Shown piece by piece: positions 1-34,681 of a DNA stretch of 34,681 nt. The stretch is from a virus. The position numbers were made by a program, and so were the translations under genes. The stretch spans positions 1 to 34,681 of the IMG/VR virus record IMGVR_UViG_3300035698_005119; one strand, written 5' to 3'. Within the stretch, counting starts at the first letter, position 1; each line of letters begins with the position of its first letter. The notes beneath the pieces are model-generated. The model saw only the letters and a list, made by a program, of their open reading frames with translations. It was not told the origin of the DNA and did no database searches.

Positions 1-150
1 CGTTGTCCAGAAATCGGAATATAAGTTAATGACCCGTTGCTTTTCTTCGGCCGCTAGTTGAATTTTTTCAGATAGTTCACTGAGCGCCGCTTCGGCTTTC
101 TCTTCAACAGTTGGCCCCGCAAGTTCTCTTGCTTCTTTTGCACTAATCAT
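1..150 (-). CDS. Hypothetical protein, N-terminal part (runs off window)
   Basis: The first 50 codons are visible and the reading frame stays open to the window edge, so the C-terminus is missing. The visible part is rich in Glu, Ala and Lys and probably forms an amphipathic helix or coiled coil. It starts MISAKEARELAGPTVEEKAE. The ATG overlaps the stop of the upstream phosphatase gene as TAATG, which implies translational coupling. I do not recognise the family. Confidence 0.6.
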   Translation of the reverse strand, partial: MISAKEARELAGPTVEEKAEAALSELSEKIQLAAEEKQRVINLYSDFWTT

Positions 151-602
151 TAGAAGTCCTCCTCACCTTGGTATACATCAAACACAAAGATACCTCGTGC
201 TCGAACAGCCTTTACAACTCGTGGGCGATCATCAAACCACATATTAGGCAGTTGACCGTAGTCATCCACGATGTCATCAATGATCCCATCTTTTACAATC
301 GAATCATTACGGAAGTCACCTTCCTTACGCATGTAGAGTTTAGAAGTGTAGTTCCACAGGTTATTATCCTGAAGCCATTTCATAGTCTCTTCACGGGTTC
401 GATCACTACGACCGCTTGTAAAGATAATGGTGTTGCCCGCGGCCTTCAGGCATTGAAACACCTCAAAAGTCGGTTCGATGCGAGTATCATTTGGAATGCC
501 AGCATCAAATGCTTTCCAGTTCTTGGGCTTTGACCGAACATAATCAAGACGGTGTGTCAGGTCAGCAACGGTTCCATCGATGTCCATTACAATCAAACTC
601 AT
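150..602 (-). CDS. HAD-family phosphatase, PseT/Pnkp 3'-phosphatase-like
   Basis: This 150-residue protein is a single HAD domain. Motif I is DIDGTVAD near the N-terminus (nucleophile and acid/base Asp), motif II is FTSGR (the Thr/Ser step), and a WFDDRP acidic motif lies near the C-terminus. The layout matches the phosphatase half of T4 polynucleotide kinase, which removes 3' phosphates from RNA or DNA ends, but no kinase domain is present. An ATG five codons upstream exists, but the chosen ATG has AAAGGA at ideal spacing. A consensus promoter lies just upstream. With the RNA ligase remnant at 5.7-6.2 kb it suggests an end-healing function; the actual substrate is not shown by sequence. Confidence 0.8.
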   Translation of the reverse strand: MSLIVMDIDGTVADLTHRLDYVRSKPKNWKAFDAGIPNDTRIEPTFEVFQCLKAAGNTIIFTSGRSDRTREETMKWLQDNNLWNYTSKLYMRKEGDFRNDSIVKDGIIDDIVDDYGQLPNMWFDDRPRVVKAVRARGIFVFDVYQGEEDF

Positions 603-628
603 GGTGTATCCTTTCATTATATAATACT

Positions 629-657
629 ATTATAGACTATTTTTGAGGAAGTGTCAA
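629..657 (-). promoter_or_regulatory. Sigma70-type promoter, perfect consensus
   Basis: On the minus strand TTGACA is followed by a 17-bp spacer and TATAAT. The start would lie about 20 bp before the RBS of the phosphatase gene. This is the best match to the host housekeeping consensus in the window. Confidence 0.8.
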
Positions 658-682
658 GAGTTTCGATTGATAGTAAAAGGTT

Positions 683-853
683 TCATTCTACACAGTTTCC
701 TTCAATAATTTGTTTACCGGCTGCGATACATTCTGATTTAAGCGCACTTGCGTGTTCAATGTCACTTATCATGAGATATCCCATACCCCACATAAAAAAT
801 GCGCACAGCGCAATAAAACTAAGTGGGACGATTTCCCTAGTGATATTATTCAT
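683..853 (-). CDS. Small single-span membrane protein (56 aa)
   Basis: The ORF encodes 56 residues with a hydrophobic stretch at about residues 9-30 (PLSFIALCAFFMWGMGYLM) and a polar tail with two Cys. AAGGAAG lies six bases before the ATG. It follows a chain of very short ORFs from the promoter at 1238-1265. I do not recognise the family; an inner-membrane location is inferred from the hydrophobic segment only. Confidence 0.55.
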   Translation of the reverse strand: MNNITREIVPLSFIALCAFFMWGMGYLMISDIEHASALKSECIAAGKQIIEGNCVE

Positions 854-907
854 TATTAACTTCCTTCATATTCTTTTGATTCTGCGAATACACCTCATAC
901 AATACCT

Positions 908-1012
908 TTAATGCATCATACATGTTTCCGCTATCGTGGGTGGATATTCATATCCTGCTTCAACAGCAAGCATTGCCTTCATGTGGGCATTTAAGATTTC
1001 TTCAATAGACAT
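908..1012 (-). CDS. Short hypothetical protein (34 aa)
   Basis: The ORF starts MSIEEILNAHMKAMLAVEAG and has AAGGAAT about eight bases before its ATG, directly after the stop of the 62-aa gene upstream. A second 25-codon ORF (846-923) overlaps its 3' end in another frame and runs into the RBS of the membrane protein gene. One of the two may be real or both may be coupled relays. No family is recognised. Confidence 0.4.
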   Translation of the reverse strand: MSIEEILNAHMKAMLAVEAGYEYPPTIAETCMMH

Positions 1013-1024
1013 GTTGGAAATTCC

Positions 1025-1213
1025 TTATGCTTGGTAACCAAACGCATCAAAGAGAATGTCCAGAACATCGTCAATGAATTCGCGATCTGTTGACCAGAGC
1101 TCCATGGAGTTGGCGTTGAGGCAATGCTTGATGGCGCTGATTTGACTATAGCGGGCTGCGCTGAGGGGAGTATTTGTGGAAACCATTTTGGCGATTTCGT
1201 AGCGGGTGATCAT
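1025..1213 (-). CDS. Hypothetical early protein (62 aa)
   Basis: A 62-residue acidic protein beginning MITRYEIAKMVS. It is the first gene after the promoter at 1238-1265. The SD is weak (AAGAAG). No domain is recognised; position and size suit a phage early accessory protein. Confidence 0.55.
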   Translation of the reverse strand: MITRYEIAKMVSTNTPLSAARYSQISAIKHCLNANSMELWSTDREFIDDVLDILFDAFGYQA

Positions 1214-1237
1214 AGCACATCTTCTTTTGATATATTA

Positions 1238-1265
1238 GTTATACCATAATGCCTACAGTTGTCAA
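1238..1265 (-). promoter_or_regulatory. Sigma70-type promoter of the repeated early cassette
   Basis: TTGACA, 16-bp spacer, TATAAC, with TGG directly before the -10 hexamer (extended -10). The sequence after the -10 (TAATATATCAAAAGAAG) is shared with the promoters at 1836, 2352 and 8795. Confidence 0.75.
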
Positions 1266-1267
1266 CC

Positions 1268-1555
1268 CTAATCCAAATTATTTAATGTTAATGTCTTTCG
1301 AACCCACTCGATTTTTTGTTCTCTATCCCAACTACGAAGATAGTCATTGTCTCTATCAAAGAAGGTGATCATTTCATCCTCAGAACACTCATAAATATCG
1401 GAGATTTGCTCGCCCATGTGAAGCTGTGAAAACTCATCACATTTTTCCATAGTAACAATATCCATAGCATTCATTGCTTGCAGATCATTTTTGTGCATCA
1501 CATAACGATGGCGAAAGGATGACACGGTTGTTACAACTACATAATCTTTGGTCAT
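1268..1555 (-). CDS. Hypothetical phage protein (95 aa)
   Basis: A 95-residue acidic protein beginning MTKDYVVVTTVSSFRHRYVM. The start resembles small phage proteins of the form 'YVVVTTVSSFRHRY' seen in several T4-like genomes (from memory). AGGAT precedes the ATG. The -35 of the promoter at 1238-1265 lies just past its stop. Function unknown. Confidence 0.65.
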   Translation of the reverse strand: MTKDYVVVTTVSSFRHRYVMHKNDLQAMNAMDIVTMEKCDEFSQLHMGEQISDIYECSEDEMITFFDRDNDYLRSWDREQKIEWVRKTLTLNNLD

Positions 1556-1614
1556 GATGTTATCCTATGTATTAATAAAGGTTGTAAGAGCAAAGGCATA
1601 TTCGATAAAGTCCA

Positions 1615-1812
1615 TTATACAGCTTTCTCAATCTTAATTTCTTCTTCGGCAATCATGTAGTAATCAGGAACAGACCTGTCCTGAAAATCATTAAATGAAT
1701 TTATGTGATCCCGAAATTTCTCTGCTGCTTCCATATCATGGAACTCATGCTTCTCGGTTTTTGATCCCCAGCCACTTTCTGATTCAAATGTGGTAACGAT
1801 AAATGTGCTCAT
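1615..1812 (-). CDS. Hypothetical protein (65 aa)
   Basis: A 65-residue protein beginning MSTFIVTTFESESGWGSKTE. Two ATGs lie six bases apart. AAAAGGAG abuts the first but is six bases from the second, so the second is chosen. It is the first gene of the promoter at 1836-1864. No family is recognised; the 'IVTTFES' start recalls other tiny early phage proteins. Confidence 0.6.
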   Translation of the reverse strand: MSTFIVTTFESESGWGSKTEKHEFHDMEAAEKFRDHINSFNDFQDRSVPDYYMIAEEEIKIEKAV

Positions 1813-1835
1813 GGTCATCTCCTTTTGATATATTA

Positions 1836-1864
1836 GTTATACCATAATGCCTTACAGGTGTCAA
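1836..1864 (-). promoter_or_regulatory. Sigma70-type promoter of the repeated early cassette
   Basis: TTGACA, 17 bp, TATAAC with extended -10 TGG. From the -10 to the RBS the sequence matches the promoters at 2352 and 8795 almost base for base. Confidence 0.8.
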
Positions 1865-1880
1865 TAGTTAAATGTCCTTA

Positions 1881-2327
1881 TTAAGACTCTTTCCTTACAA
1901 GGTTATATTCAACACCATCAATAGTGATAGTGATAGTTTTATTCAAACAAGGATTAATGCGTTTCTCATGCTCTTCTTGAGTCATTTCGATACCATTGAG
2001 ATACCAGGACTTCTCGCCATCGGCACATTCAGTCGCTGGTCCATCTTCGCGATGCAGTTTACCATTGAGATACCAGGACTTCTCGCCATCGGCACATTCA
2101 GTCGCTGGTCCATCTTCGCGATGCAGTTTACCATCGAGATACCAAAACTCGGCGCCATTAGCATGTTCAACAGCCGGTCCATCTTCACGATGCAGTTTAC
2201 CATTGAGATACCAAAACTTGGTGCCATTAGCATATTCAGTCGCTGGTCCATCTTCGCGGTGAAGTTTGCGATTAAGATACCAATACTTGTTGCCACTGCT
2301 GAATACTCTTACTGTGTATTCTATCAT
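1881..2327 (-). CDS. MORN/YwqK-type repeat protein (148 aa)
   Basis: The protein consists mainly of five copies of a 21-residue unit with core WYLNGKLHREDGPA, at about residues 16-120, then a charged tail. Such units are known from phage and bacterial 'toxin-antitoxin YwqK-like' or MORN-variant repeat proteins and form a beta-rich solenoid; the molecular role in phages is unknown. The start has AAAAGGAG seven bases upstream and a promoter at 2352-2380. Two units are identical in DNA, indicating recent duplication. A three-unit paralogue lies at 10567-10818. Confidence 0.75.
   Translation of the reverse strand: MIEYTVRVFSSGNKYWYLNRKLHREDGPATEYANGTKFWYLNGKLHREDGPAVEHANGAEFWYLDGKLHREDGPATECADGEKSWYLNGKLHREDGPATECADGEKSWYLNGIEMTQEEHEKRINPCLNKTITITIDGVEYNLVRKES
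1984..2290 (-). repeat. Tandem 63-bp repeats inside the MORN-like gene
   Basis: Five in-frame 63-bp units. The two at the 3' end of the gene (about 1991-2120) are nearly identical at DNA level, while the others differ mostly at silent or spacer positions. Unit number could change by slippage or recombination without breaking the frame. Confidence 0.8.
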
Positions 2328-2351
2328 TGTTTATCTCCTTTTGATATATTA

Positions 2352-2380
2352 GTTATACCATATCCAATATTGAATGTACA
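2352..2380 (-). promoter_or_regulatory. Sigma70-type promoter of the repeated early cassette
   Basis: TGTACA, 17 bp, TATAAC with extended -10 TGG, followed by the shared leader and AAAAGGAG of the MORN-like gene. Confidence 0.8.
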
Positions 2381-2383
2381 TAG

Positions 2384-3010
2384 TTAGTTCCACAAATTTT
2401 CATAATATTTCCCAAATAGCCTAAAGCCATTGCTCATCCGAGCTTGGTGTGCTTTTCGGCCAGCCTCATCATTTCTAGTCATTTTTAGTTTGAAGAGAGC
2501 ATCTGGATCATCCTCGAAGTCGTAGTAATCAGCTTCCCAATCATCTTTACACTTTTGTTCGAATGCCCAGATCATTTCATCTAGAATCCAATCCCAACGT
2601 TTGAAGTGATTATCATCAGCATCACCTGTCTCATTGGCTTTGTCGATTTGTGCCTTTGTAGCCCTAAGCTCTTTCGGAACATCTTTCATTTCAGTCCAAG
2701 GGGCACCCTGCTTTGATTCTTTAAGTTCAATCAACATTGGATGAATAATGTAAGAGAGTGTGTGATCCATACTCCAAACATCTGATCTGTCAATGCGAAC
2801 ACTGATATTTCTAGTAGAACTTCTATCGATGATTCTGTTGATGGTATTATCATAGAATGATTGTAGACACATCTCGATTTTATCAAGGGCAAACTCAAAG
2901 CGAGTGCTATTGTCCTCCCATTTGAACTTGCCGCCATATTTGCGATCCATATAGTTCTCATGGATATTGCTTACCACATGACTGCGATATGATCCGATCT
3001 TAACTTTCAT
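2384..3010 (-). CDS. Conserved phage protein of unknown function (208 aa)
   Basis: This 208-residue protein starts MKVKIGSYRSHVVSNIHENY and has a WDWILDEMIWAFE segment near residue 140 and a C-terminal RLFGKYYENLW. From memory the C-terminal block is widely conserved in phages, but no function is assigned. An ATG two codons earlier abuts the AAGGGA RBS, so the second ATG is preferred. The start overlaps the SLOG-like gene by 11 bp. The protein has no signal peptide or membrane segment. Confidence 0.75.
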   Translation of the reverse strand: MKVKIGSYRSHVVSNIHENYMDRKYGGKFKWEDNSTRFEFALDKIEMCLQSFYDNTINRIIDRSSTRNISVRIDRSDVWSMDHTLSYIIHPMLIELKESKQGAPWTEMKDVPKELRATKAQIDKANETGDADDNHFKRWDWILDEMIWAFEQKCKDDWEADYYDFEDDPDALFKLKMTRNDEAGRKAHQARMSNGFRLFGKYYENLWN

Positions 3011-3218
3011 TGTCATTCCCTTGTGTTATATAATCAGCTAGAAAGTGAGCGAATATTAGAAGAGCAAGTGCGTCCGCGCCTCGGGCTCCTCCATGCACCA
3101 GCGTAAAAGTTCTTCCTGCCAAGGTAGCAGCTTGTAATGCTTTGTCAAGGACTCCAAAGAGTCTTTCTCTGTTGTCATAGTCTCTTCCTCCACACACCAC
3201 TACTACAAATTCAGACAT
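3000..3218 (-). CDS. DUF2493/SLOG-like Rossmann protein, C-terminally short
   Basis: Residues 3-12 (EFVVVVCGGR) and HGGARGADALA near residue 43 are the two nucleotide-binding signatures of the YspA/cpYpsA (DUF2493) SLOG group, thought to bind nucleotide ligands. At 72 residues it is clearly shorter than the usual 110-140, and the family C-terminal half is replaced by a hydrophobic tail (ALLIFAHFLADYI). It overlaps both neighbours by 8-11 bp. The protein may be a minimal version or a truncated remnant. Confidence 0.65.
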   Translation of the reverse strand: MSEFVVVVCGGRDYDNRERLFGVLDKALQAATLAGRTFTLVHGGARGADALALLIFAHFLADYITQGNDNES

Positions 3219-3486
3219 TACGAACAATCTCTACCATATCAAGGTCTCGGTTCGTGAGATTTGTGCCGTCTAAGTTCCAGCAATATTTGTAAACCTCTTC
3301 AAAGAAAAAGTCCTCGTTGGTTTCATCTTCCGAAACTGTATATTCCGGACGAACCAATGTTCCGTTGCGAAGTTTAACCCAATACTTGCGCGGCCAAAAG
3401 CTTCTCGCGATAATTCGAATGTTGGCAGTAAAGTCGTTGAGTTCGTCGCGGGACGTAGTAGCAGGCACAAGATCACGTTTTTCCAT
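3211..3486 (-). CDS. Hypothetical protein (91 aa)
   Basis: A 91-residue mixed-charge protein beginning MEKRDLVPATTSRDELND. AGAGGAT lies six bases before the ATG, and it is the first gene of the promoter at 3510-3538. Its stop overlaps the start of the SLOG-like gene by 8 bp. No family is recognised. Confidence 0.65.
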   Translation of the reverse strand: MEKRDLVPATTSRDELNDFTANIRIIARSFWPRKYWVKLRNGTLVRPEYTVSEDETNEDFFFEEVYKYCWNLDGTNLTNRDLDMVEIVRNV

Positions 3487-3509
3487 ATCAATATCCTCTT
3501 GATATAATT

Positions 3510-3538
3510 ACTATACCATATAAAAAATCAAATGTAAA
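3510..3538 (-). promoter_or_regulatory. Sigma70-type promoter
   Basis: TTTACA, 17 bp, TATAGT with extended -10 TGG; leader TAATTATATCAAGAGGAT leads into the RBS of the 91-aa gene. Confidence 0.8.
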
Positions 3539-3546
3539 CCCCTAAA

Positions 3547-3903
3547 TCACAAACCGAACCATTCTTTCGTGAAAACTACATTACTCGACAGAGAGGCGCA
3601 GTTTCGAATTAATTTAAAAATTTCTGCTCTATCATATCCAGCAAGGCCAGTTCCAAATGGAGTAAGGAGAAAAGTATCATCTGGATTATCCGCGGCATAT
3701 ACAATAAATTCAGCGACAAAATCGCCAATTCTATCCAACGACAAAACGTTTAGTTGATATCCTTTCGTCGGTATAGCGTATGCATTGCCAGTGCGACCTT
3801 CGCCTACACCATATTTAGTGCCATAATGCTTCTTGGCATAGAGCGCGCCGCCCTTTCCATGTCGACCGGCAAGATTGGAGCCAAAGACAAAAACATTACT
3901 CAT
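3547..3903 (-). CDS. Macrodomain-like phage protein (A1S_2505-type)
   Basis: A 118-residue protein starting MSNVFVFGSNLAGRHGKGGA. FGSNLAGRHGKGGA and TPFGTGLAGY are the conserved blocks of the A1S_2505-type phage non-structural family, which resembles macrodomains binding ADP-ribose-like ligands (family name from memory). Catalytic activity is not shown. Its ATG overlaps the stop of the upstream zinc-binding gene as ATGA. It is the last gene of an operon that runs from the promoter at 5690-5718. Confidence 0.75.
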   Translation of the reverse strand: MSNVFVFGSNLAGRHGKGGALYAKKHYGTKYGVGEGRTGNAYAIPTKGYQLNVLSLDRIGDFVAEFIVYAADNPDDTFLLTPFGTGLAGYDRAEIFKLIRNCASLSSNVVFTKEWFGL

Positions 3904-4136
3904 CTATACACTCTTTCTTTGTAATGCATAAATTTTGATTTGTGGCCAGACAAGCAGTCATTGCATATTACGATGTTTGCTTTAGAGCCATCCATAGGAT
4001 CAAATACGCTAGAGCCGTAGTGACCGTATGTCACAAATGCTGTGCCGTTCAAAGGATGAAACTCAGGCTTTCCTTCTGGATAGGCCTCGTCTCAGTTAGG
4101 TGTTTCTTGCTCACATACAATACAGTGTATCTTCAT
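3900..4136 (-). pseudogene. Small zinc-binding protein interrupted by an in-frame TGA
   Basis: A 78-codon frame carries CxxC (HCIVCE) at the start and CNDC near the end, with YGHYGSSVFDPMDGS between, a layout typical of short zinc-binding phage proteins. Codon 15 is TGA (4092-4094), between PN and DEAYPEG. Homologues I recall have Trp there, so a single TGG-to-TGA change is the simplest cause. Both ends are ATGA-coupled to neighbours, so the full frame was translated once. It may be a recent nonsense mutation, a read-through codon or a base error. Confidence 0.7.
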
Positions 4137-4495
4137 TTTGAATCAATCCATATGTTATAGTTTAGAATTGCAGAGGAAGCCGATTTGGACCCGTCTTCAA
4201 ACACAACATCATACTCCCGTGGAAGATCATAGTCATCCACAAACTTTTCTGCCCGTTCCATAGATGTTTGATATGCTCGGCGTGGTTGCTCATCGTGCCA
4301 TACGGGTAACCAACACCCTTTGATGGCATAGCCTTGCGATTTGATTTGACCACTCAATAGCTCAAAGTCTGCCAGCACCATTACATATTTACCTTCATCC
4401 TCAATGGCATATGCTTGCTGCATATCATCCCACCGCCGCTTATCAAGCTTGGCAAGATGTAGTTTCTTTTTAAATGCATAATACAGCGCTTTCAT
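4133..4495 (-). CDS. Hypothetical protein (120 aa)
   Basis: A 120-residue basic-start protein beginning MKALYYAFKKKLHLAKLDKR. It is ATGA-coupled at both ends. No domain is recognised. Soluble by composition. Confidence 0.65.
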   Translation of the reverse strand: MKALYYAFKKKLHLAKLDKRRWDDMQQAYAIEDEGKYVMVLADFELLSGQIKSQGYAIKGCWLPVWHDEQPRRAYQTSMERAEKFVDDYDLPREYDVVFEDGSKSASSAILNYNIWIDSK

Positions 4496-4770
4496 AGAAA
4501 CTCACTCTCACACATAATAATACGAAGTTCTCGCATAGTGTCCTCGCAAGACCTTCCCTTAACAAATGTCATCACTTCACTTTCCTCTGAGTAATCGGCA
4601 CGAGGACAGGCATATGCCACGATCTCATGATTGACCATTTCTTCAAGTGAAATCTGAATATCGTTTTTAGTAAAGAATTCAATATCCTCTGGAAAGATGT
4701 TTGACATTTCAATCTCACGCATAGCGCCCTTGGGTCGAGCATAGTGTCTGACAGTAAGCGTATTAGTCAT
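4492..4770 (-). CDS. Hypothetical protein (92 aa)
   Basis: A 92-residue acidic protein beginning MTNTLTVRHYARPKGAMREI. The ATG overlaps the previous gene by 8 bp and has AAGGA nine bases upstream; a GTG one codon earlier is less likely. The sequence ends MRELRIIMCESEFL. No family is recognised. Confidence 0.65.
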   Translation of the reverse strand: MTNTLTVRHYARPKGAMREIEMSNIFPEDIEFFTKNDIQISLEEMVNHEIVAYACPRADYSEESEVMTFVKGRSCEDTMRELRIIMCESEFL

Positions 4771-4939
4771 CACTCAAATCCTTCAATTCTTTTAATACAC
4801 GTTCGATTTTTGTTGTTTGATCTACCCGACAAGACCGAATAACAGTAGGACTAAACATTCGTCCTTCATCTGTTTCTTCCCGGTAATCAAGAACCTCAAA
4901 CAACTCTTTGACTAGTGATTTGTATTTTAAAGCGCTCAT
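4763..4939 (-). CDS. Hypothetical protein (58 aa)
   Basis: A 58-residue charged protein beginning MSALKYKSLVKELFEVLDYR. It lies between two overlapping neighbours (ATGA upstream, 8 bp downstream), which supports it although it is short. No family is recognised. Confidence 0.6.
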   Translation of the reverse strand: MSALKYKSLVKELFEVLDYREETDEGRMFSPTVIRSCRVDQTTKIERVLKELKDLSDD

Positions 4940-5208
4940 TCGTATCCCCTCTTAACTTCATCGGCAAATCCATTTGCGAAATCTTTACCTTCCTTGTCAC
5001 ACGCAAACCAAACACCAAATATTGAAGCAACAGCAAACGCAAGGCGCACTAATAACCACCAGTCAACAGTAGCCAGTTGTGCAGCACTGGGTAAAGTCCA
5101 ATTTACAAAGGAGACAAAGGCTGCGAATGTGAGGCCAAGCCCCGCTATAATGAGCATAAAGATCACAGTCATCAAGAAAAATGCCAAAAAGTGTCCAAGT
5201 AGTTTCAT
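4936..5208 (-). CDS. Two-span membrane protein (90 aa)
   Basis: Hydrophobic segments at about residues 5-33 and 50-70 with a charged C-terminal tail (CDKEGKDFANGFADEVKRGYE) suggest a helical hairpin in the inner membrane. The chosen ATG overlaps the previous stop as ATGA; an ATG four codons earlier is also possible. Function unknown. Confidence 0.6.
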   Translation of the reverse strand: MKLLGHFLAFFLMTVIFMLIIAGLGLTFAAFVSFVNWTLPSAAQLATVDWWLLVRLAFAVASIFGVWFACDKEGKDFANGFADEVKRGYE

Positions 5209-5537
5209 TCCAAAATCCAATTCATGTTAAGCCAGTCAGTATCTTCTGGCATCATTTCAACTTTGTCACCGTGTATCTCTTGTAGTTGATTCCAAGTGCT
5301 CGCTGTATTCATACGGAGACGATATGCATCTTTATAGCAACGATACACCGAACCAGAAAATCCTTCAACGAACCAATAGTCTTCGTGCTCTTCGTCTTGA
5401 ACAAACTTTGTGATTCCGCTATTCAGTCTCCAAGAGTCGCCAGAGAGATAACCACCAGAAGTTCCTACTAGTAGTCGGTAATGCGGATCGTCACCTTTAA
5501 TTTTAATAACAACCCAGTTATCACAAGTTCTAATCAT
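5205..5537 (-). CDS. Hypothetical protein (110 aa)
   Basis: A 110-residue protein beginning MIRTCDNWVVIKIKG, with many aromatic residues. The chosen ATG overlaps the upstream gene by 8 bp, the same pattern as its neighbours, and has GAGG upstream; a start nine codons earlier is possible. The N-terminal half reads like a small beta-barrel (VVIKIKGDDPHYRLLVG). No family is recognised. Confidence 0.6.
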   Translation of the reverse strand: MIRTCDNWVVIKIKGDDPHYRLLVGTSGGYLSGDSWRLNSGITKFVQDEEHEDYWFVEGFSGSVYRCYKDAYRLRMNTASTWNQLQEIHGDKVEMMPEDTDWLNMNWILE

Positions 5538-5664
5538 CGTAGCCAACCTCGTCTGCTTCATCATTCAAATCACGAACGGCATTCTTAAACTCTTCATGAG
5601 TCAACCAACCATTAGACATCTCTTCTTCAAGTTGTTCCATTGTGCTGTCATACCAAGTATTCAT
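5530..5664 (-). CDS. Short acidic protein (44 aa)
   Basis: A 44-residue helical protein beginning MNTWYDSTMEQLEEEMSNG; this start recalls short phage proteins of the 'WYDSTMEQLEDEM' type. It is the first gene of the promoter at 5690-5718 and overlaps the next gene by 8 bp. Function unknown. Confidence 0.6.
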   Translation of the reverse strand: MNTWYDSTMEQLEEEMSNGWLTHEEFKNAVRDLNDEADEVGYDD

Positions 5665-5689
5665 AATATATTCTCCATTTGATATAGCT

Positions 5690-5718
5690 AGTATACCATA
5701 TTTGAAATAGAATGTAAA
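5690..5718 (-). promoter_or_regulatory. Sigma70-type promoter
   Basis: TTTACA, 17 bp, TATACT with extended -10 TGG; leader AGCTATATCAAATGGAG. It drives the 5664-to-3547 operon. Confidence 0.85.
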
Positions 5719-5722
5719 CCCT

Positions 5723-6249
5723 TTATTTTGACTTTTTATTCATTTGATCTTGAATTTCACGGGCAGTTGCTACTCGGTCGCTGTCAAGCTTCATCGGCTC
5801 ATTAAACCAAGGCAATGCCAAGATTGTTTCTTCATCAGGAAGATATTGCGAAATCAAATCAGGATCAAGAACATAGTTGTCACCTTCTGGATCAACATCA
5901 AGCAACAGAACACCAAAGACGTAGAACCGCTTACGGTCAGTGAGACAAATGGCATCTGATTTTTGAACACCAGGACCAGCCCATTCACCATAGATGATTA
6001 CGTTCTTGTCTGTCTTCCAATCAACGTTAGATGCCCAAAGAGCAAATCCAGCATTATCAGAACCAATAGCCAAATCCGAGGTTCGTTTCTGGCAGTCACT
6101 TGACCGTCAACAATGCGAATACCAGCATTGGTTCCATGCAACTTGATCTTTGAACGCATAAGCACTTCGCCAATATCAAAGCGCAGCGCTTTATACCATA
6201 CATCCGAAAACTTTTCAATTGATGTAAATTTCTTAAATTCGTTAGTCAT
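5723..6249 (-). pseudogene. Rnl2-type RNA ligase, frameshifted and C-terminally truncated
   Basis: Frame 1 starts MTNEFKKFTSIEKFSDVWYK and carries the adenylation motif KLHGTNAG (Lys nucleophile) near residue 35. At about 6091-6094 the frame must shift: frame 1 reads VTA-RNEPRIW, while the other frame continues QKRTSDLAIGSDNAG and GEWAGPGVQK (motif III) and FYVFGV. One extra C in the GCC run restores a continuous protein. The restored protein also stops near residue 175, before motifs IV and V of the family (about 330 residues). It is therefore a remnant, probably without ligase activity. Confidence 0.85.
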
Positions 6250-6409
6250 CCATATTCTCCAATACAAGACATTTATTGTAGTCAATCACATAGCCACAAG
6301 CTCGTAGAAAGTTCTGAAATTCCTCAAGGACTTCATCGAGGGTAGCATCATTATCAATTTCCATTTCGATTTTATTTACGAACGGAGTGTGTTTACTAAA
6401 CTTAATCAT
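6242..6409 (-). CDS. Hypothetical protein (55 aa)
   Basis: A 55-residue protein starting MIKFSKHTPFVNKIEMEIDN and containing DEVLEEFQNFLRACGYVID, a block I recall from small phage proteins next to end-processing genes. It is ATGA-coupled to the gene upstream and overlaps the ligase remnant start by 8 bp. Function unknown. Confidence 0.65.
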   Translation of the reverse strand: MIKFSKHTPFVNKIEMEIDNDATLDEVLEEFQNFLRACGYVIDYNKCLVLENMDD

Positions 6410-6834
6410 TTCATTTCAACATCCACAAATTTGCCATCAACAATTTTCATATACTTTACAGGAGCGCTTAGATTACCTACACGCCTCATATACGCACGTC
6501 CGCCGTCAACAGCGCAGCCACTTCCTTCGACATTATGAAAGTCGTGACGGTGTTGACTGTATTCCCAACCCTTAAGACCTTCAACCATACCAAACTCAAC
6601 ATCTTCAATGTTATCAGCGTTACTAATCAACAGATGACCGAGAGTGTTTCTAATCAGTCTGAAATAACGATTGCCAAACTCAGGATGAGGGGTTGCACGA
6701 TAAAAGATATCACCAGCAACCGATTCTCCTCCGATAGCAGAAGTGCAAACGTATTTTACCTCAACGCCATCTTTATCAGTATAAAATTGCTCGATTGCAT
6801 TGATATCGAAGAGTGGTTTGTGATTAATATTCAT
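6406..6834 (-). CDS. Conserved phage protein of unknown function (142 aa)
   Basis: A 142-residue protein beginning MNINHKPLFDINAIEQFYTD. It has a central VCTSAIGGESVAGDIFYRATPH block, and the C-terminus VKYMKIVDGKFVDVEMK looks like a beta hairpin. ATGA-coupled to the next gene. I do not recognise a domain; soluble by composition. Confidence 0.65.
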   Translation of the reverse strand: MNINHKPLFDINAIEQFYTDKDGVEVKYVCTSAIGGESVAGDIFYRATPHPEFGNRYFRLIRNTLGHLLISNADNIEDVEFGMVEGLKGWEYSQHRHDFHNVEGSGCAVDGGRAYMRRVGNLSAPVKYMKIVDGKFVDVEMK

Positions 6835-6931
6835 AGCTTATACCATTTCTTTTTTCGAGCAAATAGAAACGCCAGAATGGCCTCTTTGCTATGACATAGT
6901 GGAAGGAGCCTTGGTGATCAACAGTGTTCAT
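6824..6931 (-). CDS. Short hypothetical protein (35 aa)
   Basis: A 35-residue basic, aromatic-rich peptide (starts MNTVDHQGSFHYVIAKRPFW). TGGAGA precedes the ATG, which overlaps the upstream stop as ATGA; its own stop overlaps the next gene by 11 bp. Tight packing on both sides is the main support. Confidence 0.5.
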   Translation of the reverse strand: MNTVDHQGSFHYVIAKRPFWRFYLLEKRNGISYEY

Positions 6932-7098
6932 TGATCGTTCTCCATTGAATCTAAATCATCAAGAATAAGACGCTTCATTTCATTGGCTTTACTGTAGGCG
7001 TCAATGGTTTTTACATCAACGTAACCATACTCCAAAAGAGTTTGTCGGGCTGAACGTTGCAACTCAACGTATTTCAAGAATTTGCTTTTCAATGACAT
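6928..7098 (-). CDS. Hypothetical protein (56 aa)
   Basis: A 56-residue helical, charged protein beginning MSLKSKFLKYVELQRSARQT. It is the first gene of the promoter at 7124-7152 and is ATGA-coupled to the next ORF. GGAGG lies upstream of the ATG. Function unknown. Confidence 0.6.
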   Translation of the reverse strand: MSLKSKFLKYVELQRSARQTLLEYGYVDVKTIDAYSKANEMKRLILDDLDSMENDQ

Positions 7099-7123
7099 AG
7101 ATTACCTCCATTTGATTTAATAT

Positions 7124-7152
7124 ACTATACCACATCTTATCTACGATGTACA
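7124..7152 (-). promoter_or_regulatory. Sigma70-type promoter
   Basis: TGTACA, 17 bp, TATAGT with extended -10 TGG. It lies just downstream of the terminator at 7163-7197 that ends the previous operon. Confidence 0.8.
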
Positions 7153-7162
7153 TAATTAAAAT

Positions 7163-7197
7163 GAAAAAAAGGCGCTAAAGTTTCCCCTAGCGCCTTA
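7163..7197 (-). terminator. Rho-independent terminator
   Basis: An 8-bp stem (AGGCGCTA/TAGCGCCT, 7170-7177 with 7188-7195) is followed on the minus strand by seven T. The stop codon of the zinc-ribbon gene lies inside the stem. It ends the DNA ligase operon. Confidence 0.9.
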
Positions 7198-7429
7198 ATT
7201 TATCTGCTACCTGATAGCCCATCGGGCATTCGTATGTTGAACAAACATATCCAGTCGAAGCCTTAAACTCCATGCCACAGCTCATACATTTACTAACACC
7301 AAAATCAGGATCAATGTCATATGTGGGGCGTGGTGGAAATAAAGGAACCTGCTCGTATTTTTCAATCCAAGTATCGAGTTTCTTGTCGATACGCTCGATG
7401 GCAGCAAGAATTCTTTCATGCTCAGTCAT
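7187..7429 (-). CDS. Zinc-ribbon protein (80 aa)
   Basis: An N-terminal helix (residues 1-30) is followed by CMSCGMEF and CSTYECPMGY, four Cys spaced as in a zinc ribbon. The start has GGGGAGAACGTA before the ATG and overlaps the ligase gene by 8 bp. The stop is inside the terminator stem. Zinc binding is inferred; a nucleic-acid or replisome partner is possible given the ligase neighbour. Confidence 0.7.
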   Translation of the reverse strand: MTEHERILAAIERIDKKLDTWIEKYEQVPLFPPRPTYDIDPDFGVSKCMSCGMEFKASTGYVCSTYECPMGYQVADKLRR

Positions 7430-8588
7430 TACGTTCTCCCCAGCCCCAATCTGTTACAACAGGAAACCTTGGCATGCCATCTGGCGTAGGTGTAAAGTAT
7501 CGAACAGTTGCCCAGTCAGGACATTCTTTCTCCATCAAGGCTTTCAGAGTGGCTTGATTACCACGAACACCGGCACCACATTCTCGACCATCATCAAGCT
7601 CAATCACAAAGCGCTTGATGTGTCCAGACCAGTTACCTAGACCTTCTTCTACACGCATGACCTTAAACTCTCGATCAAGAAACTCTTTTCGCTTAATCAG
7701 AAACTTAGAACGTTTACCTTCATACACTCCATTGACACGAACCATCTGTCCTTCATAGCCATCTTCGAGGTATTGCTCATAGTATTTGTCAATTTCTTCT
7801 AGTGACCCAACTCTCCACGTTTCAACAGCTTTAACCATAGTTGTTGCATACATATTGGCCAGTTCGTCCATGATCCACGTAATACGATCACTAAAGAATG
7901 GGTCTGTGCCATAGAAGTTTTTCATATCTTCAGGACATACTGCCATATCATATACGTGATACTCTACAACTTCTGCGGACTCTGCAAGGTCTTCTGCGGT
8001 TGGTTTAGTCTTACGAACCAGTGATACAATCTTATCGAAGTTGTTTTTCAGATCATGGTTATACAACTCACCATCAAGAACAGCGTCAGGATAATCAACA
8101 AAGAATGGTTTGAGTTGCTTAATGATATGGTCGCAACCAAGGATAGGTTTAAAGCCGCGTGTCCATAGACCATCAGCACGAGCAAGGCAGCGAATGCCAT
8201 CTAGCTTTGGCTGCGTGCAATATTCACTGGTCTCAAAGAAAAGTTTAGCATCTTCAAACTTGATAGCCAACATTGCCTTTACTTTGTCGAACGAATCAAT
8301 GGCTTTGATGTCGCTAAAATAACCATTCTTGATTTTCTTAATCATTTCTGCATCAGCTTCAAACTCAGCCTGTTGGTTTGCAGTAGTAGCATTTGCCCGG
8401 CCGACATTTTTCGGTTTAACAATCTTCCACTCGGATGTAACTTTCTGACCATCTACAAGTCCAGAGATTGTCCGCCAACCTGCTTCGCCTGTATCTAGAT
8501 CAAAACCGGTCTCATAGTTCCACACACGAACTTTGCCTTTGCTATCTCGTTTGAAATAGCCCTGGCTAATTAGATTTACTTGCATCAT
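7422..8588 (-). CDS. ATP-dependent DNA ligase
   Basis: A 388-residue ligase. Residues 1-55 form a small WGR-like N-terminal region (YFKRDSKGKVRVWNYETG). The adenylation domain has motif I KLDGIR (Lys128 carries AMP), motif III DGELY near 172, motif IV EGQMVR near 280 and motif V KFLIKRK near 297, followed by an OB-type C-terminus. All catalytic motifs are present, so it should be active in joining nicks during phage DNA replication. AAGGA stands seven bases before the first ATG. It shares an operon with a small upstream gene and the zinc-ribbon gene. Confidence 0.92.
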   Translation of the reverse strand: MMQVNLISQGYFKRDSKGKVRVWNYETGFDLDTGEAGWRTISGLVDGQKVTSEWKIVKPKNVGRANATTANQQAEFEADAEMIKKIKNGYFSDIKAIDSFDKVKAMLAIKFEDAKLFFETSEYCTQPKLDGIRCLARADGLWTRGFKPILGCDHIIKQLKPFFVDYPDAVLDGELYNHDLKNNFDKIVSLVRKTKPTAEDLAESAEVVEYHVYDMAVCPEDMKNFYGTDPFFSDRITWIMDELANMYATTMVKAVETWRVGSLEEIDKYYEQYLEDGYEGQMVRVNGVYEGKRSKFLIKRKEFLDREFKVMRVEEGLGNWSGHIKRFVIELDDGRECGAGVRGNQATLKALMEKECPDWATVRYFTPTPDGMPRFPVVTDWGWGERND

Positions 8589-8591
8589 AAT

Positions 8592-8771
8592 CTATTCCTT
8601 ATTTTTCAAAAAGATTTTTAGTGTTTTGCCATCATCTTGAATATCAATTTCAACACCTGTGGCGCCATAGCACGTATACGATCTTCCCATTGAGTCAATA
8701 ACTTCCACCCGGGTTACCTCTGGAAGGGGTATACTGTATTTGGGATTGCCGCGTTTGCCTAAATTGTTCAT
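8592..8771 (-). CDS. Hypothetical protein (59 aa)
   Basis: A 59-residue beta-rich protein beginning MNNLGKRGNPKYSIPLPEVT. GGAGATACACA precedes the ATG, and the promoter at 8795-8823 is directly upstream. It precedes the ligase gene with a two-base-scale gap. Function unknown. Confidence 0.65.
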   Translation of the reverse strand: MNNLGKRGNPKYSIPLPEVTRVEVIDSMGRSYTCYGATGVEIDIQDDGKTLKIFLKNKE

Positions 8772-8794
8772 TGTGTATCTCCTTTGATATGTTA

Positions 8795-8823
8795 GTTATA
8801 CCATAGAAGATACACAATGAACA
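8795..8823 (-). promoter_or_regulatory. Sigma70-type promoter of the ligase operon
   Basis: TGTTCA, 17 bp, TATAAC with extended -10 TGG and the shared cassette leader. Confidence 0.75.
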
Positions 8824-8842
8824 TAGTTATTTCACATATTCT

Positions 8843-9070
8843 TTAAAATTCAATATCAACAATTTTGCCGGACTTTTTATCCCGCTTATGGCCAACGTCA
8901 TCATAATACCAACTTCTTTTAGCTGGATCTAGATGGACGTCGGACATTTCGGAACGAGACTTTTTAATAATATTAACTAAATCATCTTTGCGTTGCTGCA
9001 ATAATTCTAATTTAATCTTAGTTTGATTAATCTCGTGTTCCAGATTTTCTAACTCTCCACACATACTCAT
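8843..9070 (-). CDS. Coiled-coil protein (75 aa)
   Basis: Residues 4-40 form a heptad-like helix (LENLEHEINQTKIKLELLQQ). The C-terminus (SWYYDDVGHKRDKKSGK) resembles the tail of small phage zinc- or nucleic-acid-associated proteins. AGGAG sits six bases before the chosen ATG, which directly follows the stop of the YkuK-like gene, so the longer in-frame ORF is rejected. Confidence 0.65.
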   Translation of the reverse strand: MSMCGELENLEHEINQTKIKLELLQQRKDDLVNIIKKSRSEMSDVHLDPAKRSWYYDDVGHKRDKKSGKIVDIEF

Positions 9071-9071
9071 A

Positions 9072-9551
9072 TTATACTCCTCTTCCGTGGGCCACTCCAT
9101 CAGCACCATAACTTGCTGCAAAGCCTTCTGGCTTCAACTTAGGCTCAATGCCTGTCATACCAAGAACATATCCGGCAGCTTCACTTGCGGCACAGTTAGA
9201 ACCATGTACTGGATCGATATTAATATCGAGGTGGATTTCAGTATCAAACTCATCAACAAAAGGTGCGACCTGTAAATATAGTTCACACACCTTTCGAGCT
9301 TCTGTAATCATACGCATCTTAGGACGGTTCTGTTTTAAATCATAATCTGCCTCATGTGATACATTAGAGAAAATGCGGCAACCGCTTTTACCATTCTTGT
9401 GAACAATTAGAACAGTAGCGAAACGAGCCATTGGTCTCTCTGTCTTACTGTGAAAATAACGAACAGAGTCGCATCCAAAGTATAGCTTTGTGTTTTCATC
9501 TAATGTGATCAATAGATCAACGATTTCTTCAATTTGTGTTTGGGTAAACAT
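9072..9551 (-). CDS. YkuK-like (DUF458) RNase H-fold protein
   Basis: This 159-residue protein has the family hallmarks: YFGCDS near residue 25, LDINIDPVHGSNCAASEAAG near 115, and PKLKPEGFAASYGADGVAHG at the C-terminus. These match Bacillus YkuK/DUF458, predicted to have an RNase H-like fold; the biochemical role is unproven. It is coupled to the upstream gene by TAATG and is followed at once by the coiled-coil gene. An RNA or DNA processing role is inferred from fold only. Confidence 0.8.
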   Translation of the reverse strand: MFTQTQIEEIVDLLITLDENTKLYFGCDSVRYFHSKTERPMARFATVLIVHKNGKSGCRIFSNVSHEADYDLKQNRPKMRMITEARKVCELYLQVAPFVDEFDTEIHLDINIDPVHGSNCAASEAAGYVLGMTGIEPKLKPEGFAASYGADGVAHGRGV

Positions 9552-9757
9552 TACATTTCCTCACCCTCCTTTGTATTGATCCATGAATGACATGAATATC
9601 CCTCGAGCGTCCAACCAATATTCTCAGCTAGAACAGTAGTCACTGCTAAAGATTGATAACATTCAAATTCTGTTTTTGCGAATAGCCCAGAGTTGTAAAC
9701 CTCACAAAATGATTCGCCGTCTAGGGTTGCGCAAAGCAAAAGAAAACCTGACCACAT
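9551..9757 (-). CDS. Small Cys-containing protein, possibly membrane-associated (68 aa)
   Basis: A 68-residue protein starting MWSGFLLLCATLDGESFCEV. The hydrophobic start is too short for a clear signal peptide; four Cys (including CYQS and SCHSW) suggest disulfides or metal binding. AAGGAGAATAAT precedes the ATG, and its stop is TAATG-coupled to the YkuK-like gene. Function unknown. Confidence 0.6.
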   Translation of the reverse strand: MWSGFLLLCATLDGESFCEVYNSGLFAKTEFECYQSLAVTTVLAENIGWTLEGYSCHSWINTKEGEEM

Positions 9758-9777
9758 ATTATTCTCCTTTATAAATT

Positions 9778-9828
9778 CTAGTTAAGTACGATCTGGCCAG
9801 TGAAGCCAAAGTCAAATTCATTTGTCAT
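9778..9828 (-). CDS. Leader-size ORF, MTNEFDFGFT peptide (16 aa)
   Basis: A 16-codon ORF (MTNEFDFGFTGQIVLN) is the first frame after a consensus promoter. AGAAGAA precedes the ATG. The 'FDFGFT' start recalls a small conserved phage peptide (memory only), whose usual length is greater, so this may be a shortened version or a translated leader. Confidence 0.35.
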   Translation of the reverse strand: MTNEFDFGFTGQIVLN

Positions 9829-9847
9829 GTATATTCTTCTCATAATC

Positions 9848-9876
9848 ATTATATATCATCTACAGCATAATGTAAA
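9848..9876 (-). promoter_or_regulatory. Sigma70-type promoter after the tRNA array
   Basis: TTTACA, 17 bp, perfect TATAAT. The -35 abuts the U-run of the terminator ending the tRNA operon, so it restarts transcription for the 9828-to-8843 genes. Confidence 0.85.
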
Positions 9877-9877
9877 C

Positions 9878-9913
9878 TAAAAAAAGCCCAGATACCGAAA
9901 TATCTGGGCTTTA
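9878..9913 (-). terminator. Rho-independent terminator of the tRNA array
   Basis: A 12-bp stem (AAAGCCCAGATA at 9883-9894 with TATCTGGGCTTT at 9901-9912), loop of six, is followed on the minus strand by a T-run. It lies just after tRNA-Gly(TCC). Confidence 0.9.
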
Positions 9914-9917
9914 ATAT

Positions 9918-9992
9918 TGGAGCGGATAGAGAATTTCGAAATCTCGACCTGATGGTTGGAAACCACCTGCTCTGCCTCTGAGCTATACCCGC
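9918..9992 (-). tRNA. tRNA-Gly(TCC)
   Basis: 75-nt cloverleaf with encoded TCCA end; anticodon loop TTTCCAA. The T-arm (GAGAT TTCGAAA TTCTC) and acceptor are close to those of tRNA-Gly(GCC) at 11905, so the two are probably duplicates. It reads GGA and, by wobble, other GGN codons. Confidence 0.93.
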
Positions 9993-9998
9993 AATTTG

Positions 9999-10057
9999 GG
10001 ATGCCCTATAACCACCGGTTTCCGGAAGTCATTTGATTTCTTCTATGACCGACATCC
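9999..10057 (-). ncRNA. Predicted three-way-junction RNA (59 nt)
   Basis: A 7-bp closing stem (9999-10005 with 10051-10057, one G-U) encloses a CCGG-TTT-CCGG hairpin (10015-10025) and a 6-bp hairpin AGTCAT/ATGACC (10027-10050). It begins six bases from tRNA-Gly and would be in the same transcript. The acceptor-like stem suggests a shrunken tRNA, but there is no room for a third arm. Structure is by eye; strand is inferred from neighbours. Confidence 0.45.
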
Positions 10058-10083
10058 AATCATAGTATAGATTATTACTACTA

Positions 10084-10119
10084 ATAACAAGGCTCGCACA
10101 ATCTAACCTTCCTTGTTAT
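10084..10119. other. 9-bp hairpin in gap
   Basis: ATAACAAGG (10084-10092) pairs with CCTTGTTAT (10111-10119) around an 18-nt loop. No U-run follows on either strand, so it is not a simple terminator. Possible RNA-processing site before the tRNA-Gly region. Confidence 0.4.
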
Positions 10120-10139
10120 ATCGCCACAATCGACAATTC

Positions 10140-10273
10140 TTATTTACTGAGAGGGAGTCCTGCAATCATACCAATAGCATACCAACCAGCAAGATCATTT
10201 GCATCTTGAAGATGGCGTAGACTAGACAAATTGACATCAACAGGATGACAAACTCTTCAATATATTTTTCCAT
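10140..10273 (-). pseudogene. Frameshifted short conserved phage protein
   Basis: The ATG is TAATG-coupled to the gene upstream. Frame 1 gives MEKYIEE and then an unrelated hydrophobic stretch ending after 35 codons. A one-base shift after codon 7 gives VCHPVDVNLSSL followed by DANDLAGWYAIGMIAGLPL, a C-terminus I recall in short phage proteins. One missing G at about 10253 (GAGGTT read as GAGTT) restores 44 codons. Real mutation or a lost base in the sequence. Confidence 0.6.
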
Positions 10274-10488
10274 TATTGCTTCCTTAGCTTTTCATAAATG
10301 TTGTATTCGATAGTGCCAGGTTTTGAGTTGATAACCATATCAACTAGTGTGGTGTATTCTTCGGACGTAAATTCCCTTTCGAACTCAGGATCCTCTTCGG
10401 ACACCACATATCCTCTGGCTACCATTTCTTCCTGAAGCTCGGAGTCTGTCCATTCGTCAAGATCAACTTCTGTATAGATCACCTTCAT
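10273..10488 (-). CDS. Hypothetical protein (71 aa)
   Basis: A 71-residue very acidic protein beginning MKVIYTEVDLDEWTDSELQE; the tail KPGTIEYNIYEKLRKQ is a block I recall in small phage proteins. It sits in the operon led by the promoter at 11111-11139. Acidic early proteins of this size can be inhibitors or DNA mimics, but nothing here shows it. Confidence 0.65.
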   Translation of the reverse strand: MKVIYTEVDLDEWTDSELQEEMVARGYVVSEEDPEFEREFTSEEYTTLVDMVINSKPGTIEYNIYEKLRKQ

Positions 10489-10492
10489 AATA

Positions 10493-10570
10493 TTATCCCT
10501 TTACGATCTTTACGTTCTTGCCAAGAAGCTTACAAATCTGCTCTAGTGTCATTTCTTCTACGGAATTCAT
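10493..10570 (-). CDS. Very short protein (25 aa)
   Basis: A 25-residue ORF beginning MNSVEEMTLEQICKLLGKNV. Its ATG overlaps the upstream stop as ATGA, the main support. The composition (short helix, basic tail) is protein-like. No family is recognised. Confidence 0.45.
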   Translation of the reverse strand: MNSVEEMTLEQICKLLGKNVKIVKG

Positions 10571-10818
10571 TTTAACACCATATTCTTGAAGAATATACAT
10601 TCTTCTTCTGTCACCTCTTTGCCATTGAGATACCAAGACTTGTCGCCCTCGGCGTATTCAATCGCTGGACCATCTTCGCGATGCAGTTTACCATTGAGAT
10701 ACCAGTATTTGGTTCCACTGATACATTCAACAGCAGGACCATCTTCACGATGAAGTTTTCCATTGAGATACCAAGACTTGTCGCCATTGGCGTATACTTC
10801 TACTTTATATTCGATCAT
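10567..10818 (-). CDS. MORN/YwqK-type repeat protein, short paralogue (83 aa)
   Basis: It has three 21-residue units (core WYLNGKLHREDGPA) at about residues 15-75 and a short acidic tail (KEVTEEECIFF). It is a paralogue of the five-unit gene at 1881-2327; the first residues MIEYKVEVYANGDKSWYLNG match that gene's start in pattern. AAAGGATAATATT precedes the ATG. Function unknown; probable partner-binding solenoid. Confidence 0.75.
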   Translation of the reverse strand: MIEYKVEVYANGDKSWYLNGKLHREDGPAVECISGTKYWYLNGKLHREDGPAIEYAEGDKSWYLNGKEVTEEECIFFKNMVLK

Positions 10819-10822
10819 AATA

Positions 10823-11086
10823 TTATCCTTTCAAAACCGCTTGAACTGCACGAGCGGTATCAACATCAATGAATTCAACCCAGAGATATTTTACATCATC
10901 ATCACGAGTGGTAGTAACCAAACCTTTTTTCTTGAGGTCAGCAAGATTGCCACGCTCTTCCTTAGTGAAGTCCATCAACGCAAGATTGAAACCGTTAACA
11001 TTGTCATAGTTCTCATACTCAGCTTCTTGGATCATTTTGATATAAAGAATTTGTGAGGCGGAAGTAAGGTTTTGAAACTTTGTCAT
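10823..11086 (-). CDS. Hypothetical protein, possible winged-helix (87 aa)
   Basis: An 87-residue protein starting MTKFQNLTSASQILYIKMIQ. Helices at about 9-50 followed by GLVTTTRDDDVKYLWVEF could be a winged-helix wing, so DNA binding is possible but not proven. GGAGATACACA precedes the chosen ATG; the longer ORF start is rejected. First gene after the promoter at 11111-11139. Confidence 0.6.
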   Translation of the reverse strand: MTKFQNLTSASQILYIKMIQEAEYENYDNVNGFNLALMDFTKEERGNLADLKKKGLVTTTRDDDVKYLWVEFIDVDTARAVQAVLKG

Positions 11087-11110
11087 TGTGTATCTCCATT
11101 TGATATAACT

Positions 11111-11139
11111 ACAATACCATAAGAAGATACCATTGTACA
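11111..11139 (-). promoter_or_regulatory. Sigma70-type promoter
   Basis: TGTACA, 17 bp, TATTGT with extended -10 TGG. It restarts transcription after the tRNA-Leu(TAG) end of the array. Confidence 0.7.
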
Positions 11140-11154
11140 CCCCCTAAATGAAGT

Positions 11155-11213
11155 TTTTTAAAATAATTTGAGAGGCGACTATATCTCTCAACATTTTACC
11201 CCGCCATGGCGGG
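11155..11213 (-). terminator. Possible terminator region after tRNA-Leu(TAG)
   Basis: A 14-bp perfect palindrome, CCCGCCATGGCGGG (11200-11213), is followed on the minus strand by GAGAG...CTCTC (11185-11189 with 11170-11174) and a T-rich stretch. This could end the upstream tRNA transcript, but the U-run is weak. The NcoI-like palindrome could also be a protein site. Confidence 0.4.
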
Positions 11214-11255
11214 TCTGCGCTGTATTGCCATCCTGCCCCGATCCAAATATAATAA

Positions 11256-11340
11256 TGGTACCTCTGGGGAGACTCGAACTCCCACGCCGTAAAGCACTTG
11301 ATTCTAAGTCAAGTGTGTCTACCAATTCCACCACAGAGGC
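11256..11340 (-). tRNA. tRNA-Leu(TAG)
   Basis: 85-nt class II tRNA with encoded CCA; anticodon loop CTTAGAA; long variable arm. T-arm GGGAG TTCGAGT CTCCC. Reads CTA and relatives. Confidence 0.95.
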
Positions 11341-11351
11341 ATTGTATTGCT

Positions 11352-11454
11352 GGTGCTGGAAGCGACTCCTTATGGCCTGCACCAAGGCCAGAATTGTTTC
11401 ATTACGGATAAGAACAACTCAAAAAATCCTTCTGGTTATAACGATACCAGCACC
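11352..11454 (-). ncRNA. Predicted structured RNA closed by 8-bp stem (103 nt)
   Basis: GGTGCTGG (11352-11359) pairs perfectly with CCAGCACC (11447-11454). Inside is a 6-bp hairpin TGGCCT/AGGCCA (11373-11390) and a weaker GGAT/ATCC. It lies between tRNA-Thr and tRNA-Leu in the same orientation. No ORF with an RBS is present. T4 makes two stable RNAs (C and D) of unknown role within its tRNA cluster; this may be an analogue. Confidence 0.45.
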
Positions 11455-11533
11455 GATGGCTAACAAAAGTTTATTTACAAGTGAAGTTGTTCCATGGACT
11501 TTCACTTGGTTTTTAGAGTAGCAAACTCTAACT

Positions 11534-11609
11534 TGGTGCTGCTACGAGGGCTCGAACCCCGGACATCTTCATTACAAGTGAAGCGCTCTACCAACTGAGC
11601 TATAGCAGC
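11534..11609 (-). tRNA. tRNA-Thr(TGT)
   Basis: 76-nt canonical cloverleaf, encoded ACCA, anticodon loop CTTGTAA, T-loop TTCGAGC. Between it and tRNA-Leu are further hairpins at 11478-11508 (CAAGTGAA/TTCACTTG) and 11513-11531 (TTAGAGT/ACTCTAA). Confidence 0.95.
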
Positions 11610-11617
11610 ATTTAAAT

Positions 11618-11729
11618 AGTATGACCATCACATTGCATGGGATATGTGAATCCCTCGTCCTGAACTTCTTACCCCGAGAATCTAGAATCGGAGATGAAGC
11701 CCAACGGAGTCTGAATCTTACGTCATACT
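11618..11729 (-). ncRNA. Predicted structured RNA closed by 8-bp stem (112 nt)
   Basis: AGTATGAC (11618-11625) pairs with GTCATACT (11722-11729). Inside are GGGAT/ATCCC (11639-11654) and CCGA/TCGG (11674-11691) hairpins. It sits between tRNA-Thr and the next tRNA-like element. No CCA end and no tRNA loops. Confidence 0.45.
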
Positions 11730-11733
11730 AACT

Positions 11734-11808
11734 TGGTCCTCTGCGTGAAGTAACGAACTTCCTCGACGTGATAACTTTTCACGTCTTCAACCTACTCGGT
11801 TACAGAGG
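11734..11808 (-). ncRNA. Degenerate tRNA-like RNA with CCA end (75 nt)
   Basis: CCTCTGT at the 5' end pairs with GCAGAGG and is followed by ACCA, and the length is 75 nt as in a tRNA. The middle arm is a 7-bp stem GACGTGA/TCACGTC with loop AAAGTTA that has no U33, and the T-arm is a 4-bp GAAG/CTTC stem. A degenerate tRNA or a tRNA-shaped RNA; an amino acid cannot be assigned. Confidence 0.5.
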
Positions 11809-11815
11809 TTAACTT

Positions 11816-11891
11816 TGGTGCGAGATGTAGGGATCGAACCTATGACCTGCGGTATGTAACACCGATGCTCTACCATCTGAGCTAATCTCGC
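11816..11891 (-). tRNA. tRNA-Val(TAC)
   Basis: 76-nt cloverleaf with encoded CCA; anticodon loop GTTACAT; canonical T-arm ATAGG TTCGATC CCTAC. Anticodon stem has a weak first pair. Confidence 0.92.
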
Positions 11892-11904
11892 AAAATAACT
11901 TACT

Positions 11905-11979
11905 TGGAGCGGATAGAGAATTTTGAAATCTCGACCTTCTGATTGGCAACCAGATGCTCTGCCTCTGAGCTATACCCGC
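11905..11979 (-). tRNA. tRNA-Gly(GCC)
   Basis: 75 nt, encoded TCCA, anticodon loop TTGCCAA. Body almost identical to tRNA-Gly(TCC) at 9918; the anticodon arm differs, which suggests duplication and anticodon change. Confidence 0.93.
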
Positions 11980-11984
11980 ATTAT

Positions 11985-12060
11985 TGGTCAGGGTAAGAGG
12001 ACTCGAACCTCCGGCCTTCGCATTCCAAGTGCGACACTCTACCAACTGAGCTATACCCTG
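11985..12060 (-). tRNA. tRNA-Pro(TGG)
   Basis: 76 nt, encoded ACCA, anticodon loop CTTGGAA, canonical D- and T-arms. Confidence 0.95.
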
Positions 12061-12083
12061 TTAAAATGAATTTCGAGAACATT

Positions 12084-12167
12084 TTTACAACTTGTTCAGG
12101 TTGATCTTCAACAACATAGCCAAGACCTTAAACGTCATACCCTCGGAGGCTCAGAGGTTGTTGCAAA
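12084..12167 (-). ncRNA. Predicted structured RNA closed by 8-bp stem (84 nt)
   Basis: TTTACAAC (12084-12091) pairs with GTTGCAAA (12160-12167, one G-U). Inside are CCTC/GAGG (12141-12157) and GTTGA/TCAAC with a 3-nt loop (about 12100-12112). It lies between tRNA-Asp and tRNA-Pro. Confidence 0.4.
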
Positions 12168-12170
12168 TAA

Positions 12171-12245
12171 TGGCGGTTCCAGCGGGACTTGAACCCGCTT
12201 CAACGGCGTGACAGGCCGCTATAATAACCCATATACGATGGAACC
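12171..12245 (-). tRNA. tRNA-Asp(GTC)
   Basis: 75 nt, encoded GCCA, anticodon loop CTGTCAC, T-arm GCGGG TTCAAGT CCCGC. Confidence 0.93.
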
Positions 12246-12291
12246 AAATCAATATTGAAAAACACACGATCTATTTACACCTTCGAATTCT

Positions 12292-12366
12292 TGGTTGCGG
12301 ATGATGGATTTGCACCACCGATCTTCTGCTTATGAGGCAGACGAGATAACTACTTCTCCAACCCGC
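12292..12366 (-). tRNA. tRNA-Met(CAT), elongator-type
   Basis: 75 nt, encoded ACCA, anticodon loop CTCATAA. First pair is G-C, unlike bacterial initiators. T-loop is TGCAAAT. It is one of three CAT tRNAs in the window; one could be an Ile(AUA) species if lysidine-modified. Confidence 0.9.
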
Positions 12367-12377
12367 AAAATATAGTA

Positions 12378-12537
12378 AACGTTGCACAAACTGTCATAAT
12401 GGGAACAACCTAATAAGAGATTAGACACCCGAACAATACCTAAACTAGCCGTGTGAGAATGACTATTGTATATTGAACTTAGTGCTCCACAATAAAGCTT
12501 ATGAGCGACAGACTCAATCTCACTTGATCGCAACGTT
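12378..12537 (-). ncRNA. Predicted structured RNA closed by 8-bp stem (160 nt)
   Basis: AACGTTGC (12378-12385) pairs with GCAACGTT (12530-12537). A 10-bp internal stem with one mismatch joins 12453-12462 to 12514-12523. It fills most of the 320-base gap between tRNA-Ser and tRNA-Met, where no credible gene is seen. Confidence 0.45.
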
Positions 12538-12578
12538 ATGTGTTTGGCTCTACCCATGGTCACTCTCTGGGCGATTTA

Positions 12579-12684
12579 ATCGGATGTTGATCCTGACCGA
12601 TACCGTATTTCTATTTGGTTGATTTGCTACGCTGGCTCAACCAATAAAGCCTCGATTAGTCCCAAACATTAGTAAAGGACTCGA
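12579..12684 (-). ncRNA. Predicted three-hairpin RNA
   Basis: Three successive hairpins: ATCGG/CCGAT (12579-12601), TTGGTTGA/TCAACCAA (12615-12644) and AGTCC/GGACT (12658-12681). They end four bases from tRNA-Ser. The arrangement looks like a cloverleaf without a clear closing stem. Confidence 0.4.
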
Positions 12685-12687
12685 TAA

Positions 12688-12781
12688 TGGCGGAAGCGTA
12701 GGGATTCGAACCCTAGGGCGACATCACTGCCGCCGCCGGTTTTCAAGACCGGTGCAATAAACCAGACTCTGCCACGCTTCC
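12688..12781 (-). tRNA. tRNA-Ser(TGA)
   Basis: 94-nt class II tRNA, encoded GCCA, anticodon loop CTTGAAA, long variable arm, T-arm TAGGG TTCGAAT CCCTA. Confidence 0.95.
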
Positions 12782-12788
12782 ATATTTC

Positions 12789-12924
12789 TAACTGAGAGCA
12801 AATTGTTACAGGAATCGAACCTGTGTCTCCGACCAGACCGGTCAGCATCCTATCCGCTAGACGAAACAATCTACAACCTTTATATACCTCGGCAAAGATA
12901 TCAACTTGGGTAGTCTCTCAGTTA
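12789..12924 (-). ncRNA. tRNA-like element enclosed by a 10-bp outer stem
   Basis: TAACTGAGAG (12789-12798) pairs perfectly with CTCTCAGTTA (12915-12924), enclosing the tRNA-Asp-like sequence at 12801-12870. A further hairpin GGTGA/TCACC follows at 12925-12942. The outer stem would place the tRNA-like body on a scaffold. Confidence 0.45.
12801..12870 (-). tRNA. tRNA-Asp-like (GTC), probable pseudo-tRNA
   Basis: The D-arm and T-arm (ACAGG TTCGATT CCTGT) are good. The anticodon loop CGGTCTG has G instead of U33, the last acceptor pair is mismatched, and no CCA follows. A functional tRNA-Asp(GTC) exists at 12171, so this copy is redundant or repurposed. Confidence 0.6.
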
Positions 12925-12990
12925 CGGTGAATTGCCGCTCACCTATTCTAATTTCGGCCCACCGTTGACTTTTATTCGCTTTACATCACT

Positions 12991-13191
12991 TTAGACCTGA
13001 CACGGTGGGAACACCAGGCGGATGATTTGATGGAATAGTTTATCGCGCGCACCACTAAACTCAACATATTCAAAATGGGTGATTTCTCCATTGGGACTCT
13101 TACCCCCGCGTGGCATCCGCCGACCGTCGATACAGCGAAAAATCAAGCTGTATGCAGTGTTCACACTACACAGAATGTCGACCTTCTGCAT
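12991..13191 (-). CDS. Possible small protein within the tRNA array (66 aa)
   Basis: A 66-codon frame beginning MQKVDILCSVNTAYSLIFRC and ending with FHQIIRLVFPPCQV. The pattern (GRRMPRGGKSPNG, GARDKLF) is protein-like, but the SD is poor and the G+C content is higher than in neighbouring genes, so it may be acquired. Its 3' end overlaps a CCCACCG/CGGTGGG stem (12958-13009). Confidence 0.5.
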   Translation of the reverse strand: MQKVDILCSVNTAYSLIFRCIDGRRMPRGGKSPNGEITHFEYVEFSGARDKLFHQIIRLVFPPCQV

Positions 13192-13249
13192 AGTGAATTT
13201 TGGCAACGGTGGTCGAAATCGAAACGACTTAACAGCGCCGCTGTATTAT

Positions 13250-13325
13250 TGGCTCCCACTCCAGGTACCGCCCCTGGCAATCTCTGATTAACAGTCAGGC
13301 CCGTTCGCTTGCTCGGTCAGTGGGA
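13250..13325 (-). tRNA. tRNA-Asn(GTT) with atypical elbow
   Basis: 76 nt, encoded GCCA, 7-bp acceptor TCCCACT/AGTGGGA, anticodon loop CTGTTAA. The T-loop reads GGCGGTA instead of TTCRANN, and the D-loop lacks the GG pair that normally docks into it. The stems are intact, so it is probably transcribed, but the tertiary elbow must differ. Confidence 0.85.
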
Positions 13326-13492
13326 ATGGATAAAATCATAACACTCATTTATCAATCAAGGCTAATGGATTTATCATCCTGCTCGATCTATGTTTTCATC
13401 TCTATTATCGGACGAACCTAAGAGAAAGTTTTAAATTTTCAAAGAGCGTGGATAAGTTATTATCCAGTGTATCTATTTGTTTATCTATAGTT

Positions 13493-13521
13493 ACTATATA
13501 TCATCCTGGTTTGAATGTGCA
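13493..13521 (-). promoter_or_regulatory. Sigma70-type promoter for tRNAs from Asn onward
   Basis: TGCACA, 17 bp, TATAGT, upstream of tRNA-Asn. The 170-base leader holds a GGATAA/TTATCC hairpin and no gene. Confidence 0.65.
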
Positions 13522-13550
13522 TAGTAAAAATGAACTTTTTCATTTTATTT

Positions 13551-13626
13551 TGGTCCTGACGGATGGAATCGAACCATCTTCTCTGAGGCCACAACCCAGC
13601 GGAACAACCAGTTTTCCTTCGTCAGA
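13551..13626 (-). tRNA. tRNA-His(GTG)
   Basis: 76 nt, encoded ACCA, anticodon loop TTGTGGC, T-arm GATGG TTCGATT CCATC. First acceptor pair is T-G. Confidence 0.88.
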
Positions 13627-13630
13627 CTAT

Positions 13631-13706
13631 TGGCACTTCCGGAAGGACTCGAACCCCCATCTCAAGATTCGTAATCTTGTGTTATTTCCTGTTTCACTAC
13701 AGAAGT
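13631..13706 (-). tRNA. tRNA-Arg(ACG)
   Basis: 76 nt, encoded GCCA, anticodon loop TTACGAA. A34 would need the host TadA deaminase to read CGC/CGA. Next to tRNA-His with a 4-base gap. Confidence 0.9.
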
Positions 13707-13707
13707 A

Positions 13708-13905
13708 TTATTTTTTATCTCTGGACTCTTGCTCCGAAAAAGCGTGTTCCCAAATCTTATCGGCTTTTTTGTTAGCAGAGGTTTGATTCTTTTCATGCCA
13801 GCGGACATATACTTTCATTGCAGCGAGGCGCAATGCAGTAGAATCCATCCATTCATCTTTGTCGCTAAGAACGTTAACTTCTCTCATTAGTGCATCATAA
13901 CTCAT
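13708..13905 (-). CDS. Hypothetical helical protein (65 aa)
   Basis: A 65-residue charged helical protein beginning MSYDALMREVNVLSDKDEWM. TAGGATTATATT precedes the ATG, the same RBS leader as in other genes of the array. Stop lies two bases from tRNA-Arg. Function unknown. Confidence 0.65.
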   Translation of the reverse strand: MSYDALMREVNVLSDKDEWMDSTALRLAAMKVYVRWHEKNQTSANKKADKIWEHAFSEQESRDKK

Positions 13906-13914
13906 AATATAATC

Positions 13915-14035
13915 CTATATTTGATAATCGCCGATGAATTCTGGGCTGTCATCGATCAATAGCTTGTTGACAAAAACGATCCCACATCAATGGGTCTCTT
14001 GTATACGTGTCATCATAATCTAAACCGATCTTCAT
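13915..14035 (-). pseudogene. HAD-family protein remnant with internal deletion
   Basis: The first 15 codons (MKIGLDYDDTYTRDP) are the motif I start of a common ~110-residue phage HAD family. The frame stops after 28 codons, but another frame immediately continues LLIDDSPEFIGDYQI, matching the family's C-terminal end. About 70 residues and the frame are lost, so it is a true deletion remnant, not one base error. TAGGACTTGAC still precedes the ATG. Confidence 0.7.
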
Positions 14036-14050
14036 GTCAAGTCCTATATT

Positions 14051-14125
14051 TGGTAGCCCCAACGGGTAGCGATGGCGTTCCTCCTCCTTGAAAGGGAGGT
14101 GATCTAGCCAGTAATCTATGGGGCC
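14051..14125 (-). tRNA. tRNA-Glu(TTC) with degenerate T-arm
   Basis: 75 nt, encoded ACCA, acceptor GGCCCCA/TGGGGCT, anticodon loop CTTTCAA. The T-arm reads ACGCC ATCGCTA CCCGT: only three pairs remain and the T-loop consensus is lost. Confidence 0.85.
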
Positions 14126-14132
14126 ATTATTT

Positions 14133-14435
14133 CTAAGCGGTCAGGTATTCTTTTTCATCAAGAACTTCAATGCGTTCTGACCCATCGTATTCTGTAATCT
14201 CAAATCGTGTCCCTTCAAGTAGCCATACGACTTCAGCTTGTCCCAATCCGCCAGCATAAGGCGCTTTATCTCCATAATGATCAAGAGGCGGTTCACCGTT
14301 CTTACCGTTACGAATCCATTCAACTAGAATAGGATCAAAGCAAACGTTATCATCATCGGCCCATGTCGACCAACCAGCACCAAAACCTGGCGAAAAGATC
14401 ACTGCAACACGTCCATTTTCTACCACTTTATCCAT
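14133..14435 (-). CDS. Conserved phage protein of unknown function (100 aa)
   Basis: A 100-residue protein beginning MDKVVENGRVAVIFSPGFGA. SPGFGAGWSTW, DPILVEWI and EGTRFEITEYDGSE are blocks I recall as widely conserved in phages; function unknown. Its start overlaps the stop of the next upstream gene by 8 bp. Soluble, no signal. Confidence 0.8.
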   Translation of the reverse strand: MDKVVENGRVAVIFSPGFGAGWSTWADDDNVCFDPILVEWIRNGKNGEPPLDHYGDKAPYAGGLGQAEVVWLLEGTRFEITEYDGSERIEVLDEKEYLTA

Positions 14436-14742
14436 TTTTATCTAACTCCGTCAAAGGATGATCTTTATATTTCTCTTGAAGCTCAAATGCTTTCAAGTCT
14501 CGTTTCCATTCATCTTGCTCAATGCGCGCAATGTGTCTTTTTAGTTTATACTTTACAATAGGACCAAAGAGTTTAAAATCATTTGGCATAGTCCATCTAT
14601 AAACAAGAGAAGGATTTCGATTTTTAACAACCTGATAATAATGATCATCGAGGCTGTATGCAACTAAATCTGCTTCTGCTCTAGCATGAAAAGAACTGCT
14701 ATCGTATAGTTCTTTTGAAGAGTAAATCAAGACTTTGACCAT
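14428..14742 (-). CDS. Hypothetical protein (104 aa)
   Basis: A 104-residue protein beginning MVKVLIYSSKELYDSSSFHA, with a charged helical C-terminal half. The chosen ATG has AAAGGATTATATT in front; a start six codons earlier lies between the RBS and tRNA-Ile and is rejected. No family is recognised. Confidence 0.65.
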   Translation of the reverse strand: MVKVLIYSSKELYDSSSFHARAEADLVAYSLDDHYYQVVKNRNPSLVYRWTMPNDFKLFGPIVKYKLKRHIARIEQDEWKRDLKAFELQEKYKDHPLTELDKNG

Positions 14743-14762
14743 AATATAATCCTTTGTCAATT

Positions 14763-14836
14763 TGGTTGTCTCAAAGAGAATCGAACTCCTATCTAACGGT
14801 TATCAGCCGTTTGCTCTACCGTTGAGCTATGAGACA
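14763..14836 (-). tRNA. tRNA-Ile(GAT)
   Basis: 74 nt, encoded ACCA, acceptor TGTCTCA/TGAGACA, anticodon loop CTGATAA, T-loop TTCGATT. Confidence 0.93.
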
Positions 14837-14842
14837 ATATTT

Positions 14843-14927
14843 TGGTGGGCAGGTGTGGACTCGAACCACTCCCTGTTACAGAACGGTTTTACAGTCCGCG
14901 TGTCGGAACCCCCGACTTTACCTGCCC
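14843..14927 (-). tRNA. tRNA-Tyr(GTA)
   Basis: 85-nt class II tRNA, encoded ACCA, anticodon loop CTGTAAA. The closing pair of the anticodon loop is an A-A mismatch. Confidence 0.92.
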
Positions 14928-14933
14928 AGTGTT

Positions 14934-15009
14934 TGGAGTTGATGACTGGACTCGAACCAGCATATTACGGATTTGCAATCCGCACCCTAACCATTCGAGG
15001 CACATCAAC
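14934..15009 (-). tRNA. tRNA-Cys(GCA)
   Basis: 76 nt, encoded TCCA, acceptor GTTGATG/CATCAAC, anticodon loop TTGCAAA. Confidence 0.93.
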
Positions 15010-15013
15010 AATT

Positions 15014-15088
15014 TGGCACGGGTGGAAGGAATCGAACCCTCTACACGCGGGATTGGAATCCGCTGCTCTACCAATGAGCTACACCCAT
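15014..15088 (-). tRNA. tRNA-Trp(CCA)
   Basis: 75 nt, encoded GCCA, anticodon loop TTCCAAT. The pair closing the loop (31-39) is A-C. D-stem G24 is as in wild type, so the known UGA-suppressing change is absent. Its 5' end abuts the structured element at 15089. Confidence 0.92.
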
Positions 15089-15239
15089 ATTATACTTTCA
15101 GCTGCACTATTAAAGGAATCGAACCTTTATTTACCCCAAGGCTTTCAACTGGAATCGAACCAGTCTTATCGTTCCCATACCTTCCTTCGGATTTGAACCG
15201 ATCTTAATGATACCATCATAGTGCATGTGAAAGTATAAT
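15089..15239 (-). ncRNA. Multi-T-arm RNA, element A (151 nt)
   Basis: A 12-bp outer stem (15089-15100 with 15228-15239), a 2x2 internal loop and an 8-bp inner stem (15103-15110 with 15218-15225) enclose three hairpins at 15111-15129, 15148-15164 and 15187-15201. Read on the minus strand each has a 7-nt loop of exact tRNA T-loop form (TTCGATT, TTCGATT, TTCAAAT) on a 4-6 bp stem. No D-arm or anticodon arm fits between them. Transcription with the neighbouring tRNAs is inferred. Possible role: substrate or decoy for T-arm enzymes, or a tRNA-shaped RNA. Confidence 0.65.
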
Positions 15240-15360
15240 TCTATTTTCAGCTACACACTTAAAGATTGTTTCCTATCAGGATATTCTACGTTGGCAATCC
15301 GATGACAGATCGGGACCTTTTGAGTAGATCACACCCTAGTGTGTATGTGAAAACAGAATT
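15237..15360 (-). ncRNA. Sister structured RNA, element B (124 nt)
   Basis: It shares element A's scaffold: a 13-bp outer stem with one mismatch (15237-15249 with 15348-15360), the same 2x2 internal loop (GC against TG), and an 8-bp inner stem TACACACT/AGTGTGTA (15252-15259 with 15338-15345). Inside are GATTG/CAATC enclosing TCCT/AGGA, and CCGAT/ATCGG, but no T-loops. It directly follows the promoter region at 15495 in the transcript. Confidence 0.6.
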
Positions 15361-15494
15361 AACTATTTCTTCTAGGTTCTTGATTAAATCCCCTAGGACG
15401 CCCATTCGGTATTTGTTTATAGTGGGGTTACCGCAGTCTCGTTCCGCATATCCACTAGAGGAGATTGATATTATCTCTTCGTCCTCATATTAGT

Positions 15495-15523
15495 ATCTTA
15501 CCACATAGAAGAAGCAATGTACA
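15495..15523 (-). promoter_or_regulatory. Sigma70-type promoter upstream of elements B and A
   Basis: TGTACA, 17 bp, TAAGAT with extended -10 TGG. The bases from here to element B (15361-15494) contain a GAGAT/ATCTC hairpin and no ORF with an RBS. Confidence 0.6.
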
Positions 15524-15533
15524 TGGTTAATCT

Positions 15534-15604
15534 TGGTAGTATCAGAAAAAATCGAATTTTCCCTAGTTCCTTATGAGAGAACCGTCTGCACCAACAGTGA
15601 TACC
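15534..15604 (-). tRNA. tRNA-Met(CAT), short D-arm
   Basis: 71 nt, encoded ACCA, acceptor GGTATCA/TGATACT, anticodon loop CTCATAA, T-arm GAAAA TTCGATT TTTTC. The D-arm is only a 3-bp CTG/CAG stem. Confidence 0.8.
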
Positions 15605-15607
15605 GTA

Positions 15608-15645
15608 TAAAAAAAGCCCTCCGAGATTTTCATCTGGAGGGCTTG
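15608..15645 (-). terminator. Rho-independent terminator
   Basis: A 9-bp stem AAGCCCTCC (15614-15622) with GGAGGGCTT (15636-15644) plus three more pairs; on the minus strand it is followed by seven T. It lies between the 36-aa gene and tRNA-Met. Confidence 0.9.
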
Positions 15646-15669
15646 ACACTTGTTAAAAATAAATTTTAT

Positions 15670-15780
15670 TTAACTAGTCTTGCCCTCCGCACTACCCATA
15701 TTCCACTCTCCGCGTACAGAAAAGAGATCACAGGCGACTGCGTTCTTAATCGGTTGAGGATATGTGAAATGGATAGTCAT
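15670..15780 (-). CDS. Short hypothetical protein (36 aa)
   Basis: A 36-codon ORF beginning MTIHFTYPQPIKNAVACDLF and ending after MGSAEGKTS. It is flanked by its own promoter (15808-15837) and terminator, which makes a single-gene unit. AAGGA lies about 12 bases upstream, longer than usual. Function unknown. Confidence 0.5.
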   Translation of the reverse strand: MTIHFTYPQPIKNAVACDLFSVRGEWNMGSAEGKTS

Positions 15781-15807
15781 CGAAAAGTATATTCCTTGTT
15801 TATTAAT

Positions 15808-15837
15808 ACTATATATACATCTTAAGTAGGATTTAAA
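15808..15837 (-). promoter_or_regulatory. Sigma70-type promoter
   Basis: TTTAAA with TATAGT at 18 bp (or TATATA at 16 bp). The weaker -35 fits a less active promoter. Confidence 0.55.
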
Positions 15838-15860
15838 CCCCTAAATCAAGATTTTTTAAA

Positions 15861-16211
15861 TTATCTTCGCATATTTGCCGCATCAATAGCAGCCTGTTTA
15901 TTGTCTTTGCGTATAGGCATAAGATTCGATTTATGAGTTGTCACAATGCCAGCAATTTCTGTTCCAGTATATTTAACAGAATTCTTTGAAACTCCATTAC
16001 CTGGAATAGCGTCACTCGTCACGCGTTTTGTTTTATAGTCAGGAATACTATTAACAGCAACCTTTTTACCCTTGTTTTTACCCACACCCATTTTTTCTAA
16101 CCAAGCTTCATGCTCAGCAACTGCCTTAGCATACTTGGCTGTCTTGTTTTTCTTTGCTTTACGTGAGTGTTTTGTGGTGGTCATATGTGGACCAAGAAGG
16201 TGCATTGACAT
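15861..16211 (-). CDS. Basic conserved phage protein (116 aa)
   Basis: A 116-residue protein with a Lys-rich N-terminus (KHSRKAKKNKTAKY) and C-terminal blocks SDAIPGNG, YTGTEIAGI, THKSNLMP and AANMRR, which I recall in many phages without a known function. The ATG has AAAGGATTATATT before it; an ATG two codons later is also possible. The basic region may bind nucleic acid. Confidence 0.75.
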   Translation of the reverse strand: MSMHLLGPHMTTTKHSRKAKKNKTAKYAKAVAEHEAWLEKMGVGKNKGKKVAVNSIPDYKTKRVTSDAIPGNGVSKNSVKYTGTEIAGIVTTHKSNLMPIRKDNKQAAIDAANMRR

Positions 16212-16223
16212 AATATAATCCTT

Positions 16224-16307
16224 TGGTGCTAGTGGCCAGAATCGAACTGACTCGTCCTTACGGAAAAGCGTTATGAGCGCTCAGGTTCCCCATTCACCAT
16301 CACTAGC
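16224..16307 (-). tRNA. Class II tRNA with CAT anticodon
   Basis: 84 nt, encoded ACCA, perfect acceptor GCTAGTG/CACTAGC, T-arm GTCAG TTCGATT CTGGC, anticodon loop CTCATAA. It has a long variable arm (TCC GTAA GGA), which bacterial tRNA-Met and tRNA-Ile do not have, and A73 as in Leu and Tyr tRNAs. Its charging identity is unclear. Confidence 0.85.
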
Positions 16308-16308
16308 G

Positions 16309-16374
16309 TTATTTGTTACAGTAGTAAATCCATGCTACAATAATAAGCATTACTGAATAAACAATGATTTCCAT
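16309..16374 (-). CDS. Tiny membrane peptide (21 aa)
   Basis: A 21-codon ORF, mostly hydrophobic (MEIIVYSVMLIIVAWIYY), with AAGG eight bases before the ATG. It fills the space between two tRNAs. Too short for similarity; a single membrane span is inferred. Confidence 0.45.
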   Translation of the reverse strand: MEIIVYSVMLIIVAWIYYCNK

Positions 16375-16390
16375 TTACTAGACCTTATTT

Positions 16391-16467
16391 TGGTATGGGC
16401 GGCGGGACTCGAACCCGCAAAACTTTGATTTTAAGTCAAATATGTATACCAATTCCATCACGCCCAC
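16391..16467 (-). tRNA. tRNA-Leu(TAA) with short variable region
   Basis: 77 nt, encoded ACCA, anticodon loop CTTAAAA, T-arm GCGGG TTCGAGT CCCGC. Only five bases (GTTTT) separate anticodon and T stems, whereas Leu tRNAs normally have a long arm. Confidence 0.9.
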
Positions 16468-16474
16468 GTAATGC

Positions 16475-16765
16475 TTATTCGGATGCTGTTTTTGATCCAA
16501 CACAACCAAATACGATTGCTGCAATAAAGGATACATAAGGCACAAATGAGCATACGATCCACCAAATGCTCAAACCAGCATCACGCAGCCGACGTGTCGT
16601 GACAGAAAGGCTCAGCCAAATAGATAGGGCGAACACACCAAAAGCGAGTAGAGGAAGTGCTTCCAGCATCAAAATGGCAGTTACAACCAAAACGTTTGCG
16701 AGGATATATAGTCCCCAATACTCTTGGCGTTTTGCTTCACCTGAAAAACTCAAATATTTAGTCAT
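16475..16765 (-). CDS. DUF805-like membrane protein (96 aa)
   Basis: FSGEAKRQEYWGLY near the N-terminus and TTRRLRDAGLSIWW near residue 55 are the conserved DUF805 blocks. Three hydrophobic segments (about 18-35, 38-53, 66-88) predict an inner-membrane protein. It is shorter than many family members. AAGGAACTATATT precedes the ATG. Function unknown; small membrane proteins of early phage operons often act in exclusion, but that is inference. Confidence 0.75.
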   Translation of the reverse strand: MTKYLSFSGEAKRQEYWGLYILANVLVVTAILMLEALPLLAFGVFALSIWLSLSVTTRRLRDAGLSIWWIVCSFVPYVSFIAAIVFGCVGSKTASE

Positions 16766-16779
16766 AATATAGTTCCTTG

Positions 16780-16956
16780 TTATGCTACTTTAACAACAGT
16801 AGCGTTTAATTTGTTTGCAACTTCTGTCGCTGACTTCTCATTATCAAATGTTAGATCAACAACCTTACTTGGCCTCGTATGCATCTTAGTAATATCGCCT
16901 TCGAAAACATAATGCTTAACAAGATTACCGTTACGTTCAATTGCATATACAGTCAT
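16780..16956 (-). CDS. Hypothetical protein (58 aa)
   Basis: A 58-residue beta-alpha protein beginning MTVYAIERNGNLVKHYVFEG. AAAAGGAAGATCA precedes the ATG. No family recognised. Confidence 0.6.
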   Translation of the reverse strand: MTVYAIERNGNLVKHYVFEGDITKMHTRPSKVVDLTFDNEKSATEVANKLNATVVKVA

Positions 16957-16972
16957 TGATCTTCCTTTTATT

Positions 16973-17053
16973 TGGTATCAGCTAAGGAGTTGAACCTTAA
17001 AGTAACTAACTTGACGCCTGAAAGTTATTGTTAATTCGCAAACCTGCGCTGAC
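16973..17053 (-). tRNA. tRNA-like sequence, anticodon unassignable
   Basis: 81 nt with encoded ACCA, a 6-bp acceptor stem and a perfect T-arm TAAGG TTCAACT CCTTA. The anticodon stem AACTT/AAGTT leaves a 9-nt loop TCAGGCGTC, and no normal D-arm is seen. Probably a pseudo-tRNA. Confidence 0.6.
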
Positions 17054-17058
17054 ATATA

Positions 17059-17136
17059 TGGCACTCCCGGTAGGACTCGAACCTACAACCTGCCGATTAG
17101 AAGTCGGCCGCTCTATTCCAGTTGAGCTACGGAAGC
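17059..17136 (-). tRNA. tRNA-Arg(TCT)
   Basis: 78 nt, encoded GCCA, anticodon loop CTTCTAA, T-arm GTAGG TTCGAGT CCTAC. First tRNA of the array in transcription order. Confidence 0.95.
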
Positions 17137-17143
17137 ATTGTTT

Positions 17144-17608
17144 CTATTTATTAAAATCTATTCTATACTGCTTTCCATCCAATGTAAATAGTAAAGTTGA
17201 ATAAGAATAAACTTTTTTGGAATTTTCTTTGTATTCAACAACAGTCTCACATTGACGTTCTGTTTTATATCCTACGATGACTGATTGTGATTTAGGCTTA
17301 GAACCCTTATCAGCACCAATGACTCCGCCCATAACAGCACCAGCTGCGGCACCATTGTCTTTACCAGTAACAGCCTTACCTGCTAAGCCTCCGATGATCA
17401 TTCCAAGGATAGCACCTTCAGCGGCATTACCTTGCCGAGAACGAGTCTCGTATACCGGAATATCAACATTGTAACAATGTTTCACATTGACTGGAGTTGA
17501 ATTATACACTGTTGTATAGTGATCCTTCACTCGAGCATTTACGGAAGCGTCAGCGAACCCTGAGGTTGCTACACTAGATATGGCCATAGCCAAAATTACT
17601 GTTTTCAT
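17144..17608 (-). CDS. Periplasmic Gly-zipper protein (154 aa)
   Basis: The N-terminus (MKTVILAMAISSVATSGFAD) is a typical signal peptide with cleavage after about residue 19. Residues 62-100 form a glycine zipper (AAEGAILGMIIGGLAGKAV, then GAAAGAVMGGVIGADKGS) as in 17-kDa surface antigen/YMGG-type proteins, which insert in or oligomerise at membranes. It probably acts in the periplasm or outer membrane; superinfection exclusion or envelope change is possible but inferred. It precedes the tRNA array and follows an 18-aa ORF. Confidence 0.75.
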   Translation of the reverse strand: MKTVILAMAISSVATSGFADASVNARVKDHYTTVYNSTPVNVKHCYNVDIPVYETRSRQGNAAEGAILGMIIGGLAGKAVTGKDNGAAAGAVMGGVIGADKGSKPKSQSVIVGYKTERQCETVVEYKENSKKVYSYSTLLFTLDGKQYRIDFNK

Positions 17609-17609
17609 T

Positions 17610-17666
17610 CTACATATTTCCTACCCAGTGGGTCACATCATCGCATGGATCATCACATTTAGACAT
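17610..17666 (-). CDS. 18-residue peptide with perfect SD
   Basis: The ORF MSKCDDPCDDVTHWVGNM has GGAGG seven bases before its ATG and is the first frame after a consensus promoter at 17699-17727. Two Cys in CDDPCDD could bind metal. It may be a real mini-protein or a translated leader controlling the Gly-zipper gene, which starts two bases after the stop. Confidence 0.5.
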   Translation of the reverse strand: MSKCDDPCDDVTHWVGNM

Positions 17667-17698
17667 AGTATCTACCTCCAACCATATAATCATTATTT

Positions 17699-17727
17699 AT
17701 TATACTACGGATTTATAGGTATGTACA
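17699..17727 (-). promoter_or_regulatory. Sigma70-type promoter
   Basis: TGTACA, 17 bp, perfect TATAAT. It lies at the end of the glycan cassette and starts the Gly-zipper/tRNA transcription unit. Confidence 0.8.
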
Positions 17728-17728
17728 C

Positions 17729-18322
17729 CTATTTTGTGACAACTTCTACATTTTTTGGTGTTTTAAATTTAACATTGTCGTGCTTATGGTGAAGTACAAA
17801 TTGTGTATCTGAAAACTCATTAAAGATTCCGTCCCAGATAGGTCGCCAGTTGTTAATCAATCTCATGTTGTTTGTATCACCGCGATCAGAGTTAAGATAG
17901 AAGTCAGTGCAGCTTCTTAGATTAAAGTCAAAAATTGAATCAAAACCATACATATGAATTTCTGTTCCTTTCAACTTATTTGCCGAATAATGAACTGCCA
18001 TATGACCACAATTAAAGTCGGTGTAATTGTTAACATAGTCAGGTTTATCTAGATAAAATTCTTTGATCTGACCGGCCCAGGGTAATCTCATAGCAGGATT
18101 CATTTCAAGATATTTGTGAGGTCTAAATCCTAGAATCCACTCCCCAGGCACCTGAACACTCCCCTCATGCATGGCTCTCATCATTTTGAAGTCGACCATA
18201 CAAGTTCCATACACTCCTTCTACGGCGAATGGTGGAAGATTACAAGTGATCTTTAAACCTTTAGATGGTTTGTAGAGACCTGCGTTGTCACCATTACCCA
18301 CAACATGAACCACTCTAGACAT
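17729..18322 (-). CDS. Sialyltransferase-like (GT-B/GT42-type) protein
   Basis: A 197-residue protein beginning MSRVVHVVGNGDNAGLYKPS. The VVGNGDNAG loop, LKITCNLPPF and CGHMAVHYSA...EIHMYGFDS resemble the Rossmann core of sialyltransferase-type and related phage proteins (GNGPS and YG-D motifs). Donor and acceptor are unknown. It ends the cassette 17729-22365 and overlaps the upstream glycosyltransferase by 8 bp. Assignment is by motif pattern only; a non-catalytic relative is possible. Confidence 0.5.
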   Translation of the reverse strand: MSRVVHVVGNGDNAGLYKPSKGLKITCNLPPFAVEGVYGTCMVDFKMMRAMHEGSVQVPGEWILGFRPHKYLEMNPAMRLPWAGQIKEFYLDKPDYVNNYTDFNCGHMAVHYSANKLKGTEIHMYGFDSIFDFNLRSCTDFYLNSDRGDTNNMRLINNWRPIWDGIFNEFSDTQFVLHHKHDNVKFKTPKNVEVVTK

Positions 18323-18947
18323 TCATCAATTCCTTAATTTTATATTTACCTTTATAGCCTGTCCAGTGCATTACCTTAACATCTTTAGGAACGTTGTCGT
18401 CCATAATATCAAGACGAAGAGTATTATACTGCTGTGGCAAATCAGTAATATGTATAAGTCTTTTCATGCCTTCTTTTATCATATGATGTAGAACCTGTTG
18501 GTCGCCATCCTTTGGATATAAGGCAACTTCTGAAGCCCAGTCATACATAATAGCCGGAACATCCTGAAAGGCAACAACACCTGTATTATGCCATTTCTCC
18601 ATATACCGCTTGCTCCATGGATTATCAATGCCAAGAGCTAGTTTGTTTGGTTCAATATAATTAAAGATATCTGTAATATCACACCTAACTTCACAGTCAG
18701 TATCAAGCCAGCAAATCTGGTCAGCAAAATTAGACGCTGTTATCATGGCCTTAGGTTTTTTAAACCAACCAACGTCTTGTGTTCGAACACTTTTACGAAT
18801 TTCTGCATATGCCGATGTTTCCATACCAAAGTCCATGATCATGAGTTCTTCGTTAGGCATATGCTTTCTAAAGTTATCAACAAACCACGGAAGCATCCAT
18901 TCTGTTGAAGAATCACAACCTGTAATGAATAATCTAGATAATGTCAT
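18315..18947 (-). CDS. GT-A-type glycosyltransferase (210 aa)
   Basis: WLDTDCEV near residue 80 is a DxD motif for metal and nucleotide-sugar binding, and the surrounding pattern (nucleotide-binding start LSRLFITGCDSS, VMHWTGYKGKYKI near the end) suits a GT-A fold. The chosen ATG overlaps the upstream gene by 14 bp; an ATG four codons earlier is possible. Sugar and acceptor unknown. Member of the coupled cassette. Confidence 0.65.
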   Translation of the reverse strand: MTLSRLFITGCDSSTEWMLPWFVDNFRKHMPNEELMIMDFGMETSAYAEIRKSVRTQDVGWFKKPKAMITASNFADQICWLDTDCEVRCDITDIFNYIEPNKLALGIDNPWSKRYMEKWHNTGVVAFQDVPAIMYDWASEVALYPKDGDQQVLHHMIKEGMKRLIHITDLPQQYNTLRLDIMDDNVPKDVKVMHWTGYKGKYKIKELMNV

Positions 18948-19578
18948 ATGTTTCGCCATAATTATGTTTCGCCAAGCAGCCAGCTTGTTTCTGAATTGTC
19001 GTGAAGCTATCTCTTGCTTCTATTGGCCAAGGGTAATATTCTTGTAACGTAGGAAAGTTCTGTAAACTAAGGAACACATCAGTAGGAGCAGCATGGCTCT
19101 TCGCTTTATCTATAAGAATCTTTGCGCCCCGTGGTGTGATCATATAACCATGAGCGCCTGGAAAGTATCTCTTAGATGTAAGCGGATTCACGCCAAGTTG
19201 CATTGGCGTTTGAGCTTTACCGTAACTAGGCTTACCGAGATTCATAACGTCTCTAAATTGCTTGAATACTGGAATATGATCAACAATAACCGCATCATGC
19301 TCAAGTATGAGAAACGTTTCATTTGTAAGAAGGCATTCGTCCCACAGAGCGTAATGAGAAAGAAATGCCGATAAACAGTTTTCGTATCGTGAATAGACTT
19401 CCTTGAATCCTTCAGTAGGAATATTAAACTTTTCTGCAAGCGCAATCGGATTTGCCTTGGGTGTAACAGCTTTAGATTTTTCGATATCAATGCCAAACTT
19501 GGCGCCTGATCTAATACATCTATCAGCAACCTGAACCGAGCGTTCGTTATCTACCATTGTAATTACATATGATTTCAT
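18934..19578 (-). CDS. Glycosyltransferase family 25-like (214 aa)
   Basis: The GT25 pattern is clear: CLSAFLSHYALWDECL near residue 70, FLILEHDAVI near 90 (acidic metal-binding motif) and PGAHGYMITPRGAKIL near 140. GT25 enzymes add sugars, often galactose, to LPS. ATGA-type overlap with the upstream paralogue. A second GT25-like gene lies next to it, so two successive sugar additions are possible. Confidence 0.75.
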   Translation of the reverse strand: MKSYVITMVDNERSVQVADRCIRSGAKFGIDIEKSKAVTPKANPIALAEKFNIPTEGFKEVYSRYENCLSAFLSHYALWDECLLTNETFLILEHDAVIVDHIPVFKQFRDVMNLGKPSYGKAQTPMQLGVNPLTSKRYFPGAHGYMITPRGAKILIDKAKSHAAPTDVFLSLQNFPTLQEYYPWPIEARDSFTTIQKQAGCLAKHNYGETYDII

Positions 19579-20270
19579 AATGATGTTGTTGAGGGAAGTC
19601 CCTGCACCTCTGTATAGAATGTTTTTGTGACACCGAGATTTGGCATAAGTTGCTTACACATAATAGCATCATTTGGCCACAGACCGAATTGTGACACTAG
19701 AAGTTTAAGGTGTTTTGCTGCATCTGGTTTGATTATATATGCCGAGTTTCCAGCGATCCCCTGTGGAACTCTTTCCTCATCAACGGTTGGAACCGGTTGA
19801 ATATCCGGACCAATTGGATTAATGCTATCGTGGAAATTCTTTGATCTACGTGTTGCACCACGTGGATGATTGATGCCAATAATATTATATGCGCTCGGTC
19901 CAGCAATCTTAGTATGAAGTTGTTCAATGAAAAGTGCATCGTGTTCAAGTATCAGAAATGGCTCGTCGCCCTTAGAGCATTGATCCCATAGCTCGTAATG
20001 ACTTAATGCGCAAGCAATACGAGCAGACTTGTTCTTAGTTGGATACGGAGACTTGAGTAATCCAGATGCAATATCAAGCTCTTTTCTATCCCAAGGATAG
20101 TTCCAGGTCAGCTTATGTTCAATCATTTTCCGACCAACAATATCTGGAGTTACCGCATTAAATCTTTCAATATCAAATTTATTAAAAACCCTATCAGAAC
20201 TTTTCTGTAGAGTTTGAAATCCCCTTTCTGAGATAGGATTGTTCTTTACTACGATTCCAAGCGCTTTCAT
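19575..20270 (-). CDS. Glycosyltransferase family 25-like (231 aa)
   Basis: Pattern CALSHYELWDQC near residue 88, FLILEHDALF near 105 and IAGNSAYIIKPDAAKHL near 170 match GT25. N-terminus MKALGIVVKNNPISERGF. ATGA-coupled to the methyltransferase upstream and to the next GT25 downstream. Substrate unknown; the HD-containing variant of the acidic motif occurs in both copies. Confidence 0.75.
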   Translation of the reverse strand: MKALGIVVKNNPISERGFQTLQKSSDRVFNKFDIERFNAVTPDIVGRKMIEHKLTWNYPWDRKELDIASGLLKSPYPTKNKSARIACALSHYELWDQCSKGDEPFLILEHDALFIEQLHTKIAGPSAYNIIGINHPRGATRRSKNFHDSINPIGPDIQPVPTVDEERVPQGIAGNSAYIIKPDAAKHLKLLVSQFGLWPNDAIMCKQLMPNLGVTKTFYTEVQGLPSTTSL

Positions 20271-20899
20271 TTTGTCACCATAAGAATGGCGCTATCCCCA
20301 ATAAATTTACCATTTGATTTTTTTCTCGTGTCATATAACGTAGTATCATACGCAATAAGCTCATTCAAAAAGTCTGCGTATGCAAGACGATTATATTTAG
20401 TAGTGTCTTTCAAAAGCCAGGGGTCAGCTAGTTGCTTATCTGTCATAATATCAAATGGCCAAACGTCCTCGACAAAATACTTTCCATCATCTTTTAGAAA
20501 TGGTACAGTGTGACGGAATGTGAGTCTGTTTGCCTCTGGCCAGTGGGCACCGTCATCAATGATAATATCAAATTTAACTCCTGGCCAAGCATTCTCAATA
20601 AGGGCAGTAATATTCGGATCCAGCGAATCCGCTTTAAGATGCTCTACACGTTCCTCATTAAGAATCGGAATTTCATGCGCCCGTTTGCGAATAAAAATAT
20701 CTAGACCGTAAATTGTAGCATTAGGAAAATATTCATGCAGCGCAGCCGTGCTTGCGCCCTTGAACACACCAATCTCAAGAATGTTAATATGTCTGTATCT
20801 AACCGTCTCAAAGTGCGGTTCATATACCTCATTATAAAAGTGTTTAACAGAACCTTTATCAGTCTCATGTTTATCAAAAATCTTTAACAGATCACTCAT
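20267..20899 (-). CDS. SAM-dependent methyltransferase (210 aa)
   Basis: LEIGVFKGAS at 41-50 is the SAM-binding glycine loop, IYGLDI near 63 the ribose-binding acid, and FDIIIDDGAHW near 112 the post-motif with the acidic metal or catalytic site. This is the class I fold of the CmcI/MycE-like group, which O-methylates sugars or natural products. Its place between glycosyltransferases and a sulfotransferase suggests sugar O-methylation. Confidence 0.75.
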   Translation of the reverse strand: MSDLLKIFDKHETDKGSVKHFYNEVYEPHFETVRYRHINILEIGVFKGASTAALHEYFPNATIYGLDIFIRKRAHEIPILNEERVEHLKADSLDPNITALIENAWPGVKFDIIIDDGAHWPEANRLTFRHTVPFLKDDGKYFVEDVWPFDIMTDKQLADPWLLKDTTKYNRLAYADFLNELIAYDTTLYDTRKKSNGKFIGDSAILMVTK

Positions 20900-21584
20900 T
20901 TTCTAGTCTCCAGATGTTTTTTGTAGGACCGCCATCAAAGTCGTATCCAAACATATCTATGTCAGCTTTATACCAGTCAGCGATAATCTTAATTGTCTCT
21001 GGAGTGTAAAGGTCCATATATGATCCTTTGTTTAATGCCGTGACATTACGTGCCTGACTCATTTCTTTCAAACCAAAATAATCACAGACATCTTGATTAT
21101 AGTTCTCGAATGAAAGAACATCACACTTTAAATTACCTTCAGTGTCTGTCATATGGTCTAAGGCTGGATACCATCCACGAACGGCTCTATGCCACATGTA
21201 AGGCATATTACCCCATTTATGTCGCTCTTCAAGAAATGCCTCGAATGAGCTAACATCTGCATAGGACTTATCAACCTTACGTTCTACTTCAATTACCTTC
21301 TTTGCAAAGAAATACCGAGAGACAACACGATCCCAGGGATTTCTGATGATAGCAAATGCGTCTACACTTGATTGAATGTCTTGCGATAGGTCTTGATATC
21401 TTGCATGTTCGTTACCATGATGATCATTATTAGCTTTCATAATACGATGCAGCTCTTGCGTGTATGTTTTACTAATATGATATTGCTCACTAGCAACAAT
21501 AATTTTGCTACTTAGTAGTGGGGATTTACGAATTGTCATTCCACCATTTTTAGGAATGTGAATGAATAGTTTTTTAGTTAACAT
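20892..21584 (-). CDS. PAPS-dependent sulfotransferase (230 aa)
   Basis: FIHIPKNGGMTIRKS at about residues 7-21 is the 5'-phosphosulfate-binding loop and AIIRNPWDRVVSRYFF at about 78-93 is the 3'-phosphate-binding motif of carbohydrate sulfotransferases (sulfotransferase family 2 type). The acceptor would be a sugar. PAPS must come from the host. Start has an 8-bp overlap with the methyltransferase and the gene overlaps the next by 11 bp. Sulfotransferases are uncommon in phage genomes. Confidence 0.8.
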   Translation of the reverse strand: MLTKKLFIHIPKNGGMTIRKSPLLSSKIIVASEQYHISKTYTQELHRIMKANNDHHGNEHARYQDLSQDIQSSVDAFAIIRNPWDRVVSRYFFAKKVIEVERKVDKSYADVSSFEAFLEERHKWGNMPYMWHRAVRGWYPALDHMTDTEGNLKCDVLSFENYNQDVCDYFGLKEMSQARNVTALNKGSYMDLYTPETIKIIADWYKADIDMFGYDFDGGPTKNIWRLENE

Positions 21585-22365
21585 GTTTCATAAGCTCCTC
21601 TACATTTTCACCGTGCTTTGGCAATTTATCTTTTAGAAAGAAATGCACAAAGTGTGCCCTTTTGACTGAGTAATCATCTATTGCTTTATAAAGCGCATTC
21701 CACTTCCAGTCTAAGGCTTTGCACCTCATACCAGATTCTTTGACAAACGTGTTAAGTAGCGTTTGATCCGTTGACCATTTCCATGGGCCTTGTCCATCAA
21801 TAAATGGCTTGAACTCAGGGCGACGTAGAAACTGCATAGGTGTCTGCCCATTCAAATACTCAGAGAATGATTTATTCATTACCATCATTCCCATGTTATA
21901 AAAATCAGCGCCAGTCTGAGGATGCCAATTAAACAACTGCTTAAGTGGATTCATGCCATATTGCATATTCGAGTAGTTCTTAATCTTGCTGGCATATTGT
22001 GCCGTGATTGGCATACTCCGCTCAATCACAGCGCCAAAGTCAAAACCGATAGGAAGATCATCAAAGATAATAGGAGCACCAGTGCGAATATAAATATCAG
22101 CATCAATAATAGCAATTTGGTCGTATTCTTTAAAATACGCAAACGCATTTTCCTTTTCATAAATTGGAAGAAACCCCCCATGCTTTTCATATGATTCTTT
22201 ACTGCGATTTGTCGTAAATGGATCTGGCGCAATCATAAGGGTTGGTGTTCTTTGAACAATATGATCTGCACCAATCCGCTTTGCATATGCAGCAACAGAA
22301 TCAGTGCAGTGGTCATACAGCTTGGATTTTTTACCTAGATATACCTGATAAATTAACCTTTTCAT
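21574..22365 (-). CDS. Glycosyltransferase, GT8-like (263 aa)
   Basis: IAIIDADIYIRTG near residue 84-96 holds the DxD motif; TGADFYNMGMMVMNKSF and DQTLLN near 205 are typical of GT8-type retaining enzymes. The C-terminal HFVHFFLKDKLPK resembles the conserved His region before the active site. It is the first enzyme of the cassette and overlaps the sulfotransferase by 11 bp. Donor sugar unknown. Confidence 0.75.
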   Translation of the reverse strand: MKRLIYQVYLGKKSKLYDHCTDSVAAYAKRIGADHIVQRTPTLMIAPDPFTTNRSKESYEKHGGFLPIYEKENAFAYFKEYDQIAIIDADIYIRTGAPIIFDDLPIGFDFGAVIERSMPITAQYASKIKNYSNMQYGMNPLKQLFNWHPQTGADFYNMGMMVMNKSFSEYLNGQTPMQFLRRPEFKPFIDGQGPWKWSTDQTLLNTFVKESGMRCKALDWKWNALYKAIDDYSVKRAHFVHFFLKDKLPKHGENVEELMKHVN

Positions 22366-22553
22366 TTAGAGTAATCCACAATGCGTTCAGCGATTTCCAT
22401 TGCTTCTTTCCAACCGGATTTAAATCGGTTGCTTTTATAGCTATATGAAATAAACGATTCCAGACCACTGATGCTACTATCAATATCTGTATTAAGATTG
22501 CGAGCAATGTTTTCCCACTCACTGCGAAGATTAAGAATTTCAAATACACTCAT
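22362..22553 (-). CDS. Hypothetical protein (63 aa)
   Basis: A 63-residue helical protein beginning MSVFEILNLRSEWENIARNL. CTGGAGAATAAA precedes the chosen ATG, which follows the stop of the HAD gene by one base. ATGA-coupled to the GT8-like gene. No family recognised. Confidence 0.6.
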   Translation of the reverse strand: MSVFEILNLRSEWENIARNLNTDIDSSISGLESFISYSYKSNRFKSGWKEAMEIAERIVDYSK

Positions 22554-22554
22554 T

Positions 22555-23127
22555 TTATTCTCCAGTAGCATAATTGTAAACATCTTTCCAGTTTCTCATT
22601 AATGGAACGTTGTCATAATTCATATTGTGAGAGTGTTCAATTAGAATTGAGTCCAATCCAAGGTCGAGGCCAAGTTCAGCATTTTCAATCTTGTCTTCAA
22701 TCCAAATATCACCTGAGTCTTGATATGGAGCAAGAGCTTCGTCTTTATCTGCTCCAGTATCACAATACGTGAACTTTTCAAATACGCCAGCACCAAAGAG
22801 TTTAATCAAATTTTGCTCACGAAGGCTTTGCGCGTTGCGATCAAGAGACAATGAGGTAATCACGTGAAACACATACCCATGTTTTTCGTGAAGTTTGCGC
22901 ACGTAATGAATAGAGTCGCGAAGTGGGGGAAGGAACCCAATAGCGGCAGACTCATTAAACATCTTTATAAAGGAAGTTTTTTTCTTTTTAGTAAGTCCAT
23001 AACGATCGCCCATGTCATAGGTATTCACAATATCAGCGCGTTCCTTATAACCATGACTTTGCATCCATACGTTAAATGCGTATTCCCAGTTTAGAAGAAC
23101 TCCGTCAACATCAGTCAAAATTCTCAT
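22555..23127 (-). CDS. HAD-family 5'(3')-deoxyribonucleotidase-like (190 aa)
   Basis: The chosen start gives MRILTDVDGVLLNWEYAF, with the HAD motif I DVDGV. FHVITSLS near 95 is the Thr/Ser motif and IWIEDKIENAELGLDLG near 140 the C-terminal acidic motif. A small helical cap fits the dNT-type nucleotidases that remove 5' phosphates from dNMPs, or related sugar phosphatases. TGGAGAATATA precedes the chosen ATG; an ATG four codons earlier lacks an RBS. Confidence 0.75.
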   Translation of the reverse strand: MRILTDVDGVLLNWEYAFNVWMQSHGYKERADIVNTYDMGDRYGLTKKKKTSFIKMFNESAAIGFLPPLRDSIHYVRKLHEKHGYVFHVITSLSLDRNAQSLREQNLIKLFGAGVFEKFTYCDTGADKDEALAPYQDSGDIWIEDKIENAELGLDLGLDSILIEHSHNMNYDNVPLMRNWKDVYNYATGE

Positions 23128-23156
23128 TATATTCTCCATTTCATTGTATAATTCAT

Positions 23157-23183
23157 AGTATACTAAAAGTTCTTGTTTGTAAA
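23157..23183 (-). promoter_or_regulatory. Weak sigma70-type promoter
   Basis: TTTACA and TATACT are both good but the spacer is only 15 bp. If active it would drive the HAD gene and the glycan cassette. Confidence 0.35.
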
Positions 23184-23438
23184 CCCCTTACCATACTTTC
23201 TTACATTTTTTCCAGTGTACCAATACAGCCAACTGTGTAAACAATGGTCTGCATCCCAGAATACTAGAAAGTCAATAATCCAAACGATATGGGGTTTATT
23301 AGCTTTTTTCCAAGCGTAGTTCCTAGCAGAAAAAGTCTGATTGCTTTCACCTAACATTATAACATTAATAAGAACTGATAGTGCAATTGCTATTCTGTTG
23401 ATATATTGAGCAATAATTTTTAATGGTTTACGAAACAT
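23163..23438 (-). CDS. Small membrane protein of phage type (91 aa)
   Basis: A hydrophobic segment at about residues 10-30, then NQTFSARNYAWKK and DADHCLHSWLYWY, blocks I recall in a small membrane protein of phages near PhoH-like genes. Two membrane-near segments predict an inner-membrane or peripheral location. TAATG-coupled to the 55-aa gene upstream. Function unknown. Confidence 0.65.
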   Translation of the reverse strand: MFRKPLKIIAQYINRIAIALSVLINVIMLGESNQTFSARNYAWKKANKPHIVWIIDFLVFWDADHCLHSWLYWYTGKNVRKYGKGFTNKNF

Positions 23439-23605
23439 TATGCATTTTCTTCCACATCAACTGATTCAGAGATATTCTTTAAATCATTTCTTGTTAAAAA
23501 TTTATCATGGTCAACATTTTTAATTCTAATGTCTTTGTCAATTGATTTTGCTTTATGTCTGCCGTATTTTCTATTACGTGGATCAAAGCGCTTATATTTA
23601 GCCAT
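23438..23605 (-). CDS. Basic short protein (55 aa)
   Basis: A 55-residue protein beginning MAKYKRFDPRNRKYGRHKAK, very basic at the N-terminus and acidic at the end. TAATG overlaps on both sides. It may bind nucleic acid; no family is recognised. Confidence 0.6.
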   Translation of the reverse strand: MAKYKRFDPRNRKYGRHKAKSIDKDIRIKNVDHDKFLTRNDLKNISESVDVEENA

Positions 23606-24309
23606 TACTTAATTCCTAGCATCTCTTTCGTCATAATGTAATCACGAACAAAGTCAGAACGAACGATGTCTTTCCATGTGAATTCAGTCACTTCAAAGGT
23701 TGCCATATCCTCAACAATACGCATAAAGTTTAGAATGCCATTTTTCTCATCAGTCTTTTCAAAGTCGGACTGGTAATAATCTCCAACAAGAATGATTCGA
23801 CAGTTGTTTCCAACCCGGGTTGCTACGGTGTCAAGTTCATGGAAGTTAAGATTCTGCATCTCGTCAACCAAAATAATAGCATTATGATATGACGTTCCTC
23901 TAAGGAATGATGTAGGTTCAAACACCACTCGTTTATTAGCCTCAAGCTTAGACCAAGCTTCTTTGTTATTAAAAATTTCACCGAATAGTTGCTGATAAGG
24001 CTTTTTGTATGGATCAAGTTTTTCTTCCATGCCAGGAAGGAATCCAATATCACGTGTTGGAACAATTGAACGAACAATAACGAGTTGCTCATATGGCGTT
24101 TCTTTATCAAGTATTTGTTCCATAGCAAAATGGATACCCATAAAGGTTTTGCCTGTTCCTGCTGATCCAGCTAAGACCAAATGATTAGAGTCTTTTTCCC
24201 AATCGTCTTTTGCCTTTTGTTGATTATTAGTCAACGCTTCAAACGGTTTGATATGCTCTAAACGAATAGCATTAGATGAGTATGATCTAGATGTTGATTG
24301 TGTTGCCAC
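23605..24309 (-). CDS. phoH: PhoH-like P-loop ATPase
   Basis: Walker A GSAGTGKT near residue 50 and Walker B ILVDEMQN near 148 with the PhoH blocks (RSIVPTRDIGFLPG, DYYQSDF) identify PhoH, an ATPase with RNA/DNA-related roles common in T4-like marine phages. Start choice is uncertain: GTG at 24309 has AAGGG eight bases upstream, while an ATG at 24354 (249 aa) has none but overlaps a TGA as TGATG. TAATG-coupled to the next gene. Confidence 0.88.
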   Translation of the reverse strand: MATQSTSRSYSSNAIRLEHIKPFEALTNNQQKAKDDWEKDSNHLVLAGSAGTGKTFMGIHFAMEQILDKETPYEQLVIVRSIVPTRDIGFLPGMEEKLDPYKKPYQQLFGEIFNNKEAWSKLEANKRVVFEPTSFLRGTSYHNAIILVDEMQNLNFHELDTVATRVGNNCRIILVGDYYQSDFEKTDEKNGILNFMRIVEDMATFEVTEFTWKDIVRSDFVRDYIMTKEMLGIK

Positions 24310-24523
24310 GGCCTGAGCCCTTTTTAATTTGTTTCTGCATATCTTTGAATCCATCAGGAACTTTTAGATCGCGGTTTCCTGACACGCTGCTTACTATCTT
24401 TGGTGTTGCTAACACTTGCTTTAGGTTTTGATTTTCTTCGAGATTTTTTTGGAGGTCCGTCCAGCTGCAGGTCACGTCCCACCGCTCCATCGTCTCTTTG
24501 TTTTCTATTGTGTATACGGGCAT
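24287..24523 (-). CDS. Conserved small phage protein (78 aa)
   Basis: A 78-residue protein beginning MPVYTIENKETMERWDVTCS. The SWTDLQKNLEENQNLKQVL and DGFKDMQKQIKK blocks match a family of small phage proteins I recall with a FmdB-like start but no Zn Cys. GGAAAG lies seven bases before the ATG. It overlaps the upstream gene by 170 bp and PhoH by 22 or 68 bp, depending on PhoH start. Confidence 0.75.
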   Translation of the reverse strand: MPVYTIENKETMERWDVTCSWTDLQKNLEENQNLKQVLATPKIVSSVSGNRDLKVPDGFKDMQKQIKKGSGRGNTINI

Positions 24524-24794
24524 ATAGTGCTTTCCAACTTAACCAATTATTTTCAATGTCGTATCGATGCATTGTATTCCATTGTTTAGATAAGCTGGAA
24601 TACAATTGTATATATGTACGATTGCCATACTCACTTTCAACCAAGCGTAGGCAGGTTCCATTTTCACCAAAAGTAAGTTCATCAATGGTCTTATATTTTA
24701 TATCACCAAATATACCTGCTTTCTGACGGTCAATAGGCGCTTGTTTAGGAACTCTTTTTTTTCTAGTAGCGGTAGGTTTCTTCTTTGTTGTCAT
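24354..24794 (-). CDS. Hypothetical protein (146 aa), C-terminal half doubtful
   Basis: The N-terminal 90 residues (ends NNWLSWKALYARIHN) look like a real protein. The C-terminal half (KKSRRKSKPKASVSNTK) is read out of frame with the real 24287-24523 gene and is Lys/Ser-rich as such readings are. Either the overlap is real or a lost G near 24535 shifted it; a restored frame would stop about 20 bp into the next gene. AGGAATAAAAA precedes the ATG. Confidence 0.55.
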   Translation of the reverse strand: MTTKKKPTATRKKRVPKQAPIDRQKAGIFGDIKYKTIDELTFGENGTCLRLVESEYGNRTYIQLYSSLSKQWNTMHRYDIENNWLSWKALYARIHNRKQRDDGAVGRDLQLDGPPKKSRRKSKPKASVSNTKDSKQRVRKPRSKSS

Positions 24795-24826
24795 TTTTTA
24801 TTCCTGGTAATATATGCGCATATGAA

Positions 24827-25420
24827 TCATTTTACACATGCACCGATTCTTCCATTATATTCGGGTGAAACAATCCACTCATAACCAAGCGAGGTTAAGT
24901 CCTCATTGCCACCAAAGTCTGGTATGAATTCACTTATTCCACTCTCAAAATCTGGATTACCTCTCAGATGAATTTCAATAACACGATTACCAATATATTC
25001 AATATTGATTGTCTCATAGCTATCAATAAGATAATCAATACATTCTGGCATAGGCATCTCGTCTGTTACCTTAAACCATTTTTTCCATTTAGTCAGGTCA
25101 TTAACTGATTTAAGAACACCTTCAACAGCGAATGATTGCTTTTTGTTTACATAGTCAACACTTAGGTGCCGGCCTTCAAACCATTCACACCAAAAATATC
25201 CTAATGGAAAATGCATTGTCTCTATGTCAATCCAGACCTTCTCAGCGCCTTTACCCAGACCAATCATGTTAACACACGGACGAACAATATACCAATCTGG
25301 CTTAGGAACATCCATTCCAACAGGACCACATACATATCCTAAGCGTCTAGATAGAATGAGTTTATCAAGAACCCATAAATCCTCTGGCCTTGTCACTGAC
25401 CATACTTCATCTTCCGTCAT
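24827..25420 (-). CDS. Conserved phage protein of unknown function (197 aa)
   Basis: A 197-residue protein beginning MTEDEVWSVTRPEDLWVLDK. LDKLILSRRLGYVCGPVGMD, YIVRPCVNMIGLGKGAEK and FWCEWFEGRHLSVDY are blocks I recall from T4-like marine phages. The IVRP and glycine-rich piece recalls an ATP-grasp nucleotide-binding pattern, but I do not assign a function. TAATG-coupled to the DenV-like gene. Confidence 0.75.
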   Translation of the reverse strand: MTEDEVWSVTRPEDLWVLDKLILSRRLGYVCGPVGMDVPKPDWYIVRPCVNMIGLGKGAEKVWIDIETMHFPLGYFWCEWFEGRHLSVDYVNKKQSFAVEGVLKSVNDLTKWKKWFKVTDEMPMPECIDYLIDSYETINIEYIGNRVIEIHLRGNPDFESGISEFIPDFGGNEDLTSLGYEWIVSPEYNGRIGACVK

Positions 25421-25971
25421 TATGCTACCTTAAACCATTGTGGGATATCACGCTTTGACCATGTCATGGAAAATCGTTCTTGCTTTGTTTGATAGAATGC
25501 ACGATACGAACCAACAGGATCATTATTATCTATACAGTCAGGCGCTGCACCCATAGCAAGGCGAAATGGTGTTTGGCCAACATCTGGAATATTGGTAGGA
25601 ACCTCTTTAAGGATAGTACCAAGATCGTTGAATGACTTATGTGTTTTGCCATAGCGATAAGTATATTCATCATGGAGTGCAACAAAATGATCGTAATGCC
25701 ATTTGTAATTAGTAGCAGATTCCATGGTCCAGACAGTACATGGATGGCCGACATGAACAGCCTTATATATAGTATTGTCATGACGATCAAGCGACCAATG
25801 CTTTACCATAGTTTTACCTGACTTAGAAGCAATCTTAGTAAGAGTACCATCAAGAACACGATGAGCAGTAGAAAGCATCTGTGCTGACTCAAGAATCATT
25901 TTAACTACGTGTTTGTCGCACTGTAGCTGTGCTGACTGAATAGGACATGTATCGAGTATAAAGATATTCAT
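25420..25971 (-). CDS. Pyrimidine dimer glycosylase/DenV-related protein
   Basis: A 183-residue protein. CDKHVVKMILESAQMLSTAH near residue 17 and IPQWF at the end are blocks of a phage family annotated in databases as pyrimidine-dimer DNA glycosylase (DenV-like); I know the family by memory only. NHP- and SxTNY-type motifs (HVGHPCTVW, SATNYKW) fit. If active it would cut DNA at UV photoproducts. TAATG-coupled to the next gene. Confidence 0.65.
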   Translation of the reverse strand: MNIFILDTCPIQSAQLQCDKHVVKMILESAQMLSTAHRVLDGTLTKIASKSGKTMVKHWSLDRHDNTIYKAVHVGHPCTVWTMESATNYKWHYDHFVALHDEYTYRYGKTHKSFNDLGTILKEVPTNIPDVGQTPFRLAMGAAPDCIDNNDPVGSYRAFYQTKQERFSMTWSKRDIPQWFKVA

Positions 25972-26003
25972 TGTAGACTCCTGTAAATATTATAGACATA
26001 TTA

Positions 26004-26081
26004 CTATAAGAACCATAGACATGTACATAGTAATAATAGAATAAATCCAACTGGCATTAGTGGTATACTACCCCCAACCAT
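26004..26081 (-). CDS. Tiny hydrophobic peptide (25 aa)
   Basis: A 25-codon ORF with VGFILLLLCTCLWFL as a single membrane span. AGAGG lies before the ATG and a strong promoter at 26094-26122 is just upstream. Size and context fit a real phage membrane mini-protein. Confidence 0.5.
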   Translation of the reverse strand: MVGGSIPLMPVGFILLLLCTCLWFL

Positions 26082-26093
26082 AAAGCCTCTTTT

Positions 26094-26122
26094 ATTATAC
26101 CATCGGTGCAACAATCTGTACA
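26094..26122 (-). promoter_or_regulatory. Sigma70-type promoter, strong
   Basis: TGTACA, 17 bp, TATAAT with TGG extended -10. Likely drives genes from 26081 down to PhoH. Confidence 0.85.
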
Positions 26123-26133
26123 TATGTATAATG

Positions 26134-26164
26134 AAAAAAGCCAGATATATTTCTATACCTGGCT
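26134..26164 (-). terminator. Rho-independent terminator
   Basis: An 11-bp stem with one mismatch (26139-26149 with 26154-26164) followed on the minus strand by six T. Ends the 57-aa gene unit. Confidence 0.85.
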
Positions 26165-26188
26165 CTTACTATTATATATCGTTATGGC

Positions 26189-26362
26189 TTACGCTGCTAT
26201 TTGGAGTGTTTCTTCGATTTCTGCAATATGATCATCTAGATATGCCTTCTTATTAAGTACCTTATACATTCTATCCGTTTTTCCTTGTTTTTTATATCTC
26301 TCTGCTGCCCAGCCAAGGGAACGAGAATCTTTTTTTAGGCGGTCGATTGTTACTGAAACCAT
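26189..26362 (-). CDS. Hypothetical helical protein (57 aa)
   Basis: A 57-residue protein beginning MVSVTIDRLKKDSRSLGWAA, highly helical. TGGAGACATACTT precedes the chosen ATG, so the longer ORF is rejected. It lies between two terminators; no promoter is visible, so it depends on read-through from upstream. No family recognised. Confidence 0.6.
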   Translation of the reverse strand: MVSVTIDRLKKDSRSLGWAAERYKKQGKTDRMYKVLNKKAYLDDHIAEIEETLQIAA

Positions 26363-26376
26363 AAGTATGTCTCCAA

Positions 26377-26412
26377 ATAAAAAAGGTGCCAACCGCGAAA
26401 CGGTGGCACCTT
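26377..26412 (-). terminator. Rho-independent terminator
   Basis: A 12-bp stem with one bulge (AAGGTGCC...ACCG/CGGT...GGCACCTT, 26383-26412) followed on the minus strand by a T-run. Ends the RNase H/DUF6433 unit. Confidence 0.9.
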
Positions 26413-26441
26413 CTGTTTAAGTTTTAAGGTTATGTCTTAAA

Positions 26442-26855
26442 CTATAGCAAGCCAGGGAAAGCCTCCTGTGCTAACTTGAGTGTCAGACCTTTCACTGGCG
26501 GCTTTTTGTTAATCATTTTGCACACCAATTCTGCGTCCTTAGGATGAATTGATTCAACGATCCCAAGAAAAATCTTTTCACGTTTTACGGCAGGCATTTG
26601 TTCGCCTTTGCCGCCCTTTGCACAATATAGAAAGTCTTTGTGTTTTTTGAGTAGTGTAGTAGGAGCGTTATGTGCATCACATGCTGTGTATGGCACTTCT
26701 CCGGTCGGTAGCAACCACTGAATACGAGGATCGAGCGATCCTTGAACAATGTCACGTAGAGCAGCACTATTATTCTGCTGCAGTACCATAATCTTTTCCG
26801 CTCGTGTTTCAGCTTTAGTAAACTTTTCAAGCACTTCGTAAATCATCAACGCCAT
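26442..26855 (-). CDS. DUF6433-type conserved T4-like phage protein (137 aa)
   Basis: A 137-residue protein beginning MALMIYEVLEKFTKAETRAE. ALRDIVQGSLDPRIQWLLP, PYTACD and KREKIFLGIVESIHPKDAE are the core of a family I recall as DUF6433 in cyanophages and other T4-like phages, encoded next to RNase H. Function unknown. TAATG-coupled to RNase H, and a late-type TATAAATA box lies about 100 bp upstream. Confidence 0.8.
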   Translation of the reverse strand: MALMIYEVLEKFTKAETRAEKIMVLQQNNSAALRDIVQGSLDPRIQWLLPTGEVPYTACDAHNAPTTLLKKHKDFLYCAKGGKGEQMPAVKREKIFLGIVESIHPKDAELVCKMINKKPPVKGLTLKLAQEAFPGLL

Positions 26856-27709
26856 TAAACAAATTCTCCTACACAGTCAATTAGCAAGTTGCAGTTATGT
26901 GAAACAAGATACGTGAAAACCTTACTACGGTTTTTACTACGATCCTGTCCTACGAATGTATTTATAATTTCCTGGCGCACTACTTCAGGACATTCTGATT
27001 CTTCAGTGAGATCAATCATTTTCTTGTTGCGAATATAGTTGCGATAGACATCTCCACCAAGAGCCTTTGGATCATCCATAAGGAGAGCTTTTTTCTTAGC
27101 ACTAAGAACAACTTGGCGCCGGCCTTCAACAAACACACGATCGTCAGACAGCACATTTGGAACACCGTCACCACTATCACCCTTAAGGAAGTGTTCCATC
27201 TGTTCAAGACGCGGATTATCTACTGTAATGAATTTCTTTGTTATAGGTGAGTATTGTGCAACATTAGAGTACTTGTGCAATTGCTTGAAGTCTTTGTCTG
27301 ACGACACAATCATGATTTCCTCATAGTTACCAAATTCCTGAGACCATTTAACGATTTCAGCAATAGAGTCATCGGCCTCGCAGCCATATTGGTTGATGGT
27401 CTTATACGGAAAGTACTCACCAAGTTCATCAAAAACTTTGTTGATTGTAGAGAACGCAACGTCCCAATCGATTTTAGATTCTTCACGTGATAAGCCACGT
27501 TTGCCCTTATATTCAGGGTATACCTTCTTGCGCCAGTTGCCACCATTATCACCGATGACAACAACCTCGCCGTATTTGCTTCCAAACCTTTTGCGATACA
27601 TACGGATGCTATTAAGGATCATATGCCGAATAAGATTTTCATCACTCCAGTGAGCAGCGCCCATGGCAATAGGGGCAATTGAAATTCCTGAATAGTCAAT
27701 TAAGATCAT
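26855..27709 (-). CDS. rnh: T4-type RNase H (5'-3' exonuclease/FEN family)
   Basis: A 284-residue flap-endonuclease-type protein. Acidic metal-ligand residues appear in VVVIGDNGGNW near 53, EADDSIAE near 110 and SSDKDFKQL near 135; SGDGVPN near 178 is the H3TH entry. T4 RNase H removes RNA primers and flaps at Okazaki fragments. Length matches the T4 enzyme (about 300). AAGGACTACATC precedes the ATG and a promoter lies at 27742-27770. Confidence 0.88.
   Translation of the reverse strand: MILIDYSGISIAPIAMGAAHWSDENLIRHMILNSIRMYRKRFGSKYGEVVVIGDNGGNWRKKVYPEYKGKRGLSREESKIDWDVAFSTINKVFDELGEYFPYKTINQYGCEADDSIAEIVKWSQEFGNYEEIMIVSSDKDFKQLHKYSNVAQYSPITKKFITVDNPRLEQMEHFLKGDSGDGVPNVLSDDRVFVEGRRQVVLSAKKKALLMDDPKALGGDVYRNYIRNKKMIDLTEESECPEVVRQEIINTFVGQDRSKNRSKVFTYLVSHNCNLLIDCVGEFV
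26959..26966 (-). promoter_or_regulatory. Possible T4-late-type promoter box (TATAAATA)
   Basis: TATAAATA on the minus strand, about 105 bp upstream of the DUF6433 gene and within the RNase H gene. T4 late promoters need only this box. Eight bases can occur by chance. Confidence 0.35.
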
Positions 27710-27741
27710 GATGTAGTCCTTTTGTTATATTAATTATATTA

Positions 27742-27770
27742 GTTATACCACATAGAGTTACCAATGTACA
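27742..27770 (-). promoter_or_regulatory. Sigma70-type promoter of RNase H
   Basis: TGTACA, 17 bp, TATAAC with TGG extended -10. Confidence 0.8.
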
Positions 27771-27773
27771 CAC

Positions 27774-28193
27774 CTATTTTAGTAAACTTTGGACATGCGT
27801 GCGATGTATCTTACAGTTGATAATTCCATTATAGTAACTATCATCTAGCAAGACATTCCTGTCGAACTGTTCCTTTGCCTCAAGATAGCCGAGCTCACCT
27901 TTAGACTTGCCGAAGTGGATAATTTCGCGGTGGAAATTATCCACGCCGTGCTCAACAAGTCTCTGTTTTACTAGATCACTTGATCCGTAATACTTCATCC
28001 AATCAGACTCAGTAACAGATCTACGCTTGCGCGTTTTACCCTTCAAAGGTTTAAGTGTTTTTTTGGCCCAGAATTGCTTCTTGCCTACATACTTTTTTGA
28101 GTTGGTTTTGTCTGTGATAACGTAGACAAATCCAACCCATTTTTTTAATTCTTCTTCATCAGGTTCGTAAACCTTACCGCCATAGTGCCACAT
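27774..28193 (-). CDS. GIY-YIG-type nuclease-like protein (139 aa)
   Basis: A 139-residue protein with GFVYVITDKTNSKKYVGKKQ near residue 20 (the GIY...YVG core), a following YGSSDLVKQRLVEHG block and an EAKEQF block near 105 (the conserved Glu of GIY-YIG). From memory this family occurs in T4-like phages as a free-standing, non-mobile protein; DNA or RNA cutting is inferred from the fold. AAGGA precedes the chosen ATG nine bases up. A 12-bp hairpin (28206-28233) lies just before the RBS. Confidence 0.7.
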   Translation of the reverse strand: MWHYGGKVYEPDEEELKKWVGFVYVITDKTNSKKYVGKKQFWAKKTLKPLKGKTRKRRSVTESDWMKYYGSSDLVKQRLVEHGVDNFHREIIHFGKSKGELGYLEAKEQFDRNVLLDDSYYNGIINCKIHRTHVQSLLK

Positions 28194-28205
28194 GACCACA
28201 ATCCT

Positions 28206-28233
28206 TATACAACATATTAGTGCTAATGTTGTA
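28206..28233 (-). promoter_or_regulatory. Hairpin immediately upstream of the GIY-YIG gene RBS
   Basis: On the minus strand ATACAACATTAG pairs with CTAATATGTTGTAT, 12 pairs with a 2-nt bulge, 2-3 bases before the AAGGA RBS. No U-run, so it is more likely a translation or processing signal than a terminator. Confidence 0.5.
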
Positions 28234-28241
28234 TATATGCC

Positions 28242-28397
28242 TTAGAATTCTTCGTCGTCATCTCCATCAAAGAAAGCATGCCCCGACACTTGGCCACACA
28301 TAGAGCAAAATGAAGGTTCTTCTCTTTCGTCAACTACCACAACCCGAGTCTCTGAGCCACAGTAGTCGCATTCGCAAATGTATTCTGATAGTTTCAA
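28242..28397 (-). CDS. Zinc-ribbon protein (51 aa)
   Basis: Cys pairs CECDYC and CSMC with a Glu/Asp-rich tail identify a two-knuckle zinc ribbon. No ATG is present; TTG at 28397 has GAGG with good spacing and is chosen. The frame stays open upstream to a GTG at 28454, where it would run opposite to the homing endonuclease's promoter, so the original start may have been displaced by that insertion. Confidence 0.6.
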   Translation of the reverse strand: MKLSEYICECDYCGSETRVVVVDEREEPSFCSMCGQVSGHAFFDGDDDEEF

Positions 28398-28422
28398 TTT
28401 TATGCCTCGCAGTTCTAATTTG

Positions 28423-28430
28423 TATAAATA
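28423..28430 (+). promoter_or_regulatory. T4-late-type promoter box (TATAAATA), plus strand
   Basis: TATAAATA on the plus strand, about 60 bp before the homing endonuclease RBS, the only gene on that strand. T4-type homing endonuclease genes often have such a private late promoter. Confidence 0.6.
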
Positions 28431-28491
28431 GTAATGTAGGTCACGGAATTGCACTTCCCACCTACTCTAGAAACAAAAGGAATTCCAGTTC

Positions 28492-29140
28492 ATGTATATA
28501 TATATATGTCTATTATGTTTACGCCTACATCAGACTTGACGGCACACCCTACTATATAGGTAAAGGGAGGGGCAAAAGAGCATATTCAAAACAACATTCT
28601 GTATGGGTTCCTAATAGAGAATCTGGACAAATAGTTATACTTGAAAATAATCTTTCGGAAGTAGGCGCATTTGCGATTGAAAGAAGACTTATCAGATGGT
28701 GGGGCAAGAAACACGAAGGTGGACTACTCTACAATAAAGCCGATGGTGGTGAAGGTAGAAGTGGATATAGTATATCTCGGCCACACACAGAAGAATCTAA
28801 GCAAAAAATGTCTAAAGCAAAGCAAGGTAAAAGTTATCCGAGACTTACTTCAGCTAATAGAAAAACTGCCGAAAAAAGACGAAATGTCCGTCTATCTGAA
28901 GAACATAAAGCCAAAATATCTGCTGGCATGAAAGGTAGAGTTATGACAGAAAATCATAAAGCAAATTTATCTAAGGCTAATGTTGGTCGTCCAGTAAGTG
29001 ACGAAACCCGTTTGAAAATGAAACTAAAAAATTCAGTCAAGTCTACCTGTCCACACTGTGGTAAAGGAGGTGGTGGTAGCGCAATGAAGCGCTACCACTT
29101 TGATAATTGTAAGTCTATTAAACATTCATCCTTCGCATGA
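28492..29140 (+). pseudogene. GIY-YIG homing endonuclease with NUMOD3 tail, start out of frame
   Basis: The only plus-strand gene. YVYAYIRLDGTPYYIGKGRG is the GIY-YIG core, followed by Arg and Glu regions, NUMOD3-like repeats (RPHTEESKQKMSKAKQGK, RLSEEHKAKISAGMKG) and a Cys/His finger (CPHCGKGG...HFDNC). The RBS AAAAGG and the ATG at 28492 are in a different frame from the endonuclease. An extra TA in the (TA)5 tract, or one base in TC-TAT near 28508, restores it. It ends 15 bp inside the 3' end of nrdA. As read, expression is doubtful. Confidence 0.75.
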
Positions 29141-30769
29141 AATGCATAGCATGATATCACGCACAAGTTCTTGTGCTGGATTAGATGACCGCTGGTAGTA
29201 GAAAGTTTTTACACCCAAACGCCATCCTTCAATAATCAACGCGTTTATGTCTTTTGTTGATGCAGTTGGTGGAATCATAAGATTGAGTGATTGGCTCTGG
29301 TCTATATATTCTTGTCTTGCAGCAGCCTGCTGAACAACATTAATAGGACTAATCTCAGAGAATGTCTTAAACACATCTTTTTCATTCTGAGTGAGAAAGT
29401 CAAGATGCTGAACAGAACCTTTCCTCATTAAGATTGAATCCCAGGTTGCATCATCATTCTTGCCGTAATGATCTAGACATCTAGCAAGATAACGGTTCTT
29501 ATACGTGAAGGACCCTTTAGCCAAATCCTTAACAAAGTAGTTTGATGCAAGTGGCTCGATTGACGGCGATACTTGACCAAGGATAAATGATGAAGATGTT
29601 GTAGGAGCGATGGCGCAACGAGTAAGATTGCGTACATCATAACCCATAAGACCTGACGGAACACCATACTCTTCTGCCATTTCCTTTGATGCGTCAAGTG
29701 ATTTTTCATCGATGAATCTACTAATTTCTTCAGTTAGTTCAAGTGCTTGGAATGACTCAAATGGGATCATTTTCTTCTGTAGAAGTGTGTGCCATCCAAG
29801 CTGACCAATTCCAAGAGCACGCCAGGTTTTTGCAAAGAGATTGGCCGACTCCATAAACTTAAGACCTTCTGTTTTGCGGATATATTCTTCCATAACAGCA
29901 TCAAGGAAATATGTGAGAGTTTCTACAGCGTCAGTATATTTCCATTTGTCCCAGGTAGAAAGGTTCATTGATGATAGGTTACACACAAATGTCCATTCAT
30001 CGCTTGATGGCAGACAGATTTCTGAGCAGAGATTTGACGCCCAGATAGGAATGTTTTTGTCTTTAAGAACCTGTGGTTTATTGTCATTCACAGTATCAGA
30101 GAAGAACAGATATGGATAACCAGTTTCCTTGCGCTTTCTGAGCACCTTAGCCCATACTTCGCGTTTGTCTGCATCGCCATCAATCATTTCCTGCATCCAG
30201 TAATCTGGAATAGTAACACCAATTGAGATATTCTGAATGGTTGCACCAGGTTCACGGATTTCTAGGAATTCCATAATATCAGGGTTATCAATGTTAAGAT
30301 AACCAGCAAAAGCCCCGCGGCGAGTGGTACCTTGAGAAATAACGTCAGTGCCAACATCAAACAAGCGAAGGTAATGAACTGCTCCATCTGCTTTGCCTCC
30401 TCCTTTAATTTTACTACCACGTGGTCGAATATCACCAAAATATCCAGATGTTCCTGCGCCGAGTTTGGTTTGGACACCAACCTCAGCTGTTTTTTGTAGA
30501 ATAGCCTCAATAGAATCTTCCACGTAAACACCATTACATGAAATAGGAAGCCCTGTTTCTTCACCAAAATTTGACCATACTGGAGAGGAAAGGCTATAAA
30601 AACCCTGACTCATATAATCATAGAACTTGTTAGCAAATCCCGGGTAGTCCAAGATTTCTTCTGCTGCTTCCGCAATTCTGCGTACGCGATCTTCAGGAGT
30701 CACACCTGGTTGTAAATACCCACGACTGAGGAACGTGCGTGAATCGTCGTTTAGCCATTTAAATGCCAT
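29126..30769 (-). CDS. nrdA: Class I ribonucleotide reductase, large subunit
   Basis: A 547-residue protein. Catalytic residues are visible: PISCN (Cys78), NLCSE (Asn246, Cys248, Glu250), FVCNLSSMNL (Cys263), a Tyr pair in KTFYYQRSS near 525, and the C-terminal CISCEG thiol pair. It makes dNDPs together with NrdB. It is about 200 residues shorter than E. coli NrdA and lacks the N-terminal ATP-cone, as in some marine phages. AAGGAAATATA precedes the ATG. The stop overlaps the convergent homing endonuclease by 15 bp. Confidence 0.95.
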   Translation of the reverse strand: MAFKWLNDDSRTFLSRGYLQPGVTPEDRVRRIAEAAEEILDYPGFANKFYDYMSQGFYSLSSPVWSNFGEETGLPISCNGVYVEDSIEAILQKTAEVGVQTKLGAGTSGYFGDIRPRGSKIKGGGKADGAVHYLRLFDVGTDVISQGTTRRGAFAGYLNIDNPDIMEFLEIREPGATIQNISIGVTIPDYWMQEMIDGDADKREVWAKVLRKRKETGYPYLFFSDTVNDNKPQVLKDKNIPIWASNLCSEICLPSSDEWTFVCNLSSMNLSTWDKWKYTDAVETLTYFLDAVMEEYIRKTEGLKFMESANLFAKTWRALGIGQLGWHTLLQKKMIPFESFQALELTEEISRFIDEKSLDASKEMAEEYGVPSGLMGYDVRNLTRCAIAPTTSSSFILGQVSPSIEPLASNYFVKDLAKGSFTYKNRYLARCLDHYGKNDDATWDSILMRKGSVQHLDFLTQNEKDVFKTFSEISPINVVQQAAARQEYIDQSQSLNLMIPPTASTKDINALIIEGWRLGVKTFYYQRSSNPAQELVRDIMLCISCEG

Positions 30770-30778
30770 TATATTTCC

Positions 30779-31747
30779 TTAAAATAAATCATCTGCTGAT
30801 ACGCCTTGACCACGGGCATAGTCTACTGGTCTGCCATTGAAAAAGTCAACCATGTTGGTTCCATATAAACCCTCATCAAACCATCTGGTTTCCTTAATCA
30901 AATCTTTGTCATATGTTAATTCACTTGAAAAGCCAATTTGCTCTAGTGATTCAACCATACGCTTCTTAATGAATTCAACTAGAATTTCTGAGTTCAATCC
31001 TGGTACTGAGTATTCACCCATAATCCAACGGATCACTTCCGACTCACAGCGGATTGACTCTTCACATTCAAGTCGAATACGATCTTCAAGTTCTTCGTCG
31101 AACAGTTCTGGATACTCTTCACGGAGTGTGTTAATCAGTTTAATACCGACCTGAGCATGAAGCATTTCTTCATTACGCGTGTATTTAACTTGCTGTGCTG
31201 TATCCTTAAGGATAGCTTTGTTTTTGTTCATATGCAAGATGATGTAGAACTGGCTGAACAATGACACATTCTCAACAAACAATGTGAATAGTGTGATAGC
31301 ATAGATATACTGTTTACGGTCATCTGCATATACCTTCTTGAGGTACTTACGGAGATAGTCAACACGGCCAGCAACAACCGGGTGTTTCATGTTTTCTTCA
31401 AAGATGTCATTGAGCTGAAGAACTTCAAGGAGCTTTTCATATGCCATGTTATGGATAACTTCAGAGTTACCCATCGCGTATCCAAGATCACGTAGTGATG
31501 GATGTGGTAGGTTATCACCTAGGTTAGACCAAAATGTTTTCACCGCAACTTCTATCTGACCAATTGCTGATAGTGTGCGGACAAGGATCCGTCTTTCTTC
31601 TGGACTCATGTCAGTCTTAAACTGACTATAATCAGACGTGAAATTGAATTCATCAGGAGTCCAAAACCCACTCCAAATTGCTTCAATAAAATCCTTGGTC
31701 CAAGGGTACATGTCAGGTTTTCTTGAGATTTGTTCTTCGAATAGCAT
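30779..31747 (-). CDS. nrdB: Class I ribonucleotide reductase, small subunit
   Basis: A 322-residue protein with the di-iron ligands (EVIHNMAY: Glu96, His99, then Tyr103; FVENVSLF and RNEEMLHAQ with further Glu and His) and the C-terminal tail GVSADDLF that docks on NrdA. The Tyr is present at the radical position. nrdA follows after 9 bp. A long leader (about 80 nt) with a hairpin at 31784-31801 separates it from the promoter at 31834-31862. The RBS is GGAG. Confidence 0.95.
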   Translation of the reverse strand: MLFEEQISRKPDMYPWTKDFIEAIWSGFWTPDEFNFTSDYSQFKTDMSPEERRILVRTLSAIGQIEVAVKTFWSNLGDNLPHPSLRDLGYAMGNSEVIHNMAYEKLLEVLQLNDIFEENMKHPVVAGRVDYLRKYLKKVYADDRKQYIYAITLFTLFVENVSLFSQFYIILHMNKNKAILKDTAQQVKYTRNEEMLHAQVGIKLINTLREEYPELFDEELEDRIRLECEESIRCESEVIRWIMGEYSVPGLNSEILVEFIKKRMVESLEQIGFSSELTYDKDLIKETRWFDEGLYGTNMVDFFNGRPVDYARGQGVSADDLF

Positions 31748-31783
31748 CTAATTTCTCCGGGTAAAGCTGTATAAGACATCGGT

Positions 31784-31801
31784 CCTGAAAACTATTTCAG
31801 G
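31784..31801 (-). promoter_or_regulatory. Hairpin in nrdB leader
   Basis: CCTGAAA pairs with TTTCAGG with a 4-nt loop, about 40 bases upstream of the nrdB ATG. It may control RNA stability or act as a pause; no U-run. A GGC-TGTT-GCC mini-hairpin lies next to it. Confidence 0.4.
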
Positions 31802-31833
31802 CAACAGCCTATATTGTTTTGATTTCTGATACC

Positions 31834-31862
31834 ATTATATATAAGATCTCAGGTCTTGTAAA
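31834..31862 (-). promoter_or_regulatory. Sigma70-type promoter of nrdB-nrdA
   Basis: TTTACA, 17 bp, perfect TATAAT. Confidence 0.85.
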
Positions 31863-31907
31863 CACTACATATTGCTATATTCACAAAATATTTTACACCA
31901 TATTGCC

Positions 31908-32261
31908 TTAGTCGGCTGGTGGACCTGTTATTGCCTTTTCGTAGTAAGCAATAATTTCTTTCTGTTGTAGAATGTATCTACGGAGCTCTCCGACACCTAT
32001 TGATAGGTTTTCATAGCCTTTTGGTGTGATCGCCATAAATGTGACCGATCCACCATGTTCATCAATCCTCTTCATAGCCTCGTCGAAGTTTTCTTCTGAT
32101 ACAACGAACCATTCACTATCCGGAAAGTCTATAGGTTTTGGCCAAGCCTGAATAGGGATATTACGTTCAGTAAATTTGGTCTGTGTTACAATCTCTTTAT
32201 CAATAGAAGAGGTACAGTTACTCAGAATCAGCAGCGCTGGAATCAACAGGAGTAGTTTCAT
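31908..32261 (-). CDS. Outer-membrane lipoprotein, o-spanin-like (117 aa)
   Basis: The N-terminus MKLLLLIPALLILSNC ends in a lipobox Cys16. TPKGYENLSIGVGELRRYIL and EIIAYYEKAI resemble marine-phage spanin lipoproteins (memory). The first 44 bp overlap the i-spanin-like gene in another frame, the usual overlapping-spanin layout. It would be anchored in the outer membrane and meet the i-spanin in the periplasm to disrupt the envelope at lysis. Confidence 0.7.
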   Translation of the reverse strand: MKLLLLIPALLILSNCTSSIDKEIVTQTKFTERNIPIQAWPKPIDFPDSEWFVVSEENFDEAMKRIDEHGGSVTFMAITPKGYENLSIGVGELRRYILQQKEIIAYYEKAITGPPAD

Positions 32262-32622
32262 CTTTTAGTTCCTCTCTTAGTCTGTCAATAGCGTTGTTTA
32301 TACGAATAGCAAATCCATCAGGATCAGCCTGAGCTTCTCGCACAATATCGATTTGGCTAAATCTTTTTCTTAATCCATCAAGTTTACCTTCAGCTGCCTG
32401 TAGGTTAGCCGTAAGCTCTCTATTGAGTTCTTCATTACGCTCTTGATTTTCTTCCATGGAGTCAACAGTCGCCTGAAGGGTCTCGGCTACTGTTTTGAGT
32501 TTGATGTTATTTTCACGTAGCAACGCAATTGTTGCCTGAGTCGATGTATAGTACCAATATACTCCACGAGACACAGAAGCAACCATTGCTATAATAAAGA
32601 TTGCAACGTAAATTTTAATCAT
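32218..32622 (-). CDS. Inner-membrane coiled-coil protein, i-spanin-like (134 aa)
   Basis: One N-terminal membrane span (residues 3-25, IYVAIFIIAMVASVSRGVYW), then a long periplasmic coiled coil (about 35-110, EENQERNEELNRELTANLQ) and an acidic tail. This is the i-spanin architecture, and it overlaps the lipoprotein gene downstream by 44 bp. ATGA-coupled to the gene upstream. Confidence 0.65.
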   Translation of the reverse strand: MIKIYVAIFIIAMVASVSRGVYWYYTSTQATIALLRENNIKLKTVAETLQATVDSMEENQERNEELNRELTANLQAAEGKLDGLRKRFSQIDIVREAQADPDGFAIRINNAIDRLREELKDETTPVDSSAADSE

Positions 32623-32804
32623 TTCTTATCATCCATATATTGTCTGAATCTTTTAAGAACAACCGGAGCTTTGTCCTTACGGCGTCGACGGTCTGTTACA
32701 TTATGTGCTTTAAACCGAGGACCCATATTCTTCGTGTCATTAGGAATACCAGCAGATGCCGCAGTATTACCGAGCTCTTCTTCTAGCGGGTTTCTTTGTT
32801 TCAT
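32619..32804 (-). CDS. Short basic phage protein (61 aa)
   Basis: A 61-residue protein beginning MKQRNPLEEELGNTAASAGI and with a basic centre (DRRRRKDKAPVVLKRFRQY). ATGA-coupled on both sides. I cannot assign a function; the position in the spanin/virion block suggests a virion or lysis-region accessory. Confidence 0.6.
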   Translation of the reverse strand: MKQRNPLEEELGNTAASAGIPNDTKNMGPRFKAHNVTDRRRRKDKAPVVLKRFRQYMDDKK

Positions 32805-33397
32805 CTAACAATCTCCGATGATGTGATGTATACTTTTTTGTTTGTTCTGATATGAGTTGCTTCATAGATGTTAATTCCAAAAATAGTGCCGACTGGTTTC
32901 GCATCTTCGGCAACCTTTACCTTAGATCCTTTGGCAACTGTCATTTCAACACCTTCAATGATCTTTTCATTCTTAAGAATATAAACTCCTGGAGACAGTG
33001 TTTGATCCTTTAATACGAACCAATTGTTTTCTTCAACCAACAAATCAGTCGGATCAACACCAATGTCACCAAGACCCTTTAAAATCTTTTTCTCTGATAC
33101 ACTATAGTTTTCTTTAATAAGGTATAATGCGGCGGCATAAGACGCAAGCCGAGAGCTTCCACCTGGCGCTTTTGCCATAAGACGTTTCACATTAAATACA
33201 AGACGATGAAACGGTGTGTAAAAATTCTTAAACGCATCACGGTTTTCAATTGTATTCATTGAATAGTCTTTGTTGCGTTTTCCTGCAGCATCAATAATGC
33301 CTACCTCGAACGCTTTTGTTTTGTCAAATGGTGTTGTAAGAAGTGTGAGAAATCTAAATGTATAGACTAAATCACCAGCGCGTTTAATTATACCCAT
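32801..33397 (-). CDS. Conserved T4-like protein of unknown function (198 aa)
   Basis: The chosen start gives MGIIKRAGDLVYTFRFLTLL. The N-terminus with YTPFHRLVFNVKRL is a block conserved in T4-like cyanophages and relatives; I recall it without a known role. A beta-rich C-terminal half (VEMTVAKGSKVKVAEDAKPV) follows. AAGGAACTATAAT precedes the chosen ATG, so the longer ORF is rejected. Confidence 0.75.
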   Translation of the reverse strand: MGIIKRAGDLVYTFRFLTLLTTPFDKTKAFEVGIIDAAGKRNKDYSMNTIENRDAFKNFYTPFHRLVFNVKRLMAKAPGGSSRLASYAAALYLIKENYSVSEKKILKGLGDIGVDPTDLLVEENNWFVLKDQTLSPGVYILKNEKIIEGVEMTVAKGSKVKVAEDAKPVGTIFGINIYEATHIRTNKKVYITSSEIVR

Positions 33398-33398
33398 A

Positions 33399-33767
33399 TT
33401 ATAGTTCCTTAAGTTTTTTCTCAATGATTGGATCTGATTCAATATCAGCAAATTGACCAATTCGAACGTATTTTAAAAATTCTAAAAATGGTTTAACAGA
33501 TCGCCAGTGATCGTCATTAAATTTTATAGCAAGTATTCTAAGACTTGCATATGGACCAAATACGTTAAATATGACTACAAGATGGTTTAAAATTAATCTC
33601 GTCTGTAAATCACCTGTTTCAATGTTTCTGTTTAAGAGTCGTTTAACGTACTTAAAACGTTTGAGGTCAGCATAAAACTCATCCGGATCTATTGTTCCTA
33701 AAGGTGAGTAATAATGCTTGACCGCAAACTTTACCAAATTTTCTTCAAGCAATTCATCATTATTCAT
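33399..33767 (-). CDS. Conserved T4-like protein of unknown function (122 aa)
   Basis: A 122-residue protein beginning MNNDELLEENLVKFAVKHYY. YADLKRFKYVKRLLNR and RLILNHLVVIFNVFG are blocks I recall from T4-like phages of marine bacteria, next to the gene above. Helical and soluble. The RBS is weak. Possibly a virion-assembly accessory, by neighbourhood only. Confidence 0.7.
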   Translation of the reverse strand: MNNDELLEENLVKFAVKHYYSPLGTIDPDEFYADLKRFKYVKRLLNRNIETGDLQTRLILNHLVVIFNVFGPYASLRILAIKFNDDHWRSVKPFLEFLKYVRIGQFADIESDPIIEKKLKEL

Positions 33768-33773
33768 ATTATG

Positions 33774-34082
33774 TTATCTTTTTACCATTCCGGCTACTAT
33801 ATCTAGTAATTTTTTTCTTGAGGATCTACGGTCAAGCTCAACGCCAAATTCTTTACGAGCATATGCCTCAAGACCTTTTTTAGTCATTGCTTCAATATCA
33901 TCATGGATACCATTAGTAGTAGTATCTATTACAATTTCTTCCTCAATTTTTACGCCGTTAAACGCGTCAATATCAGACTGTGAAAGTTTCTGTGACTTAA
34001 GTAGTTCCCCAGTCTTGGGGTGGCACCAACCCTTTAGAGTTGGTACCGCATTTTTTGCAAAATTAGGAGCTGCGATAGCCAT
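33774..34082 (-). CDS. Hypothetical protein with SAP/Rho-N-like C-terminus (102 aa)
   Basis: WCHPKTGELLKSQKLSQSD lies near the middle; the last 38 residues (MTKKGLEAYARKEFGVELDR, then RSSRKKLLDIVAGMVKR) have the helix-turn-helix pattern of SAP or Rho-N domains that bind nucleic acid or protein. It starts with GGGAAATAATA before the ATG. Probably virion-region; function unknown. Confidence 0.65.
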   Translation of the reverse strand: MAIAAPNFAKNAVPTLKGWCHPKTGELLKSQKLSQSDIDAFNGVKIEEEIVIDTTTNGIHDDIEAMTKKGLEAYARKEFGVELDRRSSRKKLLDIVAGMVKR

Positions 34083-34084
34083 TA

Positions 34085-34681
34085 TTATTTCCCATCATTC
34101 TTTGGCATTGTTTTGTCGCCAGCATCATTGTCCCCAGTTCGCTTTGGTGCTTTCTTTGTCATTGACTTAAATGTCTTAAAGTTAAGAGCATTTGTTGCAA
34201 GCTCGTCAGTAGCCGGATTCATTGGTGTTGTTCTATCTAGCTCTTTTTTAGCGGATGGTGAAAGACCTTCGCCACGAGGAGAGCCATTGTTCATGTTACC
34301 ATGATTCACTGCTTCATTTTTACCCGACATAGTTGGAGCATCATGTGTACCTTTTTTAAGGCGGCCAATGATTCGACCACCGCTATTAGCTACAACGAAA
34401 TCACCGTTGTTTGCAACAGAGGTTCTATGACCGTGGTCTTTTGGCAGTCTTGTTTTACCAAGAGCTTTTAGCATAAGTTTATGGTTGGCATCGGTTTTAG
34501 CTTCGTCTAGTTCAACTTCTTCGTTCATCATTTTTCTGTGCAGCGCCTTAACTTGCTTTGCCCCAAGGATTACCATGTCCTTTCCGAAGGACGATGTTTG
34601 TACAAAAGTAATGCCACCATCAGCTTCGTGAACAGCTTTAACACCGCCACCCAAATCTTGGATTACTTTTTTAGCTTCATC
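34085..34681 (-). CDS. Virion-region protein, C-terminal part (start outside window)
   Basis: The frame stays open to the window edge (first visible codons DEAKKVIQD), so the N-terminus is missing. The visible 198 codons carry GKDMVILGAKQVKALHRKM, a repeated EEVELDEAK motif seen in some capsid or scaffold proteins, and a long low-complexity polar tail ending KTMPKNDGK. Structural or assembly role is inferred from context only. Confidence 0.6.
   Translation of the reverse strand, partial: DEAKKVIQDLGGGVKAVHEADGGITFVQTSSFGKDMVILGAKQVKALHRKMMNEEVELDEAKTDANHKLMLKALGKTRLPKDHGHRTSVANNGDFVVANSGGRIIGRLKKGTHDAPTMSGKNEAVNHGNMNNGSPRGEGLSPSAKKELDRTTPMNPATDELATNALNFKTFKSMTKKAPKRTGDNDAGDKTMPKNDGK

What the first reader, a model, noticed from the sequence alone, without database searches (positions are those of the whole stretch)
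15089..15239. RNA with three T-arm hairpins on one closed scaffold
A 12-bp outer stem, 2x2 internal loop and 8-bp inner stem enclose three consecutive hairpins with exact tRNA T-loop sequences (TTCGATT, TTCGATT, TTCAAAT) at 15111-15129, 15148-15164 and 15187-15201. The 18-22 base spacers leave no room for D or anticodon arms, so this is not three tRNAs. T-arm hairpins are the known minimal substrates of TrmA (m5U54) and TruB (pseudouridine 55). A phage RNA with three could be a decoy, a modified regulatory RNA, or a nuclease bait. I know of no described phage RNA of this form.
Basis: partly seen in the sequence, partly recalled or inferred. Interest (0 to 1): 0.85.

Follow-up and report, generated by a model that had tools for sequence, protein, structure and literature searches.

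The report
Phage tRNA-array RNA with three T-arms
Next to its tRNA genes a T4-like environmental phage encodes a small folded RNA carrying three copies of the arm by which tRNAs are recognised; it belongs to an undescribed family of about 30 such phage RNAs that share one closing stem, which suggests phages make stable tRNA look-alikes whose target is not yet known.

Summary
Minus strand 15239-15089 (element A) has a 12-bp stem, 2x2 loop, 8-bp stem and three T-arms. It is not decayed tRNAs: a 194-kb phage contig has an 84% identical copy with all three T-arms.

A is one of a family. Directly upstream, element B uses the same stem without T-arms. A strict scan of 2.9 million viral contigs, with looser searches, gave 30 distinct RNAs on this stem, carrying 0 to 3 T-arms. 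14 of 30 have a T-arm abutting the inner stem, like a tRNA acceptor/T minihelix (shuffles: mean 0.004). The stem covaries (12 of 21 pairs; 0/500 shuffles), and G-U wobbles mark the minus strand as the RNA (32 against 5). All 124 flanking tRNAs lie on the same strand; an rrn-like boxA precedes several members.

Outside this family, other viral contigs carry closed multi-T-arm RNAs, and their T-arms are preceded by a D-loop-like TGG motif.

Best reading: stable tRNA-derived RNAs cut from tRNA precursors, each T-arm with its GG partner mimicking a tRNA elbow. The target is unknown. A pure TruB decoy is disfavoured: several members lack U55 or any T-arm. Nearest named relative: T4 RNAC, function unknown. 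No Rfam family matches.

The parts
15089..15239 (-). Element A: three-T-arm RNA on a closed scaffold, 151 nt
   Evidence: 84% identical homologue on a 194-kb phage contig
15228..15239 (-). Element A outer stem, 5' arm (ATTATACTTTCA)
15218..15225 (-). Element A inner stem, 5' arm (TGCACTAT); preceded by internal-loop CA at 15226-15227
15187..15201 (-). T-arm 1 (TCGG-TTCAAAT-CCGA)
   Evidence: conserved in L345; weak by energy alone
15148..15164 (-). T-arm 2 (ACTGG-TTCGATT-CCAGT)
15111..15129 (-). T-arm 3 (TAAAGG-TTCGATT-CCTTTA), directly abutting the inner stem; one A-T to G-C compensatory change in L345
15103..15110 (-). Element A inner stem, 3' arm (ATAGTGCA); followed by internal-loop GC at 15101-15102
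15089..15100 (-). Element A outer stem, 3' arm (TGAAAGTATAAT), ending exactly at the tRNA-Trp 5' end
15237..15360 (-). Element B: same scaffold (AATTCTGTTTTCA CA TACACACT ... AGTGTGTA GC TGAAAATAGAATT), no T-arm; overlaps A by 3 nt
   Evidence: homologue at G001:760-882, E 1e-15, and L453 3656-3775
15364..15490 (-). Conserved untranslated leader ('leader C') upstream of B: AGTGGATATGCGGAACGAGACTGCGGTAACCCCACT ... GGGCGTCCT
   Evidence: aligned with the same position in L404; same sequence between a promoter and a scaffold RNA in L453
15014..15088 (-). tRNA-Trp, begins at the base after element A

Best explanation
Element A is a small untranslated stable RNA, transcribed with the tRNA array (minus strand). 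It belongs to a family of tRNA-derived phage RNAs that share a ~22-bp terminal stem with a 2x2 internal loop. Shown: a common scaffold with covariation; RNA strand polarity; T-arm abutting the inner stem as in a tRNA acceptor/T minihelix; 0-3 T-arms per RNA; placement among same-strand tRNAs. Inferred: the two-turn stem is a processing site (double-strand cleavage by host RNase III, with RNase P at the next tRNA) that frees a closed, stable RNA. Inferred: each T-arm pairs by T-loop/D-loop contacts with the GG-containing spacer before it, so that A presents up to three tRNA elbows and occupies a host or phage factor that recognises tRNA elbows. The factor is unknown; RNase P, T-arm modification enzymes and the ribosomal L1 stalk are candidates. 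My confidence is about 0.9 for the RNA family, 0.5 for the processing role of the stem and 0.35 for the elbow-mimic role; the figure given below is for the whole.
For: Homologue with all three T-arms at 84% identity. 30 distinct scaffold RNAs. Covariation on 29 sequences: 12 of 21 pairs changed on both sides, 54 cells, 0/500 shuffles, slid versions collapse. G-U 32 against A-C 5. Canonical T-arm abutting the inner stem in 14 of 30, shuffled mean 0.004. 124 same-strand and 0 opposite-strand tRNAs in the flanks; 9 of 30 end within 6 nt of a tRNA. rrn-like boxA (CGCTCTTTGA) within 140 nt upstream of 6 members, against 38 occurrences in 4.9 Mb of loci. Conserved promoter plus leader before the A and B homologues of one phage. 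Broader class: closing stem above the 99% control in 11 of 62 clusters (expected 0.6). TGG in 76% of 58 spacers against 46% shuffled, mostly 8-11 nt before the T-arm.
Against: No transcript or binding data. The three-T-arm fold is 2.9-4.3 kcal/mol above the minimum. Some scaffold RNAs, including B, have no T-arm, so the T-arms cannot be the whole function of the scaffold. Part of the scaffold's sequence conservation is built in by the search pattern. The TGG test includes related RNAs, so its z-score is inflated. Several members have no boxA, and no promoter matching the consensus was found near A in the window.
Confidence: 0.45

Rival explanations
1. Decoy or sponge: the T-arms are substrates that titrate T-arm enzymes (TruB, TrmA) or RNase P, to disturb host tRNA maturation.
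For: T-loops in A are canonical (T54 T55 C56 R57 A58), fit the known minimal substrates, and are present in three copies; conserved in L345.
Against: Copy number is 0-3 on the same scaffold. Five members have a T-loop-like hairpin lacking U55 at the conserved position. The phage itself needs these enzymes for its 18 or more tRNAs.
Confidence: 0.2
2. DNA-level cassette: the stems are terminal inverted repeats of small mobile or recombining modules in tRNA arrays, and the RNA fold is incidental.
For: Repeat ends are better conserved than the inserts; one contig (L443) holds three copies with different inserts; different modules sit on the same ends.
Against: Wobble pairs favour one strand 32 to 5; consistent orientation with the tRNAs; T-arm abutting the stem in 14 of 30; leader with boxA and promoter.
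Confidence: 0.12
3. Decaying tandem tRNA genes: remnants of three tRNAs that kept only their T-arms.
For: Some family members keep recognisable tRNA pieces (D-arm TAGCGTAATGGTAGCGC in L527; class II variable arm and D-arm in L454/L498), so a tRNA origin is likely.
Against: Three T-arms, spacers and scaffold conserved at 84% with compensatory changes in another phage; closed by a dedicated covarying stem.
Confidence: 0.06
4. A phage Y RNA: a tRNA-mimic RNA bound by a Ro60 (TROVE) protein through its terminal stem.
For: Similar plan: terminal stem plus tRNA-like module; weak YrlA match nearby, 14.7 bits against a cut-off of 69.
Against: No TROVE protein in 10 phage records carrying family members, three of them 195-201 kb, although the search finds it in a control genome.
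Confidence: 0.04

Closest known systems
Bacteriophage T4 RNAC (species 1 RNA) and its neighbour RNAD
   Same: Small RNAs (139 and 119 nt against 151 and 124 here) encoded side by side in the tRNA cluster of a T4-like phage. RNAC has a canonical T-arm (CCGGG-TTCGAAT-CCCGG) at its 3' end against a weak terminal helix. Function unknown (PMC9697503, PMC3014915, PMC12685909).
   Different: RNAC has one T-arm, not three; its terminal helix is short and has no 2x2-loop scaffold; no sequence similarity found; RNAD folds no better than shuffles.
Bacterial Y RNAs (YrlA, RF02553)
   Same: Terminal stem plus a tRNA-mimicking module (family knowledge, not tested here).
   Different: Far below the YrlA cut-off (14.7 against 69); no Ro60 in the phages; Y RNAs do not carry serial T-arms, as far as I know.
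GOLLD and ROOL large phage RNAs
   Same: Structured phage RNAs of unknown function near tRNA islands (PMC12286853). In Lactobacillales prophages (L160 group) a closed T-arm RNA lies just downstream of a GOLLD RNA.
   Different: Much larger; no Rfam match of A or its homologue to either.
tmRNA tRNA-like domain and tRNA acceptor/T minihelix
   Same: T-arm stacked on a closing stem, non-canonical insert in place of the anticodon arm.
   Different: No CCA end, no tag reading frame identified, long extended stem, several T-arms; ARAGORN calls no tmRNA.

Membership tests
T4 RNAC (species 1 RNA) | Small RNA encoded in the tRNA cluster of a T4-like phage | tested here: met
T4 RNAC (species 1 RNA) | T-arm at the 3' end abutting the terminal helix | tested here: met
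T4 RNAC (species 1 RNA) | Sequence homology to T4 RNAC | tested here: not met
   No match to any named T4-like phage at this element by blastn beyond short chance or tRNA matches
T4 RNAC (species 1 RNA) | Accumulates as a discrete stable RNA | not testable with these tools
   needs RNA from infected cells
tRNA | Acceptor, D, anticodon and T arms with CCA-ready 3' end | tested here: not met
YrlA / Y RNA | Match to the YrlA covariance model | tested here: not met
   14.7 bits against cut-off 69
YrlA / Y RNA | Partner Ro60 (TROVE) protein | tested here: not met
   0 of 10 phage records; host not testable
GOLLD / ROOL | Match to the Rfam model | tested here: not met
RNase III processing stem | About two turns of near-perfect helix closing the RNA | tested here: met
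   20-22 bp plus 2x2 loop, covarying
RNase III processing stem | Cleavage by RNase III | not testable with these tools
   No phage RNase III in 10 records, so the enzyme would be the host's

The most novel reading that the evidence does not exclude
Phages widely encode a class of 'poly-elbow' RNAs: closed RNAs built from repeated tRNA elbow modules (D-loop-like GG plus T-arm) on an acceptor-like stem. They would act as multivalent tRNA mimics during infection, with the scaffold family here as one well-delimited branch and T4 RNAC as a single-elbow cousin.
Probability: 0.35. Interest if true: 0.85.

Novelty: new variant of a known kind. Interest (0 to 1): 0.72.

Why it matters
T4 RNAC and RNAD have been known as phage small RNAs of unknown function for decades. 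A family with a defined scaffold and a variable number of T-arms supplies natural variants (0, 1, 2, 3 arms; with and without U55) that can separate processing, modification and elbow-binding roles. If the elbow-mimic reading holds, phages would be making multivalent tRNA look-alikes, a new way to engage the translation or tRNA-processing machinery.

Tried and rejected
Y RNA idea: YrlA match far below cut-off, no TROVE in phage records. Phage-encoded RNase III as processing enzyme: none in 10 records. LR756508 hit: its match is an ordinary tRNA-Pro. Genome-collection hit in Fredinandcohnia (L540): AT-rich sequence without the extended outer stem, taken as chance. Neighbouring protein 14428-14760 as a probe: no relatives. 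BLAST of scaffold members against named phages: no match for three queries, only short chance or tRNA matches for A and its homologue. Rfam: nothing but tRNAs and, in L160, GOLLD. Promoter scan of the window near A gave only chance-level hits. One script failed on a file name; one search printed its statistics before failing on a late row; one search failed and was redone.

Full report
What is there. The window is a complete IMG/VR record of 34,681 bases from a T4-like phage (ribonucleotide reductase, T4-type RNase H, DNA ligase) with 18 called tRNAs, all on the minus strand. It folds far better than shuffles (z -4.6), but the minimum-energy fold shows only the third T-arm. Enforcing all three costs 4.3 kcal/mol, and 2.9 in the homologue.

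A second element on the same scaffold. Element B (15360-15237) has the same plan: outer stem AATTCTGTTTTCA/TGAAAATAGAATT, 2x2 loop CA/GC, inner stem TACACACT/AGTGTGTA. It has no T-arm. The motif pair around the 2x2 loop matches exactly only at A and B in the window. B also folds well beyond chance (z -4.5).

Homologues. A 194-kb viral contig (G001) carries an A homologue (84% identity, E 7e-41) and a B homologue (E 1e-15). All three T-arms, their spacers and the scaffold are kept. T-arm 3 shows an A-T to G-C compensatory change, and the outer stem differs on both sides while staying paired. A strict scan of 2.9 million viral contigs gave 30 stretches, and looser searches added more. After removing duplicates there are 30 distinct scaffold RNAs of 86-163 nt. 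The same pattern in 84,980 bacterial and archaeal genomes gave one hit that looks like chance. Named phages gave no match for three queries, and only short chance or tRNA matches for A and its homologue.

Is the scaffold real as RNA? On 29 sequences, 12 of 21 pairs change on both sides; every measure beats 500 shuffles, and sliding one strand destroys the signal. Eight pairs never vary and say nothing, and the scan pattern itself fixed several of those columns. Wobble pairs occur 32 times on the tRNA strand against 5 times for the opposite strand, so the transcript is the minus strand in the window.

What the scaffold carries. By a strict count (at least 4 stem pairs, G53-C61), 12 RNAs have no canonical T-arm, 13 have one, 3 have two and 2 have three. 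In 14 of 30 a canonical T-arm sits within a few nt of the inner stem, against a shuffled mean of 0.004. Five others have a 7-nt loop at that place with U54 but without U55. Some members keep other tRNA pieces: a full D-arm in L527, class II-like D and variable arms in L454 and L498. The simplest reading is that these RNAs derive from tRNA genes.

Gene context. Within 1.2 kb of the 30 members there are 124 tRNAs on the same strand and none on the other; 9 members end within 6 nt of a tRNA. In G001 the A and B homologues each follow a similar promoter and leader containing CGCTCTTTGAAAATT, which matches the boxA antitermination element of rRNA operons (from general knowledge). CGCTCTTTGA occurs within 140 nt upstream of six members but only 38 times in 4.9 Mb of all loci. 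Leader C, just before B in the window, is conserved in L404 and L453.

A wider class. A complete scan for three closely spaced T-arms gave 104 stretches of viral contigs. Masking called tRNAs left 62 non-redundant clusters of two or more free T-arms. In 21 of them the sequence right after the last T-arm pairs with the sequence before the first better than 95% of mismatched controls (expected 3), and in 11 better than 99% (expected 0.6). Examples are L140, L254, L284, L287, L293, L294, L297, L307, L321 and L331. TGG occurs in 76% of 58 spacers (46% in shuffles), mostly 8-11 nt before the T-arm; GTG, of like composition, is not enriched. In tRNA the GG of the D-loop contacts positions 55 and 56 of the T-loop (general knowledge), so this is what an elbow mimic would need. 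Several of these RNAs are related to each other, so the statistic is optimistic.

How it most likely works. Shown: family, strand, scaffold, T-arm position, tRNA-array context. Inferred: excision by cutting of the long stem, and function as a multi-elbow tRNA mimic. Against a simple TruB or TrmA decoy: members without U55 or without any T-arm. Against a Y RNA: no Ro60 in ten phage records. Against decay: conservation of all parts in G001.

Comparison. The nearest named RNA is T4 RNAC (species 1): it too is a tRNA-cluster RNA of about 140 nt, with a 3' T-arm against a terminal helix. Papers held state that RNAC and RNAD have no known function (PMC9697503, PMC3014915, PMC12685909). The RNA here works like RNAC in plan but is not shown to be homologous.

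Noticed in passing
window 15364-15490, minus strand: Conserved untranslated leader (GCGGAACGAGACTGCGGTAACCCCAC ... GGGCGTCCT) before scaffold RNAs, also in L404 and L453; no Rfam match.
   Followed up: partly
window 15534-15604, minus strand: tRNA-Met-like gene (anticodon CAT, encoded CCA) not called by ARAGORN or Rfam; a similar gene precedes leader C in L453.
   Followed up: partly
window 14847-14927, minus strand: Class II tRNA, anticodon GTA (tRNA-Tyr by sequence), seen by Rfam only as a sub-threshold tRNA-Sec.
   Followed up: no
L345 6655-7245: A tRNA gene directly after the A homologue appears interrupted by an HNH-type homing endonuclease gene.
   Followed up: no
L302, L276, L281, L262, L270, L309, L323 and others, right after a tRNA: Recurrent two-T-arm element GGTTCGATTCC-GACTCGTTGGTCGAGGTCTGGTGAGAAGGGA-..-GGTTCGATTCC, probably the 5' part of a larger unnamed phage RNA; no Rfam match in those tested.
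   Followed up: partly
L160 261-346 and about 15 similar loci, minus strand: Closed T-arm RNA (AGCGTGT/ACACGCT) just downstream of GOLLD RNA and a tRNA in Lactobacillales prophages.
   Followed up: partly
upstream of L345, L409/L531, L405, L475, L536, L538; window about 13447 minus: rrn-like boxA (CGCTCTTTGAAAATT) in leaders of phage tRNA and ncRNA operons, suggesting antitermination of stable-RNA transcription.
   Followed up: partly
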